Positions 1 through 64,000 of a DNA stretch of 64,000 nt are shown piece after piece. Every line of letters begins with the position of its first letter. Positions within the stretch are counted from its first letter, which is position 1. The stretch comes from Leeuwenhoekiella aequorea (GTDB lineage: Bacteria > Bacteroidota > Bacteroidia > Flavobacteriales > Flavobacteriaceae), in assembly GCF_004104375.1 (NCBI RefSeq), contig NZ_QOVM01000002.1, positions 682,001 through 746,000 of the forward strand. Direction: 5' to 3'. The translations under genes were made by a program, and so were the position numbers. Below the pieces are notes generated by a model. That model did not search any database and was not told the DNA's origin. It was given only the letters and a program-made list of their open reading frames with translations.

Positions 1-2143
1 AGTCATACCCATCATTACCATCTTCATAAACCTGAGAAGCTTCTTTACCTATCTTGAAATACACGTCTAACTTAAGCTCGGTAATAACTTTTTCTTCTAC
101 ATATTGCTGAACAGGATATCTAGGTATAATTGCACCTTCTTTTACAAACATGGGAATACGATCTAGATCTGCATCGACCCATAATTCACGACCTCCTTCG
201 ATTATCGAGTTATCCCAGAAGTTATACCACGTTCCTCGTGCCAAGTACATACGTCTTCCCTTAGAATTAGGCTCGAGAATAGGGCAAACCAGTATACAAT
301 TTCCAAAGATAAATTCGTCTGTACGGTAATTTGTATGAGGATCTTCCTGATCATAATATACTAGTGGCTTTATCATAGGTATTCCTTTTGTAGAATACTC
401 ATAAAACATCGTATATAGGTAGGGTAAAAATGTATAACGCATTTCAATAAATGCGCGGGTGATATTTGTAATTTCATCTCCAAAAGCCCAAGGTTCTTGA
501 TCACCATGATGCCCAGAAGAATGTACTCTGCAAAATGGATGAAAAACACCAAGCTGAATCCATCTTGCAAACAACTCGCCAGTAGGCTGTTCTGCAAACC
601 CACCTATATCTGTACCAGTAAATGACATCCCTGATAAACACATCCGCTGTACTTGGTTGTTTGCAATCCATAGATGTTCCCAGGTAGCAACATTATCACC
701 GGTCCATGAACTAGTATAACGTTGTGCCCCACTGTATGCAGAGCGTGTGATTACAAGTGGCCTTTTAGGATATACATATTTTTTAACACCTTCATAAGTG
801 GCCCGGGCCATTTGAGTTCCATACACGTTATGTGCTTTTCGATGACTGCAAGGATGACCATCATAATCGTGCCTTACATCATCAGGAAATGTCTTACCGG
901 GAACTTCCATAACTGCCGGTTCGTTCATGTCATTCCATACACCACGAACCCCTATATCTCCTACAATATCTTTAAAGAGTCCTGCCCACCAATCCCTAAC
1001 TTCAGGATTAGTAAAATCTGGAAAAGCACATTCTCCCGGCCAAACTTTCCCAACCATATAGGGTCCGTCTGCGCGTTTACAGAAATAATCGTTTTCTAAG
1101 CCTTCCTGATATACCCAATAGTCAGGGTCAATTTTAATCCCTGGATCAATTATTACAATTGTTTTAAAACCGTCTGCTTCAAGCTCTCCAATCATGCGCT
1201 TAGGATCTGGAAAATATTCTTTATTCCAGGTAAAGCATCGAAAGCCTTCCATATAATCGATATCCAAATAGATACCATCACACGGAATTCGCAAATCTCT
1301 AAATTTTTGTGCCAAAGCTTTTACTGTACTCTCCGGAAAGTAGCTCCATTTACACTGTTGAAAACCTAAACTCCATAATGGTGGTAAATCTGGTTTTCCG
1401 GTAAGGTGCGTGTAGTTTGCTACCACATCGCTCATGCTAGGACCATAAAAAAAGTAATAATTCATCTCACCACCAGGAGCCCAAAAACTTGTCACATCAA
1501 GACGTTCTTGACAAAAGTCGAAATTGGTTTTAAAGCTATTATCAAAAAAAATTCCGTAAGCCTTTTTTTCCTTTAACCCAATGTAGAATGGTACCGATTT
1601 GTAAATAGGATCTGTATCTTTTCCGAAGGCATAAGAATCTGTTGCCCAGTTAGTAAATTTTTTACCTCGTAAATTGAGATGTACCGGTTTATCTCCTAAT
1701 CCAAAAAATGTCTCACCAGGATGCGCCCGTTTACCCATTTTGACGATATTTCCGCCTAGCGTAAAGCTTTCTTCATAATGAAACCCAATCTCATCTTCAT
1801 TTATTAAATGGCCTTCTTTATCAAGTATTTTTGTCTGTAAACTTATCTTTTCAATCTTGATAATAAGCTTAGCAGTAGTAACGATATGATAGTTTTTGTT
1901 TTCGGTGAGTTCTAGATGATTATAGCCCGTATAACTATCAGTATCAATCGCGTAAGAAAAGTCATCTTCTAAAATTCCGCGAGTTCCATATCTAAAGCGT
2001 ATTACACTATCACGAATTACAGTAAGTTGAAGTACTACCTCATTTAAAGTCGTAAAATATATAGTATCTACCTCTTGACGAACCTCCTTTATATCATTAG
2101 GAAATTGATTCCCTCTTTGTTCTAATTCTGAGTTAATGATCAT
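1..2143 (-). CDS. GH31 family alpha-glucosidase, 3' end cut by window edge
   Basis: Reading the minus strand from the ATG at 2143 gives an open frame of about 714 codons that runs off the left edge, so the C-terminus is missing. It shows the GH31 catalytic core: WNDMNEP carries the nucleophile aspartate, the WTGDN motif carries the likely acid/base aspartate, and FGLGDK and GIYLDIDYMEG lie in the N-terminal beta-sandwich and early barrel. The family hydrolyses terminal alpha-glucosidic bonds. No signal peptide is visible, so the enzyme looks cytoplasmic. It is the last visible gene of the glgE-mak-glgB cluster, 96 bases after glgB, which suggests it trims intracellular alpha-glucan or maltodextrin. 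The exact linkage specificity cannot be read from the sequence. Confidence 0.93.
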   Translation of the reverse strand, partial: MIINSELEQRGNQFPNDIKEVRQEVDTIYFTTLNEVVLQLTVIRDSVIRFRYGTRGILEDDFSYAIDTDSYTGYNHLELTENKNYHIVTTAKLIIKIEKISLQTKILDKEGHLINEDEIGFHYEESFTLGGNIVKMGKRAHPGETFFGLGDKPVHLNLRGKKFTNWATDSYAFGKDTDPIYKSVPFYIGLKEKKAYGIFFDNSFKTNFDFCQERLDVTSFWAPGGEMNYYFFYGPSMSDVVANYTHLTGKPDLPPLWSLGFQQCKWSYFPESTVKALAQKFRDLRIPCDGIYLDIDYMEGFRCFTWNKEYFPDPKRMIGELEADGFKTIVIIDPGIKIDPDYWVYQEGLENDYFCKRADGPYMVGKVWPGECAFPDFTNPEVRDWWAGLFKDIVGDIGVRGVWNDMNEPAVMEVPGKTFPDDVRHDYDGHPCSHRKAHNVYGTQMARATYEGVKKYVYPKRPLVITRSAYSGAQRYTSSWTGDNVATWEHLWIANNQVQRMCLSGMSFTGTDIGGFAEQPTGELFARWIQLGVFHPFCRVHSSGHHGDQEPWAFGDEITNITRAFIEMRYTFLPYLYTMFYEYSTKGIPMIKPLVYYDQEDPHTNYRTDEFIFGNCILVCPILEPNSKGRRMYLARGTWYNFWDNSIIEGGRELWVDADLDRIPMFVKEGAIIPRYPVQQYVEEKVITELKLDVYFKIGKEASQVYEDGNDGYD

Positions 2144-2168
2144 AACCGCGCTGTACGAATTTATTTAG

Positions 2169-2230
2169 CCTTACTAAAGTAAGGGTTTAGTATACATTTT
2201 GTTAATTATATATCACTCTAATATATAATT
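2169..2230. promoter_or_regulatory. Two hairpins between glgB and the GH31 gene
   Basis: An inverted repeat with 10-base arms (AATTATATAT / ATATATAATT, 2204-2213 and 2221-2230) and a second, shorter one (CCTTAC / GTAAGG, 2169-2184) sit in the 96-base gap between glgB and the GH31 gene. Neither is followed by a clear U-tract on the minus strand. They may act as an mRNA processing or stability element that sets different expression of the two genes; this is inference. Confidence 0.4.
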
Positions 2231-2239
2231 ACTCAAAAT

Positions 2240-4162
2240 TTATTTAAGGGCAAAAACCATTACTGCTAGCGGGGCGAGATTCACTTCAATAGAATTTTCT
2301 CTACCATTCCAGGATGTATTAGATACTGTAATAACATCACTTATATAATCGCCGCTACCACCATAATTACTTGCATTACTATTAAATATCTCGCTAAGCT
2401 GCTTGTTTGATTTAAATATTTCTGAAGGTACACCAATTCGGTAATTTTCTCTTGGAACCGGGGTGAAATTACAGATAACTACCAAGGTTTCTTTAGGTTT
2501 TTCGCCTTTACGCATATAGGTAAGTACACTGTTTTCACTATCGTTCCATTCTAACCATTCAAAGCCAGAATGATCAAACTGTTTCTCATACAATGCAGGA
2601 TAATTTTTATATAATTTATTTAAATCCCGAATACAGTTTTGAATCCCAGTATGAAATTCATATTCTAATAAATGCCAATCTAAGCTTTGTTGAAAATTCC
2701 ATTCTTTGCTCTGCGCAAACTCACCACCCTGAAAAATCAATTTTGCACCGGGATGTGTAAACATATATCCAAACATAAGCCTCAAATTTGCAAAGCGCTG
2801 CCATTCGGTACCGGGCATTCTATCTAATAATGACTTTTTACCATATACCACCTCATCGTGGGATAAGGGAAGCATAAAATTCTCTGTAAAGGCGTATGTC
2901 AAACTAAAGGTAATATCCTGTTGATGAAATTTTCTGAATGCAGAATCCTTTTTAAAGTATTCAAGGGTATCGTGCATCCACCCCATCATCCATTTCATCC
3001 CAAAGCCTAATCCACCATCAAAAACCGGTTTAGAAACGCCTGCATAATTAGTTGATTCCTCTGCAATGGTTTGAACATCAGGATAATTATCATACACTGA
3101 AATATTCAGTTCCTTAAAGAAAGAAACTGCATCTAAGTTTTGATTTCCTCCAAATTCATTTGGCTCCCATTCTCCTTCTTCTCTAGAATAATCCAAATAT
3201 AACATTGAGGCTACGGCATCAACACGCAAACCATCAATATGATATTGATCTAACCAAAACAAAGCATTACTTATTAAAAAGGCTCTAACCTCATTGCGGC
3301 CGTAATTAAATATGTGCGATTTCCAATCTGGATGCCATCCTTTTCGAGGATCTGGATGCTCATACAAATGAGATCCGTCAAAGTTACCCAGCCCGTGCGG
3401 ATCCTCTGGAAAATGAGAAGGAACCCAATCTAAAATCACTCCAATACCAGCTTGATGAAATTTATCGATAAGCAGTTTAAATTCTTCGGGATACCCAAAA
3501 CGAGAGGTAGGTGCAAAATATCCAGTAAGTTGATATCCCCAACTTGGATCATAAGGATATTCCATAATAGGCATAAACTCAACGTGAGTAAATTGCATAT
3601 CCTTAACGTAATTCACCAGATCATCAGCCATTTCTGTATAGCTCAAACTTCGATTTTCTTCACCAGTTTTACGCCACGAACTCAAATGAACTTCATATAC
3701 TGAATAAGGAGCATCTAAGGCATTTTTTGAAATTCTGCTTTTCATCCATTTTTTATCCTTCCATTTATAATCGGCCTCATAAACTACAGATGCCGTTTTA
3801 GGAGGATGCTCTGCTCTGCGTGCAAAAGGATCGGCTTTTTCTAACTTTGCATTGTTATTTGAAGATTGAATTTTATACTTATAAATTGTTCCCGCTGATA
3901 CGCCTGGAATAAATCCTTCCCAAATGCCACTGCCGTCCCAACGTACATTTAATCGATGATCACCTTCAATCCAAAAGTTGAAATCACCTACTACAGATAC
4001 GGTTTTAGCACTTGGTGCCCAAACCGCAAAATAGGTTCCTTCTTCTCCATCTACTGTCATTGGATGTGAGCCTAGTTTTTCATAGAGTCTAAAATGCTTA
4101 CCAGCCTTAAATAAATCTATATCGAAGTCAGAAAACCGACTGTATACGCGTACGTTACTCAT
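2240..4162 (-). CDS. glgB: 1,4-alpha-glucan branching enzyme GlgB (GH13)
   Basis: The 640-residue protein has an N-terminal CBM48-type sandwich (about residues 25-130), a GH13 barrel and a C-terminal beta domain. The four GH13 regions are visible: DWVPSHFPED (about 245-254), GLRVDAVASM with nucleophile D315, AEEST around 367-371 with the acid/base glutamate, and LSHDE. It cuts alpha-1,4-glucan and re-attaches the piece by an alpha-1,6 bond (EC 2.4.1.18). The length is close to the family norm without a long extra N-terminal domain. The start ATG at 4162 overlaps the end of the maltokinase gene by 8 bases, so the two are probably translationally coupled. With GlgE it would make branched glycogen-like glucan. 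Confidence 0.96.
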   Translation of the reverse strand: MSNVRVYSRFSDFDIDLFKAGKHFRLYEKLGSHPMTVDGEEGTYFAVWAPSAKTVSVVGDFNFWIEGDHRLNVRWDGSGIWEGFIPGVSAGTIYKYKIQSSNNNAKLEKADPFARRAEHPPKTASVVYEADYKWKDKKWMKSRISKNALDAPYSVYEVHLSSWRKTGEENRSLSYTEMADDLVNYVKDMQFTHVEFMPIMEYPYDPSWGYQLTGYFAPTSRFGYPEEFKLLIDKFHQAGIGVILDWVPSHFPEDPHGLGNFDGSHLYEHPDPRKGWHPDWKSHIFNYGRNEVRAFLISNALFWLDQYHIDGLRVDAVASMLYLDYSREEGEWEPNEFGGNQNLDAVSFFKELNISVYDNYPDVQTIAEESTNYAGVSKPVFDGGLGFGMKWMMGWMHDTLEYFKKDSAFRKFHQQDITFSLTYAFTENFMLPLSHDEVVYGKKSLLDRMPGTEWQRFANLRLMFGYMFTHPGAKLIFQGGEFAQSKEWNFQQSLDWHLLEYEFHTGIQNCIRDLNKLYKNYPALYEKQFDHSGFEWLEWNDSENSVLTYMRKGEKPKETLVVICNFTPVPRENYRIGVPSEIFKSNKQLSEIFNSNASNYGGSGDYISDVITVSNTSWNGRENSIEVNLAPLAVMVFALK

Positions 4163-5792
4163 AATTTTGTTGATTAAGTATATTTGAAATTCCTTTAAGA
4201 GGAATTATTGCCCAGGTAGGTCTTGCATTTAACTCATAACCGAGTTCATATACCGCTTTTTCAAGTAGACAATATTGTAATAAAAATTCGATTTCCTTGA
4301 TATAGCCTATGTTTAAATTAGCTACCTGCACCTCGTTTATATAGGTATGTAAAAAGACGCCGACTATATGACTATATAAGACTTCTGCAATTTTGAAAAG
4401 CTCCTCCTGACTGTAATTAAATTCAGATTCATTATTAAAAATTGTAGCATAAATAGCATAATTAAATGATCTAAAAATACCCGCAATATCTTTTATAGGT
4501 GGTTGTTTTACTTTACGATCTCTAATAGTACTTTCTGGTTCACCTTCAAAATCAATTATATAAAAATCGTGATCCTGTACCAAAATTTGACCTAAATGAT
4601 AATCTCCGTGTATACGCAAGCGCTCGCTTTTTAATTTATCCTCATCGAAGTCAAGCAATTGCTTTCGTATTATTTTTTTATTTTTCAAAAGTTCCTCTGC
4701 CAGTTCTAAGGCGAGACCGTGCAGTTTGTAAATATTATTTTCAACCAGATTAATTCGGTTTTCAAACTGATATATAAGTCGATTTTTAAGCCAAACCGTA
4801 TAATCATTGCCAAAAGCTTGCGGAGTGAATGCTGTATTTGAGCGTTCTGAACCAAGAGCTATATGCATTTGTGCAGTACGCGTAGCAATCTGAGCAACAT
4901 CTTCAAAAAATAATTTAGGACACCAGGCAAGAATATTATTTGGAATTTTACTTAATTCTAATTGCTCAAGATATCGGGTAGATTTGAGTGTATGTACATC
5001 TGGATGTTGCTTAGAAATTTCATCAAAAATCCCCTTCAGTTCGTTTGTAAAATACTCCCAGGCATCACCTTGATTAGGTACTAAAGCCTGAAGTAAGCCT
5101 AAAGTAATTACATTTTTGTTACTAAATCGCAAAGTGATACTCCCTAGATATTTAGGAGTATTGGTAAAAATACCTTTCATAGTAAGGTATTTACTTATCT
5201 CATAATCCGGGTTTTCATCTACATAAACTCTTCTAAATATTTTCAGAATGTATTTCTCATTATAAATTATGGAAGTATTACTTTGTTCAACACCCATTAA
5301 TCTACTGCTCTCATATCCTTTTGCATCATTTGTGCGGCCCCGGCGGTAAGCTACTTCCTTATATTTAAATTTATCACCCTCCAGAATTTTTTCAAAAATT
5401 TGCTTTCTAAATGACTCCAGTAATAACGCATCTACAAGAAATCCTGATATGCCATTTAATTTTATGGGAGTTATGTATTTATCGCCAATTAAACTGCCAT
5501 CTGTAACAAAGGCAATAGGTAAAAAGTAGTTTTGTACAAAAGCTTCTTTGTAATTTACTTCAAGTACAATGCCATAGAATAAATCATTTTCACGCTCGAT
5601 AGGAAAATCATCTATAATTTCTATATACTTCAAGGCACTTGCCTTTCCTCCATACCAGCGTTGATTGAGTATGTAAGACTCTAAAATATTCTCACACAAT
5701 TCTCTTCTAAAACGTTCTTCTTCTAATAAGTTTTTCCAATCGGTGTCATAATGCACCTCAAACTGTCCATCACCATAGCTATCATTACTCAT
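4155..5792 (-). CDS. mak: Maltokinase (Mak/Pep2-like), phosphotransferase fold
   Basis: The 545-residue protein carries the phosphotransferase motifs of maltokinases: IHGDYHLGQILV with the catalytic aspartate, followed by IIDFEGEP, which holds the metal-binding aspartate. The N-terminal part (NQRWYGGKA) matches the cap region of the family. It would phosphorylate maltose to alpha-maltose 1-phosphate (EC 2.7.1.175), the donor used by GlgE, whose gene lies 33 bases upstream. In many bacteria this domain is fused to trehalose synthase TreS; here it stands alone and no TreS is present in the window. Position between glgE and glgB supports the assignment strongly. Confidence 0.9.
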   Translation of the reverse strand: MSNDSYGDGQFEVHYDTDWKNLLEEERFRRELCENILESYILNQRWYGGKASALKYIEIIDDFPIERENDLFYGIVLEVNYKEAFVQNYFLPIAFVTDGSLIGDKYITPIKLNGISGFLVDALLLESFRKQIFEKILEGDKFKYKEVAYRRGRTNDAKGYESSRLMGVEQSNTSIIYNEKYILKIFRRVYVDENPDYEISKYLTMKGIFTNTPKYLGSITLRFSNKNVITLGLLQALVPNQGDAWEYFTNELKGIFDEISKQHPDVHTLKSTRYLEQLELSKIPNNILAWCPKLFFEDVAQIATRTAQMHIALGSERSNTAFTPQAFGNDYTVWLKNRLIYQFENRINLVENNIYKLHGLALELAEELLKNKKIIRKQLLDFDEDKLKSERLRIHGDYHLGQILVQDHDFYIIDFEGEPESTIRDRKVKQPPIKDIAGIFRSFNYAIYATIFNNESEFNYSQEELFKIAEVLYSHIVGVFLHTYINEVQVANLNIGYIKEIEFLLQYCLLEKAVYELGYELNARPTWAIIPLKGISNILNQQNYE

Positions 5793-5825
5793 TTTAGAAA
5801 TCGAATTAGTTAGTTAGTTTTTATC

Positions 5826-7760
5826 TTATCTGGATATTTTGAAAATATGAAAAGGTAGCGTTGGATGTAGCTCAACATAATTCCACTCTTCTGCCCAATC
5901 GTACGTATTAGCTGTTATAAGATCTTCTACGCGAATATGGCTTCCTGGATTGTGCTGCATCAATTCATAAGGCAATCGTACTCTTGCTGCTTGTTTGTAA
6001 TACGGATCAAGACTAACAATGATTAATAATTCATTGTTCATATGCTGATCCCATTTGTAATAAGCGATTAGACCCTCGTTACCAATATCACAAAATCTAA
6101 TATTGGTTGTTTGTTGTAAGGCTGGTTGCTCTTTACGCACTCGGTTTATCATTGTAATAAGGCGTATCAGCTTATTATCTATATTCCAATCCCAATGCTG
6201 AATTTGATACTTCTCAGAATTGTAATATTCCTCTTTCCCGGGCACCGCATCAGAAACCATAAATTCGAAAACAGGCCCATATAAGCCTATATTACTACTC
6301 ATCGTTGCAGCCAAAGCATATCGTATGAGGTGCTGCGCTTCGTTAGCTCCTTGTAAGTGATACGGATTGATATCTGGAGTGTTTGGCCAAAAATTAGGAC
6401 GGTAATATTCCTTTTGATTGGTTTGAGTGAGCTCGGTCATATACTCAGTTAATTCGTGCTTACTGGTTCTCCAAGTGAAATAAGTATAAGATTGTGTGTA
6501 CCCCTCTTTTGCAAGTTGCTGCATAATTTTAGGCCGCGAGAATGCTTCTGCCAGAAATAAAACATCTGGATGCTTCTTTTTTATTTCAGAAATAAACCAA
6601 TTCCAAAAGTAAAATGGCTTTGTATGCGGATTATCTACTCTAAAAATTTTAACTCCAAAATCTATCCAATGAAAAGCTACGCTTAGCAATTCATCCCACA
6701 GCCCTTGATAATCTTCAGACTCCCAATTGAAGTTTACAATATCTTGGTATTTTTTTGGTGGGTTTTCAGCATATTGCATGGTGCCATCCGGGCGTTTCTT
6801 AAACCATTTAGGATGCTTTTTTAAATAAGGATGATCGGGTGCTGCCTGAAACGCAAGATCCATTGCTATCTCAATCCCTAGTTTATTTGCTTCTTTTACC
6901 AGACGCTTAAAATCTTTTTCTTTCCCTAATTCAGGGTGAATAGATTTGTGACCTCCTAGTTTTGAACCTATACCCCACGGCACACCAGTATCTCCATCTT
7001 GAGCAGTAACCGCATTATTTTTTCCTTTTCGGTTTACCTCACCTATGGGATGAATAGGCGGAAAATAAAGTGTATCAAAACCCATCGCAGCTACACGAGG
7101 CAAAAGTCTCTCGCAATCTTTAAAAGTGCCGTGCTTGCCGGGTTCTTCACTGGCTGATCTCGGGAAAAACTCATACCACGTGCTAAAACCTGCTTTTTTA
7201 CGATCTACATAAACCCGTAATACTTTACTATCTTTAGCAAACAATCTGGTAGGATGATCTGTAAAAATCTTGTGTAAATCTCCTGAAACAGCTAGTTCAA
7301 TTGCTTCATTATAACGAGATTCATCAGCAAATACTTCAATGGCATTCTTCAGGTATTTCTTCCCTTCTTTATCCAGCTGTTTAGTAATTGCCTTTAGGTA
7401 TTGTATCCCGTCTAACAATTCGCTTTTTACATGTTGACCATCTTTCAACTTAGCTTCTATACCGTGCTGCCAATTTAAAGCGTGATCTATCCACCCTTTA
7501 ATTTTGTATTCATAAAAACCTTGCTGCTCTACGTAAAACGCACCCGTGTAAACATCATTAGGATGAGAAGTCAAGCGCACGGTAGACCAGTCAGAATCTT
7601 TTTCAGATTTAAAACATATTTCAGCCTGTATCACATCGTGTCCATCACCAAATACATCTGCTTTAATCTCTATGATCTCTCCTACAATTCTTTTAATAAA
7701 AAAGTCACCACCATCTAACTGGGGCTCTATATTTTGGATTACGATACGTTCTCGTGTCAA
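5826..7760 (-). CDS. glgE: Alpha-1,4-glucan:maltose-1-phosphate maltosyltransferase GlgE
   Basis: This 644-residue GH13_3 enzyme transfers maltosyl units from maltose 1-phosphate to the non-reducing end of alpha-glucan (EC 2.4.99.16). The N-terminal motif IEPQLDGG and DVFGDGHD belong to the GlgE N-domain; IFRVDNPHTKP holds the nucleophile D376 and FLAEAF the acid/base E405; PPIHPIG and WEFFP-like segments fit the barrel. The frame opens at a TTG codon (7760); no ATG or GTG lies near it, and the family homology begins within a few residues, so TTG is the probable start. It is the first gene of the glgE-mak-glgB-GH31 cluster and is divergent from msrB. Confidence 0.95.
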   Translation of the reverse strand: MTRERIVIQNIEPQLDGGDFFIKRIVGEIIEIKADVFGDGHDVIQAEICFKSEKDSDWSTVRLTSHPNDVYTGAFYVEQQGFYEYKIKGWIDHALNWQHGIEAKLKDGQHVKSELLDGIQYLKAITKQLDKEGKKYLKNAIEVFADESRYNEAIELAVSGDLHKIFTDHPTRLFAKDSKVLRVYVDRKKAGFSTWYEFFPRSASEEPGKHGTFKDCERLLPRVAAMGFDTLYFPPIHPIGEVNRKGKNNAVTAQDGDTGVPWGIGSKLGGHKSIHPELGKEKDFKRLVKEANKLGIEIAMDLAFQAAPDHPYLKKHPKWFKKRPDGTMQYAENPPKKYQDIVNFNWESEDYQGLWDELLSVAFHWIDFGVKIFRVDNPHTKPFYFWNWFISEIKKKHPDVLFLAEAFSRPKIMQQLAKEGYTQSYTYFTWRTSKHELTEYMTELTQTNQKEYYRPNFWPNTPDINPYHLQGANEAQHLIRYALAATMSSNIGLYGPVFEFMVSDAVPGKEEYYNSEKYQIQHWDWNIDNKLIRLITMINRVRKEQPALQQTTNIRFCDIGNEGLIAYYKWDQHMNNELLIIVSLDPYYKQAARVRLPYELMQHNPGSHIRVEDLITANTYDWAEEWNYVELHPTLPFHIFKISR

Positions 7761-7942
7761 GATTGAATATTTTTAAAAAGTTGATACATAAAATTAGCAC
7801 TATTTAATTAGTAGCCTACGTAAAATAGTAATTTGACAAGTCATTAACAAAAACAGATGCTTGGTAAGCACTTTTTGTTAAATAAAACTTTAAGAAGCTT
7901 ACAGCGAATCAGCTTTAAGTAATTTTATATAAAATTTGTTCT
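7761..7942. promoter_or_regulatory. Divergent promoter region glgE / msrB with a 34-base hairpin
   Basis: The 182-base gap between divergent genes must hold both promoters. At 7846-7879 an inverted repeat has outer arms AACAAAAA / TTTTTGTT and inner arms TGCTT / AAGCA, a terminator-like shape in an unusual place. Just before msrB, 7928-7938 (TATAAAATTTG) resembles the Bacteroidota -7 box with one extra spacer base; if used, the msrB transcript would begin almost at its ATG. No good TAnnTTTG box is seen for glgE. Confidence 0.45.
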
Positions 7943-8413
7943 ATGAAAAAATTAGTACTAGCCTGCCTACTTATATCATTAGGTGCTTGCAAGGGCACGG
8001 CACAAAAAGAAAAAAAAGAAACATTTGAAATTAATAAATCTGAATCTGAATGGAAAGCAACGCTGACATCAGAGCAGTTTTATATTCTAAGAGAAGAAGG
8101 TACCGAACGCCCCTTTAGTAGTGAATTATTATCTATTAAGGAAGAAGGTACATATGTATGTGCAGCTTGTGAAACTCCGGTTTTTAAGAGCAGTACGAAG
8201 TTTGACAGCGGCACAGGCTGGCCTTCGTTTTACGATTACATTAAAGGTAATGTAGCATTTTCTACAGACCAGAAGTTAGGTTATACTCGAAGTGAAGAAC
8301 ATTGCGCAACCTGCGGGGGTCATCTTGGGCATGTTTTTAATGATGGACCCAAACCTACAGGAAAGCGCCATTGTATTAATGGTGATGCTTTAAAATTTAT
8401 AGCTGCTAAATAA
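7943..8413 (+). CDS. msrB: Lipoprotein methionine-R-sulfoxide reductase MsrB
   Basis: The 156-residue protein starts with a lipoprotein signal (lipobox LGAC, lipidated C16), so it acts in the cell envelope, repairing R-methionine sulfoxide in proteins (EC 1.8.4.12). Zinc ligands C73/C76 and C121/C124 and the catalytic Cys C144 in RHCING are present. At the position of the usual resolving cysteine it has threonine (SGTGWPSF, T91), whereas the next gene has cysteine there, so its regeneration must differ. It is probably cotranscribed with the second msrB, 67 bases downstream across a small hairpin (8441-8462). Confidence 0.93.
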   Translation: MKKLVLACLLISLGACKGTAQKEKKETFEINKSESEWKATLTSEQFYILREEGTERPFSSELLSIKEEGTYVCAACETPVFKSSTKFDSGTGWPSFYDYIKGNVAFSTDQKLGYTRSEEHCATCGGHLGHVFNDGPKPTGKRHCINGDALKFIAAK

Positions 8414-8480
8414 TCAAAACTATCAATAACGTACCTATTAGAATTTCTGCCCTAGCGGAAATTAATAAATAAGATTTTTT

Positions 8481-8882
8481 ATGAAAGAATACCCGATACA
8501 GAAAACAGAAGCCGAATGGAAAGAACAATTAGGACCAGAACGCTATTATGTTCTGCGCCAAAAAGGTACCGAAAGACCACACACCGGCAAATACAATTTG
8601 CATTTTGACAAAAACGGTAGCTATCATTGTGGCGCTTGCGATGCAAAACTATTCGAGGCCAACAGTAAATTTGAAAGTGGCTGCGGCTGGCCAAGTTTTG
8701 ATGAATCTATAGAAGGTGCCGTAGAATATGTACGGGATACCACATTAGGAATGATGCGTACTGAAATCTTATGTGCCAACTGCGGAAGTCACTTAGGCCA
8801 CGTATTTGATGATGGCCCTACAGAGACCGGTCAACGCTACTGCGTAAACAGTGCTTCAGTAGATTTTGAAAAAAATAATTAA
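8481..8882 (+). CDS. msrB: Cytoplasmic methionine-R-sulfoxide reductase MsrB
   Basis: This 133-residue MsrB lacks a signal peptide and should act in the cytoplasm. It has zinc ligands C50/C53 and C98/C101, the likely resolving cysteine C68 in SGCGWPSF, and the catalytic C121 in RYCVNS. It therefore looks like the standard thioredoxin-recycled type. It is a paralogue of the preceding lipoprotein MsrB; the conserved EAEWK-type start, EGTERP/KGTERP and GHVFDDGP are shared. The ATG at 8481 is preceded by an AT-rich leader without Shine-Dalgarno sequence, as usual for this phylum. Confidence 0.95.
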   Translation: MKEYPIQKTEAEWKEQLGPERYYVLRQKGTERPHTGKYNLHFDKNGSYHCGACDAKLFEANSKFESGCGWPSFDESIEGAVEYVRDTTLGMMRTEILCANCGSHLGHVFDDGPTETGQRYCVNSASVDFEKNN

Positions 8883-8983
8883 TAGAGATATTCCCAATAA
8901 ATGAATTAAGCACCAGCAGATTTATTTTTTTGGAACAACTCTTGATACTTCAGTAAGAGACAATCAAATTAAATTATATAGAT

Positions 8984-9499
8984 ATGAAAAAAATAACTTT
9001 AGTACTTAGCCTTTTTACACTAATTCTTACATCTTGTTCAGGTTCTGACGGAAGGGATGGTATTGATGGATTAGACGGACTAGACGCTCCAAAACCGACA
9101 GTGTTTGAAGATAGAGCAGATTATACATATAACGCAGACGGTAACATCTGGGTTTCTCAACTTTTCACGTTTGATGGTTCAGAACCGGGTGATGTTTATC
9201 TAGCGTATATTTCCTTAAATAACGATGGGGTATTTACTAATATGCCAACAAGTATTTTTGATGATCAAGGAGAATTTCAATATGTATTTGATCACGACTT
9301 TGATACCGTTGAAATGCAAATTATTGGAGATAGTGACATAAGTGGTCTTGATGCTGCCAGTACAACTAATGTACAAATACGTATTGCTATAATCCCAGCT
9401 GATTTAGTAGGTAGTTTTGATCAAGCTGATTTTGCAAATTATAATTCATTAATGTCTGCTCTGGATATTCAAGAGTCGGACATACAAACCTTAGATTAA
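8984..9499 (+). CDS. Putative lipoprotein with short collagen-like stretch
   Basis: A 171-residue protein with a lipoprotein signal (LTSC, lipidated C18). Right after the lipidation site comes a short Gly-rich stretch (GRDGIDGLDGLDAP) with G-x-y spacing, as in collagen-like N-termini of many Bacteroidota surface lipoproteins. The rest is acidic and probably beta-rich. I do not recognise a functional domain. It follows the msrB pair by about 100 bases and may have its own promoter. Function unknown; envelope location is the only confident statement. Confidence 0.75.
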   Translation: MKKITLVLSLFTLILTSCSGSDGRDGIDGLDGLDAPKPTVFEDRADYTYNADGNIWVSQLFTFDGSEPGDVYLAYISLNNDGVFTNMPTSIFDDQGEFQYVFDHDFDTVEMQIIGDSDISGLDAASTTNVQIRIAIIPADLVGSFDQADFANYNSLMSALDIQESDIQTLD

Positions 9500-9524
9500 G
9501 GTTTAAAGGTTAAAAATAAATTTT

Positions 9525-10094
9525 ATGAAAGGCTTACTCACGGAAATACGCAATTGTACCGTTTGTAAGCCTTTTTTGCCTTTAGGTGCCAACCCCATCA
9601 TTTCGGCTTCGCCAAAAAGTAAAATAATCTTAGCAAGTCAGGCGCCAGGAAGAATCGCTCACGAGAAATCTATTGCCTGGGATGATCCCAGCGGGCGACG
9701 TCTTCGCGAATGGTTAGATGTTGACGAAGAACTTTTCTACAATGCAGATAATTTTGCCATTCTGCCTTTAGGCTTTTGTTTTCCAGGAAAGAGTAAAACC
9801 GGTGATTTGCCTCCCAGACCCGAGTGTGCTCCACTATGGCATCAGCAGGTTGTAGAAAAATTTGATGAAAATCCACTTTATATTTTAATAGGTAACCACG
9901 CACAAAGCTATTATTTACAAGACAAGCTTACACTTACAAAGCGTATTCAGAATTTTGAAAGCTACCTGCCTAATTATTTTGTACTACCTCACCCCTCGCC
10001 TGTTAACCATTTCTGGATTAATAAAAACAAATGGTTTTTAACCGATGTAATCCCACACTTACAACTCGAAATTAAGCGCCGACTGCAGCTATAA
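9525..10094 (+). CDS. Uracil-DNA glycosylase family protein (family-4-like, Fe-S)
   Basis: The 189-residue protein has the UDG-superfamily motif ASQAPGRIAHE (equivalent of GEAPG) and the C-terminal LPHPSPVNH loop. Four cysteines, C11, C14, C85 and C101, have the CxxC plus 16-residue spacing of family 4 UDGs that bind a 4Fe-4S cluster. Such enzymes remove uracil from DNA, but this branch differs from classical family 4 (SQAPG, extra IAWDDPSGRRL segment), and substrate may differ. It lies 25 bases after the lipoprotein gene, and is followed by lpdA with its own promoter. Confidence 0.8.
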   Translation: MKGLLTEIRNCTVCKPFLPLGANPIISASPKSKIILASQAPGRIAHEKSIAWDDPSGRRLREWLDVDEELFYNADNFAILPLGFCFPGKSKTGDLPPRPECAPLWHQQVVEKFDENPLYILIGNHAQSYYLQDKLTLTKRIQNFESYLPNYFVLPHPSPVNHFWINKNKWFLTDVIPHLQLEIKRRLQL

Positions 10095-10147
10095 AACAAC
10101 GCGTAAATCCAGAGAAGTTCCGGTTCGTTTTTTAGGCTTTTTATGTG

Positions 10148-10155
10148 TAAATTTG
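10148..10155 (+). promoter_or_regulatory. Bacteroidota -7 box (TAAATTTG) upstream of lpdA
   Basis: TAAATTTG fits the TAnnTTTG consensus exactly. It predicts a transcript starting near 10160 and a leader of about 20 bases before the ATG at 10180. It also argues against the longer reading frame opening with the TTG at 10153, which overlaps the box itself. No convincing -33 element is seen. Confidence 0.65.
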
Positions 10156-10179
10156 TCGCTTCAAATTTCACTGATAACT

Positions 10180-11556
10180 ATGAGTAAATACGATATTATT
10201 GTCTTAGGAAGTGGACCCGGTGGTTATGTTACAGCTATTCGTGCTTCACAATTAGGTTTTAAAACCGCTATTGTAGAAAAAGAAAGCCTTGGAGGTGTGT
10301 GCTTAAACTGGGGCTGTATCCCTACTAAAGCCCTTTTAAAAAGTGCCCAGGTTTTTGAATATCTTAAACATGCTGAAGACTACGGTCTTAAAGTAGAAGG
10401 TGCAGATAAAGATTTTGATGCCGTAGTAAAACGTAGCCGCGGTGTTGCAGAAGGAATGAGCAAAGGTGTTCAATTCTTAATGAAGAAAAATAAAATTGAC
10501 GTTATTAACGGTTTTGGAAAACTAAAACCAGGTAAAAAAATAGACGTTGATGGTACTGAGTATAGTGCTGATAATATTATTATCGCTACTGGTGCTCGCT
10601 CACGTGAATTACCTAGTTTACCTCAAGATGGTAAAAAAGTAATAGGATATCGTGAAGCTATGACTTTAAAAGAGCAACCAAAGAGCATGATCGTTGTAGG
10701 ATCTGGTGCTATAGGTTGTGAGTTCGGAAGTTTTTACAACGCTATGGGGACTGAGGTAACTATAGTTGAGTTTATGCCAAATATCGTTCCTGTTGAAGAT
10801 GAAGAAGTATCTAAACAATTTGAACGCAGCCTTAAGAAAACCGGTATTAAAATAATGACAAACTCATCTGTAGAGTCTGTTGATACTTCTGGTGAAGGCG
10901 TTGTTGCAACTGTAAAAACAGCTAAAGGAGAAGAAAAACTACAAGCAGATATCATTCTTTCTGCAGTAGGTATTAAAACCAATATTGAAGGTATAGGCCT
11001 TGAAGATGTAGGTATTATTACAGATAAAGATAAAGTTATTGTAAATGACTGGTATCAAACAAATATGCCGGGTTATTATGCAATAGGTGATATTACTCCT
11101 GGACCAGCCTTGGCTCACGTAGCTTCTGCAGAAGGAATACTTTGTGTGGAGAAGATTGCAGGAATGCATGTTGAAAAATTAGACTACGGAAACATTCCTG
11201 GATGTACATACGCATCACCTGAGATTGCATCTGTAGGTATGACTGAAAAACAAGCTAAAGAAGCTGGATACGAACTTAAAATAGGTAAGTTTCCATTCTC
11301 AGCATCTGGTAAAGCAAGCGCTTCAGGTAACAAAGATGGTTTTGTAAAAGTTATTTTTGATGCTAAATACGGCGAATGGTTAGGCTGCCATATGATAGGT
11401 GCAGGTGTTACCGATATGATTGCTGAAGCTGTATTAGGACGTAAATTAGAAACTACAGGTCACGAAGTACTGAAAGCTATTCACCCGCATCCAACGATGA
11501 GTGAAGCGGTGATGGAAGCTGTTGCTGCTGCTTACGATGAAGTGATTCATTTATAG
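10180..11556 (+). CDS. lpdA: Dihydrolipoyl dehydrogenase (E3), paralogue 1
   Basis: A 458-residue flavoprotein disulfide reductase. FAD-binding GSGPGGYV lies at the N-terminus, the redox disulfide C41/C46 in GGVCLNWGCIP, an NAD-binding GSGAIGCEFG segment mid-protein, FAD-binding AIGDI, and the C-terminal HPHPTMSE with the catalytic His-Glu pair. It reoxidises the lipoamide of 2-oxoacid dehydrogenase complexes or the glycine cleavage system (EC 1.8.1.4). ATG at 10180 is chosen because MSKYDIIVLG is the family start and the frame's earlier TTG lies in the promoter. No E1/E2 genes are adjacent. A second E3 is at 51413-52819. Confidence 0.95.
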   Translation: MSKYDIIVLGSGPGGYVTAIRASQLGFKTAIVEKESLGGVCLNWGCIPTKALLKSAQVFEYLKHAEDYGLKVEGADKDFDAVVKRSRGVAEGMSKGVQFLMKKNKIDVINGFGKLKPGKKIDVDGTEYSADNIIIATGARSRELPSLPQDGKKVIGYREAMTLKEQPKSMIVVGSGAIGCEFGSFYNAMGTEVTIVEFMPNIVPVEDEEVSKQFERSLKKTGIKIMTNSSVESVDTSGEGVVATVKTAKGEEKLQADIILSAVGIKTNIEGIGLEDVGIITDKDKVIVNDWYQTNMPGYYAIGDITPGPALAHVASAEGILCVEKIAGMHVEKLDYGNIPGCTYASPEIASVGMTEKQAKEAGYELKIGKFPFSASGKASASGNKDGFVKVIFDAKYGEWLGCHMIGAGVTDMIAEAVLGRKLETTGHEVLKAIHPHPTMSEAVMEAVAAAYDEVIHL

Positions 11557-11580
11557 GCATTCCCATATAATTAGAATTAA

Positions 11581-11615
11581 AAAACCCTGCAAATCAATTG
11601 ATTTACAGGGTTTTT
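11581..11615. terminator. Bidirectional intrinsic terminator
   Basis: AAAACCCTG and CAGGGTTTT arms flank a 16-base spacer containing a nested ATCAATTGAT palindrome, with T-runs on both strands. It lies between the convergent lpdA and the PP-loop gene and can end transcription from both sides. Confidence 0.85.
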
Positions 11616-11661
11616 TAGTTGTTTAAATTTAGGATATAAGTAAATATATAAAGCTCAGACC

Positions 11662-12396
11662 TTAGTTCAATTCAGTAGGTATCAAGTCACAAAACCAAAA
11701 CTTTGTATCCCATGATTTTTGATTATCAGAAAAGCAATTATCATCATCACATTCTGAAGGTTCATAACCGCGTAAAACTTTTTCACCTATGCTAAAATCA
11801 ATTGGAGTCTTAAAAATAGGCCCATCATAGACAAAAGTGTGAAACTCGCCGTTTTCTCCACAGGGATCAACACCTGCTGGCAAATCTTTAATAAATTGTT
11901 TATCTATAACTCGTCCTACAAAAGATTTATCGAGATGCTTAGCATTTACACAAACGGTAATGGCCTTAAATCCCTGATCTATAAAGCTATGAATAAGTTC
12001 TAATGTGTTTCGTTTCCAAAGTGGAAAAATTGCTTTTATTCCTACTCGATCTAATTGCTCTTCTCTATATGCTTTTAAATCTTCAAGAAAAATATCTCCG
12101 AAAATACTATGCGTATTTCCCTTTGCGGCTAAAGCTTCCGTAGTAGCTCCTAGTATCTTAGAATATTCAGCCATACTCACGTTTCCTGAAAGAAATACTT
12201 TCTCTAGAGTTAAACCCAAACTTTCCGCCTGTAAATCTAGAAGAGTTTCTCTCAGACCGTGCATGGAAACCCGATCAACATCAGAGTTTAATGTCGTTAC
12301 TAGTTTTGTAATAGTATATTCTTGTTGCTTTAAAATCTCATAAAGCGCCAATGTAGAATCTTTACCACTACTCCAGTTAAAATAAGCCTGTTTCAA
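11662..12396 (-). CDS. PP-loop ATPase, diphthine-ammonia ligase-like family
   Basis: The 244-residue protein opens with FNWSSGKDSTLAL, the SGKDS PP-loop of adenine-nucleotide alpha-hydrolases, and has the later motifs of the Dph6-like family (TTLNSDVDRVSMHG, VDPCGENGEFHTF). In archaea and eukaryotes relatives amidate diphthine on elongation factor 2; bacteria do not make diphthamide, so the true substrate here is unknown. It would activate a carboxylate by adenylation and use ammonia. Its start is 6 bases after the stop of aroQ, so the two form an operon with aroQ first. Confidence 0.82.
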   Translation of the reverse strand: MKQAYFNWSSGKDSTLALYEILKQQEYTITKLVTTLNSDVDRVSMHGLRETLLDLQAESLGLTLEKVFLSGNVSMAEYSKILGATTEALAAKGNTHSIFGDIFLEDLKAYREEQLDRVGIKAIFPLWKRNTLELIHSFIDQGFKAITVCVNAKHLDKSFVGRVIDKQFIKDLPAGVDPCGENGEFHTFVYDGPIFKTPIDFSIGEKVLRGYEPSECDDDNCFSDNQKSWDTKFWFCDLIPTELN

Positions 12397-12402
12397 ATTG
12401 AA

Positions 12403-12831
12403 TTATAAAAAAGACTTAATTGCCAACTCGTAACTTTTAAGACCAAAACCTACAATAATTCCTACTGCATTCTTTGATATATACGAGTGATGACGATAGG
12501 ACTCACGTGCAAATGTATTAGATATATGTACCTCCACAACCGGAACAGAAATAGCAGCAATAGCGTCACCAATACCTACTGAAGTATGTGTATAAGCAGC
12601 GGCATTTAAAACAATACCGTCAAAAACACCTTCGGCTTGTTGAATTTTAGTTATTAAATCTCCCTCACTATTAGACTGAAAATAAGAAAGTTCTGTTTCC
12701 TTAAACTGAAATTGTAATGTAGAAAAATAATCTCCAAAACTTTGATTCCCATAGACACCGGGTTCACGTGTGCCCAATAGATTTAAGTTAGGACCATTTA
12801 TGATAAGTATTTTAAGTTCTTTTTCCATCAT
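12403..12831 (-). CDS. aroQ: Type II 3-dehydroquinate dehydratase
   Basis: A 142-residue shikimate-pathway enzyme (EC 4.2.1.10). INGPNLNLLGTREPGVYG at the N-terminus holds the active-site Asn and the catalytic Tyr; LNAAAYTHTS and VEVHISN with the catalytic His follow; the flexible lid is around REPGVYG. Length fits the type II dodecameric family. Two ATG codons occur in tandem (12831 and 12828); either may start the protein. The gene is upstream of the PP-loop ATPase. A weak -7-like TACCTTTA precedes it. Confidence 0.96.
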   Translation of the reverse strand: MMEKELKILIINGPNLNLLGTREPGVYGNQSFGDYFSTLQFQFKETELSYFQSNSEGDLITKIQQAEGVFDGIVLNAAAYTHTSVGIGDAIAAISVPVVEVHISNTFARESYRHHSYISKNAVGIIVGFGLKSYELAIKSFL

Positions 12832-12870
12832 TTGAAATTAAGTAAGTAAAGGTAAATTAAAAGCAAAGCA

Positions 12871-12897
12871 AAAAAAAACCTCGCGAAGCGAGGTTTT
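12871..12897 (-). terminator. Intrinsic terminator of the OMP gene at 12926
   Basis: Arms ACCTCGC / GCGAGGT extended by A-T pairs around a three-base loop, followed on the minus strand by a run of nine T. It separates the OMP gene from aroQ. Confidence 0.88.
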
Positions 12898-12925
12898 AGT
12901 TGGTTGATTGGTTTGTTTAGTATGA

Positions 12926-13528
12926 TTAAAATACAAAACCTACACCTGCTTGGATAGCGTAGTTGTAAGCTTTTACATCATCATAAATTTTTGTAAAACC
13001 TCTTGTGTAACGACCTTGAATAAAAAGACCGTTGTCAAATTTGTATTCTAAACCTGCTGCAGTACCAAATTCAAAATCATTAGCACCATCAACAATGTTT
13101 ATATCTCCACCATTATTTGTAGGTTCATAATCGATTTCTTCATTAACTAAGAAGTTAAAAGAAGGACCTGCTTGTAAGCTTAGACCGTCTACTAAGTATA
13201 TTTTAGCTAATAATGGTACTTGAATGTAATCTAATTGGTATTCTGTGTTGTCATCAATATCAAAAATATTATCCTGATCGATTGTAGCGATAGTTGCTCC
13301 TTGCGCAGAATAAATAACCTCTGGTTGTATAGAGAAGTTTTCAGCGATAGGAAATTCTGCAACTAAACCTGCATAAAATGCTGTTCTTGAATCTGGATCG
13401 TTTGAATCATCTCCAGCAATATTAGCGAAGTTAACACCACCTTTTACTCCAAATTGAAATGACTCTTGAGCTTTAGCTGTAGTAGTTCCTAAAGCAATAA
13501 TACTTGCAATTAAAATTAGCTTTTTCAT
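12926..13528 (-). CDS. Outer-membrane beta-barrel protein (porin-like)
   Basis: From the ATG at 13528 the protein has 200 residues: a signal peptide (MKKLILIAS...TAKAQ) and then a barrel of the OMP_b-brl_2 type with GVKGGVNFANI, PEVIYSAQG, LDYIQVPLLAKIYL and a C-terminal aromatic end (GVGFVF). Function is unknown; such proteins are abundant small barrels in Flavobacteria. It is a paralogue of the next gene upstream (13868-14479). The longer frame beginning at TTG 13558 overlaps the -7 box and is rejected. It has its own promoter and terminator, so it is monocistronic. Confidence 0.88.
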   Translation of the reverse strand: MKKLILIASIIALGTTTAKAQESFQFGVKGGVNFANIAGDDSNDPDSRTAFYAGLVAEFPIAENFSIQPEVIYSAQGATIATIDQDNIFDIDDNTEYQLDYIQVPLLAKIYLVDGLSLQAGPSFNFLVNEEIDYEPTNNGGDINIVDGANDFEFGTAAGLEYKFDNGLFIQGRYTRGFTKIYDDVKAYNYAIQAGVGFVF

Positions 13529-13555
13529 AAATTGTTTGTTGTTTATAATTCTGTG

Positions 13556-13563
13556 CAAAGCTA
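13556..13563 (-). promoter_or_regulatory. Bacteroidota -7 box (TAGCTTTG)
   Basis: Exact TAnnTTTG match on the minus strand, 27 bases before the ATG at 13528. The identical octamer precedes the paralogous OMP gene at 14479, at almost the same distance. Confidence 0.65.
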
Positions 13564-13867
13564 TATTCTGTAAGGGTTAACGAATGCTAACACTTCTTTA
13601 ATATTATCTAAATAATTGCCAATTGGGAATACCTTTTCATTCTAAAACTAAACGTTTTGAATTTCTGCTGTTTACCATATTTACCGCAAATTATTCCTCA
13701 TATGATACCCTTGCAACTCTTTGAAATCTATAATCTTGCAATTTATTGCCTCTTTCTGAAAATATTTTTTAATTGTTAAAATATGTTAATTAAAAATAGT
13801 TAGATTTAGTATTTGTAGAAAAAAAAAGCACCCCATTGGGGTGCTCTAATCTAAATATTTTGATTTT
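13564..13867. other. Intergenic stretch between the two OMP genes
   Basis: No coding frame is supported. It holds the terminator of the upstream OMP gene (13821-13845) and an AT-rich inverted repeat TTTTTAATT / AATTAAAAA at 13766-13796. Nothing else stands out. Confidence 0.6.
13821..13845 (-). terminator. Intrinsic terminator of the OMP gene at 13868
   Basis: Perfect 8-base stem AGCACCCC / GGGGTGCT with a three-base loop, followed on the minus strand by a long T-run. Confidence 0.9.
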
Positions 13868-14479
13868 TTAGTTAAAGATAAAACCAATTGATGCAGAAAA
13901 AACGCCGTTCTTAGCATCAAGAGCATCTGTATCTACGTTGTCTCCATTATCGTAAACATCAGAAAAACCTTGAGTATAACGTCCGTTAAGATAAAGACCT
14001 CCATCAAATTTGTAACCTAGACCTACGGCACCACCAAAGTCGATATCATTAAAGTTATCTTCATCGATATCTACACTACCATTAGGACCATCTAATTGAC
14101 TATCTACAAGAAATCCTATTTGAGGTCCTGCCTCAACATATAATCCCTTAACTAGATATAATTTTGCTAATACAGGAACATTAATATAGTTCAATTGAAA
14201 TTCTGTATCCTGCTCATCATCTCTTTGCACAAGATCAAAACCTTGTCCAGAGTAAAATACTTCTGGTTGTATAGCAAATCTTTCTGTTACCGGTATTTCT
14301 ACAAGAGCACCAATATTAAAAGATGTTCTTGCATTATCATCATCAAAGCCATCTCCCCCATCACCAGTGAAGTTAGCAAAGTTTACACCACCTTTAATAC
14401 CAAAAGCTAATTCGCTTTGCGCCATTAAAGCGGTAGAACCTGAGACAAAAAGTATCGCTGCAATAAATAATTTTTTCAT
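13868..14479 (-). CDS. Outer-membrane beta-barrel protein (porin-like), paralogue
   Basis: From the ATG at 14479 the protein has 203 residues, with a signal peptide (MKKLFIAAILF...ALMAQ) and the same OMP_b-brl_2 motifs as its neighbour: GIKGGVNFANF, PEVFYSGQG, LNYINVPVLAKLYL, YKFDGGLYLNGRYTQG and a C-terminal phenylalanine-rich strand. Acidic inserts (GDGGDGFDDD, DIDEDNFND) may be calcium-binding surface loops. The frame's earlier start (14527) is a TTG upstream of and around the promoter, so it is rejected. The pair looks like a tandem duplication that kept promoter and gene together. Confidence 0.88.
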   Translation of the reverse strand: MKKLFIAAILFVSGSTALMAQSELAFGIKGGVNFANFTGDGGDGFDDDNARTSFNIGALVEIPVTERFAIQPEVFYSGQGFDLVQRDDEQDTEFQLNYINVPVLAKLYLVKGLYVEAGPQIGFLVDSQLDGPNGSVDIDEDNFNDIDFGGAVGLGYKFDGGLYLNGRYTQGFSDVYDNGDNVDTDALDAKNGVFSASIGFIFN

Positions 14480-14502
14480 AATTATAAGTTTTAGATTTGA
14501 AG

Positions 14503-14510
14503 CAAAGCTA
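14503..14510 (-). promoter_or_regulatory. Bacteroidota -7 box (TAGCTTTG)
   Basis: Exact TAnnTTTG match on the minus strand, 23 bases before the ATG at 14479; same octamer as at 13556-13563. Confidence 0.65.
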
Positions 14511-14587
14511 ATTTCAATCTGTTTCAAAGATTATTAACGGAGTTATAATTAAATTTTAAAATATTCCCAAAACCACATTGTTTATTG

Positions 14588-15484
14588 ATGAATTGGCAAA
14601 AAACATTAAAAGATTATCAAGCTTATTTAAGATTAGAGCGCGGTTTGTCAGAAAATAGCATTATTAATTATATATATGATATTCAGAAATTAATAAATTG
14701 GCTAGCTGATACTAGTGCTCAATGCTCTCCTGTGACTATTAATCAAGAACTTATTCAGCAGTTTATATACAACGCAGCTAAAGATCTTAATGCCACATCA
14801 CAATCCCGATTGATTTCTGGCTTAAAAGGTTTTTTTGATTACTTGGTTTTCGAAGATTACCGCAAGGATAACCCAACAGATTTAATCGAATCACCTAAAG
14901 TAGGACGCAAATTACCAGACACCTTATCTGAAGAAGAAGTAAATTCTATTATTGAAGTCATCGATTTAAGTTCGCCTCAAGGTGAACGCAATCGCGCCAT
15001 TATAGAAACTTTATACGGTTGCGGATTACGGGTTTCTGAGCTACTTAATCTCAAATTATCTGATCTCTTTTTTGAAGAAGGATATATTTTAGTTACGGGA
15101 AAAGGAGATAAACAACGATTTGTACCTATCGCTCCAATCACCCAACACTATATTAAAATATATAGAGATGAAATACGCATTCATGAAAATCCAAAACCAC
15201 TATTTAAAAACATACTATTCTTAAACAGACGTGGAGCACAATTAACACGTGCGATGATATTTACCATTGTAAAACAGAATACAAAAAAAGCAGGGATTCA
15301 GAAAACAATTAGTCCGCATACTTTTAGACATTCATTTGCCACACATCTATTACAAAATGGTGCAGATTTAAGGGCCATACAATTAATGCTGGGACACGAA
15401 AGCATAACAACTACAGAAATTTATATGCATCTAGACCGAACACATCTCACAGAAGTTATGAATACCTATCATCCCAGAAAATAA
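14588..15484 (+). CDS. xerD: Site-specific tyrosine recombinase XerC/XerD
   Basis: A 298-residue tyrosine recombinase with SAM-like N-terminal core-binding domain (about 1-90) and catalytic domain with every catalytic residue: R148 (CGLRVSEL), K172 (TGKGDKQ), H244 and R247 (HTFRHSF), H270 (LGHES) and nucleophile Y279 (TTEIYMHLD). Length and motifs match XerC/XerD proteins that resolve chromosome dimers at dif with FtsK, which is encoded at 59710. No att-like repeats or phage genes flank it, so a mobile integrase is unlikely. ATG at 14588 is preferred over the TTG one codon earlier. Assignment to XerD rather than XerC is tentative. Confidence 0.92.
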   Translation: MNWQKTLKDYQAYLRLERGLSENSIINYIYDIQKLINWLADTSAQCSPVTINQELIQQFIYNAAKDLNATSQSRLISGLKGFFDYLVFEDYRKDNPTDLIESPKVGRKLPDTLSEEEVNSIIEVIDLSSPQGERNRAIIETLYGCGLRVSELLNLKLSDLFFEEGYILVTGKGDKQRFVPIAPITQHYIKIYRDEIRIHENPKPLFKNILFLNRRGAQLTRAMIFTIVKQNTKKAGIQKTISPHTFRHSFATHLLQNGADLRAIQLMLGHESITTTEIYMHLDRTHLTEVMNTYHPRK

Positions 15485-15490
15485 AGCATA

Positions 15491-15516
15491 AAAAAAACCG
15501 GTATAAAACCGGTTTT
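15491..15516. terminator. Bidirectional terminator between xerD and the 15534 gene
   Basis: Stem AAAACCGG / CCGGTTTT; the T-run is seven bases on the minus strand and four on the plus strand, so it serves the minus-strand gene best. Confidence 0.78.
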
Positions 15517-15533
15517 AAAGACAAACCAACTAA

Positions 15534-15896
15534 TTAGTCTGTAACAACTAATCGTAGGGGGAGAAAGTAAGTTTGCCCCTTAATAGCCTTTGCCTTTAAT
15601 TCTTTGTAATTCAATGTATTTTGTATTGAATTCTTAATTGCAGCGTTATCTGTTTTCACATTAAGCACTACAATTTCATTTTCAGAATTTACAGTAAAGG
15701 CAATGTTTACAGTAGTCTCTTGAGCCACTTTAAAGCGCGAATTACTCAATAAATCCAACAATTGCTTATTCATAGAAGCCTTCACTTCTTTACTAGTAGT
15801 TTTACTAGTGGGTTCTGTAGGATCCACAGGATTGGCTGTTAAGATTGCTGAACTGCAAATCGCAAATGCGAGCATAAAAATTTCAATTGTCTTCAT
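15534..15896 (-). CDS. Small secreted protein, TonB-C-like, unknown function
   Basis: A 120-residue protein with an N-terminal signal peptide (cleavage near ILTANP) and a single small domain: VNIAFTVNSENEIVVLNV followed by NTLNYKELKA and a strand TYFLPLRLV. This pattern resembles the C-terminal energy-transfer fold of TonB-like proteins and recurs in small Flavobacteria exported proteins, but no TonB motif proves it. No partner is adjacent: it is convergent with xerD and separated from sucC by 417 bases. Periplasmic location is likely; function unknown. Confidence 0.72.
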   Translation of the reverse strand: MKTIEIFMLAFAICSSAILTANPVDPTEPTSKTTSKEVKASMNKQLLDLLSNSRFKVAQETTVNIAFTVNSENEIVVLNVKTDNAAIKNSIQNTLNYKELKAKAIKGQTYFLPLRLVVTD

Positions 15897-16024
15897 AATA
15901 TTTGATTTTTGATTGATGTATTATAAAGACGAATGGCTTAAAAAACTGTTACACTAAGTCTATTTACTTAACAGATTTTTAACTTTTCAAGTGACTGATC
16001 ATCAGCGATCTGTAAATTTATTCC

Positions 16025-16054
16025 AAAGAAAAAGCCCAACTTAACGGTTGAGCT
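16025..16054 (-). terminator. Orphan terminator-like hairpin
   Basis: On the minus strand AGCTCAAC pairs with GTTGGGCT (one G-U) around a six-base loop and is followed by TTTTCTTT. The nearest upstream gene on that strand, sucC, already has its own terminator 200 bases earlier. Confidence 0.6.
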
Positions 16055-16120
16055 CTTTCCCCTAACTAAACGAAAATCATAGATAAACTTATTTGTTCAA
16101 TTTACCTATTATACTTATAT

Positions 16121-16136
16121 TGATTGATTGATTGAT
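16121..16136 (+). repeat. Tetranucleotide repeat (TGAT)x4
   Basis: Four perfect TGAT units in a non-coding stretch. It is short but could vary by slippage. Confidence 0.7.
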
Positions 16137-16260
16137 ACTTAAAAGACGCTTGAAATTTCTAATCGTTACACCCACAATCTATTTTAACAGGTTATTAACT
16201 TCATTTATATCCTTTTATGTAATGTGTCGCAATTAAATTTACTCACTACTGTAAATTCCA

Positions 16261-16289
16261 AAAAAAAAGGCTCTCATAATTGAGAGCCT
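16261..16289 (-). terminator. Intrinsic terminator of sucC
   Basis: Perfect stem AGGCTCTCA / TGAGAGCCT with loop TAAT, followed by eight T on the minus strand. Confidence 0.92.
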
Positions 16290-16313
16290 TTAAATATCCT
16301 AGTTGAACTAAGA

Positions 16314-17510
16314 CTATAAATTAGCAAGTACTTTTTGTACTTTATCTGCTGCTTCCTGAAATTGGATTGCACTTTGAACGTCTAGACCACTGTTGTCTAT
16401 TAATTCTTTTGCGATATCAGCATTTGTTCCTTGAAGACGTACAATAATAGGCACGTTAATAGTTCCCATATTTTTATAAGCATCTACAATACCTTGAGCA
16501 ACGCGGTCACAACGAACGATTCCTCCAAAGATATTTACAAGAATAGCCTTTACATTAGGATCTTTAAGAATAAGTTTAAATGCAGTTTCAACACGCTCTG
16601 CATCTGCAGTACCACCTACATCTAAAAAGTTTGCAGGTTCACCACCAGCTTGTTTAATTAAATCCATAGTTGCCATTGCAAGACCAGCTCCATTTACCAT
16701 ACATCCTACGTTTCCGTCAAGATCTACGTAATTAAGGCCTACTTCTTTTGCTTCAACTTCAACAGGATTTTCTTCACGAGTATCACGCATAGCTGCATAA
16801 TCTTTATGACGGTAAAGTGCATTATCATCTAACGACACTTTAGCATCAACAGCTAAAATTTTATCATCACTTGTTTTTAAAACTGGGTTGATTTCAAATA
16901 GAGATGAATCTGAATCTGAGTATGCTTTATAAAGAGCTGTAACAAATTTTGTCATTTCCTTAAAAGCCGTTCCACTTAGACCAAGGTTAAAAGCAATACG
17001 TCTTGCCTGAAAAGGTAATAAGCCTGCAGCAGGATCTACTTCTTCAGTATATATAAGATGTGGCGTTTTTTCTGCTACCTCTTCAATATCCATCCCACCT
17101 TCGGTAGAATACATAATCATATTTTTACCAGTACCTCTGTTTAATAAAACAGACATATAATATTCTTCTGGCTCACTGTCTCCAGGATAATAAACATCTT
17201 CAGCAACTAAAATTTGATGTACCAGTTTACCTTCAGCAGATGTTTGTGGAGTAATCAGATTCATTCCGATAATATCTCCAGCAATTTTTTCTACTTCTTG
17301 TAAATTCTTGGCAAGTTTTACACCACCACCTTTTCCTCTACCACCGGCGTGTACCTGAGCTTTAATTACATGCCATCCGGTACCTGTTTCTTCAGTAAGT
17401 TTTTTTGCAGCTTCAACAGCTTCCGCCGGACTACTTGCAACTTTACCGCGCTGTATGCGCACTCCAAAACTATTTAGTATTTCTTTTCCTTGATATTCGT
17501 GTAGATTCAT
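16314..17510 (-). CDS. sucC: Succinyl-CoA synthetase beta subunit, ADP-forming
   Basis: A 398-residue TCA-cycle protein (EC 6.2.1.5). The N-terminal ATP-grasp part has [12 protein letters not shown] and [13 protein letters not shown], and the C-terminal CoA-ligase part has [12 protein letters not shown] and [11 protein letters not shown], the hallmark of SucC. Length is the family norm. The alpha subunit gene sucD is not adjacent, so the two subunits are expressed from separate loci, as in several Bacteroidota. A -7 box (TATTTTTG) 36 bases upstream and a strong terminator downstream make it monocistronic. Confidence 0.97.
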
Positions 17511-17545
17511 AATCAGGCGTTTCTATGTATTTGAATTTTGCAGAG

Positions 17546-17553
17546 CAAAAATA
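17546..17553 (-). promoter_or_regulatory. Bacteroidota -7 box (TATTTTTG) of sucC
   Basis: Exact TAnnTTTG match on the minus strand, predicting a leader of about 30 bases before the sucC ATG at 17510. Confidence 0.6.
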
Positions 17554-17608
17554 AGTATTTTAAGGCAAACCCTACTAGTAAAATAGTTGGGATTTCAACC
17601 TTAATAAA

Positions 17609-18265
17609 CTATTCTATATCACCTAGTGTATAGTCTGTAAAATCTAAAGGATTAAAGTTTTTAAAATGACCGTTGAGTTCTATAAGTCTGCGTGTACGAT
17701 TTATCTCTTCAACCATAGGTATGGTAGCAGATAAATGATCTATTAGATAAATATAACGATCAGCTTCTTTTTCCATTTTAATAAGCTTTAGCTCCTGCTC
17801 TATCGAAAGACCTAATTTATGCGCAAAACTAAAACTGGTCACTTCGTCTGCTAGAAATACTGGCGCTTCTACTTGTAGGGCCTCATAGAGACGTAGAACT
17901 AATTTAATAAATAGCAATTTTTGATTTGTCGTACCATTTTTGATATCATCTAGAAACTGTACTTCTGCACCAGCGTAAAGTCTATCTGAAAGAGTAGGTT
18001 GAAAATCTAAAATTTTAAAAACGCGTATACCCTCACAAACCACATCACTAGCACCGCTTGAATATTTTTTATCGACTTTTACAAGTTTAACTTCTGTACC
18101 ATATGCTAGAGTTTTCTCAATATAGGCTGGTATGCCAAAGGTTATCTCGTGTTGTTCGCAGTCATTTACAAGTTGTTGATACCTGTCTTCAAAAATATGT
18201 AAAGCCAATCGTTCTTCTGGAAAGACGACCATCTCCAATGGAAACATTGCTAATGTTGATGTCAT
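17609..18265 (-). CDS. LON substrate-binding-domain protein
   Basis: A 218-residue protein that matches the N-terminal substrate-binding domain of Lon protease: MFPLEMVVFPEERLALHIFEDRYQQL is its opening in pieces (MFPLEMVVFP, ALHIFEDRY), followed by a beta-rich half and a helical C-terminal half. It has no AAA+ or protease domain, so it is one of the stand-alone LON-domain proteins of unknown role; an adaptor or proteostasis function is inference. It lies upstream of sucC on the same strand, but sucC has its own promoter. A divergent promoter region separates it from lysA. Confidence 0.85.
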   Translation of the reverse strand: MTSTLAMFPLEMVVFPEERLALHIFEDRYQQLVNDCEQHEITFGIPAYIEKTLAYGTEVKLVKVDKKYSSGASDVVCEGIRVFKILDFQPTLSDRLYAGAEVQFLDDIKNGTTNQKLLFIKLVLRLYEALQVEAPVFLADEVTSFSFAHKLGLSIEQELKLIKMEKEADRYIYLIDHLSATIPMVEEINRTRRLIELNGHFKNFNPLDFTDYTLGDIE

Positions 18266-18383
18266 ATAACACTTCTTTTTCGTGAAAATAACTAATTACG
18301 GTTCAAAAATTAATTTTTTACTATTTCTCTAACAGATTGATCAATTTTTGAACTTGTTAGGTGCTTAAGTAGATATTCTATAT

Positions 18384-18391
18384 TAGATTTG
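18384..18391 (+). promoter_or_regulatory. Bacteroidota -7 box (TAGATTTG) of lysA
   Basis: Exact TAnnTTTG match 21 bases before the lysA ATG. TTG trinucleotides upstream (around 18348 and 18354) are too far for a standard -33 spacing, so only the -7 box is claimed. Confidence 0.6.
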
Positions 18392-18412
18392 CACGTTTAA
18401 AGTCTTATAGTT

Positions 18413-19630
18413 ATGACCAATCAAAATCTTCTAGCAATTGCTAAAGAATACGGTAGCCCGATATATGTTTATGATGCTGCTAAAATAGAATCACAATACA
18501 ACAGGTTAACGGGTGCATTTAAAAAGGTTAAAGAATTGCGTATTAATTATGCGGTTAAAGCCCTTTCTAATATGGCAATACTTCAACTTATTCACGGTTT
18601 TGGTGCCGGTCTTGACACCGTAAGTATTCAAGAAGTTCGCTTAGGTCTTGCAGCAGGCGTAGATCCTTCAAAAATTATGTTTACTCCTAATGGTGTTTCT
18701 CTTAACGAATTAGAGGAAGTTGCTAAAATGGGGGTACAAATTAATATAGATAATTTATCTATTCTCGAACAATTTGGCACCAAGCACCCAAAAACTCCTG
18801 TTTGTATACGTATCAACCCCCACGTTATGGCTGGAGGAAATTCTAATATTTCTGTAGGTCATATAGACAGTAAATTTGGAATAAGTATTCACCAGATTCC
18901 GCATCTGCTACGAATTGTTGAAAACACAAAGATGAATATCAACGGTATTCATATGCATACGGGAAGTGATATTCTCGATATAGATGTGTTCTTACACGCT
19001 GCAGAAATTCTTTTTGATACTGCCAAAGACTTCAAAGATCTTGAGTTTTTAGACTTTGGAAGTGGTTTTAAAGTACCTTATAAGCCCGGAGATATTGAGA
19101 CCGATATTGAAGAACTTGGCGATAAGCTATCGACTCGGTTTAACGAATTTGCAAAGGCTTATGGGAAACCGCTTACTCTTGTTTTTGAACCTGGAAAGTT
19201 TTTAGTAAGTGAAGCCGGCAAATTCTTAGTTAACGTAAATGTTATTAAGCAAACTACTTCTACGGTATTTGCTCAGGTAGATAGTGGCTTTAACCACTTA
19301 ATACGCCCTATGCTTTACGGAAGTCAGCATGAGATTCATAATATTTCAAACCCCTTAGGACGCGAACGTTTTTATTCGGTAGTAGGATATATTTGTGAGA
19401 CAGATACTTTTGCGACAAACCGAAGAATCCCTGAAATTGCTGAAGATGATATATTAGCATTTAGTAATGCAGGTGCATACTGCTACAGTATGGCAAGTAA
19501 TTATAATTCTCGATATCGTCCTGCTGAAGTGTTATTTATGGATGGAGAAGCACATCTAATAAGAGAGCGTGAGACATTTGAAGATCTTTTAAAACATCAA
19601 ATCCCTCTGAAACAAATAGAAAATGCTTAA
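18413..19630 (+). CDS. lysA: Diaminopimelate decarboxylase
   Basis: A 405-residue fold-type III PLP enzyme. K49 in INYAVKA is the Schiff-base lysine; HMHTGSDI, FGSGFKVPY and FEPGKFL bind PLP phosphate and substrate; the C-terminal GAYCYSMASNYN completes the dimer active site with its cysteine and tyrosine. It converts meso-diaminopimelate to L-lysine (EC 4.1.1.20), the last lysine step. It stands alone between a clear -7 box and a strong terminator. Confidence 0.95.
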   Translation: MTNQNLLAIAKEYGSPIYVYDAAKIESQYNRLTGAFKKVKELRINYAVKALSNMAILQLIHGFGAGLDTVSIQEVRLGLAAGVDPSKIMFTPNGVSLNELEEVAKMGVQINIDNLSILEQFGTKHPKTPVCIRINPHVMAGGNSNISVGHIDSKFGISIHQIPHLLRIVENTKMNINGIHMHTGSDILDIDVFLHAAEILFDTAKDFKDLEFLDFGSGFKVPYKPGDIETDIEELGDKLSTRFNEFAKAYGKPLTLVFEPGKFLVSEAGKFLVNVNVIKQTTSTVFAQVDSGFNHLIRPMLYGSQHEIHNISNPLGRERFYSVVGYICETDTFATNRRIPEIAEDDILAFSNAGAYCYSMASNYNSRYRPAEVLFMDGEAHLIRERETFEDLLKHQIPLKQIENA

Positions 19631-19633
19631 CTA

Positions 19634-19657
19634 TATGTGAGTTTTATTTTTCACATA
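19634..19657 (+). other. Small hairpin after lysA
   Basis: Arms TATGTGA / TCACATA with a 10-base T-rich loop directly behind the lysA stop; precedes the main terminator. Confidence 0.4.
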
Positions 19658-19662
19658 AATTT

Positions 19663-19716
19663 CTAAAAAAAAATAATGAGCCCTGAAGCAAAGCTTCAGG
19701 GCTCATTATTTTTTTC
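19663..19716. terminator. Strong bidirectional terminator of lysA
   Basis: A perfect 18-base stem (19672-19689 pairs with 19693-19710) around a three-base loop, with T-runs on both strands. It is the longest perfect hairpin seen in the window. Confidence 0.95.
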
Positions 19717-19846
19717 AATTTTAGCGAATTCATCAGCGCTTGAACTGATAAAATGATTAAATTAAAATATACTCAATGAAAAGATTAGAAAATAGGCATT
19801 TGTATTTAAAATCTTTAATTTCGTTGATTATAATAATTCATATTAA

Positions 19847-20494
19847 GTGAATAAAAGAGTACTCACAACAATCATTACTTGCTTAGTTTTTTTCGCTTCA
19901 CAGGCTCAGCAAATTGCTGTGCTTCAATACGAAGGGGGTGGCGACTGGTACTCAAATCCTACGTCCCTGCCTAATCTGGTAAAGTTTTGTAATAAAAATA
20001 TTTATACACAGCTCGATACAAAAATTGCAACTGTTCTTGCCACAGACACTGGTATTATGCAATTTCCTTTTGTGCATATGACCGGCCACGGGAATGTTTT
20101 CTTTTCTGATGAAGCTCTAGATAATCTCCGCAATTATTTAAATGGAGGTGGATTTTTACATATCGATGATAATTACGGTATTGATGAATATTTGAGACCG
20201 CAGCTTAAAAGATTATTTCCAAAGGAAGAATTAATAGAATTACCCGCATCTCATCCACTTTTTTCAACGGCCTATACATTTGAAAAGGGATTACCTAAAA
20301 TACACGAGCACAATGGCACAAGGCCTCTTGCTTTAGGTATTTTTAGAGAAAATAGACTGGTGTTATTATATACGTTAGAAAGCGATTTAGGAGATGGATG
20401 GGAAAATCCTGAAGTACACAATGATCCTCCTGCAGTTCACGAAAAAGCATTAAAAATGGGTGCGAATATTATAAAGTACGTTTTTGAAAACTAA
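19847..20494 (+). CDS. DUF4159 domain protein, exported
   Basis: A 215-residue protein with an N-terminal signal peptide (FFASQAQ) and a DUF4159 domain: LQYEGGGDWYSNP, MTGHGNVFFSD, LNGGGFLHIDDNYG and LYTLESDLGDGWENP. The domain has a glutamine-amidotransferase-like look, but the catalytic role is unknown. Start is GTG at 19847; a near-consensus -7 box (TAATTTCG, about 19817) precedes it. The downstream methyltransferase frame overlaps its end by 11 bases, and two further genes follow without gaps, so it heads a four-gene operon. Confidence 0.83.
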   Translation: MNKRVLTTIITCLVFFASQAQQIAVLQYEGGGDWYSNPTSLPNLVKFCNKNIYTQLDTKIATVLATDTGIMQFPFVHMTGHGNVFFSDEALDNLRNYLNGGGFLHIDDNYGIDEYLRPQLKRLFPKEELIELPASHPLFSTAYTFEKGLPKIHEHNGTRPLALGIFRENRLVLLYTLESDLGDGWENPEVHNDPPAVHEKALKMGANIIKYVFEN

Positions 20495-20996
20495 ACAGTT
20501 ATCGCACGAAAATACACAAATAGAACCTAATACTTTTCATTTAGTTCTGGTTTGTGATGGCATAACCAGTCCGGCAAATGCAGGAGGTTTAATGCGGCTT
20601 TCCGATGCATTAGGAATTTATCACGTGTATTTTTGTAATAGTAAAATTAATTTTGAAAGTTCGAGATTTAAAAGAACTGCGCGGTCTACAGAAATGTACG
20701 TACCTTATACGCAGACTCTAGATACTCAAGCACTCTTAGAAAATTTAGTTGCCACTAATTATAAATTGATAGGTCTAGAACTTACTAATACAAGTTTACC
20801 ACTTACAGCTTATAAAACGGGAGAAAATACCAAAATTGCATTGGTTCTTGGTAATGAACGCAACGGGATTTCTCAAGAGGTTTTAGACAAATTAAATGAT
20901 ACCGTCTTTATACCCATGCACGGTAAAAACAGTAGTATGAATGTAGCTCAAGCCGCAGCAATTGCAGCTTACAACCTTATTAACAATGCCTTATAA
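20484..20996 (+). CDS. TrmH/SpoU-family RNA 2'-O-methyltransferase
   Basis: A 170-residue SPOUT methyltransferase with the three family motifs: SPANAGGLMRLSDALG near the N-terminus, LVLGNERNGIS, and the knot segment PMHGKNSSMNVAQAAAIAAY that binds S-adenosylmethionine. It lacks the extra N-terminal substrate domain of RlmB, so it fits the compact TrmH-like group; the target RNA is not predictable. No ATG is available; TTG at 20484, overlapping the DUF4159 stop by 11 bases, is the likely start by translational coupling. Confidence 0.88.
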   Translation: MKTKQLSHENTQIEPNTFHLVLVCDGITSPANAGGLMRLSDALGIYHVYFCNSKINFESSRFKRTARSTEMYVPYTQTLDTQALLENLVATNYKLIGLELTNTSLPLTAYKTGENTKIALVLGNERNGISQEVLDKLNDTVFIPMHGKNSSMNVAQAAAIAAYNLINNAL

Positions 20997-22090
20997 TGGA
21001 AGATAAATCTAAAATAATTGCATATGGTATTCTTAGAGCGCTAGGTATACTTGGCGGAATCATATTAATTCTTTGGTTCTTATACAAGGTGCAGGCTGTA
21101 ATAATGTTTATTGCTATAGCTGCAGTTGTTTCGCTAATAGGAAGGCCCATAGTAACCTTCTTAAAAACACGACTCAAATTTGGTGATGTGGGAGCAGCAA
21201 TAACAACGCTTCTCATCGTTATGGGTATTATTGTAGGAATCATAGCCATTTTTGTACCTATACTTATCGATCAGAGTGAACACATAAGTAAAATAAATTT
21301 TGAAGAAGTTCAGCACAATATAAATCGCCTCAACGTGGAGTTTAGCCGTTCGTTGGGTGTAGATCAGGTTACGTTAATAGAAGGATTGAAACAATCTGAT
21401 TTTATCAAAAATTTTGATATTTCAGTAATACCAACATTTATCAATAGCATCCTCGGAAATTTTAGTTCTCTAGTAGTAGGCTTACTTTCGGTAACTTTTA
21501 TTTCCTTCTTTTTACTGAAAGACAGCAGATTACTTTTAGATAGTTTTCTAGTATTTGCAAATAAAGGAGAAGAAAATAAATTTAAACACGTCTTTCATAA
21601 AACGAAACATTTATTGAGTAGGTACTTCATTGGGATTCTTCTACAACTTCTAATTCTCTTTGTAATCTATTCCATTTTACTTTTTAGTTTTCAAATACCT
21701 AATGCTTTCGCGATAGCTCTTTTTTGTGCTATGCTTAATGTGGTTCCGTATATAGGACCGGTCATTGGATGTGGTGTAATGATGTTGTTAGTTATTAGCG
21801 GATATTTTACCGCAGATTTTGAAACCGTTATCCTTCCCAAAATGATTTATATTTTTATAGGATATTGTATTGCTCAGCTAATTGACAATTTCATCAACCA
21901 ACCGTTGATTTTTGGAAATAGTGTAAAATCACATCCCTTAGAGATCTTTCTTGTTATTATTATTGCCGGTTTGTTATTTGGAATATTAGGAATGGTAATA
22001 GCAATCCCTACTTACACGGCAATTAAAGTGGTCGCACAAGAATTCTTATCTGAATATAAAATCGTTCAAAAACTTACTAAAAACCTTTAA
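20996..22090 (+). CDS. AI-2E family transporter
   Basis: A 364-residue inner-membrane protein with about eight hydrophobic segments in the layout of the AI-2E/UPF0118 family: paired N-terminal helices, a longer extracytoplasmic stretch (about 95-150), and conserved VVPYIGPVIG and FINQPLIFG near the C-terminus. Members export AI-2 or act as sodium/proton antiporters; substrate here is unknown. The ATG overlaps the stop of the preceding methyltransferase by one base (TAATG), so it is coupled. Confidence 0.88.
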   Translation: MEDKSKIIAYGILRALGILGGIILILWFLYKVQAVIMFIAIAAVVSLIGRPIVTFLKTRLKFGDVGAAITTLLIVMGIIVGIIAIFVPILIDQSEHISKINFEEVQHNINRLNVEFSRSLGVDQVTLIEGLKQSDFIKNFDISVIPTFINSILGNFSSLVVGLLSVTFISFFLLKDSRLLLDSFLVFANKGEENKFKHVFHKTKHLLSRYFIGILLQLLILFVIYSILLFSFQIPNAFAIALFCAMLNVVPYIGPVIGCGVMMLLVISGYFTADFETVILPKMIYIFIGYCIAQLIDNFINQPLIFGNSVKSHPLEIFLVIIIAGLLFGILGMVIAIPTYTAIKVVAQEFLSEYKIVQKLTKNL

Positions 22091-22093
22091 TAC

Positions 22094-23281
22094 TTGAACT
22101 ACCGACTTTTAGATAAAGATGTTGTAGAATTTATTCATTCAAACCTAAATGAAGATATTTCAAGATTGATTCTTAAAGGGAGTCCGTTTTCTGATGTAAC
22201 AATTCAGGAACTAGCTCAGCAGCTTATTGGGTTTCAAAAAGCACAAAATAAACTACCTTCGTGGTTTTCTAATTCAGAGATATATTTTCCTCCTAAACTT
22301 AATCTAGAGCAAACCTCATCTGAGGCTACTGCATCCTATAAAGCAAGTTTATTTACAGGATCAAAAGCAATAGATCTTACAGGCGGTTTCGGGATTGATG
22401 ATTATTATTTAAGTAAAAATTTCAAACAAGTAACCCACTGCGAGATTAATGAAGATCTCGCAGCAATAGCTGCGCATAATTATAAATCGTTAGGAGCAGG
22501 AAATATAAGTGTTGTCACGTCAGATAGTCTAAAGTATTTGGAAAAAACAGATGCTTTTTACGATTTGATTTATGCAGATCCCTCACGACGATCTATCAGT
22601 AAAGGCAAAGTATTTATGTTGAAAGATTGTGAGCCTAATATACCTGATAACCTAGATTTATTATTTAAAAAAACAGATACTGTAGTATTAAAAACCAGTC
22701 CGTTGCTGGACATAACTGCCGGATTAAAGGAACTTAATTATGTAGTTGAAATTCACGTTGTAGCGGTTAAGAATGAAGTGAAAGAATTACTTTGGGTTCT
22801 TAAGAAAAACAGAGCACAACAATCTATAAAATTAGTAGCAGTAAATCTTGATAGTGATTATACGACTCCGGTAACGCTTAATTTTGAAGCACAAAACGAA
22901 TCATTTTCTGCTTATGCAGAGCCATCAACGTATTTGTATGAGCCTAATGCTGCTTTATTAAAATTAGGAGTTTTTAACTGGATAAGTACGCATTACCATT
23001 TAGAAAAACTTGCTCCAAATTCACATTTATATACTTCTGATAAAAAAATTGAATTTCCGGGGAGAGTGTTTAAAATCAACGCTACTGTTCCTTATTCAAA
23101 AAAAGAAATTAGCAAGCTTCTAAAAAATAAAAAAGCACATATTACGACACGTAATTTTAAAGAAAGTGCTCCTGCATTACGATCTAAATTTAAGGTACTT
23201 GACGGTGGGGATACGTATTTATTTTTCACCACTCTGGAGAACAATAAATCGATTATGCTTAGCTGTTCGAAATTGACTTAA
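22094..23281 (+). CDS. Class I SAM-dependent methyltransferase with THUMP-like domain
   Basis: A 395-residue protein with an N-terminal helical part, a Rossmann methyltransferase core (AIDLTGGFGIDDYY as motif I, EINEDLAA, and LIYADPSRR as motif IV) and a C-terminal THUMP-like region (RVFKINATVPYSKKEI onward). Such proteins probably methylate RNA, but no substrate is established. It starts with TTG at 22094, three bases after the AI-2E gene. Its 3' end overlaps that of the convergent heme oxygenase gene by four bases. Confidence 0.85.
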   Translation: MNYRLLDKDVVEFIHSNLNEDISRLILKGSPFSDVTIQELAQQLIGFQKAQNKLPSWFSNSEIYFPPKLNLEQTSSEATASYKASLFTGSKAIDLTGGFGIDDYYLSKNFKQVTHCEINEDLAAIAAHNYKSLGAGNISVVTSDSLKYLEKTDAFYDLIYADPSRRSISKGKVFMLKDCEPNIPDNLDLLFKKTDTVVLKTSPLLDITAGLKELNYVVEIHVVAVKNEVKELLWVLKKNRAQQSIKLVAVNLDSDYTTPVTLNFEAQNESFSAYAEPSTYLYEPNAALLKLGVFNWISTHYHLEKLAPNSHLYTSDKKIEFPGRVFKINATVPYSKKEISKLLKNKKAHITTRNFKESAPALRSKFKVLDGGDTYLFFTTLENNKSIMLSCSKLT

Positions 23282-23841
23282 TATGACTTTTGAAAAATTT
23301 CAAAAGCAAAGTGAGCTCCATCTACCGCCTCATCAATTTCTGAATCTGTGTAGGCCTTTTCATTTACAGCTTCAGTAAAGGCTTTCCACCTATTCATAAC
23401 ATCTTGCGCAGATTTTCCAAAAAAGTGATGTGTTTCAATAGTGTTGATCCCCTTACAATTCTCTAGATTTTTTCTAATTAAAAGGCCTCCCATCATCGAG
23501 CCTTCTGCAACGTAAAGTATTCCCAGGAGAAAAGGATAATTTATCTCATTAGGTAAAGATTCATTAAGTTTTGAGGGCAAGGATGCACCTAATTGTTTTA
23601 AATCATTTTCTAATGCTTCGGCTTTTTTTGAATCTGCAAAGACTCTTAAAGATTCAGGCATAGGGCCTGAAAATTGTTTTGATAATTCAGAAAGCGTATA
23701 ATAAGCTTGGTAATTTTGAGATAATAGCGCCTTATATTGATCTAATGTTATACTATGATCCAGTATATATTTTGCAAGGTTATCAGCTTCTGTTTCTTTA
23801 TGAAGCGTTGCCGTCCTTGTCTTTAAATGTTGTAAAATCAT
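23278..23841 (-). CDS. bphO: Heme oxygenase (BphO-like), makes biliverdin for the phytochrome
   Basis: A 187-residue heme oxygenase. H14 in TATLHKETE is the proximal heme ligand, and YVAEGSMMGGLLIRK is the distal helix motif of bacterial enzymes associated with phytochromes. It opens heme to biliverdin, CO and iron. It is the last gene of the phytochrome operon, and its start overlaps the preceding receiver gene by 44 bases in another frame. Context makes chromophore supply much more likely than iron scavenging. Convergent with the THUMP-like methyltransferase. Confidence 0.93.
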   Translation of the reverse strand: MILQHLKTRTATLHKETEADNLAKYILDHSITLDQYKALLSQNYQAYYTLSELSKQFSGPMPESLRVFADSKKAEALENDLKQLGASLPSKLNESLPNEINYPFLLGILYVAEGSMMGGLLIRKNLENCKGINTIETHHFFGKSAQDVMNRWKAFTEAVNEKAYTDSEIDEAVDGAHFAFEIFQKSY

Positions 23842-24385
23842 ATCCTAATTTAAGGCGTTTTAAGTCTTCCTGTATTTTGTTCATTCCGTCTCGATGAGAC
23901 ATATTTTCTCTGGAAAAATTTTCTAAAAAAAGCTCGATATCACTTACTAACTTTTTACTCTCCAAAATACGTTTGCGTACTGGATTTATATAAGGTCCGT
24001 TGTTACTTATCGCTTTAAGATAAGGCTCAATACGCTTATGTAAGGTACTTATATTCTTCTTCAAGATGTAGCCAGAAGCACCATTGAGTATAGTATCTGC
24101 TGCAAGCTCTTCATCATTGATAGTACCTGTAATAAATATAAATGTAACCGAAGGAGCTACCTCCTGAGCTAACTCTAATATATCTAAACCTGTACAAGTA
24201 GGTAAATTATAATCAGATAGAATAAGGTCTGGCTTTAAATTAGATAAAGCCAATTTAAAATCTCTCAAATTATTACATACTGAAATAGTAGCGTTTTCAG
24301 CAATTTTTGAAATTTCTCGTTTGATCAAAGTGCTATCACTAGGATTGTCTTCAACCATTAAAATCTGTAAAGGTTCTTTAATCAT
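23798..24385 (-). CDS. Response regulator with helical C-terminal extension
   Basis: About 195 residues. The receiver domain spans roughly residues 1-125, with phospho-acceptor aspartate in LILSDYNLP, conserved acidic MVEDNP, threonine in FITGT and lysine in ILKKN. A charged, mainly helical tail of about 70 residues follows (NPVRKRILESKKLVSD onward); I recognise no DNA-binding or enzymatic domain in it. The ATG at 24385, one base after the upstream stop, is preferred; a longer start at 24403 would overlap. It is operonic with the phytochrome and is a probable phosphate receiver of it. Confidence 0.87.
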   Translation of the reverse strand: MIKEPLQILMVEDNPSDSTLIKREISKIAENATISVCNNLRDFKLALSNLKPDLILSDYNLPTCTGLDILELAQEVAPSVTFIFITGTINDEELAADTILNGASGYILKKNISTLHKRIEPYLKAISNNGPYINPVRKRILESKKLVSDIELFLENFSRENMSHRDGMNKIQEDLKRLKLGYDFTTFKDKDGNAS

Positions 24386-24386
24386 C

Positions 24387-24797
24387 TTATTTATTATATA
24401 CAATCCAATATTCTATTAAAACAGGCAAGGTTTTGCTTAATTCCAAATAGCTTTTAGGCTTTTCTAAAAAACTATTTGCACCTATCTCATACGCTTCTTT
24501 AATATCTTTTTTTAAATCTGAAGATGAGAAAATAACGACAGGAATATTTAAATATTCCTTATAAGCCCTAAATCTTTTTAAAATCTCAAGTCCATCTAAT
24601 TTTGGTATTTTAATGTCAAGCAAAATTAATTTGGGTAATGCTAACTTAAAACTTTCACTCTCTAAGTAACTTATAGCCTCTTCCCCATCGCAAATGTGCA
24701 TCAGATTATATTCTGGAATATGCTTCTTAAATATACGTTTCATTAACGCTACATCTCGTGGGTTATCTTCTATAGAAAGAATGTGATTTGAATACAC
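24387..24797 (-). CDS. Single-domain response regulator (Rcp1-like)
   Basis: A 136-residue stand-alone receiver: acidic IEDNP, phospho-aspartate in LILLDIKIPKLDG, serine in FSSSD and the conserved lysine in FLEKPKSYLEL. The form (long alpha1 and an insert after beta3) is like Rcp1-type partners encoded next to phytochromes. It lies 12 bases after the phytochrome gene and is the best candidate for direct phosphotransfer. No output domain. Confidence 0.92.
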   Translation of the reverse strand: MYSNHILSIEDNPRDVALMKRIFKKHIPEYNLMHICDGEEAISYLESESFKLALPKLILLDIKIPKLDGLEILKRFRAYKEYLNIPVVIFSSSDLKKDIKEAYEIGANSFLEKPKSYLELSKTLPVLIEYWIVYNK

Positions 24798-24809
24798 TTA
24801 ATAAAAATT

Positions 24810-27023
24810 TTATCCTAAATTAAAGAAAAAAGTACTTCCTTCATTAATCGCACTCTTTACAGTAATAATTCCAGAATGTTTTTTAACAATACGAGCTACG
24901 ATGGCCAGGCCTATGCCAGAACCTTCATACTCCTCACCTACTAAGCGATTAAAGAGTTTAAATATGCGATGCTCGTGCTTTTGATCAAATCCTATCCCGT
25001 TATCCTTAACATAGTAAAATAGATCTCCATTTAATAATGTAGAGCCTACTTCAATATACGGTTCCTCAGCTTTCCCGGTGTATTTAATTGCATTTGTAAG
25101 CAGATTCTGCATTAACTGAGTAACCATTTTAGCATCCCCGTTAAGCATTGGCATATTAGCGTCAATAGTAATCTTAAGCTTAGGATGGTTTAGCCTAACA
25201 TTTAAGAAATCTAGGATATCATTTGTAATTTTAGCGAGATCAAATGGTGCCCGTTCAGTTTCATATTGGGTTACTTTTGAAAATTCTAAGATATTATCAA
25301 TAAGCTGATTCATATTACTGGCAGAATCTAAAATAGTCTCAATAGCAGATTTACCAAAGTCATCTAACTCTTCATAATAATCTTCTTTAAGAATCTGTGT
25401 AAAACCATCTATTCCTCTTAACGGGGCTCTTAAATCGTGTGCAACACTATAACTGAAGGTTTCTAAATCTTCGTAAGCAATAGTAAGTTTATTATTTAAG
25501 GTTTTTACTTCCTCGTACTTCTTTAAAATTATTTCAGAAATATTTTGACGCAATACGCTTGCAGCTTCTACTTCATAATCCTGCCAGGGTTCTGATTTTT
25601 TCTCTTGAGAAACAGACCACTTTTCAAAAGACTTACGTGGCGAAATTCTGAAGTTTTTCTCATTAGTAAATGACTTATCTGGATTTCCTGCCCAATTTAC
25701 TGTGCTTTTCTTTTCTGGTTTAAACCAGATTAGACAATCATCTTTGAATTTTGAAATAAAAACACACAATACACCTGAAGCCTTTCTAATCAAATCCTTA
25801 TCACAGTCTAAATCTAAAATAAACTCGTTTGACTGAAATAAATTTTGAGTTGAGCGTTTTTTAATCTCTGAAATGAATTTAAAGATATCTCTTTCTTCTG
25901 GGGCATCTCCCAGACGATATACGATATCATCAATGTATAAAGCAGCCCCGCTGGCATCATTGAGATCGAGAAGATTCATATCTCCTTTAACTAAGCCTTC
26001 ACTTATATCCCAATTTTCACTTATCTGTTTCATTAGCGTATTACGCAAATTTGCAGACTCGTTCACTTTCTCAAGTAACGTATTTGTAGTTGATAATAAA
26101 AGTTGACTCGAGAACACCTGCGTCAGAAACTTACAAGATTGACGCTCGTAATAGTTAACAAACTTAGGCGTATAATGATGACAAGCTATTAATCCCCAAA
26201 GCGTACCCTTAAATATTATTGCCGCAGTGAGTGATGCACCTACATTCATATTTTGCAAGTACTCTATATGAATAGGTGACGTTCCTCTAAGCTCACTTAG
26301 AGTTAAATCTACAGGATTATTGCGCTCTACACCCTGATGTGCTAAAATAGATACAGGCGCTTCATTTACATCTGAAATGATGCGTACACCTTGTTTTAAA
26401 AATAGATCGCGAGCTTGTTTAGGAATATCACTTGCTGGGTACCTCAGACCCAACCAGGTTTCCATTCCCTGATCGCGAGCTTCAGAAATAACAATGCCAT
26501 CCCAGTTCTCATCAAACTTATAGATCATAACTCGGTTATAATCGTAGAGTTTCTTTATAAGATCTACCGCAACATCACACATTTGCTGCTCGTTATTTTG
26601 CTCGCTGAGTCTCGTAACAACTTCTGAGAGCTGAATTTGATAATCAAAAGCGTTTTGCGACTCTTGAAAATTCTCGAACTCCAACAAGATAGAATTACCT
26701 GTTTTATGGGCAATTAATAAAATATCTTCATTGTTTAAATGCAGGCGTACCGGAGAAAGCTTTACGTGATTTGTTGCATTTTCTAAATCATTAATAAGGT
26801 GGTCTTCAACAAGAGATTCTAGTGAAGAACCTAGTAACTCACTAATAGATTTATTAAATAAGGTGTCTATATTTTCACTACAATAGGTTATTTCTAATGT
26901 AGTAGCATCACAAACCAGTAAGTAGCCGTGGCTTTGTATTTTGCCTATTATATGTATAGGTTCTTTATCACAATCGATAAGCTTTAAATCTTCAGGATAT
27001 AATTCTGATGAACCCTCTTTCAT
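24810..27023 (-). CDS. bphP: Bacteriophytochrome histidine kinase
   Basis: A 737-residue red/far-red photoreceptor. The N-terminal extension carries C18 (LIDCDKEPIHIIGKIQSHG), the thioether attachment site for biliverdin. PAS (about 15-110), GAF (about 135-305, with PASDIPKQAR and the HIEYLQNMNVGASL chromophore helix, LWGLIACHH) and PHY (about 320-500, tongue motif PRKSFEKW) are followed by a HisKA domain (H in SVAHDLRAPLRG) and HATPase (N-box NLLTNAIKYT, GIGLAIVARI). All functional residues look intact. The start follows the stop of the CheB/CheR kinase gene by one base. Receivers and heme oxygenase are downstream. Confidence 0.96.
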   Translation of the reverse strand: MKEGSSELYPEDLKLIDCDKEPIHIIGKIQSHGYLLVCDATTLEITYCSENIDTLFNKSISELLGSSLESLVEDHLINDLENATNHVKLSPVRLHLNNEDILLIAHKTGNSILLEFENFQESQNAFDYQIQLSEVVTRLSEQNNEQQMCDVAVDLIKKLYDYNRVMIYKFDENWDGIVISEARDQGMETWLGLRYPASDIPKQARDLFLKQGVRIISDVNEAPVSILAHQGVERNNPVDLTLSELRGTSPIHIEYLQNMNVGASLTAAIIFKGTLWGLIACHHYTPKFVNYYERQSCKFLTQVFSSQLLLSTTNTLLEKVNESANLRNTLMKQISENWDISEGLVKGDMNLLDLNDASGAALYIDDIVYRLGDAPEERDIFKFISEIKKRSTQNLFQSNEFILDLDCDKDLIRKASGVLCVFISKFKDDCLIWFKPEKKSTVNWAGNPDKSFTNEKNFRISPRKSFEKWSVSQEKKSEPWQDYEVEAASVLRQNISEIILKKYEEVKTLNNKLTIAYEDLETFSYSVAHDLRAPLRGIDGFTQILKEDYYEELDDFGKSAIETILDSASNMNQLIDNILEFSKVTQYETERAPFDLAKITNDILDFLNVRLNHPKLKITIDANMPMLNGDAKMVTQLMQNLLTNAIKYTGKAEEPYIEVGSTLLNGDLFYYVKDNGIGFDQKHEHRIFKLFNRLVGEEYEGSGIGLAIVARIVKKHSGIITVKSAINEGSTFFFNLG

Positions 27024-27024
27024 A

Positions 27025-30000
27025 TTAAAGTTTTATTTTAAAATAAAAAGTACTTCCATCGCCAAATTGTGAATCAACCCAAATATGACCATCATGAAGC
27101 TTAACAATTTTCTTACAGTGGGCAAGTCCTACACCGGTGCCTTCATAGCGTTCTTCCGTAGGCACTCTTCCAAAAATCTTAAATATACTTTCTAGATCAT
27201 CTTCTTTAATTCCGATCCCATTATCGGTAATTGCAAATGTTTGATATTCTTCATCAGCAAATGTGGAAATACGAATACTGGGTTTCCTATCTTTCTTTCG
27301 GTATTTAAGCGCATTACTTATCAAGTTCTGAAACAGCAGTCGCAACTCGGTCTCATAAGCCATAACTTTAGGCATTTTCCCGACGCTAACTGTGGCATCT
27401 GCCTCCCGAATACTTTTATTTAAATCATATTTTACAACCTCAAGCAACTCATTTACATCAACACGAGTTTTCTTTAAGTCTTCACCTATTCTACTATGTT
27501 CTAAGAGTGCTTTAATCTGCTCGGCCATTCTTCCGGAAGCTTCATGAATATAACCTAGGTACTCTATTCCCTTTTCATTAAGATTTTCACTATACTTTTT
27601 TAGTATAAAATCACTACTAAAACGTATAGTAGCTAGAGGTTCTTGAAGATCATGAGAACATATAGAGACAAATTGCTCTAAATCTGTGTTTGTGCGAAGC
27701 AAATCTTCCTTTTGACGCATAAGTTCGGCTTGAGTCTGCTTAAGTTCTGTAACTTCCATAAGTGTACAGCGATAGAGTGTTTCACTCTCATCAAAGTTGC
27801 TTAGCGCGTCAGCATTGAATATAATTTCTATACGCTCCCCATTCAAATTTTCTAAAGTAAGTTCTTCCGTAGAAACTTTACCTTCCTCTTTTAGTTTTTT
27901 ATGAATACGTATTCCTTTTAATTTACTTTCATTAGAATAGTAATCAAAAATCGAAGAACCTATAACTTGACTTTTCTTTTCAAAACCCAGCGTATTAATA
28001 AACAACTTATTACATTCTGTAATTAAGCCTGTATCTGCATTTAGGCTTACGTGCATTACAGGATCATCTTCATAAAAGGCTTTAAATTTTTCCTCGCTCT
28101 TACGCAGTTTTGCTTGTGATTTTTCAATTTTAGTAATATCAATAAATGAAATTACCACTCCTTCAATTTTTTCACCATGATTAATAAATGGAGAGATCCT
28201 TTTTATGAAATGTCTACCCGATTTACTAATAATTCGTTTTTCAAAAACGGTTCCCGATTTCATTACATTTCGAGCATTATCTGCCAACGTACGCTCATTG
28301 GATATACTGAAACTAGACACAAAATTCTCAATCGGTCGCCCAATATCGTGCTTCATCAAATGAAAATGCTCCCGAATTGCCGGAGTAAATTTTCGAATAA
28401 TTAGATTTTGATCTAAAAACACTGTGCCTATACGCGTACTATCAAGAAGGTTATCCATATCAGCATTAAGCATAGCCAGATCTTCCATCTTTTCAATATG
28501 CTCGGCGTTGATAGAGTGTAACTCTTCATTTACACTTTGCAGCTCTTCATTAGTACTTTGTAACTCTTCATTAGAAGCTAGTAATTCTTCGTTAGAAGCC
28601 TGTAATTCTTCGTTACTTGTTTCTGCTTCTTCTAAGGCATTACTTAATTCGTACTGGGTTTCTTTTAATTCTTCCTCAAGACTAGCAATACGTTCTTGAG
28701 CACTTTTTGTTATATCGGCGCGCTCTACAACCACACCTTTAAGGCTGGTTTTATCTTGCTTAATGAATGTTACAATAAAATTAAAAATCTCTGTTTTTCC
28801 AGATTCAACAGGTTTTACCAGAACATCAATTACCGCATTTAAATTACCTTCATCATCTATTAATTCTACCTCTTTGTAAAAAACGGTTTTTTGTTTACGT
28901 GCAGCTTTACGTACTGCATTACGTACTACCACAGAAAGTTCAGGAGCAATCATACTCATAAGATCTGTCGTAAAACCTTCACTGGGCAACTGGGCATATA
29001 AATTAAATGCACCCATTGCCTCAATAATTTTAAAATCTGCGTTTATATAAATACTAGCCGCACCGTATTGTTGTAAAATAGCAGTACTTATCTCGGTACG
29101 TAAATAATCTGCTGACATACTTTTTTTGCTACTTGATTTTTTCAAATCTGCTATTTGACTTTTAAATGCGTTACGTTCTGCGGAAGAGCTTAGTATTTCA
29201 GTTCTTAACCGTAATGGGGCTTCTAGATTTCTATAGATATTCCACTTTCTATTAATATCTTCAAATGAATCTGCATGCTCGCCTAACGATTCACTTGTAC
29301 CTAATATTAATACTCCACTTTCTTTGAGTGCATAGTGCAAAATATGAATAACTTTTGCCTGTACACTACTTTGCAAGTATATAAGTAGGTTACGACACAT
29401 CACCATATCCATATTTTTAAATGGTGGGTCGTTAGTTATATTGTGATTGGAGTAGATTACCGACTTTCTAAGAGAATCCTTAACGGTATAATTCTCTTCT
29501 TCTTTTATAAAATACTTAGCAATTCGAGCGTCTGAAATATCGCCAAGTGCATTTTTTGAGTATTTACTTCTTCCGGCTATTTCCAAGTGATCACTTGAAA
29601 TATCTGTAGCAAAAATTTTAAGACTAAGATCTTTACCTTGTTTATCTATTTCATCTAATATTAGAATACCTAAAGAAAAAGGTTCTTCTCCGGTACTACA
29701 TCCTACATCCCAAACCTTAATAACTTCGCCATTAGGTTTTTCAGTCACCATTTTAGGAATGACTTCATTCTCTAAAATTTCCCAAACACGCTGGTCTCTA
29801 AAGAATTTGGTAACTCCTATAAGAAACTCTTTATATAATACCTCAACCTCTTTTCTGTTGTTTTTTAAATACGTGTAGTAAGCTTCTAACGAATTTAATT
29901 TTAAAACACGTACCCGTCGACCTATCCTTCTTAAAAGTGTGGGGCGTTTATATAAACTAAAATCGAGATCTGTGTGTATTTTTAATACCGTTAAAATATC

Positions 30001-30645
30001 TTTTAATAAGTTCTCATCGTACTGATAAGATCCCGCATCAAAATCTAAATTACTCTGCGCTTCAAAATAATTTGACAATTCATCGCTCATACGTTCTACA
30101 GGAACAACATAATCAACCAATCCGGTTTTAATTGCATTGCGCGGCATACCATCAAATTTTGCCTGCTCAGGTTGTTGAACCATTACCACGCCCCCTTTCT
30201 CTTTTATAGAACGTATTCCTCGCGAACCGTCACTTCCTGTTCCGCTTAAAATAATACCCGCACATAAATCACCTGCAGTCTCAGCCATCGATTCAAAAAA
30301 TAAATCAATTGGGAGATTTAAGGTCTTATCTGTAGGTTTTGCTAAGAGCTTAAAACGACGCTCTTCTATGATCAGATTTTTAGTAGGTGGTATTAAATAA
30401 ATACTGTTTGCCTGTATTTCTGCACCATCCTCAATAATTCGTATTGGAATTTTAGTGTTTTTACTTAATAATTCTGCCATCAAACTTTTATGGTCTGGAG
30501 ACAGATGTTGCACCACAATAAATGTGTACAAAGAAGATGTGGGAACATTATCAAAAAACTCGTTAAGTGCCTGAAGTCCGCCTGCACTAGCACCTATACC
30601 AACGATTATGTGCTTTGCATTTTGGGTAATTGTATCTATAGTCAC
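27025..30645 (-). CDS. CheB-CheR-PAS-PAS-histidine kinase fusion
   Basis: A 1206-residue protein. CheB methylesterase domain (about 10-190) has the catalytic S20 in GASAGG, H in VQHLSPDH and D in GTGSDGSRG. CheR methyltransferase (about 200-470) has RRIGRR, VWDVGCSTGEEPFSL and CRNLLIYL. A coiled coil with five exact heptads of EELQASN type follows, then PAS domains (one with GTVFLDQNLIIRKF, one with VMHVSLNAD), HisKA (SHDLQEPLATIR) and HATPase (NLISNALKYR). No chemotaxis genes are nearby, so the CheB/CheR part likely serves sensing rather than flagellar adaptation. Start is GTG at 30645. It heads the phytochrome operon. Confidence 0.93.
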   Translation of the reverse strand: MTIDTITQNAKHIIVGIGASAGGLQALNEFFDNVPTSSLYTFIVVQHLSPDHKSLMAELLSKNTKIPIRIIEDGAEIQANSIYLIPPTKNLIIEERRFKLLAKPTDKTLNLPIDLFFESMAETAGDLCAGIILSGTGSDGSRGIRSIKEKGGVVMVQQPEQAKFDGMPRNAIKTGLVDYVVPVERMSDELSNYFEAQSNLDFDAGSYQYDENLLKDILTVLKIHTDLDFSLYKRPTLLRRIGRRVRVLKLNSLEAYYTYLKNNRKEVEVLYKEFLIGVTKFFRDQRVWEILENEVIPKMVTEKPNGEVIKVWDVGCSTGEEPFSLGILILDEIDKQGKDLSLKIFATDISSDHLEIAGRSKYSKNALGDISDARIAKYFIKEEENYTVKDSLRKSVIYSNHNITNDPPFKNMDMVMCRNLLIYLQSSVQAKVIHILHYALKESGVLILGTSESLGEHADSFEDINRKWNIYRNLEAPLRLRTEILSSSAERNAFKSQIADLKKSSSKKSMSADYLRTEISTAILQQYGAASIYINADFKIIEAMGAFNLYAQLPSEGFTTDLMSMIAPELSVVVRNAVRKAARKQKTVFYKEVELIDDEGNLNAVIDVLVKPVESGKTEIFNFIVTFIKQDKTSLKGVVVERADITKSAQERIASLEEELKETQYELSNALEEAETSNEELQASNEELLASNEELQSTNEELQSVNEELHSINAEHIEKMEDLAMLNADMDNLLDSTRIGTVFLDQNLIIRKFTPAIREHFHLMKHDIGRPIENFVSSFSISNERTLADNARNVMKSGTVFEKRIISKSGRHFIKRISPFINHGEKIEGVVISFIDITKIEKSQAKLRKSEEKFKAFYEDDPVMHVSLNADTGLITECNKLFINTLGFEKKSQVIGSSIFDYYSNESKLKGIRIHKKLKEEGKVSTEELTLENLNGERIEIIFNADALSNFDESETLYRCTLMEVTELKQTQAELMRQKEDLLRTNTDLEQFVSICSHDLQEPLATIRFSSDFILKKYSENLNEKGIEYLGYIHEASGRMAEQIKALLEHSRIGEDLKKTRVDVNELLEVVKYDLNKSIREADATVSVGKMPKVMAYETELRLLFQNLISNALKYRKKDRKPSIRISTFADEEYQTFAITDNGIGIKEDDLESIFKIFGRVPTEERYEGTGVGLAHCKKIVKLHDGHIWVDSQFGDGSTFYFKIKL
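28522..28626 (-). repeat. Five 21-base repeats encoding an exact heptad coiled coil
   Basis: Five tandem 21-base units inside the CheB-CheR kinase gene encode successive heptads starting EEL and ending N. The units are diverged at DNA level but keep period and register, giving a rigid signalling helix between the CheR and PAS parts. Confidence 0.85.
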
Positions 30646-30863
30646 AAAGTTATTTTGAATAGTTAGTTTCTTTTAAATGCCTGATTTATTATTAAAAATA
30701 ATAAACTAGATGAGAATGAATCAAAATTACAATATCTATAGATATGAATTTAACGTGATGTTAAATTTTAAGAAATCCTTAAGTATTGTATTACTTATAA
30801 TAATTATTAATTACGATATTTAGATAATTTCAAGCTTTGAAAATCCTCAATCTTGAGTCAATA

Positions 30864-30888
30864 AAAAAAGCACCGTTACCGGCGCCTT
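30864..30888 (-). terminator. Terminator of the ketosynthase gene
   Basis: GCGCCG pairs with CGGTGC (one G-U) around GTAA, followed by seven T on the minus strand. Confidence 0.8.
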
Positions 30889-30909
30889 ATAATATAAGTA
30901 TTTTTATAA

Positions 30910-31992
30910 CTAATAATTATAAACTACGGCATTAATATTCATACCGGCACCAACAGATGCAAAAACAATACAATCTCCTGGATTGATTGTATGTCCCTCT
31001 ACTTTAGCCTTTAAAATAAGATCTAATAACGTTGGAACTGTAGCTACAGATGAATTGCCCAACCAAGAAATAATCATAGGCATCACTTTTTCAGGAACTT
31101 CATCAACTTCGTAAAGTTTATATAATCTTTCAATTATAGCATCATCCATTTTACCATTTGCCTGATGTATAAGTACTTTATTTACATCACTAATGTCTTT
31201 TCCTGCCTTATCTAAGCAGGCCTTTATAGAAGTAGGAACAGTCTCTAATGCATATTGATACAATCTGCGACCATTCATTTTTAAATACAGATCGTCTTTG
31301 TTAGCATCGGTTTTATTATAAGAGCAGCCCATAGTAAGCATTTCTGCATATCTATATGTATCAGAACGTGTTTTATGAGCTAATATCCCCACTGGAGATT
31401 CACTCTCAAAAGCTTCTACAATAGTTGCACCAGCACCATCTGCGTAGATCATACTATCTCTATCATGTGCATCAATAATTCTAGAAATGGTTTCAGTACC
31501 TATTACCAGAATTTTTTTTGCATCTCCAGATTTTATAAAATAATCTGCCTGAATCATTCCCTGCAACCATCCCGGACACCCAAAAGGTAAATCATAGGCA
31601 ACACACTCAGGGTTTTCAATTCTAAGCTTATATTTTACTCGTGCTGCAAGTGCAGGAACCATATCACTACGATTTGATCCATGTTTTACATCTCCAAAAT
31701 TGTGTGCAACGATTATATAATCTAAAGTCTCAGCATCTATCGCTGCATCCTCAATAGCCTCTTTTGCTGAAAAATATGCAATATCAGATGCTACTAAATC
31801 ATCAGATACGTATCGCCTTTCGGCAATAGTCGTGATTTCTTCAAATTTTTCAATTATATAATTATTGTCCCTAGCAACCGGATTTCCATTGGATTCATAA
31901 AATTCATGATTTAAAAAATCACTATTCTTTATGCGTCTTTCAGGTATGTAATTTCCTGTACCTGTAATCGTACTGTATATTTTCTTTGTCAT
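30910..31992 (-). CDS. 3-oxoacyl-ACP synthase III (FabH-like) family protein
   Basis: A 360-residue thiolase-fold condensing enzyme. The Cys-His-Asn triad is visible: C in LPFGCPGWLQGM, H in VLIHQANGKM and N in SWLGNSSVATVP; the C-terminal GAGMNINAVVY is family-typical. FabH-type enzymes start fatty-acid synthesis or make specialised acyl products. A charged insert near residues 30-60 differs from housekeeping FabH, and no acyl-carrier or fab genes are adjacent, so this may be a second, specialised enzyme. Monocistronic, ending at the terminator at 30864. Confidence 0.88.
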   Translation of the reverse strand: MTKKIYSTITGTGNYIPERRIKNSDFLNHEFYESNGNPVARDNNYIIEKFEEITTIAERRYVSDDLVASDIAYFSAKEAIEDAAIDAETLDYIIVAHNFGDVKHGSNRSDMVPALAARVKYKLRIENPECVAYDLPFGCPGWLQGMIQADYFIKSGDAKKILVIGTETISRIIDAHDRDSMIYADGAGATIVEAFESESPVGILAHKTRSDTYRYAEMLTMGCSYNKTDANKDDLYLKMNGRRLYQYALETVPTSIKACLDKAGKDISDVNKVLIHQANGKMDDAIIERLYKLYEVDEVPEKVMPMIISWLGNSSVATVPTLLDLILKAKVEGHTINPGDCIVFASVGAGMNINAVVYNY

Positions 31993-32208
31993 AAAATCCT
32001 GCTTTTAGTCGCAGCTTTTAACTCTAGTTTACATTTAAAATTGATCGTAATTTAACATAATGGGGGTAAAATACAATCTTATTATTTAATTGAGTCCTTA
32101 GGACATTATTTAATACTATGTTCAAAACCCATCATAAAATCAAAAACTATTAATTATCAATCAGTTATAAATAAAAAATAAATACTTTCGATCAATTATT
32201 CGTGTTTG

Positions 32209-33933
32209 TTATGTACCAAATTTTAAAATCACACTCCCGCAATTACGCATCGTATCTGTATAATATGGATTTATAATTTTTTCTGAAGTACTAAGCCAAA
32301 CCGCTCCTTCACTATTATTTGCCATTGGACAACGCTGCAAATATAATGCAGGTTTTAAATTATTAAGATTATTTACTATCGCAGCCATATTTTCATTAAG
32401 AATCACAAAATTTTCTCGTTGACTTGCAATCGTTTTTGCATTTATAATTGCATTGAGCATCTTTGTAATTTTGGTTACTTGCATCTTCGCAGAATTCGGA
32501 AGTGTTTCCAAATTAACTTTATTAAAGGAGGATTTTAAATCTGTTGCATATTCAGAAACCCGTTTAGGGTTAGATTCTACAAAGGCTTCTGTTAATTTTA
32601 AGTACCCCGATATTGTACTATTTAAAGATGCTTCATTAGCTTCAGAAAAAACAACCTTGTTGTCCTTAGACTTAAGCTGCTCATCTTCAATACCAGAATT
32701 CATCATTGATTTTTTTCCGCCTAACTGAGCGGCTGCATCAACCGTGAATGTTCCATTAACTACGATTTCTTCACCTACAGATAATCCGGAGACAATGGTA
32801 TAATTTCCTCCTGCTTTTTGTCCTAATCGAACTTCTCGCATCTCAAAAACAGTTTCTTTGGGATTCGGTTTAACATAAACCAGCGATCGCTCTCCCGTCC
32901 ACATCACTGCTGAAGCAGGTATACTTAATTCAGAATTGGACGTGCCTGGCGAGCTATCTACACGCGCAGATACAAACATTCCCGGTTTAAAAAGGCCTTC
33001 TTTATTATTAAGTATAACTCGTATAGTAACAGTGCGAGTCTGCGTATTGAAAATAGGATCAATAAATGATATCTCGCCTTCAAAACTGCGATTAGGATAT
33101 GCATTTGTTTCTATAGAAAGTAACATCCCTTCTTTAAATTGATCGATTTGACGTTCATAAACATCAAATTCAGCCCAAATAGTAGCTAGATTACTTACCT
33201 TAAAAATAGCTTTCCCGTCCATAATATGATCTCCCTCATTTACGGCAATTTCAGTCACTACACCAGATACGTGAGAATAAATTGGGAAACGTGTTACCAC
33301 TTCACCAGATTGCTCTATTTGATCAAGTAATTGACCGTGAATTTTAAGGTTATTAAATTTACTACGTACGGCATTATATAACTTAGGCTGTGTTGCTTTC
33401 ATTTTTGCAGCTGTGATTAACTCTTGCTGCGCCGCTACCAATTCTGGCGAATAAATAGTTGCAATCCGTTGTCCTTTAGAGACCTCCTGCCCCAGAGAAC
33501 GAATAGCTAAACTTTCTATTCTACCATTAAAATGGGCTGGTTGCGTTGCTGTGGCATTCTCATTTATTGCGATCCTGCCAGACAAATTAGTTGTATTTGT
33601 ACCAGTGGTAGTTTTGCTGCCAATGATTAAAGTTTGCACTCCCGCCAATGCTATTGCATTTTTGGTCATTGTAAATTGATTTGCTTTCAATCCCGAAGAT
33701 TCCGTTTCCTTTTTAACGAGATCCATTCCACATATAGGACAGTCACCAGGCTCTTCTCTAATAATTTGCGGATGCATAGAACACGTATACAGTTCTGCAG
33801 CATCACTAGCGATATGTTCATGACCAACTTCCGCAGAAATGGATTCTTGATTATCGCTATTTGTAAACAACAAGTAACCCAATCCCAAGCCTACTGCGCC
33901 AGCTATTATAATGTAAAGAATAGATTTATTCAT
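32209..33933 (-). CDS. cusB: Copper efflux RND periplasmic adaptor (CusB-like) with HMBD and DUF3347
   Basis: A 574-residue membrane-fusion protein: N-terminal membrane anchor (about 5-25), a heavy-metal-binding domain (YTCSMHPQI...CPICGMDLV, about 49-76), the barrel-sandwich/beta-barrel adaptor core (about 110-420), and a C-terminal DUF3347 domain ending with QRCPMANNSEGAVWL and MRNCGSV, which carry further Cys/Met ligands. It links CusA to CusC across the periplasm. The two metal modules fused to one adaptor suggest it takes Cu(I) or Ag(I) directly. It is the last gene of the copper operon. No clear terminator follows. Confidence 0.92.
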   Translation of the reverse strand: MNKSILYIIIAGAVGLGLGYLLFTNSDNQESISAEVGHEHIASDAAELYTCSMHPQIIREEPGDCPICGMDLVKKETESSGLKANQFTMTKNAIALAGVQTLIIGSKTTTGTNTTNLSGRIAINENATATQPAHFNGRIESLAIRSLGQEVSKGQRIATIYSPELVAAQQELITAAKMKATQPKLYNAVRSKFNNLKIHGQLLDQIEQSGEVVTRFPIYSHVSGVVTEIAVNEGDHIMDGKAIFKVSNLATIWAEFDVYERQIDQFKEGMLLSIETNAYPNRSFEGEISFIDPIFNTQTRTVTIRVILNNKEGLFKPGMFVSARVDSSPGTSNSELSIPASAVMWTGERSLVYVKPNPKETVFEMREVRLGQKAGGNYTIVSGLSVGEEIVVNGTFTVDAAAQLGGKKSMMNSGIEDEQLKSKDNKVVFSEANEASLNSTISGYLKLTEAFVESNPKRVSEYATDLKSSFNKVNLETLPNSAKMQVTKITKMLNAIINAKTIASQRENFVILNENMAAIVNNLNNLKPALYLQRCPMANNSEGAVWLSTSEKIINPYYTDTMRNCGSVILKFGT

Positions 33934-33982
33934 AATTTTATTTTATTTCTTCGGAAACATTAAATTTTCTACCTCCTGATAT

Positions 33983-36499
33983 TTAGTCTAGAGATTTATT
34001 CCGTAAGCGCAATGCATTTGCAATTACAGAGACCGAACTAAAACTCATAGCAAGTGCAGCAATCATAGGTGACAATAGAATCCCAAAAAACGGATACAGT
34101 ACTCCGGCGGCGATAGGCACACCAATAGAATTATATATAAGAGCAAAAAATAAATTCTGCTTAATATTTCTCATAACAGCAACACTCAGGTTATGAGCTT
34201 TTACAATACCATGTAAATCGCCCTGCACTAGTGTTATTGCTGCACTTTCTATTGCAACATCTGTACCTGTCCCCATTGCAATACCTACATTGCTTTGCGC
34301 TAGTGCTGGGGCATCATTAATCCCGTCTCCTGCCATAGCAACGAACTTTCCTTCATTTTGCAAACGCACAATCTCATCCTGCTTATCTTCAGGCAGCATT
34401 CCTGCTTTATAATCTATTAGATTAAGGGAGTTTGCTACCGCCTTTGCTGTATTTTGATTATCGCCGGTGAGCATTATTACAGCAATATCTTTTGCCTGTA
34501 GAGCCTGTATAGCTTTTTTACTTGATTTTTTAATTTTATCAGTGATTACTACAAAACCTACCGCTTCCTTATTTACCGATAGAAAGGATACAGTTTTGCC
34601 CTGCTCTTGATGCTTTATTGATGCCGCGCGCAATTCATCTGTTATGCTTGCGCCAGCTTCTTCCATCATTTTTTCATTACCCAATGCCAACTTTTTATTC
34701 TCAAAATTACCAGTAACCCCTTTTCCGGTAACCGAATTAAAATTTTCTATTTTAGAAATTGTAACACCTTGTTCTTGAACGTAGCGTACAGTAGCTTCGG
34801 CAAGTGGGTGCTCACTTAAATTGTTAAGTGCAGAAATGTATTCTAAGAGTGCTTCTTCTGTAAAATCTCCATACGAATGAATTGCTTCAACAGATGGTTT
34901 TCCTTCGGTTAGCGTTCCTGTTTTATCAACAATGAGCACATTAATTTTATCCATTTTTTCTAGTGCTTCGGCATTTTTGATCAGCACACCGTTTTGCGCA
35001 CCTTTACCTACACCTACCATTACAGACATAGGAGTGGCTAAACCTAATGCACATGGACAAGCAATAATGAGAACTGCAATCGCATTTACTAATGCATAGA
35101 CATAAATCGGCTCTGGACCAAAAATTACCCAAAGAATGAAAGTGAGTATAGAAATCCCTACAACTACAGGAACAAAATATCCAGATATTTTATCAGCTAA
35201 CTTCTGAATGGGTGCTTGACTGCGGCTGGCTTTATTAACCATCTCGATGATTTGAGATAACAATGTTTCTCCACCTACCTTTTCAGCTTTCATTAGAAAA
35301 GATTGTTTTCCATTTATGGTTCCGCTGCTTACCGTGTCGCCCTCATTTTTATTAACCGGAATAGGCTCTCCAGTAATCATTGATTCATCTATAGCACTCT
35401 CGCCTTCTGTAATAATACCATCAACAGGTATTCTGTCTCCCGGCTTTACACGTAAAATATCATTCTTCTCAATCTCATCTATTGATACCTGCTGCTCATT
35501 CCCGTTTACGATTTTTAATGCTTTATTAGGTGCCAACTTAAGCAATTCTTTTACCGCAGAATTGGTTTTACTATGTGCTCTGGCTTCTAAAACTTGACCC
35601 ATTAAAACCAGAGTAAGAATTACAGTTGCAGCTTCATAATAAACGTGAACAGTATCTGAGGCTGTCTTAAACTGCTGCGGAAAAAAATCGGGAATAAGCA
35701 TACCAAATACACTAAAAAGCCAGGCAACTCCGGCTCCAATTCCTATAAGTGTAAACATATTGAGATTCCACGTTTTTACTGATCTCCACGCGCGTTCAAA
35801 AAACATCCATGTTGCATAAAAAACCACAGGTAGTGATAAAATAAACTGAACCCAATTCCAATATTCCTGAGCCATTAACTTATACAAAGGATTGTCATTG
35901 AGCATTTCACTCATAGCGATTATAAATATGGGAAGCGTAAAACCGAGCGCAATCCAAAATTTATTTAGCATTTTTTTATACGACTTTTCTTCAGCCGAAA
36001 GATCCGGTTCAACAGGAACCAAATCCATCCCACAAATACTACAACTACCCGGCTCATCTTCGTTAATCTCTGGGTGCATAGGACAAGTGTAGGTAGTATG
36101 CGCTGTAGCTCCTGCGGTTTTTTCCTGCACTAAGTCCATACCGCAAACCGGGCAATCTCCAGGTTTGTCGTAGGTTTTATCTCCTTCACAGTGCATAGGA
36201 CAATAATATACTCCCTCACCTGCCGCTGCTTTAGGATTGGTTTCTGACTTTGTTTTTTTAGAATCCTTCTTAATTTTGGGCGCTTTGCCTTGTTCGTGAA
36301 TGGTATAATCCCCACCGGCTTCGGCTAATGCAGCCTGATAAACCCCAATTTTAATAGGTTTTTCGGTTTCGAGAATTGCTTGAGCATTTGACAAATCTAT
36401 GTCTGCCTGAATGACGCCACTTACCTTAGATAACGTTTGTTGAACGTGGTTTTGGCAGCCTTTGCAACTCATTCCGTGTATGTGATAGGTCTTTGTCAT
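33983..36499 (-). CDS. copA: Copper-translocating P1B-type ATPase with HMA and two HMBD modules
   Basis: An 838-residue pump. HMA domain with C12/C15 (GMSCKGC), then two heavy-metal-binding modules (YYCPMH...CPVCGMDLV, about 97-125; YTCPMHPEI...CSICGMDLV, about 136-165), the membrane part with the transport motif CPC (IACPCALGLATP), phosphorylation site DKTGTLTEGKP, HPLAEA of the nucleotide-binding domain and GDGINDAPALA. It exports Cu(I) from the cytoplasm (EC 7.2.2.8). It lies between the DUF3347 lipoprotein and CusB in the operon, joining cytoplasmic export with RND efflux. Confidence 0.95.
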   Translation of the reverse strand: MTKTYHIHGMSCKGCQNHVQQTLSKVSGVIQADIDLSNAQAILETEKPIKIGVYQAALAEAGGDYTIHEQGKAPKIKKDSKKTKSETNPKAAAGEGVYYCPMHCEGDKTYDKPGDCPVCGMDLVQEKTAGATAHTTYTCPMHPEINEDEPGSCSICGMDLVPVEPDLSAEEKSYKKMLNKFWIALGFTLPIFIIAMSEMLNDNPLYKLMAQEYWNWVQFILSLPVVFYATWMFFERAWRSVKTWNLNMFTLIGIGAGVAWLFSVFGMLIPDFFPQQFKTASDTVHVYYEAATVILTLVLMGQVLEARAHSKTNSAVKELLKLAPNKALKIVNGNEQQVSIDEIEKNDILRVKPGDRIPVDGIITEGESAIDESMITGEPIPVNKNEGDTVSSGTINGKQSFLMKAEKVGGETLLSQIIEMVNKASRSQAPIQKLADKISGYFVPVVVGISILTFILWVIFGPEPIYVYALVNAIAVLIIACPCALGLATPMSVMVGVGKGAQNGVLIKNAEALEKMDKINVLIVDKTGTLTEGKPSVEAIHSYGDFTEEALLEYISALNNLSEHPLAEATVRYVQEQGVTISKIENFNSVTGKGVTGNFENKKLALGNEKMMEEAGASITDELRAASIKHQEQGKTVSFLSVNKEAVGFVVITDKIKKSSKKAIQALQAKDIAVIMLTGDNQNTAKAVANSLNLIDYKAGMLPEDKQDEIVRLQNEGKFVAMAGDGINDAPALAQSNVGIAMGTGTDVAIESAAITLVQGDLHGIVKAHNLSVAVMRNIKQNLFFALIYNSIGVPIAAGVLYPFFGILLSPMIAALAMSFSSVSVIANALRLRNKSLD

Positions 36500-36577
36500 T
36501 TTTTCCAGATATTAGAATTTAAAGGATAGTCCTCCATTTTCTGTACAGCTCTATAACTGTATTATTTAATTATAACT

Positions 36578-37189
36578 TTATTTAGTTATCGTCGCGGTTA
36601 CAGAACCACAATTCATCATTTTATCTCCGTAGTAGGGGTTTTCAATAGTGCTTTCATTAGACAACCAGTCTGCTCCCTTACCATTTAATGCCATAGGACA
36701 ATGTTGTTTATATAGGGTTCCGGCATTTATATTTTTTCTAAAGTAAGCCTGCACCGCATTTGAAAATTGTGAAAATGCTTTGCGCTGTGCGTCTAAATCT
36801 TCTGTAATAGCAATTGCCTCTGCTGCAGATTTTAGTTTTGCGTTACTCTCATCAAAAATTATAGCGAGATTTGCCGCTTGTTGTTTAGTCTTTTCTGCAT
36901 CTGAAGCTATAAGAGCTACACGCACTGCATTATACGCATCCCAAACCCCTTTAGAAGCCGAATTTTTAAAAGAAAGAGCTGCTTTGTCAATTCTCATTTC
37001 TGTAGAGCTGTTGGAGGTTTCTAACTCTTTTTGTCCCGGATTACCCATAGGCTCATTAGCTACTTCATTTTCTACTGAAATAACTGGCTCCAAAGAGTCA
37101 TTCTCTGTTTCATTTTTTTTATCATTACCGCATGAAGTTATTGATAATGCTATAGCAGCAATGCTTACTAATTTGATTGTATTTTTCAT
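36578..37189 (-). CDS. DUF3347 lipoprotein, probable periplasmic copper-binding protein
   Basis: A 203-residue protein with a lipoprotein signal (SITSC, lipidated C20), an acidic linker and a DUF3347 domain. The ending KQHCPMALNGKGADWL, ENPYYGDKMMNCGSV closely matches the C-terminal domain of CusB in the same operon, with conserved Cys-Pro-Met and Asn-Cys-Gly suited to bind Cu(I). It may act like a soluble metal carrier in the place of CusF. It is 8 bases after the TolC gene. The carrier role is inference. Confidence 0.86.
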   Translation of the reverse strand: MKNTIKLVSIAAIALSITSCGNDKKNETENDSLEPVISVENEVANEPMGNPGQKELETSNSSTEMRIDKAALSFKNSASKGVWDAYNAVRVALIASDAEKTKQQAANLAIIFDESNAKLKSAAEAIAITEDLDAQRKAFSQFSNAVQAYFRKNINAGTLYKQHCPMALNGKGADWLSNESTIENPYYGDKMMNCGSVTATITK

Positions 37190-37197
37190 AGTCTGTT

Positions 37198-38442
37198 TTA
37201 TTTTGAGGTTAAATAATTAATTATAGCAACTTGTTTATAATAACGCATTATGGCGTCCACTTGATTTCTATTAAATCGTAATTGCAACTCTTGAATATCT
37301 AAAATTTCATTAAAATCTATAGTTCCGGTTTCATAATTTTTTAGTAAAATTTCTTCAGCATTACGCGCTTGTTTTAGATTCTCTGCCTCCTTGAGAAAAT
37401 CTATTCGTGCAGAATTTCTAATTCGTATCGCATCTGCGTACATCCCTTTTAATAGATTTAAACGATCACTTTTTTGAGCATTTATAACTGCTTGTTTAAT
37501 TTCATTTTGCCTACTTATCGATTTATATTTTGAGGTAAATAATGGTACAGATACCGAAATCATAGGCATAATAATATCTTTTCCATTATTCTCAACCACC
37601 ATATCTGTACGCTCCGATACCGGCAAATAGTCAAGTCCTATTCCTAGTTTAGGTGCAGCATCACGTTGATTGAGGAGCTCTTCCTGCAGAATACTTTCTG
37701 CCAGTTTATCATAATTAAGAATTTCATAATTGCTTGATATATCGGTTATCGTACTTTCAAAATCTTCTGCAGGCAAATACAAACTATCTGCAACTTGCAC
37801 TGCAGATTCTACCTCGATATTTAGTAGTGCATTAAACTGAATTTTTGCAGCTTTCAAATCTTCATCTAACAATGCCAACTGAGCAAGTAAATCGTTTTGA
37901 CGAATTTGAATTTTTAAAAAATCTACCGCTGATGCCGTTCCTACTTCAACTGCATTAAGTGCTAGCTCTTCATATTTTGAAAGTAAGTCTAAGCTTTCAT
38001 TCACAATCTTTTTTGTAGTCTGTATCCTGTATAACTCGTAATATTTTTGAGCTACTTCTAATCTCAATTTTCGTTTGGCAATAACATAATTTACATATTC
38101 GGTATTTGCTAAGGCATTTTGATAATTTTCACGTGCAGCAATAGTTCCAAACCACGGGATCATCTGTTTAACAGAAAACCGAGCTCGTTGACTACCTACT
38201 CGAGTTTCTGGCGTACTTACAAAGTATGCCGCGCTAATTTCTGTATCGGAAAGTCCGCCAACTTCATTTATTTTCTCTTTTGCGATCTCGTAATTCAAAT
38301 CAAATGCTTGAATAGCAGTATTGTTTTCTTCAGCTACTTCAATGTAACTCGCTAAATCTTGAGAATAAACTTTCACAGCATTTGCACTAAAAAAAATTAT
38401 CGCAAACACAAATTGCCAACACCTAATAGGTTGTATAATCAT
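37198..38442 (-). CDS. cusC: TolC-family outer-membrane efflux protein (CusC-like)
   Basis: A 414-residue outer-membrane channel subunit with a signal peptide ending near KVYSQ and two repeats of long helices with heptad character (TASAVDFLKIQIRQNDLLAQ; ETGTIDFNEILDIQELQLRF in pieces), as in TolC proteins. The ATG at 38442, ten bases after the cusA stop, gives a proper signal peptide; the longer frame to 38481 would put 13 residues before it and overlap cusA. It completes the CusABC exporter. Confidence 0.88.
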   Translation of the reverse strand: MIIQPIRCWQFVFAIIFFSANAVKVYSQDLASYIEVAEENNTAIQAFDLNYEIAKEKINEVGGLSDTEISAAYFVSTPETRVGSQRARFSVKQMIPWFGTIAARENYQNALANTEYVNYVIAKRKLRLEVAQKYYELYRIQTTKKIVNESLDLLSKYEELALNAVEVGTASAVDFLKIQIRQNDLLAQLALLDEDLKAAKIQFNALLNIEVESAVQVADSLYLPAEDFESTITDISSNYEILNYDKLAESILQEELLNQRDAAPKLGIGLDYLPVSERTDMVVENNGKDIIMPMISVSVPLFTSKYKSISRQNEIKQAVINAQKSDRLNLLKGMYADAIRIRNSARIDFLKEAENLKQARNAEEILLKNYETGTIDFNEILDIQELQLRFNRNQVDAIMRYYKQVAIINYLTSK

Positions 38443-38452
38443 TTTAATAATT

Positions 38453-41400
38453 TTATAAGGAGCCACCCGATTGATCTTCAATTTTAATGGCCTTTTTCAA
38501 TTCATATTCTTTCTTCCAACTATACAACACAGGAACTATGAAATAAGAAGTTATATCTATTATCATACCTCCAAAAACAGGTATAGCCATCGGAATCATA
38601 ATATCACTCCCGCGCCCGGAAGAAGTTAATACTGGAAATAAAGCGAGCACCGTTGTAACCGTCGTCATCAGACACGGTCTAATACGTTTGCCCGCCGCTT
38701 TTAAGGTTGCAAGGCGTATCTGCTCTTTAGTATTGGTTTTGATTTTATCAAAAGTTTGAGTGAGATAAGTTGCCATAACCACACCATCATCAGTTGCAAT
38801 TCCAAAAAGTGCAATAAAACCTACCCAAACCGCCACACTCAGGTTTACCGTCTTTATATTGAAAAGATCGCGTAGATTCTCACCAAAGAAATCAAAATTT
38901 AAAAACCAATCTTGACCATATAACCAAAGCATTATAAAACCTCCGGCAAAAGCCACAGCAATGCCTGTAAAAACCATCAACGAGGTGCTAACAGATTTAA
39001 ACTGAAAATAAAGAATCAAGAATATTATGAGCAGCACTAGTGGTATAACTACCGAAAGTGTTTTTTCTGCCCTTAATTGATTCTCATAAGTTCCCGTAAA
39101 TCGATAGCTGATTCCTTGCGGTACAATCAATTCTCCAGAATCAATTTTTGAAGCTATTATAGCTTGTGCATCTTCAACGACGTCTACTTCAGCATAACCA
39201 TCAAGTTTATCAAATAATACATAACCTATGAGAAAAGTATCTTCACTTTTTATAACCTGTGGCCCTTGCTCATATCTTATTTGAACAAGTTCGTTTAAAG
39301 GCACCGGGCTGCCACTACTTACAGGCACATAGATATTCTTTAAATCTTCAGGGTTTTCTCTTAGCTCTCTGGGATAACGCACACGCACCATATAACGTTC
39401 TCTACCCTCAACAGTTTGCGTAAGCGGCATGCCTCCTACAGCAACTTCAAGAATTTGTTGTACAGTTTGAATAGAAATCCCGTAGCGTATTAATTTTTCC
39501 CGTTCAATATCAATAAGCAAATAAGGTTTGCCTACGATGCGATCAGCAAAAACAGCTTCAGGCTTTACTCCCGGAGCTTGCTTTAAAATTTCTTCCAGCT
39601 GTAAGCCAAAAGCTTCAATTTCTTTGAGATTAGAGCCTTTAACTTTAATCCCCATAGGTGCACGCATACCCGTCTGCAACATCACCAATCTAGTTTCAAT
39701 AGGTTGCAGTTTTGGCGCTGAAGTTATACCGGGTAGTTTTGAGACCCGTGCAATCTCATTCCAAATATCATCAGCAGACTGAATTTGAGGTCGCCAACTA
39801 CGATAGTACTTTCCACTAGCATCGGGTATTAATTTATCTGCAGAAATTATGTTTTCTGTGAGATAATTACCCGCTCCAGAAGTATTATTTGGATTAGAAA
39901 CAGAACCACCTGCTTTTAAAACAAAATCTCCATTATTGTTAACCTTATAGCGCTGTATCTTTCCATCACTATTCAGTAAATATTCTGGTTTATATTGTAC
40001 GATATTTTCATACATAGATAGCGGCGCTGGATCTAAAGCAGATTCTGTACGACCCGCCTTGCCCACCACCGTCTGTACTTCTGGAATACTGGCAACAGCC
40101 ATATCCAATTGCTGCAATACTCGTTTATTTTCCTCAACACCAGCGTGAGGTAACGATGAAGGCATCAGTAAAAATGTACCTTCATTTAATGAAGGCATAA
40201 ATTCTTTTCCTGTATTAGAAAGTATGAAACCTCCACAAATCAATAAGGCTGTAGGTATTGCTAAGAATAGAATTCTATTTGCTAAAGCCCAACTTAAAAT
40301 ACGCTCATAGAAGTGTTTTAGAATCCAGAAAACTCCAAAAAATATTCCGCAGAGGAGAGTTACAAAAACAAGATTGATGACTATACTTCTATCAAAACCT
40401 AATGGTCTCCAATAGGTTGCCAGTAAAAAAGCTATTGTGATAATTGAGATAATTCCTTCCGCTTGCGGAAAACCATTAAAAGACAATCTATTTACATATC
40501 GCAAAAGCGCTATTATTCCAAATGCGACTAAGACCAGCCCCAGCCAGTTTCCATAAACTAGTGTGATTAATCCTACTACAATCAGACTTAATTTAAAAAT
40601 TAGCTTTGTTGATTTTTTAAAGCTTTTTCTACGGAAAATTAAAGCAGCAAAAGGTGGAATTATAAATAAAGCAATAACTAGTGAAGCGGTGAGAGCAGCT
40701 GTTTTTGTAAATGCAAGTGGTCTAAATAATTTGCCCTCTGCACCTAGGAGTGTAAAAACAGGAATAAAACTTATAATCGTCGTTAAAACAGCAGTAACAA
40801 TTGCTCCCGAAACCTCTGAGGTAGCATTATAAATTACGTTGTTAAGCGCTAATTTTTTAGCTTGCTTGCTATTGTCATCGAGATGGCGTATCATATTTTC
40901 GGTCAAAATAACGCCAACGTCAACCATTGTACCTATGGCTATAGCTATCCCCGATAAAGCCACAATATTGGCATCAACATCAAAGAGTTTCATTGCTATA
41001 AAAACCATTAAAACGGCAACAGGTAATAATCCAGAAATTAATACGGAAGCTCTTAGATTAAACAGCATTACAATGATTACGAGAATGGTAATAAGTATCT
41101 CCATTGTTAACGCTTCATCTAGCGTATGAAGGGTTTCATTTATAAGCTGTGTGCGATCATAAAAAGGTACGATTGTTAATTGCGATTTAGTGCCATCTGG
41201 TAATAATTTAGAGGGTAGGCCTCCACTAATTTCGGTGATTTTATTTTTTACATTGGTAATCACTTCCATCGGGTTTGCGCCATATCGGGCAACTACGACA
41301 CCGCCTACAACCTCGGCTCCTTCTTTATCTAAAATACCTCTACGCGGAGCTGGTCCTAACGAAACGTGAGCAATATCTTTAACCCGTATAGCAGTGTAGT

Positions 41401-42208
41401 TTGATGCAGAAACAACGGCATTTTCTATATCTGCTACAGATTTAATGTAACCGAGACCACGCACGAGATATTCAGCCTTATTAATTTCTAAAGTTTGCGC
41501 ACCTATATCTCTATTACTTTCTTTAACAGCATTAACAAGAGCACTTAAATCTAGATTGTATTGTCTAAGAAGTTCGGGATTTACGTCTATTTGATATTCC
41601 TGAACGTATCCTCCAATAGATGCAACTTCTGACACACCTCCTGCTGAGGCAAGACCGTATTTTACGTAATAATCTTGAATACTTCGTAATTCTTGCAAAT
41701 CCCACCCGCCTGTGACATTTCCTTCTTCATCACGTCCTTCTAGCGTATACCAATAAATCTGACCCAATCCAGTGGCATCTGGTCCTAATGTAGGATTAAC
41801 ACCTTCAGGGAGTAATGTCGCTGGTAAGGAATTTAGTTTTTCTAAAATGCGACTACGACTCCAGTAAAATTCGATATCTTCTTCAAAAATGATGTAGATA
41901 CTTGAAAAGCCAAACATTGAAGAACTCCGTATCGTTTTAACTCCCGGAATTCCCAACATAGCCGATGTTAACGGGTAACTAATCTGATCCTCTATATCTT
42001 GAGGCGACCTCCCGTCCCACTTTGTAAAAACTATTTGTTGATTTTCACCTATATCTGGTATAGCATCTACGGCTACAGGACTGCGCGGTATAAAGCCTAT
42101 ATCCCAATTAAAAGGTGCAGTTGCCACTCCCCAACCAATAAATATTGAAAGTAACAATATTGCTACAAGCTTATTTTCTATAAAAAATTTGATGCTTTTA
42201 TTGAGCAT
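38453..42208 (-). CDS. cusA: Heavy-metal efflux RND pump (CusA/CzcA family)
   Basis: A 1251-residue inner-membrane proton-driven pump with 12 expected membrane segments in two RND halves. Motifs include PVAVDAIPDIGENQQIVF-type N-terminus, GIAIAIGTMVDVGVILTENM with charged residues of TM4, and GIATDDGVVMATYL of TM10. Met and Glu-rich PMGIKVKG fits Cu/Ag pumps (CusA group). It is longer than typical CusA because of an insert around residues 735-830. ATG at 42208 (MLNKSIKFFIENK) is the family start; the longer frame to 42277 is rejected. Second gene in the copper operon. Confidence 0.94.
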   Translation of the reverse strand: MLNKSIKFFIENKLVAILLLSIFIGWGVATAPFNWDIGFIPRSPVAVDAIPDIGENQQIVFTKWDGRSPQDIEDQISYPLTSAMLGIPGVKTIRSSSMFGFSSIYIIFEEDIEFYWSRSRILEKLNSLPATLLPEGVNPTLGPDATGLGQIYWYTLEGRDEEGNVTGGWDLQELRSIQDYYVKYGLASAGGVSEVASIGGYVQEYQIDVNPELLRQYNLDLSALVNAVKESNRDIGAQTLEINKAEYLVRGLGYIKSVADIENAVVSASNYTAIRVKDIAHVSLGPAPRRGILDKEGAEVVGGVVVARYGANPMEVITNVKNKITEISGGLPSKLLPDGTKSQLTIVPFYDRTQLINETLHTLDEALTMEILITILVIIVMLFNLRASVLISGLLPVAVLMVFIAMKLFDVDANIVALSGIAIAIGTMVDVGVILTENMIRHLDDNSKQAKKLALNNVIYNATSEVSGAIVTAVLTTIISFIPVFTLLGAEGKLFRPLAFTKTAALTASLVIALFIIPPFAALIFRRKSFKKSTKLIFKLSLIVVGLITLVYGNWLGLVLVAFGIIALLRYVNRLSFNGFPQAEGIISIITIAFLLATYWRPLGFDRSIVINLVFVTLLCGIFFGVFWILKHFYERILSWALANRILFLAIPTALLICGGFILSNTGKEFMPSLNEGTFLLMPSSLPHAGVEENKRVLQQLDMAVASIPEVQTVVGKAGRTESALDPAPLSMYENIVQYKPEYLLNSDGKIQRYKVNNNGDFVLKAGGSVSNPNNTSGAGNYLTENIISADKLIPDASGKYYRSWRPQIQSADDIWNEIARVSKLPGITSAPKLQPIETRLVMLQTGMRAPMGIKVKGSNLKEIEAFGLQLEEILKQAPGVKPEAVFADRIVGKPYLLIDIEREKLIRYGISIQTVQQILEVAVGGMPLTQTVEGRERYMVRVRYPRELRENPEDLKNIYVPVSSGSPVPLNELVQIRYEQGPQVIKSEDTFLIGYVLFDKLDGYAEVDVVEDAQAIIASKIDSGELIVPQGISYRFTGTYENQLRAEKTLSVVIPLVLLIIFLILYFQFKSVSTSLMVFTGIAVAFAGGFIMLWLYGQDWFLNFDFFGENLRDLFNIKTVNLSVAVWVGFIALFGIATDDGVVMATYLTQTFDKIKTNTKEQIRLATLKAAGKRIRPCLMTTVTTVLALFPVLTSSGRGSDIMIPMAIPVFGGMIIDITSYFIVPVLYSWKKEYELKKAIKIEDQSGGSL

Positions 42209-42326
42209 ATCTAATAGATAATGAATGAGAAAAGTATGTTCTAAAAATTTTAGATAACATAGAAAATTCTTTCGCAAATGCGAAAAAAACTAAGATGTGC
42301 AAAGGCACATAACTCTCAAATCAATA

Positions 42327-42743
42327 TCAAATTATAAAAACCTGATCCCGAATATGGATATCTCGAATGAGATTAGGCGGAGAATAATCAGTATAGAATA
42401 AATTGTCTATTTGCTCTGGTGCAAGTAGTGCATAGTAGCTATAAACAAATGCTGAAACGAAAAATTGCTGATCTAAATCTAAAGTACAATGTACCGGTTT
42501 TAAGTCATCCTTTCCAGTAGCTACGATCTTTTTATCTGAACAACAACCCTTTAAACCAATTGTTGTATCACAGTCTGCAGTGACACTCTTAACGTCCATA
42601 CCACAAGAATTGGTATGATTTGTAAGGGAATAGTCAACAAGCGTTTTACCACAATAATGCATATTTACAGTAAATGACATCGTAGTAAATAATACTACAA
42701 TTGCCATAACACCTGCAATTATTTTATGTGAAACTTGTTTCAT
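42327..42743 (-). CDS. HYC_CC_PP family protein, copper-operon associated
   Basis: A 138-residue exported or membrane-anchored protein with N-terminal hydrophobic segment and the signatures for which the family is named: HYCGKTLVDYSL, GCCSDKKI and YSPPNLIRDIHIRDQVFII. Seven cysteines and several histidines suggest metal binding. The family recurs at the head of CusA operons in Bacteroidota; the exact role is unknown. It is the first gene of the operon and a perfect -7 box lies so close that the mRNA would have almost no leader. Confidence 0.85.
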   Translation of the reverse strand: MKQVSHKIIAGVMAIVVLFTTMSFTVNMHYCGKTLVDYSLTNHTNSCGMDVKSVTADCDTTIGLKGCCSDKKIVATGKDDLKPVHCTLDLDQQFFVSAFVYSYYALLAPEQIDNLFYTDYSPPNLIRDIHIRDQVFII

Positions 42744-42750
42744 ATTCCTG

Positions 42751-42758
42751 CAAAGATA
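42751..42758 (-). promoter_or_regulatory. -7 box (TATCTTTG) of the copper operon
   Basis: Exact TAnnTTTG match on the minus strand. The ATG at 42743 lies only 8 bases beyond the last base of the box, predicting a leaderless or nearly leaderless transcript. Confidence 0.6.
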
Positions 42759-42781
42759 AACAAAAACGGTGTTAAAAAATA

Positions 42782-42811
42782 AACTCGGTAAATCAAAAAA
42801 CTTACCGAGTT
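42782..42811 (-). terminator. Terminator of the oxidoreductase gene at 42829
   Basis: Perfect 10-base stem AACTCGGTAA / TTACCGAGTT with a 10-base loop, then TATTTTTT on the minus strand; it lies just upstream of the copper promoter and insulates it. Confidence 0.85.
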
Positions 42812-42828
42812 CAAAAAATGTTTGCTTA

Positions 42829-43827
42829 TTATATTTTGACTACCATTTTACCTTTATTCTTTCCTTCAAAAAGGTCTAAGAATGCTTGTGGAATATTGTC
42901 AAAACCTTCTACTATGGTCTCTTCATATTCAAGTTTTCCTTCAGAGAGCCATCCTGCTAATTTCTGAATTCCTTCTTGAAAATCTGATTGAAAATCTCTA
43001 AGCGTAAAACCACTCATTGAAACACTATTTTTAATTAAAGTTGTGTTTACACGAGGACCTGAAGGTGTTTCTGTCTTATTATAATCTGCAATAGCACCAC
43101 AAAGAACCACGCGCGCATTACGTGCAATATTGGCCAACACTGCATCAAAGATTGTTCCGCCTACATTATCAAAAAATACATTAACACCATCTGGTGCAAC
43201 CTCTGCTATAGCAGAAGTCATATCTTCTGTTGTATTGTAATTAATAGCTGCATCATAGCCAAACTTACTTTTAAGCATTTCTACTTTTTCATCGTTACCT
43301 GCAATACCTACAACTTTACAACCGTGTATTTTCCCTATTTGACCTACTATAGTTCCTACCGCACCTGCGGCACCAGAAACAACTAACGTATCTCCCTCCT
43401 TAGGCAAACCTAATTTTGTAAGACCAAAATAAGCAGTCAAACCAGTTAAGCCCAGAACACCCAAATAGGCAGATAATGGAGCTTTATCTGCATCTACTTT
43501 ATTAAGACCTTCGCCATTAGAAGTTTGTTGCTCTTTCCAAGCTAACATTCCATTAACGAAATCCCCTTTTTTAAAATTCTCATTTTTAGACTCTATAACT
43601 TCTGCCACAATACCAGATGTTATAGGTTCATTAAGTTTAAACGGTTCTATATATGACTTTTGATCCATCATACGCCCACGTAGATATGGATCTACAGAAA
43701 CATAACGTGCTTCAAGAAGAAGCTCTCCGTCTTTTGGCGATGGGGTATCTTCCTTAGTAAATTCAAAATCTGAATTCTGAGGAGCACCTACGGGTCTATT
43801 TTTTAATTTAATTACTTTATTCATCAT
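42829..43827 (-). CDS. NADP-dependent oxidoreductase, CurA/prostaglandin-reductase-like
   Basis: A 332-residue zinc-free medium-chain dehydrogenase/reductase. ARYVSVDPYLRGRM near the N-terminus and VSGAAGAVGTIVGQIGK (NADP-binding Rossmann), FDNVGG and the C-terminal GKNKGKMVVKI are typical of the leukotriene-B4 dehydrogenase/CurA group that reduces the double bond of alpha,beta-unsaturated carbonyls. It lacks the structural-zinc cysteines. Two ATG codons in tandem (43827, 43824) may start it. Own -7 box and terminator, so monocistronic. Physiological substrate unknown; detoxification is plausible. Confidence 0.9.
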   Translation of the reverse strand: MMNKVIKLKNRPVGAPQNSDFEFTKEDTPSPKDGELLLEARYVSVDPYLRGRMMDQKSYIEPFKLNEPITSGIVAEVIESKNENFKKGDFVNGMLAWKEQQTSNGEGLNKVDADKAPLSAYLGVLGLTGLTAYFGLTKLGLPKEGDTLVVSGAAGAVGTIVGQIGKIHGCKVVGIAGNDEKVEMLKSKFGYDAAINYNTTEDMTSAIAEVAPDGVNVFFDNVGGTIFDAVLANIARNARVVLCGAIADYNKTETPSGPRVNTTLIKNSVSMSGFTLRDFQSDFQEGIQKLAGWLSEGKLEYEETIVEGFDNIPQAFLDLFEGKNKGKMVVKI

Positions 43828-43848
43828 TTTTTGATTTTAAATAAAGCG

Positions 43849-43856
43849 CAAAGTTA
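43849..43856 (-). promoter_or_regulatory. -7 box (TAACTTTG) of the oxidoreductase gene
   Basis: Exact TAnnTTTG match on the minus strand, about 22 bases before the ATG. Confidence 0.6.
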
Positions 43857-43932
43857 GAGAGGATTGTACAGACAGCTAAACCTTTAGATTGTAAGGTTTA
43901 GTTAAAGTATGGCAATAGGATTATAGAAAGTC

Positions 43933-44298
43933 TTAAGCTGACTTTAAACGGGCTCTTATACTGGAAGAAAGTAACAAAGGGTCAAAAGGTTTAGCAATAA
44001 AATCTGAAGCACCTAACAAATAAGTACGCGTAATTATGTTTTTTTCTGCGGCGGCAGATAAAACGATTACCGGAAGAAAAGGAAACTCTGTCTTCACCCA
44101 TTTAATAACATTCATCCCTGAAGTAAAGGGTAAAACCAGATCGATAAGAATAAGATTAAACTGTATGGTCTTAACCAGCTCTATAGCAGATGTACCATCA
44201 CTACAAACAATAACATCATATCCTTCTTTGCAAAGCTTAAAATTTAAAGCACTTGCCACCATAGGATTGTCTTCCACTATAAGAATACGCTCACCCAT
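43933..44298 (-). CDS. Single-domain response regulator
   Basis: A 121-residue stand-alone receiver. IVEDNP acidic pair, phospho-aspartate in LILIDLVLPFTSG, SAAAE in place of the usual Thr/Ser motif, and the conserved lysine in FIAKPFDPLLL. It is separated by 164 bases from the Hpt-protein gene on the same strand, and could be the end receiver of the kinase-Hpt relay upstream. No output domain, so its effect must be by protein contact. Confidence 0.9.
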   Translation of the reverse strand: MGERILIVEDNPMVASALNFKLCKEGYDVIVCSDGTSAIELVKTIQFNLILIDLVLPFTSGMNVIKWVKTEFPFLPVIVLSAAAEKNIITRTYLLGASDFIAKPFDPLLLSSSIRARLKSA

Positions 44299-44462
44299 TA
44301 TCTGTTCTAATTACTAGAGATGATTACTGATAATAATGGCTAATTTAGTATTATTTTTAAATAATAAGCAATTTTATCGTTCAAGCAACTGTAAATTAAC
44401 TACTTGAAATCTATATTTTACTTGTAGATAATGCTTATTGGTTGACCAATTAGTCAATCGAT

Positions 44463-45200
44463 TTAGGTAGTTATAAAAATCTCTGGTAAATCATTTTTTA
44501 GATGATTCTGAATTGTGCGGAATTCAATATCTAAAAGTTTTATCAAATTACCCACTTCTTCATTTTCTGCATGGTGAGCTAATCGATCACAAAAGTCTTT
44601 ACCTCTTCTATTTTCGAGCATTTCGAACGAAGGCTTAATATTATGCGCAACATCCCCTATTTGTTTAAAATCATTTTGCTGGAGTAGAGACTGCATCTCT
44701 ATGATGCGCTCGCCAACAGAATAATTAAAAATGCGAATACTCTCTACAACAAAAGATTCATCTCCTTCAGATAAGTTTCTTAGATAGGTTAATGAATAAT
44801 CGCCTACCGCAGGTTCATCAGGTTCATCAGAAAAATTAATAACTGCTTTTAATTTTATCTTGTCTTCGGCACTAAATTGATTACTTAACACCCGATAAAC
44901 AACTGTCTCCGAATAAATAGAATCTTGGTTTTCAGAAACAACAAACACTTGGCCGTCGTAATTAAACTGATCTTTAAAATAGTTAAGCGTTTGTAACGCA
45001 CCTAAAGGCTTAACATTTTCTTCAATAATAATTAATGAGGGTAATTTATTTCTTTTAAGGTGTTGTATTGCTGCCAATCCTGTTGAAAAATAAGTCACTT
45101 TATTTTCAACCAGACTCATTAGTTTTTCAAAGCGCTCTTGCGTATTAGTATCTTCACCTATAAAAAATACTTCATTTTTATTCTTAGTTACTTGCGTCAT
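44463..45200 (-). CDS. Hpt protein with degenerate receiver-like N-terminal domain
   Basis: A 245-residue protein. The C-terminal half (about 135-245) is an Hpt four-helix bundle with the phospho-histidine in DVAHNIKPSFEML. The N-terminal half has the alpha/beta pattern of a receiver, but the site of the phospho-aspartate reads LIIIEENVKPLG: glutamate sits where aspartate is expected, and the acidic pair (FIGED) is partly kept. It is probably a pseudo-receiver with a regulatory role. It follows the hybrid kinase by 15 bases, so it should relay phosphate from its receivers. The domain boundary is approximate. Confidence 0.82.
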   Translation of the reverse strand: MTQVTKNKNEVFFIGEDTNTQERFEKLMSLVENKVTYFSTGLAAIQHLKRNKLPSLIIIEENVKPLGALQTLNYFKDQFNYDGQVFVVSENQDSIYSETVVYRVLSNQFSAEDKIKLKAVINFSDEPDEPAVGDYSLTYLRNLSEGDESFVVESIRIFNYSVGERIIEMQSLLQQNDFKQIGDVAHNIKPSFEMLENRRGKDFCDRLAHHAENEEVGNLIKLLDIEFRTIQNHLKNDLPEIFITT

Positions 45201-45215
45201 TATTTATATAAATCT

Positions 45216-48200
45216 CTAAATAATTTCAAAGCTACGCTTTGTCAAAAGTTTTAAAATACACTGCTTTAAATCTTCTAAGACTACTGGTTTTGATACATAA
45301 TCATCCATACCATTTGCAAGACAACGATCTCGTTCTCCTTTTATAGCTCTTGCTGTTAATGCAATTATTATTATCCGCTTGTCACTACTTTCTATTTTTC
45401 TAATAGCTTTAGTTGCTTCAAAACCGCTCATAATAGGCATTTGAATATCCATTAATATAAAATCTATGCTATTATCCTTGTAAGCGTCAACAGCTTCAGC
45501 ACCATTATCTACTTCAATCAATATTGAATTAGGTAACACTTTCTTTACTATCGTACGAGTCAAAAACTTATTTACAGGATTATCCTCGGCTATAAGTATA
45601 GTAGGTGAAATATTTGTGAGGTCTACCTCTTCAACTACTTCCAGATTAACATTTGATGAGAGTTCACTCTTTTCGAAATCATCAAAAAACTCAAATAATT
45701 GATGGCGTTGTACCGGCTTAACCATTTTACTTAAGATATCGAGCCCTGCACTTTGTTCATTTAAAACCTGATCTTCCCCAGAGCTATGTAGTAATAAGAT
45801 AGGTAGATTTTCTTTACCTATATTCAATTCATTTCTAATATGTCTTATAAGTTCGATACCATTTAAATATGGCATATGATAATCTATTATTGCCAAATCA
45901 AAATCTGTATCGTTTTCTAGAATATCGAGAGCTTCAATCCCATTTTGAACCATGCGTGATTCAATATTTCTGTCAAGAAGCATCTCATTAAGAATCACCC
46001 TATTATTTTCATTATCATCAACCACAAGTATTCGTTTTACGCTGGAGATTGTACTACCGTCTGTAGGTAAGGTGTTCTCATTAGAAAGTGCTACTGTGAA
46101 AGAAAATGTGGTGCCTACACCTAAAGTACTTTTAACGCTGAGCTTACTTCCCATAAGCTTGAGAAGTCTATTACTTATGGTAAGACCTAATCCCGTACCT
46201 CCATATTTTCTGGTTGTTGATGCATCTTCCTGGTTAAAAGCTTTAAAGATTTTTTGAAGATTTTGAGGGGCAATTCCTATACCAGTATCTCTAATAAAAA
46301 ACTCATAATTCGTTTTCTGTGTAGACTCATTAAATTCCCGCTGTTCTATTTTAAGCTCTATTTCTCCTGCCTGCGTAAACTTTACTGCATTGCTTAAGAG
46401 ATTAATAATTATTTGTCTCAATCTTAACCCGTCTGCCAGAACGTATTTATCAAGTTTGCTTGATATGTTAAGCAAAACTTCAATATCTTTCTGATGCGCT
46501 TGTTGCTTAATCATTTCTACAGAACGACCACAAAGTTCAGTAAGATTAGTGGGTTCCTCATTAATTTCAAGCTTCCCGGCTTCAATTTTTGAAAAATCCA
46601 AAATATCATTTATAAGATCAAGTAAGGTAATGGCAGATGAGTAAACAGTTTCCATATACTTACTTTGATTTTCATCTAAAGAAGTTTTCATTAATAAATC
46701 TGTAAAACCTATAACTCCATTAAGTGGCGTACGGATTTCGTGGCTCATATTTGCCAAGAATTCAGATTTAGATCTGTTTGCTGTTTCAGCTCTATTTTTT
46801 GCCTTTAAAAGTGAATTTTCCATCACTTTTAAGCTGGTTATATCTGTAGCTACTCCCAGATAACCTCTAACCTCACCCTCTTCATTTCGAATAGCTGTTA
46901 TAACGAGTTGGACCATAAACTTTGATCCATCTTTTTTAACGTACGTCCATTCATTCGACTCAAGGTGGTTCTTTTTTAACTTGAACGAAAAGGTTTCATT
47001 GGTATTTACAGATTCACCATATTTTGTCTGAAGTTTTAACCTGTATTGCTCAATCTCATCTTTCAAATGAAAGATTTCAGACTTTTGTTTTCCTATTACT
47101 TCTTCCGCTTTGTAACCCAGTAAATTTTCGGCACCTTTATTAAATTTACGAATATTTCTATCCAGATCTGTTTCGATAATTATAACTTGAGTTGTAGAAT
47201 CTAAAAGCGCCTTCAAATCAGAAAGACTATCTTCTAATGCAATTTTAGCCCTAATTTGTTCCGTCATGTCTACGACGTGACCTATAAGAGAAGAAACTTC
47301 GCCCTGATCATTTCGTAAACCCGATACTGTTAGGTAGCAGTTGACAATACTGCCGTTTTTATGAATGTATCTCTTTTCAACCTGATAGGTATCAAGCTCC
47401 TTATTAATAATACGAGTAAATAGATTTATATCATTTAACCTGTCATCTGGGTGTGTTAGTTGCTCAAGAGTTAGTTTTACAATTTCCTCTTTTGTATAAC
47501 CCAGCATTTGTGCTAGATTATTATTTACGTTGCGCCACTTACCTCTAAGATCTACAAGCGCCATCCCATTAGGAGAGTATTCAAATACACGTTTAAAGCG
47601 TGTAGCATTCTCAAGTGATTTGCGCTCTAGTCTCTTTTTATTGGTTATATCTTCTACCTGCGTAATTATAAAATGATCATCTTTAGCATCACTTTTAACT
47701 AGTGAAGATTTTAAACTACACCAGATTGATCTCCCATCGTTATGAAAACATTCTACATCTATACTATAATTACTTATACTTCCTGCTAGTAGTTCTTTAC
47801 GTTTCTCAATAGCTAAAGGTAAATATTCGGGCTTTATAACATCTTTAAATGTGTAGGTCAATACCTCGCTTTCCGGTAAATTGTCTAGTCCAAAAATCGA
47901 ACGAGCAACCGGGTTGGCCATTTCTAAATTATTCTTTTGGTTAACCAAAATGATACCTAATGAAGAATTTTCATAGATATTCTGAAATCTCAACTCTGCC
48001 TTTTTATGCGACTCTTCTTGTAACTTTCTCTCATTTATATCTTGAAAAGCTCCGTAAATGCGAATACATCTACCTTCCCACATCTCAGCTTTGCCCAGGC
48101 TTCTTACCCATTTTTCAGAACCATCTGCCAATACAATAATGAATTCATCATCATAAGAGACCCCGTTCTCAACACAATTTGTAAACCGTTTTATTAAAAG

Positions 48201-48848
48201 ATCCCTACTCCACCCTTCTTTAAAAAAGTTAATTCCTGTTTCTAAATTAGGTATATAGTCTTCAGATACGCCGTGTATAGCTTTTGTTACTTTAGTCCAA
48301 CTTATGTTATTTTTTATCAAATCAACTTCCCAACCACCTACATTTGCAAGTTCATTTGTTTCTTCATAAATCTCCTTGAGCTTTTGTAAATTCTTTAAGC
48401 GCTTTGAAAATTTAGAATTGGTACTGTCTTGATCATCTTGCTTAATAAATTTTATAAAAAGATGCTTAATTTTATTTGAATCCTCAAAGATTAAATGTTC
48501 TGGCGTGCAATTTAAAAACTCTCCATTACGCGTTAGAAATGTAAATTCACATTTCTCTACCGGTTCTGGTAGTTTTTCACCACTTGCTAAATATTCTTTT
48601 AGTTTATCAATTTTTGAACGTCCTGAAATCCCAACTGAATGTCTCCACAAATCTGCTTTATCTTCCTCATTAGGAACTTGATAATCGAGCTGTGACCAGA
48701 TAGATTCAGTTACAATAAAATCTTCCAGATTGGACAAATTTGAATAATAAAACCCAATATTTACTTCCTTAGTTATCCAAGAGAATATGGAAGAATTTTC
48801 ATGTAAGATCGAATGGAAATCGTCTTTAAAATTTTCTGGTTTAGACAT
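45216..48848 (-). CDS. Multi-PAS hybrid histidine kinase with two receivers
   Basis: A 1210-residue soluble sensor; no membrane segment is visible. About five PAS domains (roughly 16-145, 165-280, 285-408, 415-535, 545-680, several ending with the PAC-type DIT/DMTE segment), then HisKA (H in NMSHEIRTPLNG), HATPase (NLLSNAVKFTQ, GLGLTISNRLL), REC1 (VVDDNENN, IIDYHMPYLNG) and REC2 (IAEDNPVN, LMDIQMPIMSG). Both receivers keep the phospho-aspartate. It would start a phosphorelay through the downstream Hpt protein. Its signal cannot be predicted; PAS domains could bind redox or small-molecule ligands. Confidence 0.94.
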   Translation of the reverse strand: MSKPENFKDDFHSILHENSSIFSWITKEVNIGFYYSNLSNLEDFIVTESIWSQLDYQVPNEEDKADLWRHSVGISGRSKIDKLKEYLASGEKLPEPVEKCEFTFLTRNGEFLNCTPEHLIFEDSNKIKHLFIKFIKQDDQDSTNSKFSKRLKNLQKLKEIYEETNELANVGGWEVDLIKNNISWTKVTKAIHGVSEDYIPNLETGINFFKEGWSRDLLIKRFTNCVENGVSYDDEFIIVLADGSEKWVRSLGKAEMWEGRCIRIYGAFQDINERKLQEESHKKAELRFQNIYENSSLGIILVNQKNNLEMANPVARSIFGLDNLPESEVLTYTFKDVIKPEYLPLAIEKRKELLAGSISNYSIDVECFHNDGRSIWCSLKSSLVKSDAKDDHFIITQVEDITNKKRLERKSLENATRFKRVFEYSPNGMALVDLRGKWRNVNNNLAQMLGYTKEEIVKLTLEQLTHPDDRLNDINLFTRIINKELDTYQVEKRYIHKNGSIVNCYLTVSGLRNDQGEVSSLIGHVVDMTEQIRAKIALEDSLSDLKALLDSTTQVIIIETDLDRNIRKFNKGAENLLGYKAEEVIGKQKSEIFHLKDEIEQYRLKLQTKYGESVNTNETFSFKLKKNHLESNEWTYVKKDGSKFMVQLVITAIRNEEGEVRGYLGVATDITSLKVMENSLLKAKNRAETANRSKSEFLANMSHEIRTPLNGVIGFTDLLMKTSLDENQSKYMETVYSSAITLLDLINDILDFSKIEAGKLEINEEPTNLTELCGRSVEMIKQQAHQKDIEVLLNISSKLDKYVLADGLRLRQIIINLLSNAVKFTQAGEIELKIEQREFNESTQKTNYEFFIRDTGIGIAPQNLQKIFKAFNQEDASTTRKYGGTGLGLTISNRLLKLMGSKLSVKSTLGVGTTFSFTVALSNENTLPTDGSTISSVKRILVVDDNENNRVILNEMLLDRNIESRMVQNGIEALDILENDTDFDLAIIDYHMPYLNGIELIRHIRNELNIGKENLPILLLHSSGEDQVLNEQSAGLDILSKMVKPVQRHQLFEFFDDFEKSELSSNVNLEVVEEVDLTNISPTILIAEDNPVNKFLTRTIVKKVLPNSILIEVDNGAEAVDAYKDNSIDFILMDIQMPIMSGFEATKAIRKIESSDKRIIIIALTARAIKGERDRCLANGMDDYVSKPVVLEDLKQCILKLLTKRSFEII

Positions 48849-49025
48849 AGTCTAAAATATTAGGTAATAAGTTGGATTTTGATCTTAACATTCTTAAAAA
48901 TTACGATCAATACCATCAAAAGTATGACATTTATCTCAAAAAAATGCTTTTGACCGATATCTCAAACAAATGAAAGACAATTTTTGGAATTAAACGTTAA
49001 TTTTCGTGACTAATACATTAGCTGT

Positions 49026-49045
49026 AATTATTATTTATAATAATT
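49026..49045. other. AT-only inverted repeat at the end of the ABC gene
   Basis: AATTATTAT / ATAATAATT arms with a two-base loop overlap the stop codon of the gene at 49044. It may end transcription weakly, but has no GC in the stem. Confidence 0.35.
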
Positions 49046-50273
49046 ATTTTAAGCAAATTCCATAAGAACCTGATTTATTTGCGATTAACTCAAAAGTGTA
49101 ATCAAGTATAAGGTTTTTTTCTGGACGGTGAGAAACGTAGATTAATGCTGTATTAGATTGATTTACAATTCTTTTAATTAGCGCTATTACACGTTGTGCA
49201 CCAATGTCATCAAGTGAACTAGTGGGTTCATCCAAGATTAAAAGCGGAGGCTGTTTAATCATTGCCCGAGCAATAAGTATCATTCTTTTTTGAGATTCAT
49301 TGAGTGTAGAAAATTGATTATTTTTTTGAGTTAACAAGGCAAGCAACGAAAGCCATTGTTCTGCTATTTTAGACTGAAGATTGCTAGGTTTATCAATTAA
49401 ACCGACACTATCAAAGAATCCAGAAAGTATCATCTCAATTACAGTGGATGACCCATCAAAATGTTCTGTGAGATTTGTCGTGAAGAGTCCTATTTTTTGC
49501 TTTATGTCCCACACACTCTCTCCGCTCCCTTTTTGTTTATCAAACAGATATAACTTCTGACCGTATCCTTTAGTATTATCCCCACTCATCATATTAATAA
49601 GTGTTGTTTTACCAGATCCATTGGGTCCTTTTAAATACCAAGTCTCACCCTTTTTGATTTCCCAATTTATAGCTCTAAGAATAGGTTTTTCCCCATAGAA
49701 AACTGATACATTCTCGAACCTAACTAATGACTCCGGAATAATATTGAAATTTGATAAAGATTGTGGAAATTCATCGTGTAACTCATAAATTACTTTCTTC
49801 GCTCTCTCTTCGGAAGATTTAATTGTATTGATTTTATAATCCGAATCAATATTCAATTCGGTAGTTATAAATTGAAGTACATCTTCTTTGCGTCTGTAGA
49901 GTTGTAGAATAGTAGTATGATTAGATAACTTGTATAGTTGAGATCTCAGCCACTTTACGTGATGTGTATCAAGTGTATCAAAGGGATTATCTATAATCAA
50001 AAAATCGGGATTTTGATTTATTAGATATTTAAAAAGCAGCATTCTTCGCTCCCCCGTAGACTTATTCAGTAAGCTATCTTGCTCGTCTGTTATAATTTTT
50101 ATATCGTACTTGTATTCTTTTTCTAAGTAGTGCTTTAAAGTATAATCTGAAAAAAATAATCCAGACTTTCCCGTATCGGTCTTCAAAAAATCTAAAGTCA
50201 GTAATTCGTTTACAAAGTCAGGTGTAAGTTTTAAAGTTGATGAATCAAGTGAATAATGTTTACGAATACTCAT
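49044..50273 (-). CDS. ModF-like tandem ABC protein with degenerate first cassette
   Basis: A 409-residue cytoplasmic protein of two ABC halves without membrane domains. The second half (about 185-409) has Walker A GPNGSGKTTL, an altered signature LNESQKRM, Walker B LLILDEPTSSLD and the switch His in YVSHRP. The first half is eroded: no P-loop is found at its start, the signature-like STGERRML is kept, and Walker B reads FLIIDNPFDTLD with Asn in place of catalytic Glu. The arrangement is similar to ModF of molybdate systems, but no mod genes are nearby, so function is unknown. The 24-base gap to the upstream oxidoreductase suggests an operon. Confidence 0.8.
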   Translation of the reverse strand: MSIRKHYSLDSSTLKLTPDFVNELLTLDFLKTDTGKSGLFFSDYTLKHYLEKEYKYDIKIITDEQDSLLNKSTGERRMLLFKYLINQNPDFLIIDNPFDTLDTHHVKWLRSQLYKLSNHTTILQLYRRKEDVLQFITTELNIDSDYKINTIKSSEERAKKVIYELHDEFPQSLSNFNIIPESLVRFENVSVFYGEKPILRAINWEIKKGETWYLKGPNGSGKTTLINMMSGDNTKGYGQKLYLFDKQKGSGESVWDIKQKIGLFTTNLTEHFDGSSTVIEMILSGFFDSVGLIDKPSNLQSKIAEQWLSLLALLTQKNNQFSTLNESQKRMILIARAMIKQPPLLILDEPTSSLDDIGAQRVIALIKRIVNQSNTALIYVSHRPEKNLILDYTFELIANKSGSYGICLK

Positions 50274-50297
50274 AATAAAACTGAAGTCATCAAGAAA

Positions 50298-51275
50298 TTA
50301 ATCATCAATCGTTAATACTATCTTACCTATATGCGCACTACTGTCCATAAGTTGGTGAGCCTCACCGGCATTCTGTAATCTAAAGGTTTTATACACTATA
50401 GGTTTAATTCTTTGCTCTTCAATCAAAGGCCAGACATATTCTAAGAGATCTGAAGCAATTTCAGCTTTGACTTCATTGCTTTGAGGTTTAAGTAAACTTC
50501 CCGATAACTTAATTTGTTTGGACATAATCGTCCATAAATTAATTGTAGGAGACAGACTTTTCATACCATTAATATATTGTAGACGTCCGTTCTTAGCTAA
50601 TAAGTTTAGATTTTTTTGTGTGTAATCCCCACCTACCATATCAAGAATCACATCAATTTTCTCGTCTTTGAATTCCCTTTCAAAATCGGTTTCCTTATAA
50701 TTTATAACTTTTCCAAAATTGTTTTCCTTTATAAAATCTAACTTCTCCTGAGATCCCACTGTAGTAAATGTATGAATCCCTAAAGCTTGTGCAACTTGCA
50801 AACCCATCACACCAATACCGCTTGTACCACCGTGAATAAGTAAACCTTCTTCTTTTTTAATATGAGCTTGCTGAAAAATATTAAACCATACTGTAAATAG
50901 TACTTCTGGTAGGGATGCAGCTTCTACAAAATCTAGCCCTTTAGGAACAGGAAGGCAGACCCGCGCATCAATGCATAATTCTGTTGAATACCCGCCACCA
51001 GGAACCAATGCACAAATGTGATCACCCACTGTATACGCTGTAACTTCAGAACCTATTTCAGTAATTACACCGGCTACCTCTAAGCCTGGAATAGTGGCTA
51101 CTTCAGCATCACCACCATACGCATCAGGATTTTCACGTGTAAGAATATCGCTTCGGTTTACACCAGCTGCTTTTACAGCGATACGCACCTGTTCTCGACC
51201 AAGCTCCTTACTTGTAAACTCTTTAATTTCTAAAACTTCTGGCCCTCCAGCTTTGGTAATAACAACTGCTTTCAT
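50298..51275 (-). CDS. NAD(P)H-quinone oxidoreductase (Qor/PIG3-like MDR)
   Basis: A 325-residue zinc-free medium-chain reductase. MKAVVITKAGGPEVLEI, AAGVNRSDILTR, PGLEVAGVI, the Rossmann segment IHGGTSGIGVMGLQVAQALG and DMVGGDYTQKNL match the quinone oxidoreductase/PIG3 group that reduces quinones with NADPH. No zinc-binding cysteines. It is upstream of the ModF-like gene by 24 bases. A one-mismatch -7 box (TAGCTTTA) lies before the ATG at 51275. Confidence 0.88.
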   Translation of the reverse strand: MKAVVITKAGGPEVLEIKEFTSKELGREQVRIAVKAAGVNRSDILTRENPDAYGGDAEVATIPGLEVAGVITEIGSEVTAYTVGDHICALVPGGGYSTELCIDARVCLPVPKGLDFVEAASLPEVLFTVWFNIFQQAHIKKEEGLLIHGGTSGIGVMGLQVAQALGIHTFTTVGSQEKLDFIKENNFGKVINYKETDFEREFKDEKIDVILDMVGGDYTQKNLNLLAKNGRLQYINGMKSLSPTINLWTIMSKQIKLSGSLLKPQSNEVKAEIASDLLEYVWPLIEEQRIKPIVYKTFRLQNAGEAHQLMDSSAHIGKIVLTIDD

Positions 51276-51362
51276 AAAAAATATATTAAAGCTAAATTTA
51301 AATATTAGTCGTATTAAAGTAGGCGGTATGATGTGAAGAGTATGCTAAAGTTTGTAAATTAA

Positions 51363-51390
51363 AAAAGCCTTCTCTAATCGAGAAGGCTTT
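51363..51390 (-). terminator. Intrinsic terminator of lpdA paralogue 2
   Basis: Perfect 11-base stem AAAGCCTTCTC / GAGAAGGCTTT with a five-base loop, then T-run on the minus strand. Confidence 0.92.
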
Positions 51391-51412
51391 ATATCAATAT
51401 ATCAAGTATAAT

Positions 51413-52819
51413 TTAAACGTGAAGAGCACGGTCCTCGGTAGCGGCGAGCGCAGCCTCTTTAACTGCCTCTGCATAAGTAGGGTGTGCATGTGACATACGT
51501 GCAATATCCTCGGCACTGGCTCTAAATTCCATTGCGATCACCCCTTCTGCAATAAGATCTGCAACACGGGCACCTACCATATGAACGCCTAAAACCTCAT
51601 CTGTCTTTTTATCTGCAAGAATTTTTACGAACCCATCGATATCACCAGAAGCTCTTGAGCGTCCTAATGCACGCATAGGAAATTGGCCAGATTTATATTC
51701 AACACCACTTTCTTTAAGTTGTTCTTCCGTTTTACCTACAGATGCAACTTCTGGCCACGTATAAACCACGCCAGGAATTAAGTTGTAATCGATATGTGGT
51801 TTTTGACCCGCAATTGTTTCAGCTACAAAAACACCTTCTTCTTCAGCTTTATGAGCAAGCATAGCACCTTTTACAACATCGCCTATTGCATATATGTTAG
51901 CTACATTTGTTTGCAAATGATCGTTAACAGCTACTCTGCCACGCTCATCTGTATGAACACCAGCCGCATCTAGATTAAGACCATCTGTATACGCTTTACG
52001 CCCTACAGAAACTAAAACGTAGTCTCCTTTAAACTCAACTTCGTTATCTTTTTTATCAGTTGCCGTTACAACAACTTCATCATCATTACGGGTTACACCA
52101 TTTACTTTATGAGAAACAAAGAATTTAATCCCCTGTTTCTTCATCACTTTTGTTAACTCTTTACTTTGTGCAGCATCCATTGTAGGTATAATACGATCCA
52201 TATATTCTACAACACCTACTTCAGAACCTAATCGTTTATAAACTTGACCCAGTTCAAGACCTATAACACCGCCGCCTATAACGATCATATGTTTAGGTAT
52301 TTCTTTAAGTTTTAAAGCCTCGGTAGAAGTTATAACTCGCTCTTTATCTATATCGATAAATGGTAGGCTGGCTGGCTTACTACCCGTGGCAATTATAATA
52401 TTCTTTGCTTCGATAGTAATATCGTCACCGTCTGCAACAGCAATATTAATATGCGTTTTATCTTTAAAACTACCTACACCTTGATAGGTATCAATATCAT
52501 TCTTGCTCATTAAAAATTCAATCCCTTTTGTAGTTTGATCTACAACCGATGCTTTACGGGACATCATTTTCTCTAAATTAATTTTAACCTCTCCTGGTAT
52601 TTCTATACCGTGCTCCTCAAAATGTTTTATGGCATCTTCATAATGATGTGAGGAATCTAATAAGGCTTTAGATGGGATACAACCTACATTAAGGCAAGTA
52701 CCGCCCATAGTTGCATATTTCTCAATGATTGCTGTTTTAAGACCCAACTGGGCGCAGCGAATGGCAGCCACATAACCTCCGGGACCGGAACCAATAACTG
52801 CAACGTCGTATGTACTCAT
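51413..52819 (-). CDS. lpdA: Dihydrolipoyl dehydrogenase (E3), paralogue 2
   Basis: A 468-residue E3. FAD motif GSGPGGYVAA, redox disulfide C42/C47 in GGTCLNVGCIPSKALL, NAD motif GGGVIGLELGQVY, AIGDVV and the C-terminal HAHPTYAEA with the catalytic His-Glu pair. It is more like the common 2-oxoglutarate dehydrogenase/pyruvate dehydrogenase E3 of Gram-negative bacteria than paralogue 1 (GGVCLNWGC). No E1/E2 gene is next to it. It has its own terminator; the upstream secreted-protein gene is 125 bases away, so it is probably monocistronic. Confidence 0.96.
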   Translation of the reverse strand: MSTYDVAVIGSGPGGYVAAIRCAQLGLKTAIIEKYATMGGTCLNVGCIPSKALLDSSHHYEDAIKHFEEHGIEIPGEVKINLEKMMSRKASVVDQTTKGIEFLMSKNDIDTYQGVGSFKDKTHINIAVADGDDITIEAKNIIIATGSKPASLPFIDIDKERVITSTEALKLKEIPKHMIVIGGGVIGLELGQVYKRLGSEVGVVEYMDRIIPTMDAAQSKELTKVMKKQGIKFFVSHKVNGVTRNDDEVVVTATDKKDNEVEFKGDYVLVSVGRKAYTDGLNLDAAGVHTDERGRVAVNDHLQTNVANIYAIGDVVKGAMLAHKAEEEGVFVAETIAGQKPHIDYNLIPGVVYTWPEVASVGKTEEQLKESGVEYKSGQFPMRALGRSRASGDIDGFVKILADKKTDEVLGVHMVGARVADLIAEGVIAMEFRASAEDIARMSHAHPTYAEAVKEAALAATEDRALHV

Positions 52820-52944
52820 AATTTTGCTTTCTTTTTTAAGAGGGTTTAAAGGTACGATGTTGAAAAATGTTAACCGAATTATCTTTATGGATTATTTTCA
52901 GATAGTTTGTTCACACATTCTGAATATAATACTCAACAAGCAAA

Positions 52945-55254
52945 CTATTCTACAGTAAATTGACTGGCTTTCATAACACCAGAATTACCATCAGGATTTG
53001 TCCCCCATGAGAATGAAAATGATTGTCCGCCTGCATTTTCATAATACCAGAAATCAAACTTATGTTTGCCTGCTGAAAGTAAAATTGCAGGAGAGCTTGT
53101 AGATTGATTGCTACTATCTACCCAATCATTCAATATTAAAACATCATCAATATAAATTCGCGCACCGTCATCTGATGATTGAGTGAATATAAAATTACCA
53201 GAATTTTTAACTAAATAAGTCCCTGTGATTTTGACTACAAACCCGTCCTCATCAGTAGATGGATTAAATACTGACGAGTAAATCAAATCTCCATTATAAT
53301 CTCCAGATTTTGAGATTCTGGTATTGGTTTTAAGGTTAATTAAATCAGGTGAAGCTATACTCGCTATATCATAAGAATAATACTGAACACCTCTAGTTTC
53401 TGAAACAGCCGGTAACTGCCAACTCGCATTACCATTTGCATCTGAACTTAGGATCTTACCTATTCCCTGAGTACCGTCAACTATTTTCACCTTACCTGCT
53501 ACGTGTAATTTGGTGGAATTATCTGGTGTCGATGTTCCAATCCCTACATAAGCAGCTGTATTTCCTAAAACTATTGCATCGACTCCGTTTGCAATGGCTC
53601 CTCTACCAATTGCAGTTGAGCCTACTGAGTTAGTTCTTGCGTCGGCACCTAATGCAGTAGATTGATAACCATCTGAAATTGTGTTTATACCAATCGCTAT
53701 TGAATGATCTCTTCTAGCATCTGCAGATGAACCAATAGCTACTGCTGCCTGCTTTTGCCCCTTAGCTGAAGAACCTAATGCAATAGAACCACCATCAGAA
53801 GCTATTGCTGATGTACCAATTGCGACGGCACTAGTAGCAGTTGCTTTGGCTTGAAAACCTACTGCTGTTGCATTAGCAGCATTACTTGAAGCTTCTCTAC
53901 CTAATTGTAGAGAGTTGTCAACTTTAAAACTACCCACTGACATATTATTTACTCTAAAATTAAGTGGTTGTGAGTTTGTCGTACCTAAAAAATCTGTTGC
54001 TGCAATAGCGTTCCCTTGTAGTGCCCAATTAGAAGAATTAGCTCCGGGAACTTGCCAACTCGCATTACCATTAGCATCTGAAGTTAGGATCTTACCTGTT
54101 CCCTGAGTACCGTCTGTAATTTTTACTGTTCCTAAAACATCCAGCTTCGCTATTGGATCAGCTACACCAATACCTACATTCCCTGCGTTATTGATAGTCA
54201 TTGCTCCCGGATTTGCCGTTTGATTAACTGAGCCCGCACGGGTGGTGTTAAATACAATTTTTGTAGGTAAACTTCCCGCTGCAGGAGATCCGTCTATAAA
54301 CATGCGCATACCGCCTACCTCATTGATAGTATTACCATCATGTGTTTTAAAAACTACTGATCCTATTTCTTGATTAACATTTAACAGTTTCGGCGCAGCC
54401 AAGGTTCCTCCTGTATTATAAAAAATAACATTAGGAGGATTAGTACTCGCACTTGTAAACTGCATATCGTTGTCACCATCACGTTTTATCTCGATATGTT
54501 CAATAGGTTCCATTGTGCCAATACCTACGAAGCCGTTCTCCCTTATAACCATTCGATCTACAGTTGATAAAGATCCTGACGGTGTGGTCGCAAATTTAAT
54601 CTTACCAGAACTTGATGTTGACGAAGATGCACCGTCCGCTTGGAAATAAATTTCTGCGCTCGGATTAAAAGTGTAAGCCGCAGCATTTGTCATCGCTTGA
54701 CCTCGCAATCCTCCAATACGTGTATCGTTAGGTAAAAGAGCAGGAGATGCTAGCGTTCCTCGAGCTCTTAATAAATCAAGATCTAGATCATCATCCAAAC
54801 CATTTATAAATCTCAAAAACAAAACATCCCTAGAGTTTTCTGTTGTTATGTGTAAAGCTCCTAATGGATTACTAGTCCCTATCCCTACCTGCCCCATGGT
54901 GTATAAGTTATCAGTATTTAAAGTAGCTGGTTGTAAGGTTTCGGCTTTATACCACGGTTCGACCGTACTATTTAATGGTATCCATCCAGTTACTCCAGAG
55001 TCCCAGTAATGAAATCCTTTGGAGTATGGAGCAACATCAGCTATTAAATATATTAATTGTCCGTCAGTTGATCCATTAGCGTTGAGATTTGCAACTCGAG
55101 GTATTAAAATACCATCTTTTGCAGAAACTGCTCCTAAATGATTAGCTGCTCGTATATCTAAAGATGCCTCTGGCATAGTAGTACCTATTCCTACTTGAGT
55201 CCAACCAGAAATAAAACTTAAAAAGAAAGAGAAAGAAAGTATTTTTTTTATCAT
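52945..55254 (-). CDS. Secreted protein with YadA-head-like repeats and C-terminal PA14 domain
   Basis: A 769-residue exported protein. After a signal peptide (cleaved near SGWTQ) comes a fibre-like region with repeated VGIGT(T/S)xP segments, then YadA/Hep_Hag head repeats of about 14 residues (ATSAVAIGTSAIA, GSIALGSSAKG, QAAVAIGSSADAR, QSTALGADART, GSTAIGRGAIA; about 460-570), then a PA14 domain (about 620-769, with SSDDGARIYIDDV) that often binds carbohydrate. A segment of about 20 codons is duplicated. There is no trimeric-autotransporter anchor and no type IX secretion tail, so the surface attachment is unclear. An adhesin or glycan-binding fibre is inferred. Confidence 0.82.
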   Translation of the reverse strand: MIKKILSFSFFLSFISGWTQVGIGTTMPEASLDIRAANHLGAVSAKDGILIPRVANLNANGSTDGQLIYLIADVAPYSKGFHYWDSGVTGWIPLNSTVEPWYKAETLQPATLNTDNLYTMGQVGIGTSNPLGALHITTENSRDVLFLRFINGLDDDLDLDLLRARGTLASPALLPNDTRIGGLRGQAMTNAAAYTFNPSAEIYFQADGASSSTSSSGKIKFATTPSGSLSTVDRMVIRENGFVGIGTMEPIEHIEIKRDGDNDMQFTSASTNPPNVIFYNTGGTLAAPKLLNVNQEIGSVVFKTHDGNTINEVGGMRMFIDGSPAAGSLPTKIVFNTTRAGSVNQTANPGAMTINNAGNVGIGVADPIAKLDVLGTVKITDGTQGTGKILTSDANGNASWQVPGANSSNWALQGNAIAATDFLGTTNSQPLNFRVNNMSVGSFKVDNSLQLGREASSNAANATAVGFQAKATATSAVAIGTSAIASDGGSIALGSSAKGQKQAAVAIGSSADARRDHSIAIGINTISDGYQSTALGADARTNSVGSTAIGRGAIANGVDAIVLGNTAAYVGIGTSTPDNSTKLHVAGKVKIVDGTQGIGKILSSDANGNASWQLPAVSETRGVQYYSYDIASIASPDLINLKTNTRISKSGDYNGDLIYSSVFNPSTDEDGFVVKITGTYLVKNSGNFIFTQSSDDGARIYIDDVLILNDWVDSSNQSTSSPAILLSAGKHKFDFWYYENAGGQSFSFSWGTNPDGNSGVMKASQFTVE
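53417..53478 (-). repeat. 62-base direct repeat, copy A
   Basis: Nearly identical to 54053-54114 (few mismatches). It encodes the KILSSDANGNASWQLP-type linker of the fibre protein. Confidence 0.85.
54053..54114 (-). repeat. 62-base direct repeat, copy B
   Basis: Second copy of the repeat at 53417-53478, encoding KILTSDANGNASWQVP. The copies flank the YadA-head repeats, so recombination between them would delete that region in frame. Confidence 0.85.
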
Positions 55255-55370
55255 ACTATTTTAAATCTATGTGTTTATTAATCCTCAATGGTTTACAACT
55301 ATAAATAGTCATTTTAAACTTGTGCAAATCAACAATATTTTACACACATAACCTACTTTATAACCACTTG

Positions 55371-55384
55371 AACGTATATACGTT
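55371..55384. promoter_or_regulatory. 14-base perfect palindrome (AACGTATATACGTT)
   Basis: Perfect dyad in the divergent gap between the fibre gene and nhaC. It has the size and form of a dimeric regulator site; no regulator is known. Confidence 0.4.
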
Positions 55385-55522
55385 AAGCGCGCTGTAATCG
55401 GTTTGTAGGAAAATAGAAATAATATGAAATTTAACATTTCCTTTAAATGTAATTTTAGTCGATTAATGTCAAGAAATCGGGTGGTATTAATTACAAGTGA
55501 GATTTAAGTATAGAATGATTAT

Positions 55523-55543
55523 AATTGTAAATATTTTACAATT
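55523..55543. promoter_or_regulatory. 21-base inverted repeat before nhaC
   Basis: AATTGTAAA / TTTACAATT arms around TAT end 6 bases before the nhaC ATG. It could be an operator, or a hairpin that masks the start site in the mRNA. Confidence 0.45.
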
Positions 55544-55549
55544 CACCAT

Positions 55550-57031
55550 ATGAATCAGGATTCAGACCCTAAAAATCAAGAAATAGTTGAAAACCGTGAG
55601 CTAAATATTTGGGAGGCTATGATTCCCATAATTGCATTAGTAGCAATGCTTGCTTTTAATGTTTATATGTTTGGAGATGATGCTTTAAGTGGATCCAATC
55701 AATTTATACTTCTTTTAGGTGCTGCAGTTGCTGCAATTGTAGGGTTGTTAAACAAAACTTCATTTGAGACTATGATGGATGAAGTTGCACAAAATGTAAA
55801 ATCTACAGCGGGTGCTATTTTAATACTTCTTTTAGTAGGGGCATTAGCGGGCACTTGGCTGGTAAGTGGCATTATACCCACTATGATTTATTATGGATTA
55901 CAAATTTTAAATCCGTCCATTTTTCTAGCCGCTTGTGTAGTAATCTGCGCAATTATTTCTGTTGCTACCGGTAGTAGCTGGACAACTTCTGCAACTGTAG
56001 GTATAGCATTAATTGGCATTGCAAATGCCCTCAATATATCACTAGGTATGACTGCAGGCGCAATACTTTCCGGAGCTTATTTTGGAGATAAACTTTCTCC
56101 CTTAAGCGATACTACAAACCTGGCGCCAGCAATGGCGGGTACCGACTTATTTACGCACATACAGTATATGTTATTTACTACGGTGCCCACAATAACCATT
56201 ACAATTATTGTATTTATAATAATTGGTTTTAATATTGAAACAAGTGGAACTGCAGATACTTCAGTGATATTAAATTCTATAGACGATGCTTTTAATATAA
56301 GTCCGTGGTTGTTTGTAGTTCCTGCCTTAGTAATACTTCTAATTGTTAAGAAAACTCCCCCACTTATAGCACTACTAGCCGGCACTCTGCTGGGCGCCAT
56401 TGCAGCCTTGATTTTTCAGCCAGATATCGTTGCTAATTTAGGAGGCAGTGATACACTTTCAGTAAAAAGTGGGTATATGGGAATTATGAATGCAATCACC
56501 GTAGATACGGCTATCGAAACTACAAATGAAAATCTTAATGACCTTTTTGCAGCAAGCGGAATGGCGGGAATGCTGGGAACGATCTGGCTAATACTATGCG
56601 CAATGACTTTTGGTGGGATTATGGATGCCATAGGTGCGCTCTCTCGAATAAGTAAATTCATGCTTAACCTGTTCGACAGCACGTTTGGTTTGTTTGCTAG
56701 TACAGTAGCTACTTGTATTGGTCTTAATGCTACTGCAAGTGATCAATATCTTGCAATTGTGGTTCCCGGTAAAATGTATGCTAAAGCATATCGTGATAAA
56801 GGTCTTGCTCCAGAAAACCTGAGCAGAACATTAGAAGACAGTGGTACCGTAACTTCTGTACTAGTCCCCTATAACACCTGTGGTGCCTATCAAAGTGGAG
56901 TTCTGGGAGTATCTGTAGCAGATTATTTTGTATATGCCATCTTTAACTGGTTAAGTCCTTTTATGACTTTAATTTTTGCTGCATTGCGTATAAAAATTAG
57001 AATGCTTTCTGAAACAAGTCAATCAAAATAG
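55550..57031 (+). CDS. nhaC: Na+/H+ antiporter NhaC family
   Basis: A 493-residue inner-membrane protein with about 12 hydrophobic segments. The conserved ATGSSWTTSATVG, SGAYFGDKLSPLSDTTNLA and GLNATASDQYLAIVVPGKM, and late SGTVTSVLVPYNTCGAYQSGVLG, are hallmarks of NhaC. It exchanges sodium for protons, which is fitting for a marine bacterium. Monocistronic; the upstream gap holds two dyad elements that may control it. No strong terminator is seen in the 229 bases behind it. Confidence 0.93.
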   Translation: MNQDSDPKNQEIVENRELNIWEAMIPIIALVAMLAFNVYMFGDDALSGSNQFILLLGAAVAAIVGLLNKTSFETMMDEVAQNVKSTAGAILILLLVGALAGTWLVSGIIPTMIYYGLQILNPSIFLAACVVICAIISVATGSSWTTSATVGIALIGIANALNISLGMTAGAILSGAYFGDKLSPLSDTTNLAPAMAGTDLFTHIQYMLFTTVPTITITIIVFIIIGFNIETSGTADTSVILNSIDDAFNISPWLFVVPALVILLIVKKTPPLIALLAGTLLGAIAALIFQPDIVANLGGSDTLSVKSGYMGIMNAITVDTAIETTNENLNDLFAASGMAGMLGTIWLILCAMTFGGIMDAIGALSRISKFMLNLFDSTFGLFASTVATCIGLNATASDQYLAIVVPGKMYAKAYRDKGLAPENLSRTLEDSGTVTSVLVPYNTCGAYQSGVLGVSVADYFVYAIFNWLSPFMTLIFAALRIKIRMLSETSQSK

Positions 57032-57228
57032 TTTAGTAAATAAAAGGGTAAAATCTCCAATTAATATTTTCTAAGTGAAGTGCTTATAAGATTGCAAATT
57101 TATTAAAAAAGTATTTGAACAATTGCGTTTTATAACCTATTGACATTGCAGCTATAAAGCCATAGATTATACCTATTCTACTATAACATTATTTATTTCT
57201 TTTGAAACAGTATACGATCTAAACGTAC

Positions 57229-57236
57229 TACTTTTG
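57229..57236 (+). promoter_or_regulatory. -7 box (TACTTTTG) of the peroxiredoxin gene
   Basis: Exact TAnnTTTG match, with a TTTG at 57201-57204 as a possible -33 element (spacer 24, a little long). Leader of about 20 bases. Confidence 0.6.
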
Positions 57237-57260
57237 CCGAAGAATTAAAAAACAATAATA

Positions 57261-57899
57261 ATGACATTAGTAGGAAAAAAATTCCCTAGCATCACAGTAG
57301 ATGCAATGAACGAAATGGGTGATACGTTCAAATTAAATATTCTTGAAGAAGCACAAAATCACAATAAGAAAGTTTTGCTTTTTTGGTATCCTAAAGATTT
57401 CACATTTGTATGTCCTACAGAATTACACGCATTTCAAGCTGCATTAGCAGATTTTGAAAAAAGAAACACTATAGTTATTGGTGCTTCTTGCGATACTCCA
57501 GAAGTGCATTTTGCATGGTTAAATACCCCTAAAGATAATGGCGGTATCGAAGGTGTAACTTACCCTATACTTGCAGATACAAATCGCAATCTTGCAAACC
57601 GACTAGGAATTCTTGATGTCACTAATGAGCGCTATGATGAAGAAACTGGCACTCTTTTAGTTGATGGTGATAATGTTACTTACAGAGCTACTTATTTAAT
57701 TGATGAAGAAGGTACTGTATTTCACGAAGGTGTAAATCATATGCCACTAGGTCGTAATGTAAATGAATTTCAACGCCTAATCGATGCTTATACGCACGTG
57801 CAAGAAAAAGGTGAAGTATGTCCTGCAAACTGGGAAGAAGGTAAAGATGCTATGAATGCTAACCGTGATGGTGTTGCATCATATTTAGCAACTAACTAA
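57261..57899 (+). CDS. 2-Cys peroxiredoxin (AhpC/Prx)
   Basis: A 212-residue typical 2-Cys peroxiredoxin: peroxidatic C51 in FTFVCPTELHAF, conserved threonine and arginine of the active site, and resolving C187 in EKGEVCPANW near the C-terminus. It reduces hydrogen peroxide and organic peroxides (EC 1.11.1 group). It is followed by a thioredoxin-like gene 99 bases on, probably its reductant. A hairpin at 57910-57946 after the stop may tune downstream expression. Confidence 0.95.
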   Translation: MTLVGKKFPSITVDAMNEMGDTFKLNILEEAQNHNKKVLLFWYPKDFTFVCPTELHAFQAALADFEKRNTIVIGASCDTPEVHFAWLNTPKDNGGIEGVTYPILADTNRNLANRLGILDVTNERYDEETGTLLVDGDNVTYRATYLIDEEGTVFHEGVNHMPLGRNVNEFQRLIDAYTHVQEKGEVCPANWEEGKDAMNANRDGVASYLATN

Positions 57900-57909
57900 A
57901 TATAAAATT

Positions 57910-57946
57910 ATCCAGACTCTCTCTATTGTAAATTAGGAGTCTGGAT
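57910..57946 (+). other. Hairpin after the peroxiredoxin gene
   Basis: Perfect 10-base stem ATCCAGACTC / GAGTCTGGAT with a 17-base loop, followed by ACTATTTTA. The T-run is weak, so partial terminator or processing site. Confidence 0.6.
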
Positions 57947-57998
57947 ACTATTTTAAAGAAGATATTAATTCTCCACATTGTGGTTAAAATCAAATACT

Positions 57999-58313
57999 AT
58001 GTTAAACGAACTTGATCAAGATAATCTTGCAGAAATCGTAAATAGCAATGATACAGTAGTTGTTCAATATATGGCCGGCTGGTGTGGAAATTGTAGATTA
58101 ATGAAGCCTAAATTCAAAAAAATGGCTTCAGAAAATGAAAACACAGTATTTCTACTTGTTGATGCTGAAAAATATCCGGAAAGTAGAAAACTGGCGACAG
58201 TAGATAACCTTCCTACATTTGCCACTTTTAAGAATGGTGCATTTGTAAATCAGGTACAAACAAATAAGCTAGAAATCCTAAAAGAATTAGTAAATGAAGT
58301 TACCAGTAATTAA
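57999..58313 (+). CDS. Thioredoxin-like protein with CGNC active site
   Basis: A 104-residue thioredoxin fold with active site WCGNC (C29/C32) in place of the usual WCGPC, and the cis-proline LPTFATF. The change of proline to asparagine would alter redox potential. It is likely reductant for the upstream peroxiredoxin. ATG at 57999 is chosen; the frame opens earlier with a TTG, which adds seven non-conserved residues. Its end overlaps the DUF6952 gene by 20 bases. Confidence 0.9.
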   Translation: MLNELDQDNLAEIVNSNDTVVVQYMAGWCGNCRLMKPKFKKMASENENTVFLLVDAEKYPESRKLATVDNLPTFATFKNGAFVNQVQTNKLEILKELVNEVTSN

Positions 58314-58542
58314 GCATTTACAGAAAAATAACAGCGCTGAAGCTTTAGAGCATACCATCGAAGTATTAGAGTCTTTTACAGAACATAGATCTGTAAGTGA
58401 ACAAGAAATGGATGTTGTAGGTGAGCTTATAACAAATCTGTGCGGTGCAGTAGAGATGCATCAAATGATCGCAAACGGAATGTCTGAAAAAGATGCTGCT
58501 AACGGTTTTGCTCAGAAAGTGTTAGGATCTATAGATAGATAA
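58294..58542 (+). CDS. DUF6952 family small protein
   Basis: An 82-residue helical acidic protein (MKLPVIKHLQ, EVLESFTEH, VVGELITNLCGAVE). I recognise it as the small family that follows the Prx-Trx pair in Flavobacteria. It has one cysteine. The start overlaps the thioredoxin gene by 20 bases, so translation is coupled. Function unknown; a role with the peroxiredoxin/thioredoxin pair is inferred only from context. A terminator follows. Confidence 0.78.
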   Translation: MKLPVIKHLQKNNSAEALEHTIEVLESFTEHRSVSEQEMDVVGELITNLCGAVEMHQMIANGMSEKDAANGFAQKVLGSIDR

Positions 58543-58560
58543 TTTCTTATCAACAGTTTT

Positions 58561-58597
58561 AAAATCCCTTAATCGTAAATGATAAAGGGATTTTTTG
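58561..58597 (+). terminator. Intrinsic terminator of the Prx-Trx-DUF6952 operon
   Basis: Stem AAAATCCCTT / AAGGGATTTT, loop of 14 bases, six T after the stem. Confidence 0.82.
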
Positions 58598-58683
58598 GTT
58601 TTAGACAATTACGCAAATTAGCATTTGTTTAATTGTTACTCTATACGCTAATAAGTACATTTACTCAAACATACAAAAGCATT

Positions 58684-59184
58684 ATGGCAACAATAACATT
58701 AGGTGGAAACACAACCCATACCCTAGGTGAACTTCCTAAAGAAGGAACAACAGCTCCCAATTTTCAGCTTGCTACAAAAGATCTACAACACGTATCTTTA
58801 GAAGATTTTAAAGGTAAACGCGTTGTGATGAACATCTTTCCGAGTGTAGATACCGGCGTGTGTGCAGCTTCTATCAGACATTTTAATAAAGACGCTTCAG
58901 ATCTTGAAGACACAATAGTTTTATGTATATCAAGAGACCTTCCTTTTGCTCAGGCTCGTTTTTGCGGTGCCGAAGGCTTAGAAAATGTGGTTACTCTATC
59001 TGATTTTAAAAATGGCTCTTTCGGTAAAGATTACGGTCTTGAAATTGAAGATGGTGCGTTTGCAGGATTACATTCTCGCGTGGTTATAGTTTTAAATGAA
59101 GATCATAAAATTATATATAGCGAGCAAGTTTCAGAAATAGGTCAAGAGCCTAACTACGAACTGGCTTTAAACGCGTTAAACTAA
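58684..59184 (+). CDS. tpx: Thiol peroxidase Tpx
   Basis: A 166-residue atypical 2-Cys peroxiredoxin. Peroxidatic C60 in SVDTGVCAASIRHFN and resolving C94 in FAQARFCGAEGLENV match Tpx. It reduces alkyl hydroperoxides with thioredoxin. ATG at 58684 (MATITLGG) is the family start; the longer frame is rejected. It starts a new unit after the terminator at 58561-58597, with dgkA three bases behind it. Confidence 0.95.
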   Translation: MATITLGGNTTHTLGELPKEGTTAPNFQLATKDLQHVSLEDFKGKRVVMNIFPSVDTGVCAASIRHFNKDASDLEDTIVLCISRDLPFAQARFCGAEGLENVVTLSDFKNGSFGKDYGLEIEDGAFAGLHSRVVIVLNEDHKIIYSEQVSEIGQEPNYELALNALN

Positions 59185-59187
59185 TCA

Positions 59188-59559
59188 ATGAATAACGCAA
59201 AAGATAGTTTTATAATAAATCGAATTAAAGCGTTTAGGTATGCCTTTAAAGGCGCCTGGCTACTCATAAAAAAGGAACCAAGTATAAAAGTGCAAATGGT
59301 TTGCGCAGTGCTGGTCACCATACTTGGTTTTGTATTAGATATTTCTACTACAGAGTGGATTCTACAACTACTATCTATAGGTCTGGTATTATCTATTGAA
59401 GGTCTTAATACCGCAGTTGAGAAAGTTGCAGATTTTATACATCCCGAGTATCACAAAAAAATAGGCGATATTAAGGATGTCGCTGCAGGTGCTGTTACGT
59501 TTGCCGCACTCATTGCGGCAATAATTGGTCTTATTATTTATATTCCAAAACTGTTCTAA
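59188..59559 (+). CDS. dgkA: Diacylglycerol kinase/undecaprenol kinase family protein
   Basis: A 123-residue small integral membrane kinase with three hydrophobic helices; the conserved LVLSIEGLNTAVEKVADF carries the catalytic glutamate and asparagine of the DagK family. It phosphorylates diacylglycerol or undecaprenol; small Bacteroidota members are not sorted between the two from sequence alone. It lies three bases after tpx, so it is cotranscribed with it. Confidence 0.9.
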   Translation: MNNAKDSFIINRIKAFRYAFKGAWLLIKKEPSIKVQMVCAVLVTILGFVLDISTTEWILQLLSIGLVLSIEGLNTAVEKVADFIHPEYHKKIGDIKDVAAGAVTFAALIAAIIGLIIYIPKLF

Positions 59560-59570
59560 AATTTTATCAG

Positions 59571-59599
59571 TTGAGTACCGTTTGATATTTGTATTTTTG
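59571..59599 (+). promoter_or_regulatory. Promoter of ftsK (TTG-N18-TATTTTTG)
   Basis: TTG at 59571-59573, spacer of 18, and a perfect -7 box TATTTTTG at 59592-59599. A second perfect box (TACATTTG) is at 59627-59634, so there may be two starts. The leader before the ftsK ATG is 70-105 bases. Confidence 0.62.
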
Positions 59600-59709
59600 C
59601 CAACCTGTAGATTTTAAAATCAATGCTACATTTGGCAAAATATCTATAACTACAGCATTGCAATCTTAAACTAATAATAAGTTACCGGTACAAATAGTCA
59701 ACGCTTGGA

Positions 59710-62109
59710 ATGGCCAGAAAAAAAACCAAAACCACAACCAAAAAAACTACGCAACCTAAGAAGTTAACTCTTAAGTTGTCTAAACAGCAGAAGATTGTAC
59801 TGGGGAGTTTTTTATTTCTCCTGGGTATCGCACTTCTATTTTCTTTTATTTCCTTCTTCTTTAATTGGCAGGCAGATCAAAGCACATTAGATAGTCTGGG
59901 AGATCGCAGTGTAGAAAGTCAGAATTGGCTAAATAAATTTGGTGCTGCCATTGGTGATTTTTTCATATATCAAGGATTTGGGGTAGCTTCATTTGCGCTT
60001 GCTATTTTAGTAACGCTCACTGGTTTTTACTATTTCTTTGACAAGGAAAAGAAATCCCTTCGCGCCTATTGGTTTTGGGGAATAATAGTAATGCTTTGGT
60101 TCGCCATTTTCTTCGGATTCTTTTCAGACTCTGCACCATTACTTGGTGGTATGGTAGGTTTTGAACTAAATGACTATCTACAAGATTATTTAGGATTAAT
60201 AGGTACAATACTTATTCTTGCTTTTTTTGCAATTGTATATTTCGCCATTCGATTAAAAATCACTCCAGAACTTGTAGGCTCGTATTTAAAACAGAAAAAG
60301 CAGTCGCTTCAGAGTGAACTAAACGATGAAGACGATGATGATTTTTCAGAATACAGAGACAATGCGTTTGATAAAGACAATATAGATTTGCCTAAAGCTA
60401 AACCAGCCCCTACTCCATCTGCAACAGATGAGAAAGTTGATGAACCGGTTTTACAGCAAAGCAAACCTGCACCTAGCGAAGAACCGGTGCTAAAATTAGA
60501 AACAACACAAGCTCCTCAAGAAGATTTTGAAATAGAAATTGAAGAACCTATTGAGGAAGAAGAATTGGTAGAAAATCTTAGCACTAAGCTTGTACAGGAT
60601 TTTGGAGAATTTGATCCTACTTTAGAATTAAGCAACTACAAGTTTCCTTCGATAGATTTATTGAAAGATTATACAAAAGGACAAAGCATAACCATTGATC
60701 AGGAAGAACTTGAAGAAAATAAAAATCGTATTGTAGATACGCTTAAAAACTATAAGATCGAGATCGCGCACATAAAAGCAACTGTAGGCCCTACGGTTAC
60801 TTTATATGAGATTGTACCCGAAGCTGGCGTGCGTATTTCTAAAATTAAAAACCTTGAAGATGACATTGCGTTGTCACTTTCGGCATTAGGAATACGTATA
60901 ATTGCACCTATCCCCGGTAAAGGAACTATAGGTATCGAAGTGCCTAACAAAAACGCGCGCATCGTCTCTATGCGCTCTGCTATAGCTTCTCCTCGTTTTC
61001 AAAATGCCGAAATGGAATTACCCCTTACATTAGGTAAAACCATTTCTAATGAAACCTTTGTAGTTGACTTAGCAAAAATGCCTCATTTACTTATGGCGGG
61101 TGCTACCGGTCAAGGTAAATCTGTAGGTCTTAATGCAATTCTTACCTCGTTACTTTATAAAAAACATCCTGCAGAAGTAAAATTCGTGCTGGTAGATCCT
61201 AAGAAGGTTGAGCTTACACTGTTTAATAAGATTGAACGTCATTATCTGGCTAAATTACCAGACTCTGAAGAAGCAATTATTACAGACAACGCCAAGGTGA
61301 TAAATACGTTGAATTCGCTCTGTATTGAGATGGATAATCGCTACGACCTACTTAAAAACGCATTGGCTCGTAATATCAAGGAGTACAACGCAAAGTTTAA
61401 AGCTCGTAAACTGAATCCAAATGATGGTCATAAGTATTTACCATACATCGTATTGGTAATTGACGAGTTTGCAGATCTTATTATGACTGCCGGTAAAGAA
61501 GTAGAAACTCCTATTGCACGACTTGCTCAATTAGCACGAGCGATAGGTATTCACTTAATTGTAGCTACTCAACGTCCATCGGTGAATGTAATTACAGGTA
61601 TTATAAAAGCCAATTTCCCTGCGCGTATTGCATTTAGAGTTACCTCAAAAATTGACTCACGTACAATTTTAGATAGTCAAGGTGCAGATCAATTAATTGG
61701 GCGTGGTGATATGTTATTTACTCAGGGTAATGAACTTACGCGGGTGCAATGTGCTTTTGTTGACACTCCTGAGGTTGAAAAAATTACTGAATTTATAGGG
61801 TCACAAAAGGCATATCCTGATGCCCATCATCTACCAGAATATGTAGGCGAAGAAGGTGGCACAAGTCTTGATATAGATGTGAGCGACAGAGATGTTCTCT
61901 TTATGGAAGCTGCGGAAGTTATTGTTATAGCACAACAAGGAAGCGCTTCTTTATTGCAACGTAAACTGAAGCTGGGCTACAATAGGGCAGGTAGAATAAT
62001 TGATCAATTAGAAGCTGCAGGCATTGTAGGACCCTTTGAGGGCAGTAAAGCTCGCCAGGTACTGGTTTCAGATATGAATGCCTTACAACAACAATTAAAT
62101 AATGATTAA
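59710..62109 (+). CDS. ftsK: DNA translocase FtsK
   Basis: A 799-residue FtsK/SpoIIIE protein. Four hydrophobic segments in the first about 200 residues anchor it at the septum; an acidic, Pro/Glu-rich linker follows (about 205-300); then the alpha-beta motor with Walker A GATGQGKS (about 464-471) and Walker B VLVIDEFADL (near 584), and a C-terminal gamma winged-helix (LLQRKLKLGYNRAGRI) that reads KOPS-like sites. It clears chromosome DNA through the septum and activates Xer recombination; a XerC/D protein is encoded at 14588. It leads an operon with lolA-like and lptF/G genes. Confidence 0.97.
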   Translation: MARKKTKTTTKKTTQPKKLTLKLSKQQKIVLGSFLFLLGIALLFSFISFFFNWQADQSTLDSLGDRSVESQNWLNKFGAAIGDFFIYQGFGVASFALAILVTLTGFYYFFDKEKKSLRAYWFWGIIVMLWFAIFFGFFSDSAPLLGGMVGFELNDYLQDYLGLIGTILILAFFAIVYFAIRLKITPELVGSYLKQKKQSLQSELNDEDDDDFSEYRDNAFDKDNIDLPKAKPAPTPSATDEKVDEPVLQQSKPAPSEEPVLKLETTQAPQEDFEIEIEEPIEEEELVENLSTKLVQDFGEFDPTLELSNYKFPSIDLLKDYTKGQSITIDQEELEENKNRIVDTLKNYKIEIAHIKATVGPTVTLYEIVPEAGVRISKIKNLEDDIALSLSALGIRIIAPIPGKGTIGIEVPNKNARIVSMRSAIASPRFQNAEMELPLTLGKTISNETFVVDLAKMPHLLMAGATGQGKSVGLNAILTSLLYKKHPAEVKFVLVDPKKVELTLFNKIERHYLAKLPDSEEAIITDNAKVINTLNSLCIEMDNRYDLLKNALARNIKEYNAKFKARKLNPNDGHKYLPYIVLVIDEFADLIMTAGKEVETPIARLAQLARAIGIHLIVATQRPSVNVITGIIKANFPARIAFRVTSKIDSRTILDSQGADQLIGRGDMLFTQGNELTRVQCAFVDTPEVEKITEFIGSQKAYPDAHHLPEYVGEEGGTSLDIDVSDRDVLFMEAAEVIVIAQQGSASLLQRKLKLGYNRAGRIIDQLEAAGIVGPFEGSKARQVLVSDMNALQQQLNND

Positions 62110-62110
62110 A

Positions 62111-62767
62111 ATGAAAAATTTAAAAATAAAAGCATTTACCTTTTTATTTGTATTTCTCGCGGGTATTACGCTTTCTAATGCTCAAGATACTAAAGCAAAA
62201 TCTCTTTTAAATGAGGTTTCTACTAAAGTGAAATCATATAAGAATATGTTTATCGACTTTAAGTACACGCTATCGAATGATGCAGCCGGCATTAATCAAG
62301 AAACACGCGGTGATGTTACTCTTAATGGAGATAAATACAAACTGAATTTAATGGGAACCACCCAGATGTATGATGGTAAAAAATTATATACTGTAATCCC
62401 TGATGATGAGGAAATCACTATTTCTACTCAAGACCCGGGAGATGATGATGCTATTACACCTTCAAAAATGCTAACCTTTTTTAATAAAGGTTATACATAC
62501 AAATGGGATATAGATCAAAGTGTAAATGGTCGTAAAATACAGTATGTAAAATTAATTCCTATTGATTCTAATAGCGAGTTAAAGTCTGCTTTGCTTGGTG
62601 TTGATGCCCAGACAAAACATATCTACCGCTTAATAATGACTCAAAAAAACGGAACAAAAATTACTATAACTGTAAATTCATTTAAGACAGACCAGCCATT
62701 ACCCGGCAACTTGTTTGTTTTTGATGAGAAGAAATATGCAGATTATTACATCAATAGGCTAGACTAG
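62111..62767 (+). CDS. lolA: LolA-like outer-membrane lipoprotein carrier
   Basis: About 218 residues with a signal peptide (cleaved near LSNAQ) and a LolA-type half-barrel: LLNEVSTKVKSYKNMFIDFKYT is present in parts (LLNEVSTKVKSY, DFKYTLSN), GDVTLNGDKYKL and QMYDGKKLYTVIPDDEE. It should escort lipoproteins across the periplasm, or a related lipid task. Two starts are possible, ATG 62102 overlapping ftsK or ATG 62111; the latter gives a better signal peptide. It sits between ftsK and lptF/G, as is common in Flavobacteria. Confidence 0.88.
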   Translation: MKNLKIKAFTFLFVFLAGITLSNAQDTKAKSLLNEVSTKVKSYKNMFIDFKYTLSNDAAGINQETRGDVTLNGDKYKLNLMGTTQMYDGKKLYTVIPDDEEITISTQDPGDDDAITPSKMLTFFNKGYTYKWDIDQSVNGRKIQYVKLIPIDSNSELKSALLGVDAQTKHIYRLIMTQKNGTKITITVNSFKTDQPLPGNLFVFDEKKYADYYINRLD

Positions 62768-62772
62768 CTTCT

Positions 62773-64000
62773 GTGAAAATACTGGACCGTTACATACTTA
62801 CGACTTTCGTTAAAAATTTTCTGAGTACATTCATCATTTTGATGTTCATATTTGTACTTCAGACGGTATGGCTATATATAAAAGAACTTGCTGGTAAAGA
62901 TCTTGATTTCTTTATTATCATCAAGTTCCTTATGTATTTCTCTCCGCGCTTGGTCACGCTGGTATTACCGCTTACAGTATTACTTACCAGCATTATGACC
63001 TTTGGTAATTTTGCTGAAAATTATGAGTTCGCTGCAATGAAATCAACAGGAATTTCATTGCAACGAGCCATGAGAAGTCTTACAATCTTTATTATAGGGC
63101 TTGCTGCTACTTCATTTATGTTTGCTAATTATGTTATTCCTGCTGCAGAATTTGAATCACTTAATTTGAGAAGAAATATTGCTCAGGTAAAGCCCGCAAT
63201 GGCAATTACAAAAGGACAGTATACAGATATTGCAGACGGCTATGTAATTAAGGTGGCCGATAAACAAGGTGAAAATGGGCAATTTTTAAAAGATGTAATT
63301 ATCTATGAAAAAAATCCCACTCGTATAGGAAACTACACGGTAATTAAAGCACGAGAAGGAGAACTCATTAGTGCCGAAGGTGATAATATTTTATCACTTA
63401 AACTTATTGACGGTAATTACTACGACGAGATCGAGCAGAGAAACTACAACAAACAAAAGCGCGAGCCATTTGTAAAAAGTTATTTTGAAACGTATACCAT
63501 TAATATAGATTTGTCTGAACTAGACAATGTAGATATGGATGAAAAAAGTATTGACAATGCGTATACAATGCTTACCGTTGCCCAGCTTAGTGACACCTTA
63601 GTTGATATTTCAAAAAATTATAATTCTCATTTAGAAGGTTTAGGAAAAGGAGCTTTACGGGAGTTGTATTTACAGAATTTAGATTCTACCTATCTCGCAA
63701 ATGTCCCTGTAGATACTTCCCGAGTACTCAACGAGAATTTGCTAGAAAATTTTGAAGATTCAGAAAAGATGCAATTACTGGATCGTACTATTGCCAAAAT
63801 TAAAAATGAGATAAATGACATTAAAAATGACAAGACCACAAATAGTCAAAAAGTAAAAGTTCTCAGTAAATATGAGATTGCATTACACGAGAAATTTGTT
63901 CTTGCCTTTGGATGTATTATACTCTTTTTTGTAGGAGCACCTTTGGGAGCTATCATCCGTAAGGGAGGATTAGGGTTACCTATTGTGGTAGGTGTTGTTT
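62773..64000 (+). CDS. LptF/LptG family permease, cut by window edge
   Basis: The frame starts with GTG at 62773, five bases after the lolA stop, and runs off the right edge (about 409 codons). It shows the YjgP/YjgQ layout: N-terminal membrane helices (VKILDRYILTTFVKNF, then LVLPLTVLLTSIM and a second pair), the coupling segment NYEFAAMKSTGISL, a periplasmic beta-jellyroll (about 130-240), a charged helical insert, and a late helix (FGCIILFFVGAPLGAIIRKGG). It belongs to the LPS export complex LptBFGC. F or G cannot be told. C-terminus missing. Confidence 0.92.
   Translation, partial: MKILDRYILTTFVKNFLSTFIILMFIFVLQTVWLYIKELAGKDLDFFIIIKFLMYFSPRLVTLVLPLTVLLTSIMTFGNFAENYEFAAMKSTGISLQRAMRSLTIFIIGLAATSFMFANYVIPAAEFESLNLRRNIAQVKPAMAITKGQYTDIADGYVIKVADKQGENGQFLKDVIIYEKNPTRIGNYTVIKAREGELISAEGDNILSLKLIDGNYYDEIEQRNYNKQKREPFVKSYFETYTINIDLSELDNVDMDEKSIDNAYTMLTVAQLSDTLVDISKNYNSHLEGLGKGALRELYLQNLDSTYLANVPVDTSRVLNENLLENFEDSEKMQLLDRTIAKIKNEINDIKNDKTTNSQKVKVLSKYEIALHEKFVLAFGCIILFFVGAPLGAIIRKGGLGLPIVVGVV

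Follow-up and report, generated by a model that had tools for sequence, protein, structure and literature searches.

A five-gene red-light operon of Leeuwenhoekiella aequorea with a candidate methyl-acceptor helix in its CheB-CheR kinase

Organization of the operon

The minus strand from 30645 to 23278 of the window, i.e. the whole 64-kb stretch of Leeuwenhoekiella aequorea DNA that we analysed, is a red-light operon of five genes, the operon being read from the sequence. We propose that it is a red/far-red two-component operon with methylation adaptation built into one kinase, a joint proposal to which we assign a probability of about 0.5. Central to it is a feature overlooked in the preliminary description, namely a long helix between two PAS domains of the CheB-CheR kinase, which carries six Glu-Glu pairs seven residues apart, as in the methylation helix of E. 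coli Tar, and which is a likely candidate for the methyl-acceptor. The five genes are:

27025..30645, minus strand: CheB-CheR-PAS-coil-PAS_10-PAS-histidine kinase, 1206 aa (open reading frame, Pfam domains and structure model)
24810..27023, minus strand: bacteriophytochrome, 737 aa, PAS_2-GAF-PHY-HisKA-HATPase, with Cys18 (Pfam domains)
24387..24797, minus strand: receiver 1, a single receiver domain, 136 aa (Pfam; in 4/10 full-length CheB-CheR kinase operons)
23798..24403, minus strand: receiver 2, 201 aa, with a tail of about 70 residues and phospho-acceptor Asp64 by motif (Pfam; in 10/10 such operons)
23278..23841, minus strand: heme oxygenase, 187 aa, predicted biliverdin supply (Pfam Heme_oxygenase, 9.4e-17)

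The preliminary description had recognized this set (a CheB-CheR-PAS-kinase, a bacteriophytochrome, two receivers and a heme oxygenase), and Pfam found the corresponding domains. It had also described the genes as separated by gaps or overlaps of a few bases, which holds for the first three junctions: the kinase and phytochrome genes are 1 base apart, the phytochrome and receiver 1 genes 12 bases apart, and the two receiver genes either overlap by 17 bases with a TTG start or lie 1 base apart with an ATG six codons on. It does not hold for the last junction, where the receiver 2 and heme oxygenase genes overlap by 44 bases. The Pfam search of the five proteins returned no DNA-binding, GGDEF or cyclase domain, in agreement with the earlier statement that no DNA-binding, cyclase or diguanylate output domain is encoded, and a DNA-binding or cyclase output was rejected on this ground. 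Upstream of the operon, a terminator-like hairpin occurs at 30888-30867; a scan of the region gave 6 such sites against 3.5 in shuffles.

The phytochrome has a PAS-GAF-PHY photosensory core and a kinase according to Pfam. The cysteine that had been claimed to hold biliverdin, Cys18, is indeed present near the N-terminus, and all 15 phytochromes aligned have Cys at this position; we regard it as a putative binding residue. Scoring 286.8 bits against the NCBIfam equivalog NF041576 (BphP), below the curated cut-off of 1040, the protein falls outside that equivalog, and its placement among phytochromes is based on the domains and the cysteine. One histidine column of the heme oxygenase is invariant in 14 aligned sequences. 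For receiver 1, which had been described as Rcp1-like, the Pfam search shows the single receiver domain expected of an Rcp1 response regulator. Since receiver 2 is found in all ten operons with a full-length CheB-CheR kinase (window included) and receiver 1 in four, output more likely runs via receiver 2.

The 1206-residue kinase contains the following parts:

30076..30603, minus strand: CheB methylesterase domain, residues 15-190 (PF01339, 3.6e-56; sole match in the genome)
29242..30006, minus strand: CheR methyltransferase (CheR_N + CheR), residues 214-468 (PF01739, 1.7e-53; sole PF01739 match in the genome)
28756..29124, minus strand: predicted PAS-like domain missed by Pfam, residues ~508-630 (helix/strand order of the model, block pLDDT ~68-82; two-PAS proteins among the matches)
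28438..28713, minus strand: single 92-residue helix, residues 645-736 (helix 639-730 in the model, offset 6)
28507..28632, minus strand: proposed methyl-acceptor run, Glu-Glu at 672/673, 679/680, 686/687, 693/694, 700/701 and 707/708 (motif count, conservation)
27745..28458, minus strand: PAS_10 and second annotated PAS, residues 730-967 (Pfam)
27028..27681, minus strand: HisKA + HATPase, residues 989-1206 (Pfam)

The block pLDDT of the 92-residue helix is 79-90, its first dozen residues excepted. One chain thus combines CheB, CheR, PAS and HisKA/HATPase with their catalytic residues (CheB Ser20, His47 and Asp139, by motif, and kinase His998), and Pfam detected no receiver domain in it. A profile search of the whole genome gave one CheR and one CheB domain match, both in this kinase, and neither an MCPsignal domain nor a CheW-domain protein (CheW, CheA); in 17 relatives no MCPsignal match exceeded the cut-off, one match being weak and short. 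As the only CheR and CheB of the genome are found here, and MCPsignal and CheW are absent, a methyl-acceptor other than a chemoreceptor would be needed.

Conserved linkage with phytochrome

When the gene order was checked in relatives, it proved to be conserved: besides the window's own, 13 full-length CheB-CheR-kinase orthologues were compared, and 9 of these are followed immediately by phytochrome, receiver 2 and heme oxygenase, in the order CheB-CheR kinase - BphP - (receiver 1) - receiver 2 - HO. The 249 genomes of the family yielded 17 phytochrome matches. The 12 that score best are all accompanied by receiver 2 and heme oxygenase, and a CheB-CheR gene adjoins 11 of them, once in divergent orientation. 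Among the 36 phytochrome matches elsewhere in the phylum, just two have an open frame below 700 aa. Both lack a kinase domain and are immediately followed by a CheB-CheR kinase gene, and in G559 a receiver, CheB-CheR, heme oxygenase and BphP are consecutive.

The phytochrome, receiver and heme oxygenase genes might nevertheless form a self-sufficient operon that has the CheB-CheR kinase beside it by chance. Four CheB-CheR-kinase orthologues are solitary, with no phytochrome nearby; G068 has a phytochrome operon with no CheB-CheR in the 18 kb read; and in the wider phylum 32 of 36 phytochrome matches do not adjoin a CheB-CheR match. However, the adjacency in 11 of the 12 closest family phytochromes, the position of the phytochrome partners on separate branches of the CheR tree and the kinase-less phytochromes directly upstream all argue against it, and we rejected this highly improbable reading because the gene order is conserved. 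A tie between CheB-CheR and phytochrome is supported by the conserved order, by its recurrence in several arrangements and by the pairing of kinase-less phytochromes. The joining of CheB/CheR with a phytochrome had been called unusual; the linkage is conserved, but the fusions themselves are common, as 111 of the 345 phylum genomes yielded matches, and the four solitary orthologues do without a phytochrome.

The Glu-Glu helix in homologues and controls

Among the stretches compared, the helix is the best conserved, with a mean column entropy of 0.87 bit against 1.85 for CheB and 1.92 for CheR (83 rows). We tested for it by requiring at least four Glu-Glu heptads in register; a first, stricter pattern had lowered the counts for some intact proteins (e.g. 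2 for L095 and L100). The requirement was satisfied by 102 of the 124 CheR homologues of 600 aa or more, whereas even two heptads in register were found in none of 888 non-CheR ORFs. The helix was also present in 11 of 12 homologues from the plasmid collection, where query coverage reaches 80% or more in 236 of 329 matching records. The queries of these first sets (family, phylum, plasmid and long-CheR) contained the helix and proteins below 600 aa were dropped, so that stand-alone CheRs are missing from the 124.

Because of the helix-bearing queries, we added a search with CheR only, from which 12 of the 40 matches listed (of 435 records) were chosen for genus variety, with clinical isolates left out, as a non-random set. 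All six long CheB-CheR fusions in it have runs of 5-7, and both split loci (L208 and L215) have a run of 6 in the next gene, whereas the run is absent from all three stand-alone chemotaxis-type CheRs, two of which are clustered with CheA and CheW. L210, a CheR-PAS protein from Azospirillum that has a pair of CheB genes beside it, scored 1, with three Glu-Glu pairs visible by eye; a CheB/CheR fusion of Azospirillum is reportedly the subject of published work. For PAS_10 proteins without CheR, 20 controls were picked among the matches listed, from those that scored higher and had short open frames, and 19 of them lack the helix, the lone exception (L148) adjoining a CheB-CheR gene. Applied to 49 kb of E. 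coli K-12, the heptad test picked one of 106 ORFs, which is Tar, at its methylation helix. It misses a true acceptor, since E. coli Tap scores only 1, and fewer than four heptads were counted in 9 of the 105 homologues with intact CheB residues. A profile search of genome contigs gave 3 loci only and was little used.

Signalling helices sit between PAS domains, as this one does, and it could be a mere dimerising signal helix, with CheR and CheB acting in trans on targets such as the phytochrome, one of the receivers or a different kinase. The published methylation consensus, given as [ASTG][ASTG]XX[EQ][EQ]XX[ASTG][ASTG] in the available excerpt of PMC6829392, occurs in full at four places in Tar, nowhere in the window helix and nowhere in 99 of the 102 homologues. 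Its right half, two small residues, follows 4 of the 6 pairs and a single small residue the other 2; the last two Glu-Glu pairs precede Ser-Val and Ser-Ile. Homology of the helix to chemoreceptors was rejected, as Pfam and PDB searches return generic coiled coils only. With neither a chemoreceptor profile match nor a full-consensus site, the Glu-rich heptads could be structural, and CheB-dead proteins sometimes retain the helix. An action in trans has a parallel in Salmonella, where the response regulator PhoP reportedly receives a methyl group from CheR on an arginine (available excerpt of PMC8546571). However, a plain linker would need no near-invariant Glu pair in each heptad, and the other PAS/kinase proteins in the sample lack the Glu-Glu helix, except for genes beside CheR genes (L148, L208 and L215). 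We consider a purely structural helix, with CheR and CheB acting in trans, the less likely reading, and prefer the methyl-acceptor.

Enzyme residues and loss of the helix

Of the 124 homologues, 105 retain the CheB Ser/His/Asp (or Glu) and 110 retain all seven CheR letters checked, the window protein among them. These counts speak against CheR and CheB being idle relics in an ordinary PAS kinase beside a phytochrome, a reading to which the 15 homologues with altered CheB residues (10 of one clade) lend something and which we regard as quite improbable. At least four heptads were found in 96 of the 105 CheB-intact homologues, 3 of the 15 CheB-altered and 3 of the 4 lacking CheB. In a tree of 122 rows, inspected by eye, the 15 with altered CheB occupy six branches. 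The run is weakened on three of these, namely the clade of 10 (1-2 heptads, where its closest intact relative L095 has 5), L108 (1, where five intact relatives have 6) and L121 (1), and kept on the other three (L185, L098 and L138). With misses allowed, the loss test gave means of 6.67 and 5.07. The rows with altered CheR show no uniform pattern: the count is 1 in L189 and L121, 2 in the fragment L103, and 6 in L107, L198 and L199, in which the alteration is one Arg to Cys in CheR. As evidence, loss of the helix in enzyme-dead proteins is suggestive only.

Proposed mechanism

Biliverdin produced by the heme oxygenase would bind Cys18 of the phytochrome, whose kinase, together with the CheB-CheR-PAS kinase, would feed receiver 2 and, in operons that have it, receiver 1. 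The CheR domain would methylate, and the CheB domain demethylate, the Glu-Glu pairs of the protein's own inter-PAS helix, and the methyl state may shift the packing of this helix and hence kinase activity, like chemoreceptor methylation. The CheB-CheR-PAS kinase would thereby set its own gain, while light would enter via the phytochrome, by contact or through a shared receiver. We infer the helix methylation, its effect on the kinase and the phytochrome-kinase coupling alike from sequence, and the self-methylating kinase is put forward as a proposal. The preliminary description had considered carboxyl methylation as the output; with both enzymes and the candidate acceptor in one protein, gain control seems the more likely role. 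Its other suggestion, an adaptation circuit outside chemotaxis, remains plausible in a genome without MCPsignal or CheW domains.

At somewhat less than even odds in our judgement, CheR fusions across bacterial phyla could be self-contained methylation-adaptation kinases with their own tandem acceptor helix, in the same chain or, at split loci, in the next gene, which would provide sensory memory without chemoreceptor arrays and of which the present operon would be the red-light version. Many such proteins are labelled 'chemotaxis protein CheB' although the host, as here, can be without any chemoreceptor. No CheR target in such fusions was stated in the openly licensed literature searched; the helix suggests one, residue by residue, that can be tested directly. 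If it is right, reversible methylation would be a general gain control of histidine kinases, and phytochrome signalling could adjust to the ambient light level in the way that chemotaxis adjusts to the ambient ligand level.

Comparison with known systems

Light signalling through the haloarchaeal transducers HtrI/HtrII is suggested to be tuned by CheR/CheB (available excerpt of PMC5812497); these are transducers of the chemoreceptor kind and act in taxis, whereas the present operon has no chemoreceptor. The operon of Myxococcus macrosporus, which in the available excerpt of PMC11832031 comprises BphP, HO, an RR and an extra histidine kinase, has in common with ours a phytochrome, a heme oxygenase and a receiver, together with a kinase additional to that of the phytochrome. 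In our operon this additional kinase carries CheB and CheR and there are two receivers, the Myxococcus kinase being compared by its description only. E. coli Tar-type chemoreceptors share the heptad spacing of Glu-Glu/Gln pairs, here with two small residues after 4 of the 6 pairs, and the CheR/CheB enzymes, but in the present case MCPsignal and CheW are lacking, the left half of the consensus is missing, and the proposed acceptor, the enzymes and the kinase are in one chain. Finally, CheB-CheR-PAS-histidine kinase fusions annotated as 'chemotaxis protein CheB' or 'CheR family methyltransferase' have the same domain order and the Glu-Glu helix, and what sets the present subfamily apart from them is that it is encoded together with a phytochrome and the enzyme for its chromophore.

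Gene content of the operon

Reading of the genes together with Pfam recovered all five genes of the red-light operon proposed in the preliminary description, on the minus strand (30645-23278) and in the order claimed:

Gene 1, minus strand: CheB-CheR-PAS-histidine kinase (1206 aa), with CheB, CheR_N, CheR, PAS_10, PAS, HisKA and HATPase (Pfam)
Gene 2, minus strand: phytochrome, PAS_2-GAF-PHY-HisKA-HATPase (Pfam)
Genes 3 and 4, minus strand: receivers 1 and 2, a single receiver domain apiece (Pfam)
Gene 5, minus strand: heme oxygenase (Pfam)

By motif, CheB Ser20, His47 and Asp139 and kinase His998 are in place in the CheB-CheR kinase, as is Asp64 in receiver 2, and the phytochrome has the putative biliverdin cysteine, Cys18, that had been described. 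The reported lack of an output domain also stands, as Pfam found no DNA-binding, cyclase or diguanylate domain in the five proteins. On the minus strand at window 30645-30652, TAACTTTG matches the Bacteroidota -7 box, TAnnTTTG, and shares bases with the GTG start codon of the CheB-CheR gene; translation may begin at another codon, or the promoter may be at another place. On the same strand, a block lying two genes upstream (32209-36499) by eye resembles heavy-metal export (a P-type ATPase-like protein and an efflux adaptor-like protein).

Linkage of the CheB-CheR kinase with phytochromes

The family was represented by 249 genomes, the own genome among them, sampled evenly out of a larger set. 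At E <= 1e-150, CheB-CheR kinase matches occurred in 28 of them (29 rows), full length in 14 with the window included. When we read 18-19.5 kb around each of the 13 other full-length orthologues, the phytochrome, receiver 2 and heme oxygenase lay directly downstream on the same strand in nine, three of which also had receiver 1. None of the phytochrome, partner receiver or heme oxygenase was seen within the stretch read around the remaining four, whose neighbours seem by eye to be unrelated genes. Seen from the phytochrome side, there were 17 matches in 16 of the same genomes, and ten adjoin a full-length CheB-CheR kinase. In genome G177 (locus L109) the phytochrome, both receivers and heme oxygenase are oriented divergently to a CheB-CheR kinase that belongs to a different subfamily. 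In G068 (L110) the same four genes occur without CheB-CheR. The ten linked phytochromes and those of G177 and G068 have the 12 highest scores among the 17, so CheB-CheR is adjacent to 11 of the 12 closest family phytochromes; for the other five, neither a receiver 2 match nor an adjacent CheB-CheR was found.

Across 345 genomes of the phylum, a CheB-CheR match (E <= 1e-40) was present in 111 and phytochromes in 31 (36 matches), four of the 36 being adjacent to CheB-CheR by comparison of places, window included. The phytochromes of G498 and G279 are the sole ones of the 36 with an open frame below 700 aa (517 and 498); Pfam gives them PAS_2-GAF-PHY and no kinase domain, and a CheB-CheR-PAS-kinase gene lies immediately 3′ of each, with a heme oxygenase too at the G279 locus. 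A kinase-less phytochrome next to such a kinase gives the best indication that the kinase is the intended target of light. In G559 the genes run receiver, CheB-CheR kinase, heme oxygenase, phytochrome. A tree of 122 CheR domains places the phytochrome partners in the clade of the window, on the G177 branch, on the G498/G279 branch and on the distant branch of G559. How many of these pairings arose independently is uncertain, as the branches of G177 and G498/G279 are possibly sister groups (support 83/88).

A candidate methyl-acceptor within the kinase

In the own genome (99.8% complete) CheR and CheB have a single match each, both inside the operon's CheB-CheR kinase, and MCPsignal and CheW have none; CheR must therefore have another target, or none at all. 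Searches for these four domains gave matches in 6 or 7 of the 14 genomes used as controls. MCPsignal exceeded the cut-off in none of 17 related genomes (nine with the operon, four with the solitary gene, G177, G498, G279 and G559), which yielded one short match below it.

A structure model of 854 residues (with 61 sequences; mean pLDDT 82.9, pTM 0.53) predicts, after CheR, a PAS-like domain unlisted by Pfam, a single 92-residue helix (645-736) and then PAS_10. Foldseek with the model returned CheR (5ftw, 8.4e-20) and CheB (3sft, 1.2e-15), followed by proteins with two PAS domains, DosP and FixL among them (about 1e-9); as the output lacks query ranges, we infer that the latter cover PAS-helix-PAS. 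Glu-Glu pairs start at residues 672, 679, 686, 693, 700 and 707 of the helix. Over 83 aligned proteins, mean entropy in the helix core is 0.87 bit, against 1.85 in CheB, 1.92 in CheR, 2.34 in PAS_10 and 2.98 in the last PAS. Among the 124 CheR homologues with a length of 600 aa or more, 102 have four to eight such heptads in register. Outside the heptad positions used for selection, Leu occupies position 3 in 80% of heptads and Asn position 7 in 82%.

In a control with all six-frame ORFs of at least 150 aa (many not genes) from the first set of loci, at least four heptads in register were found in 85 of 102 CheR homologues, and not even two in any of 39 kinases without CheR or 849 other ORFs. 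Twenty chosen PAS_10 proteins without CheR had none or one in 19 cases; the exception, L148 of G309, has a coil and PAS and adjoins a CheB-CheR gene, and is possibly an acceptor in trans. Its gene (about 2229-2750, minus strand) codes for PAS domains and a portion of the Glu-Glu coil, but for neither CheR nor CheB. From a plasmid collection (329 matching records), 11 of 12 fetched homologues had at least four heptads; these 11 include two CheR-coil-PAS proteins that lack CheB, L135 (Nonomuraea) and L136 (Azospirillum). Because these queries contained the helix, the search was repeated with CheR only (435 records; 12 fetched among the 40 matches listed). All six long CheB-CheR fusions had runs of 5-7. 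At two split loci, L208 4553-6361 (Paracoccus liaowanqingii plasmid) and L215 4323-5324 (Deinococcus gobiensis plasmid P1), the CheR piece itself has no run and the PAS-coding next gene has a run of 6. The CheR-PAS protein L210 scored 1, and none of three stand-alone CheRs had a run, two of them sitting in CheA and CheW clusters by annotation. Counted by eye, the Azospirillum argentinense protein L136 (758 aa) has 9 pairs and its counterpart L210 (716 aa) 3; the gap of 42 residues looks as if six whole coil heptads had been gained or lost. Both, on two plasmids, lie beside two CheB genes. Applied to 49 kb of E. coli K-12, the test picks Tar alone among 106 ORFs, at the helix that bears its known methylation sites; Tap scores 1.

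Evidence against methylation comes from the methylation-site consensus, which, according to PMC6829392, requires two small residues on both sides. Tar fits it in full at pairs starting at 294, 301, 308 and 490, while no place in the helix of the window protein does, nor any in 99 of 102 homologues, position -4 being mostly Gln or Glu; the right half fits four of the six pairs in the window protein. The mismatch is not fatal, because the TlpT adaptation sites, according to the same paper, break the consensus too. Comparison of enzyme-altered homologues for loss of the Glu-Glu run gave a mixed outcome. Ten CheB-CheR proteins of about 1070-1100 aa (L097, L099, L174-L181) form a clade from the single genus g128 with CheB Ser and/or His altered and the checked CheR letters kept. 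In L121 (G491; plus-strand frame from about 3207) the signature residues of both CheB and CheR are degenerate and the run is lost.

Proposed mechanism and relation to known systems

We propose that CheR and CheB would tune their own kinase through methylation of the inter-PAS helix, with receiver 2 common to the phytochrome and the CheB-CheR kinase. In the 12 sequences aligned, receiver 2 always has the tail, though in varying form, so signalling may go on from there by a protein contact. The idea of a self-tuning CheB-CheR kinase is testable and potentially general. CheB-CheR-PAS-kinase proteins are a known kind, and so are phytochrome-heme oxygenase operons; in the openly licensed literature we found no paper joining the two, or naming the acceptor. 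Whereas the CheB of chemotaxis is regulated by a receiver domain, that of the window has none, so that feedback would need to act by way of helix shape.
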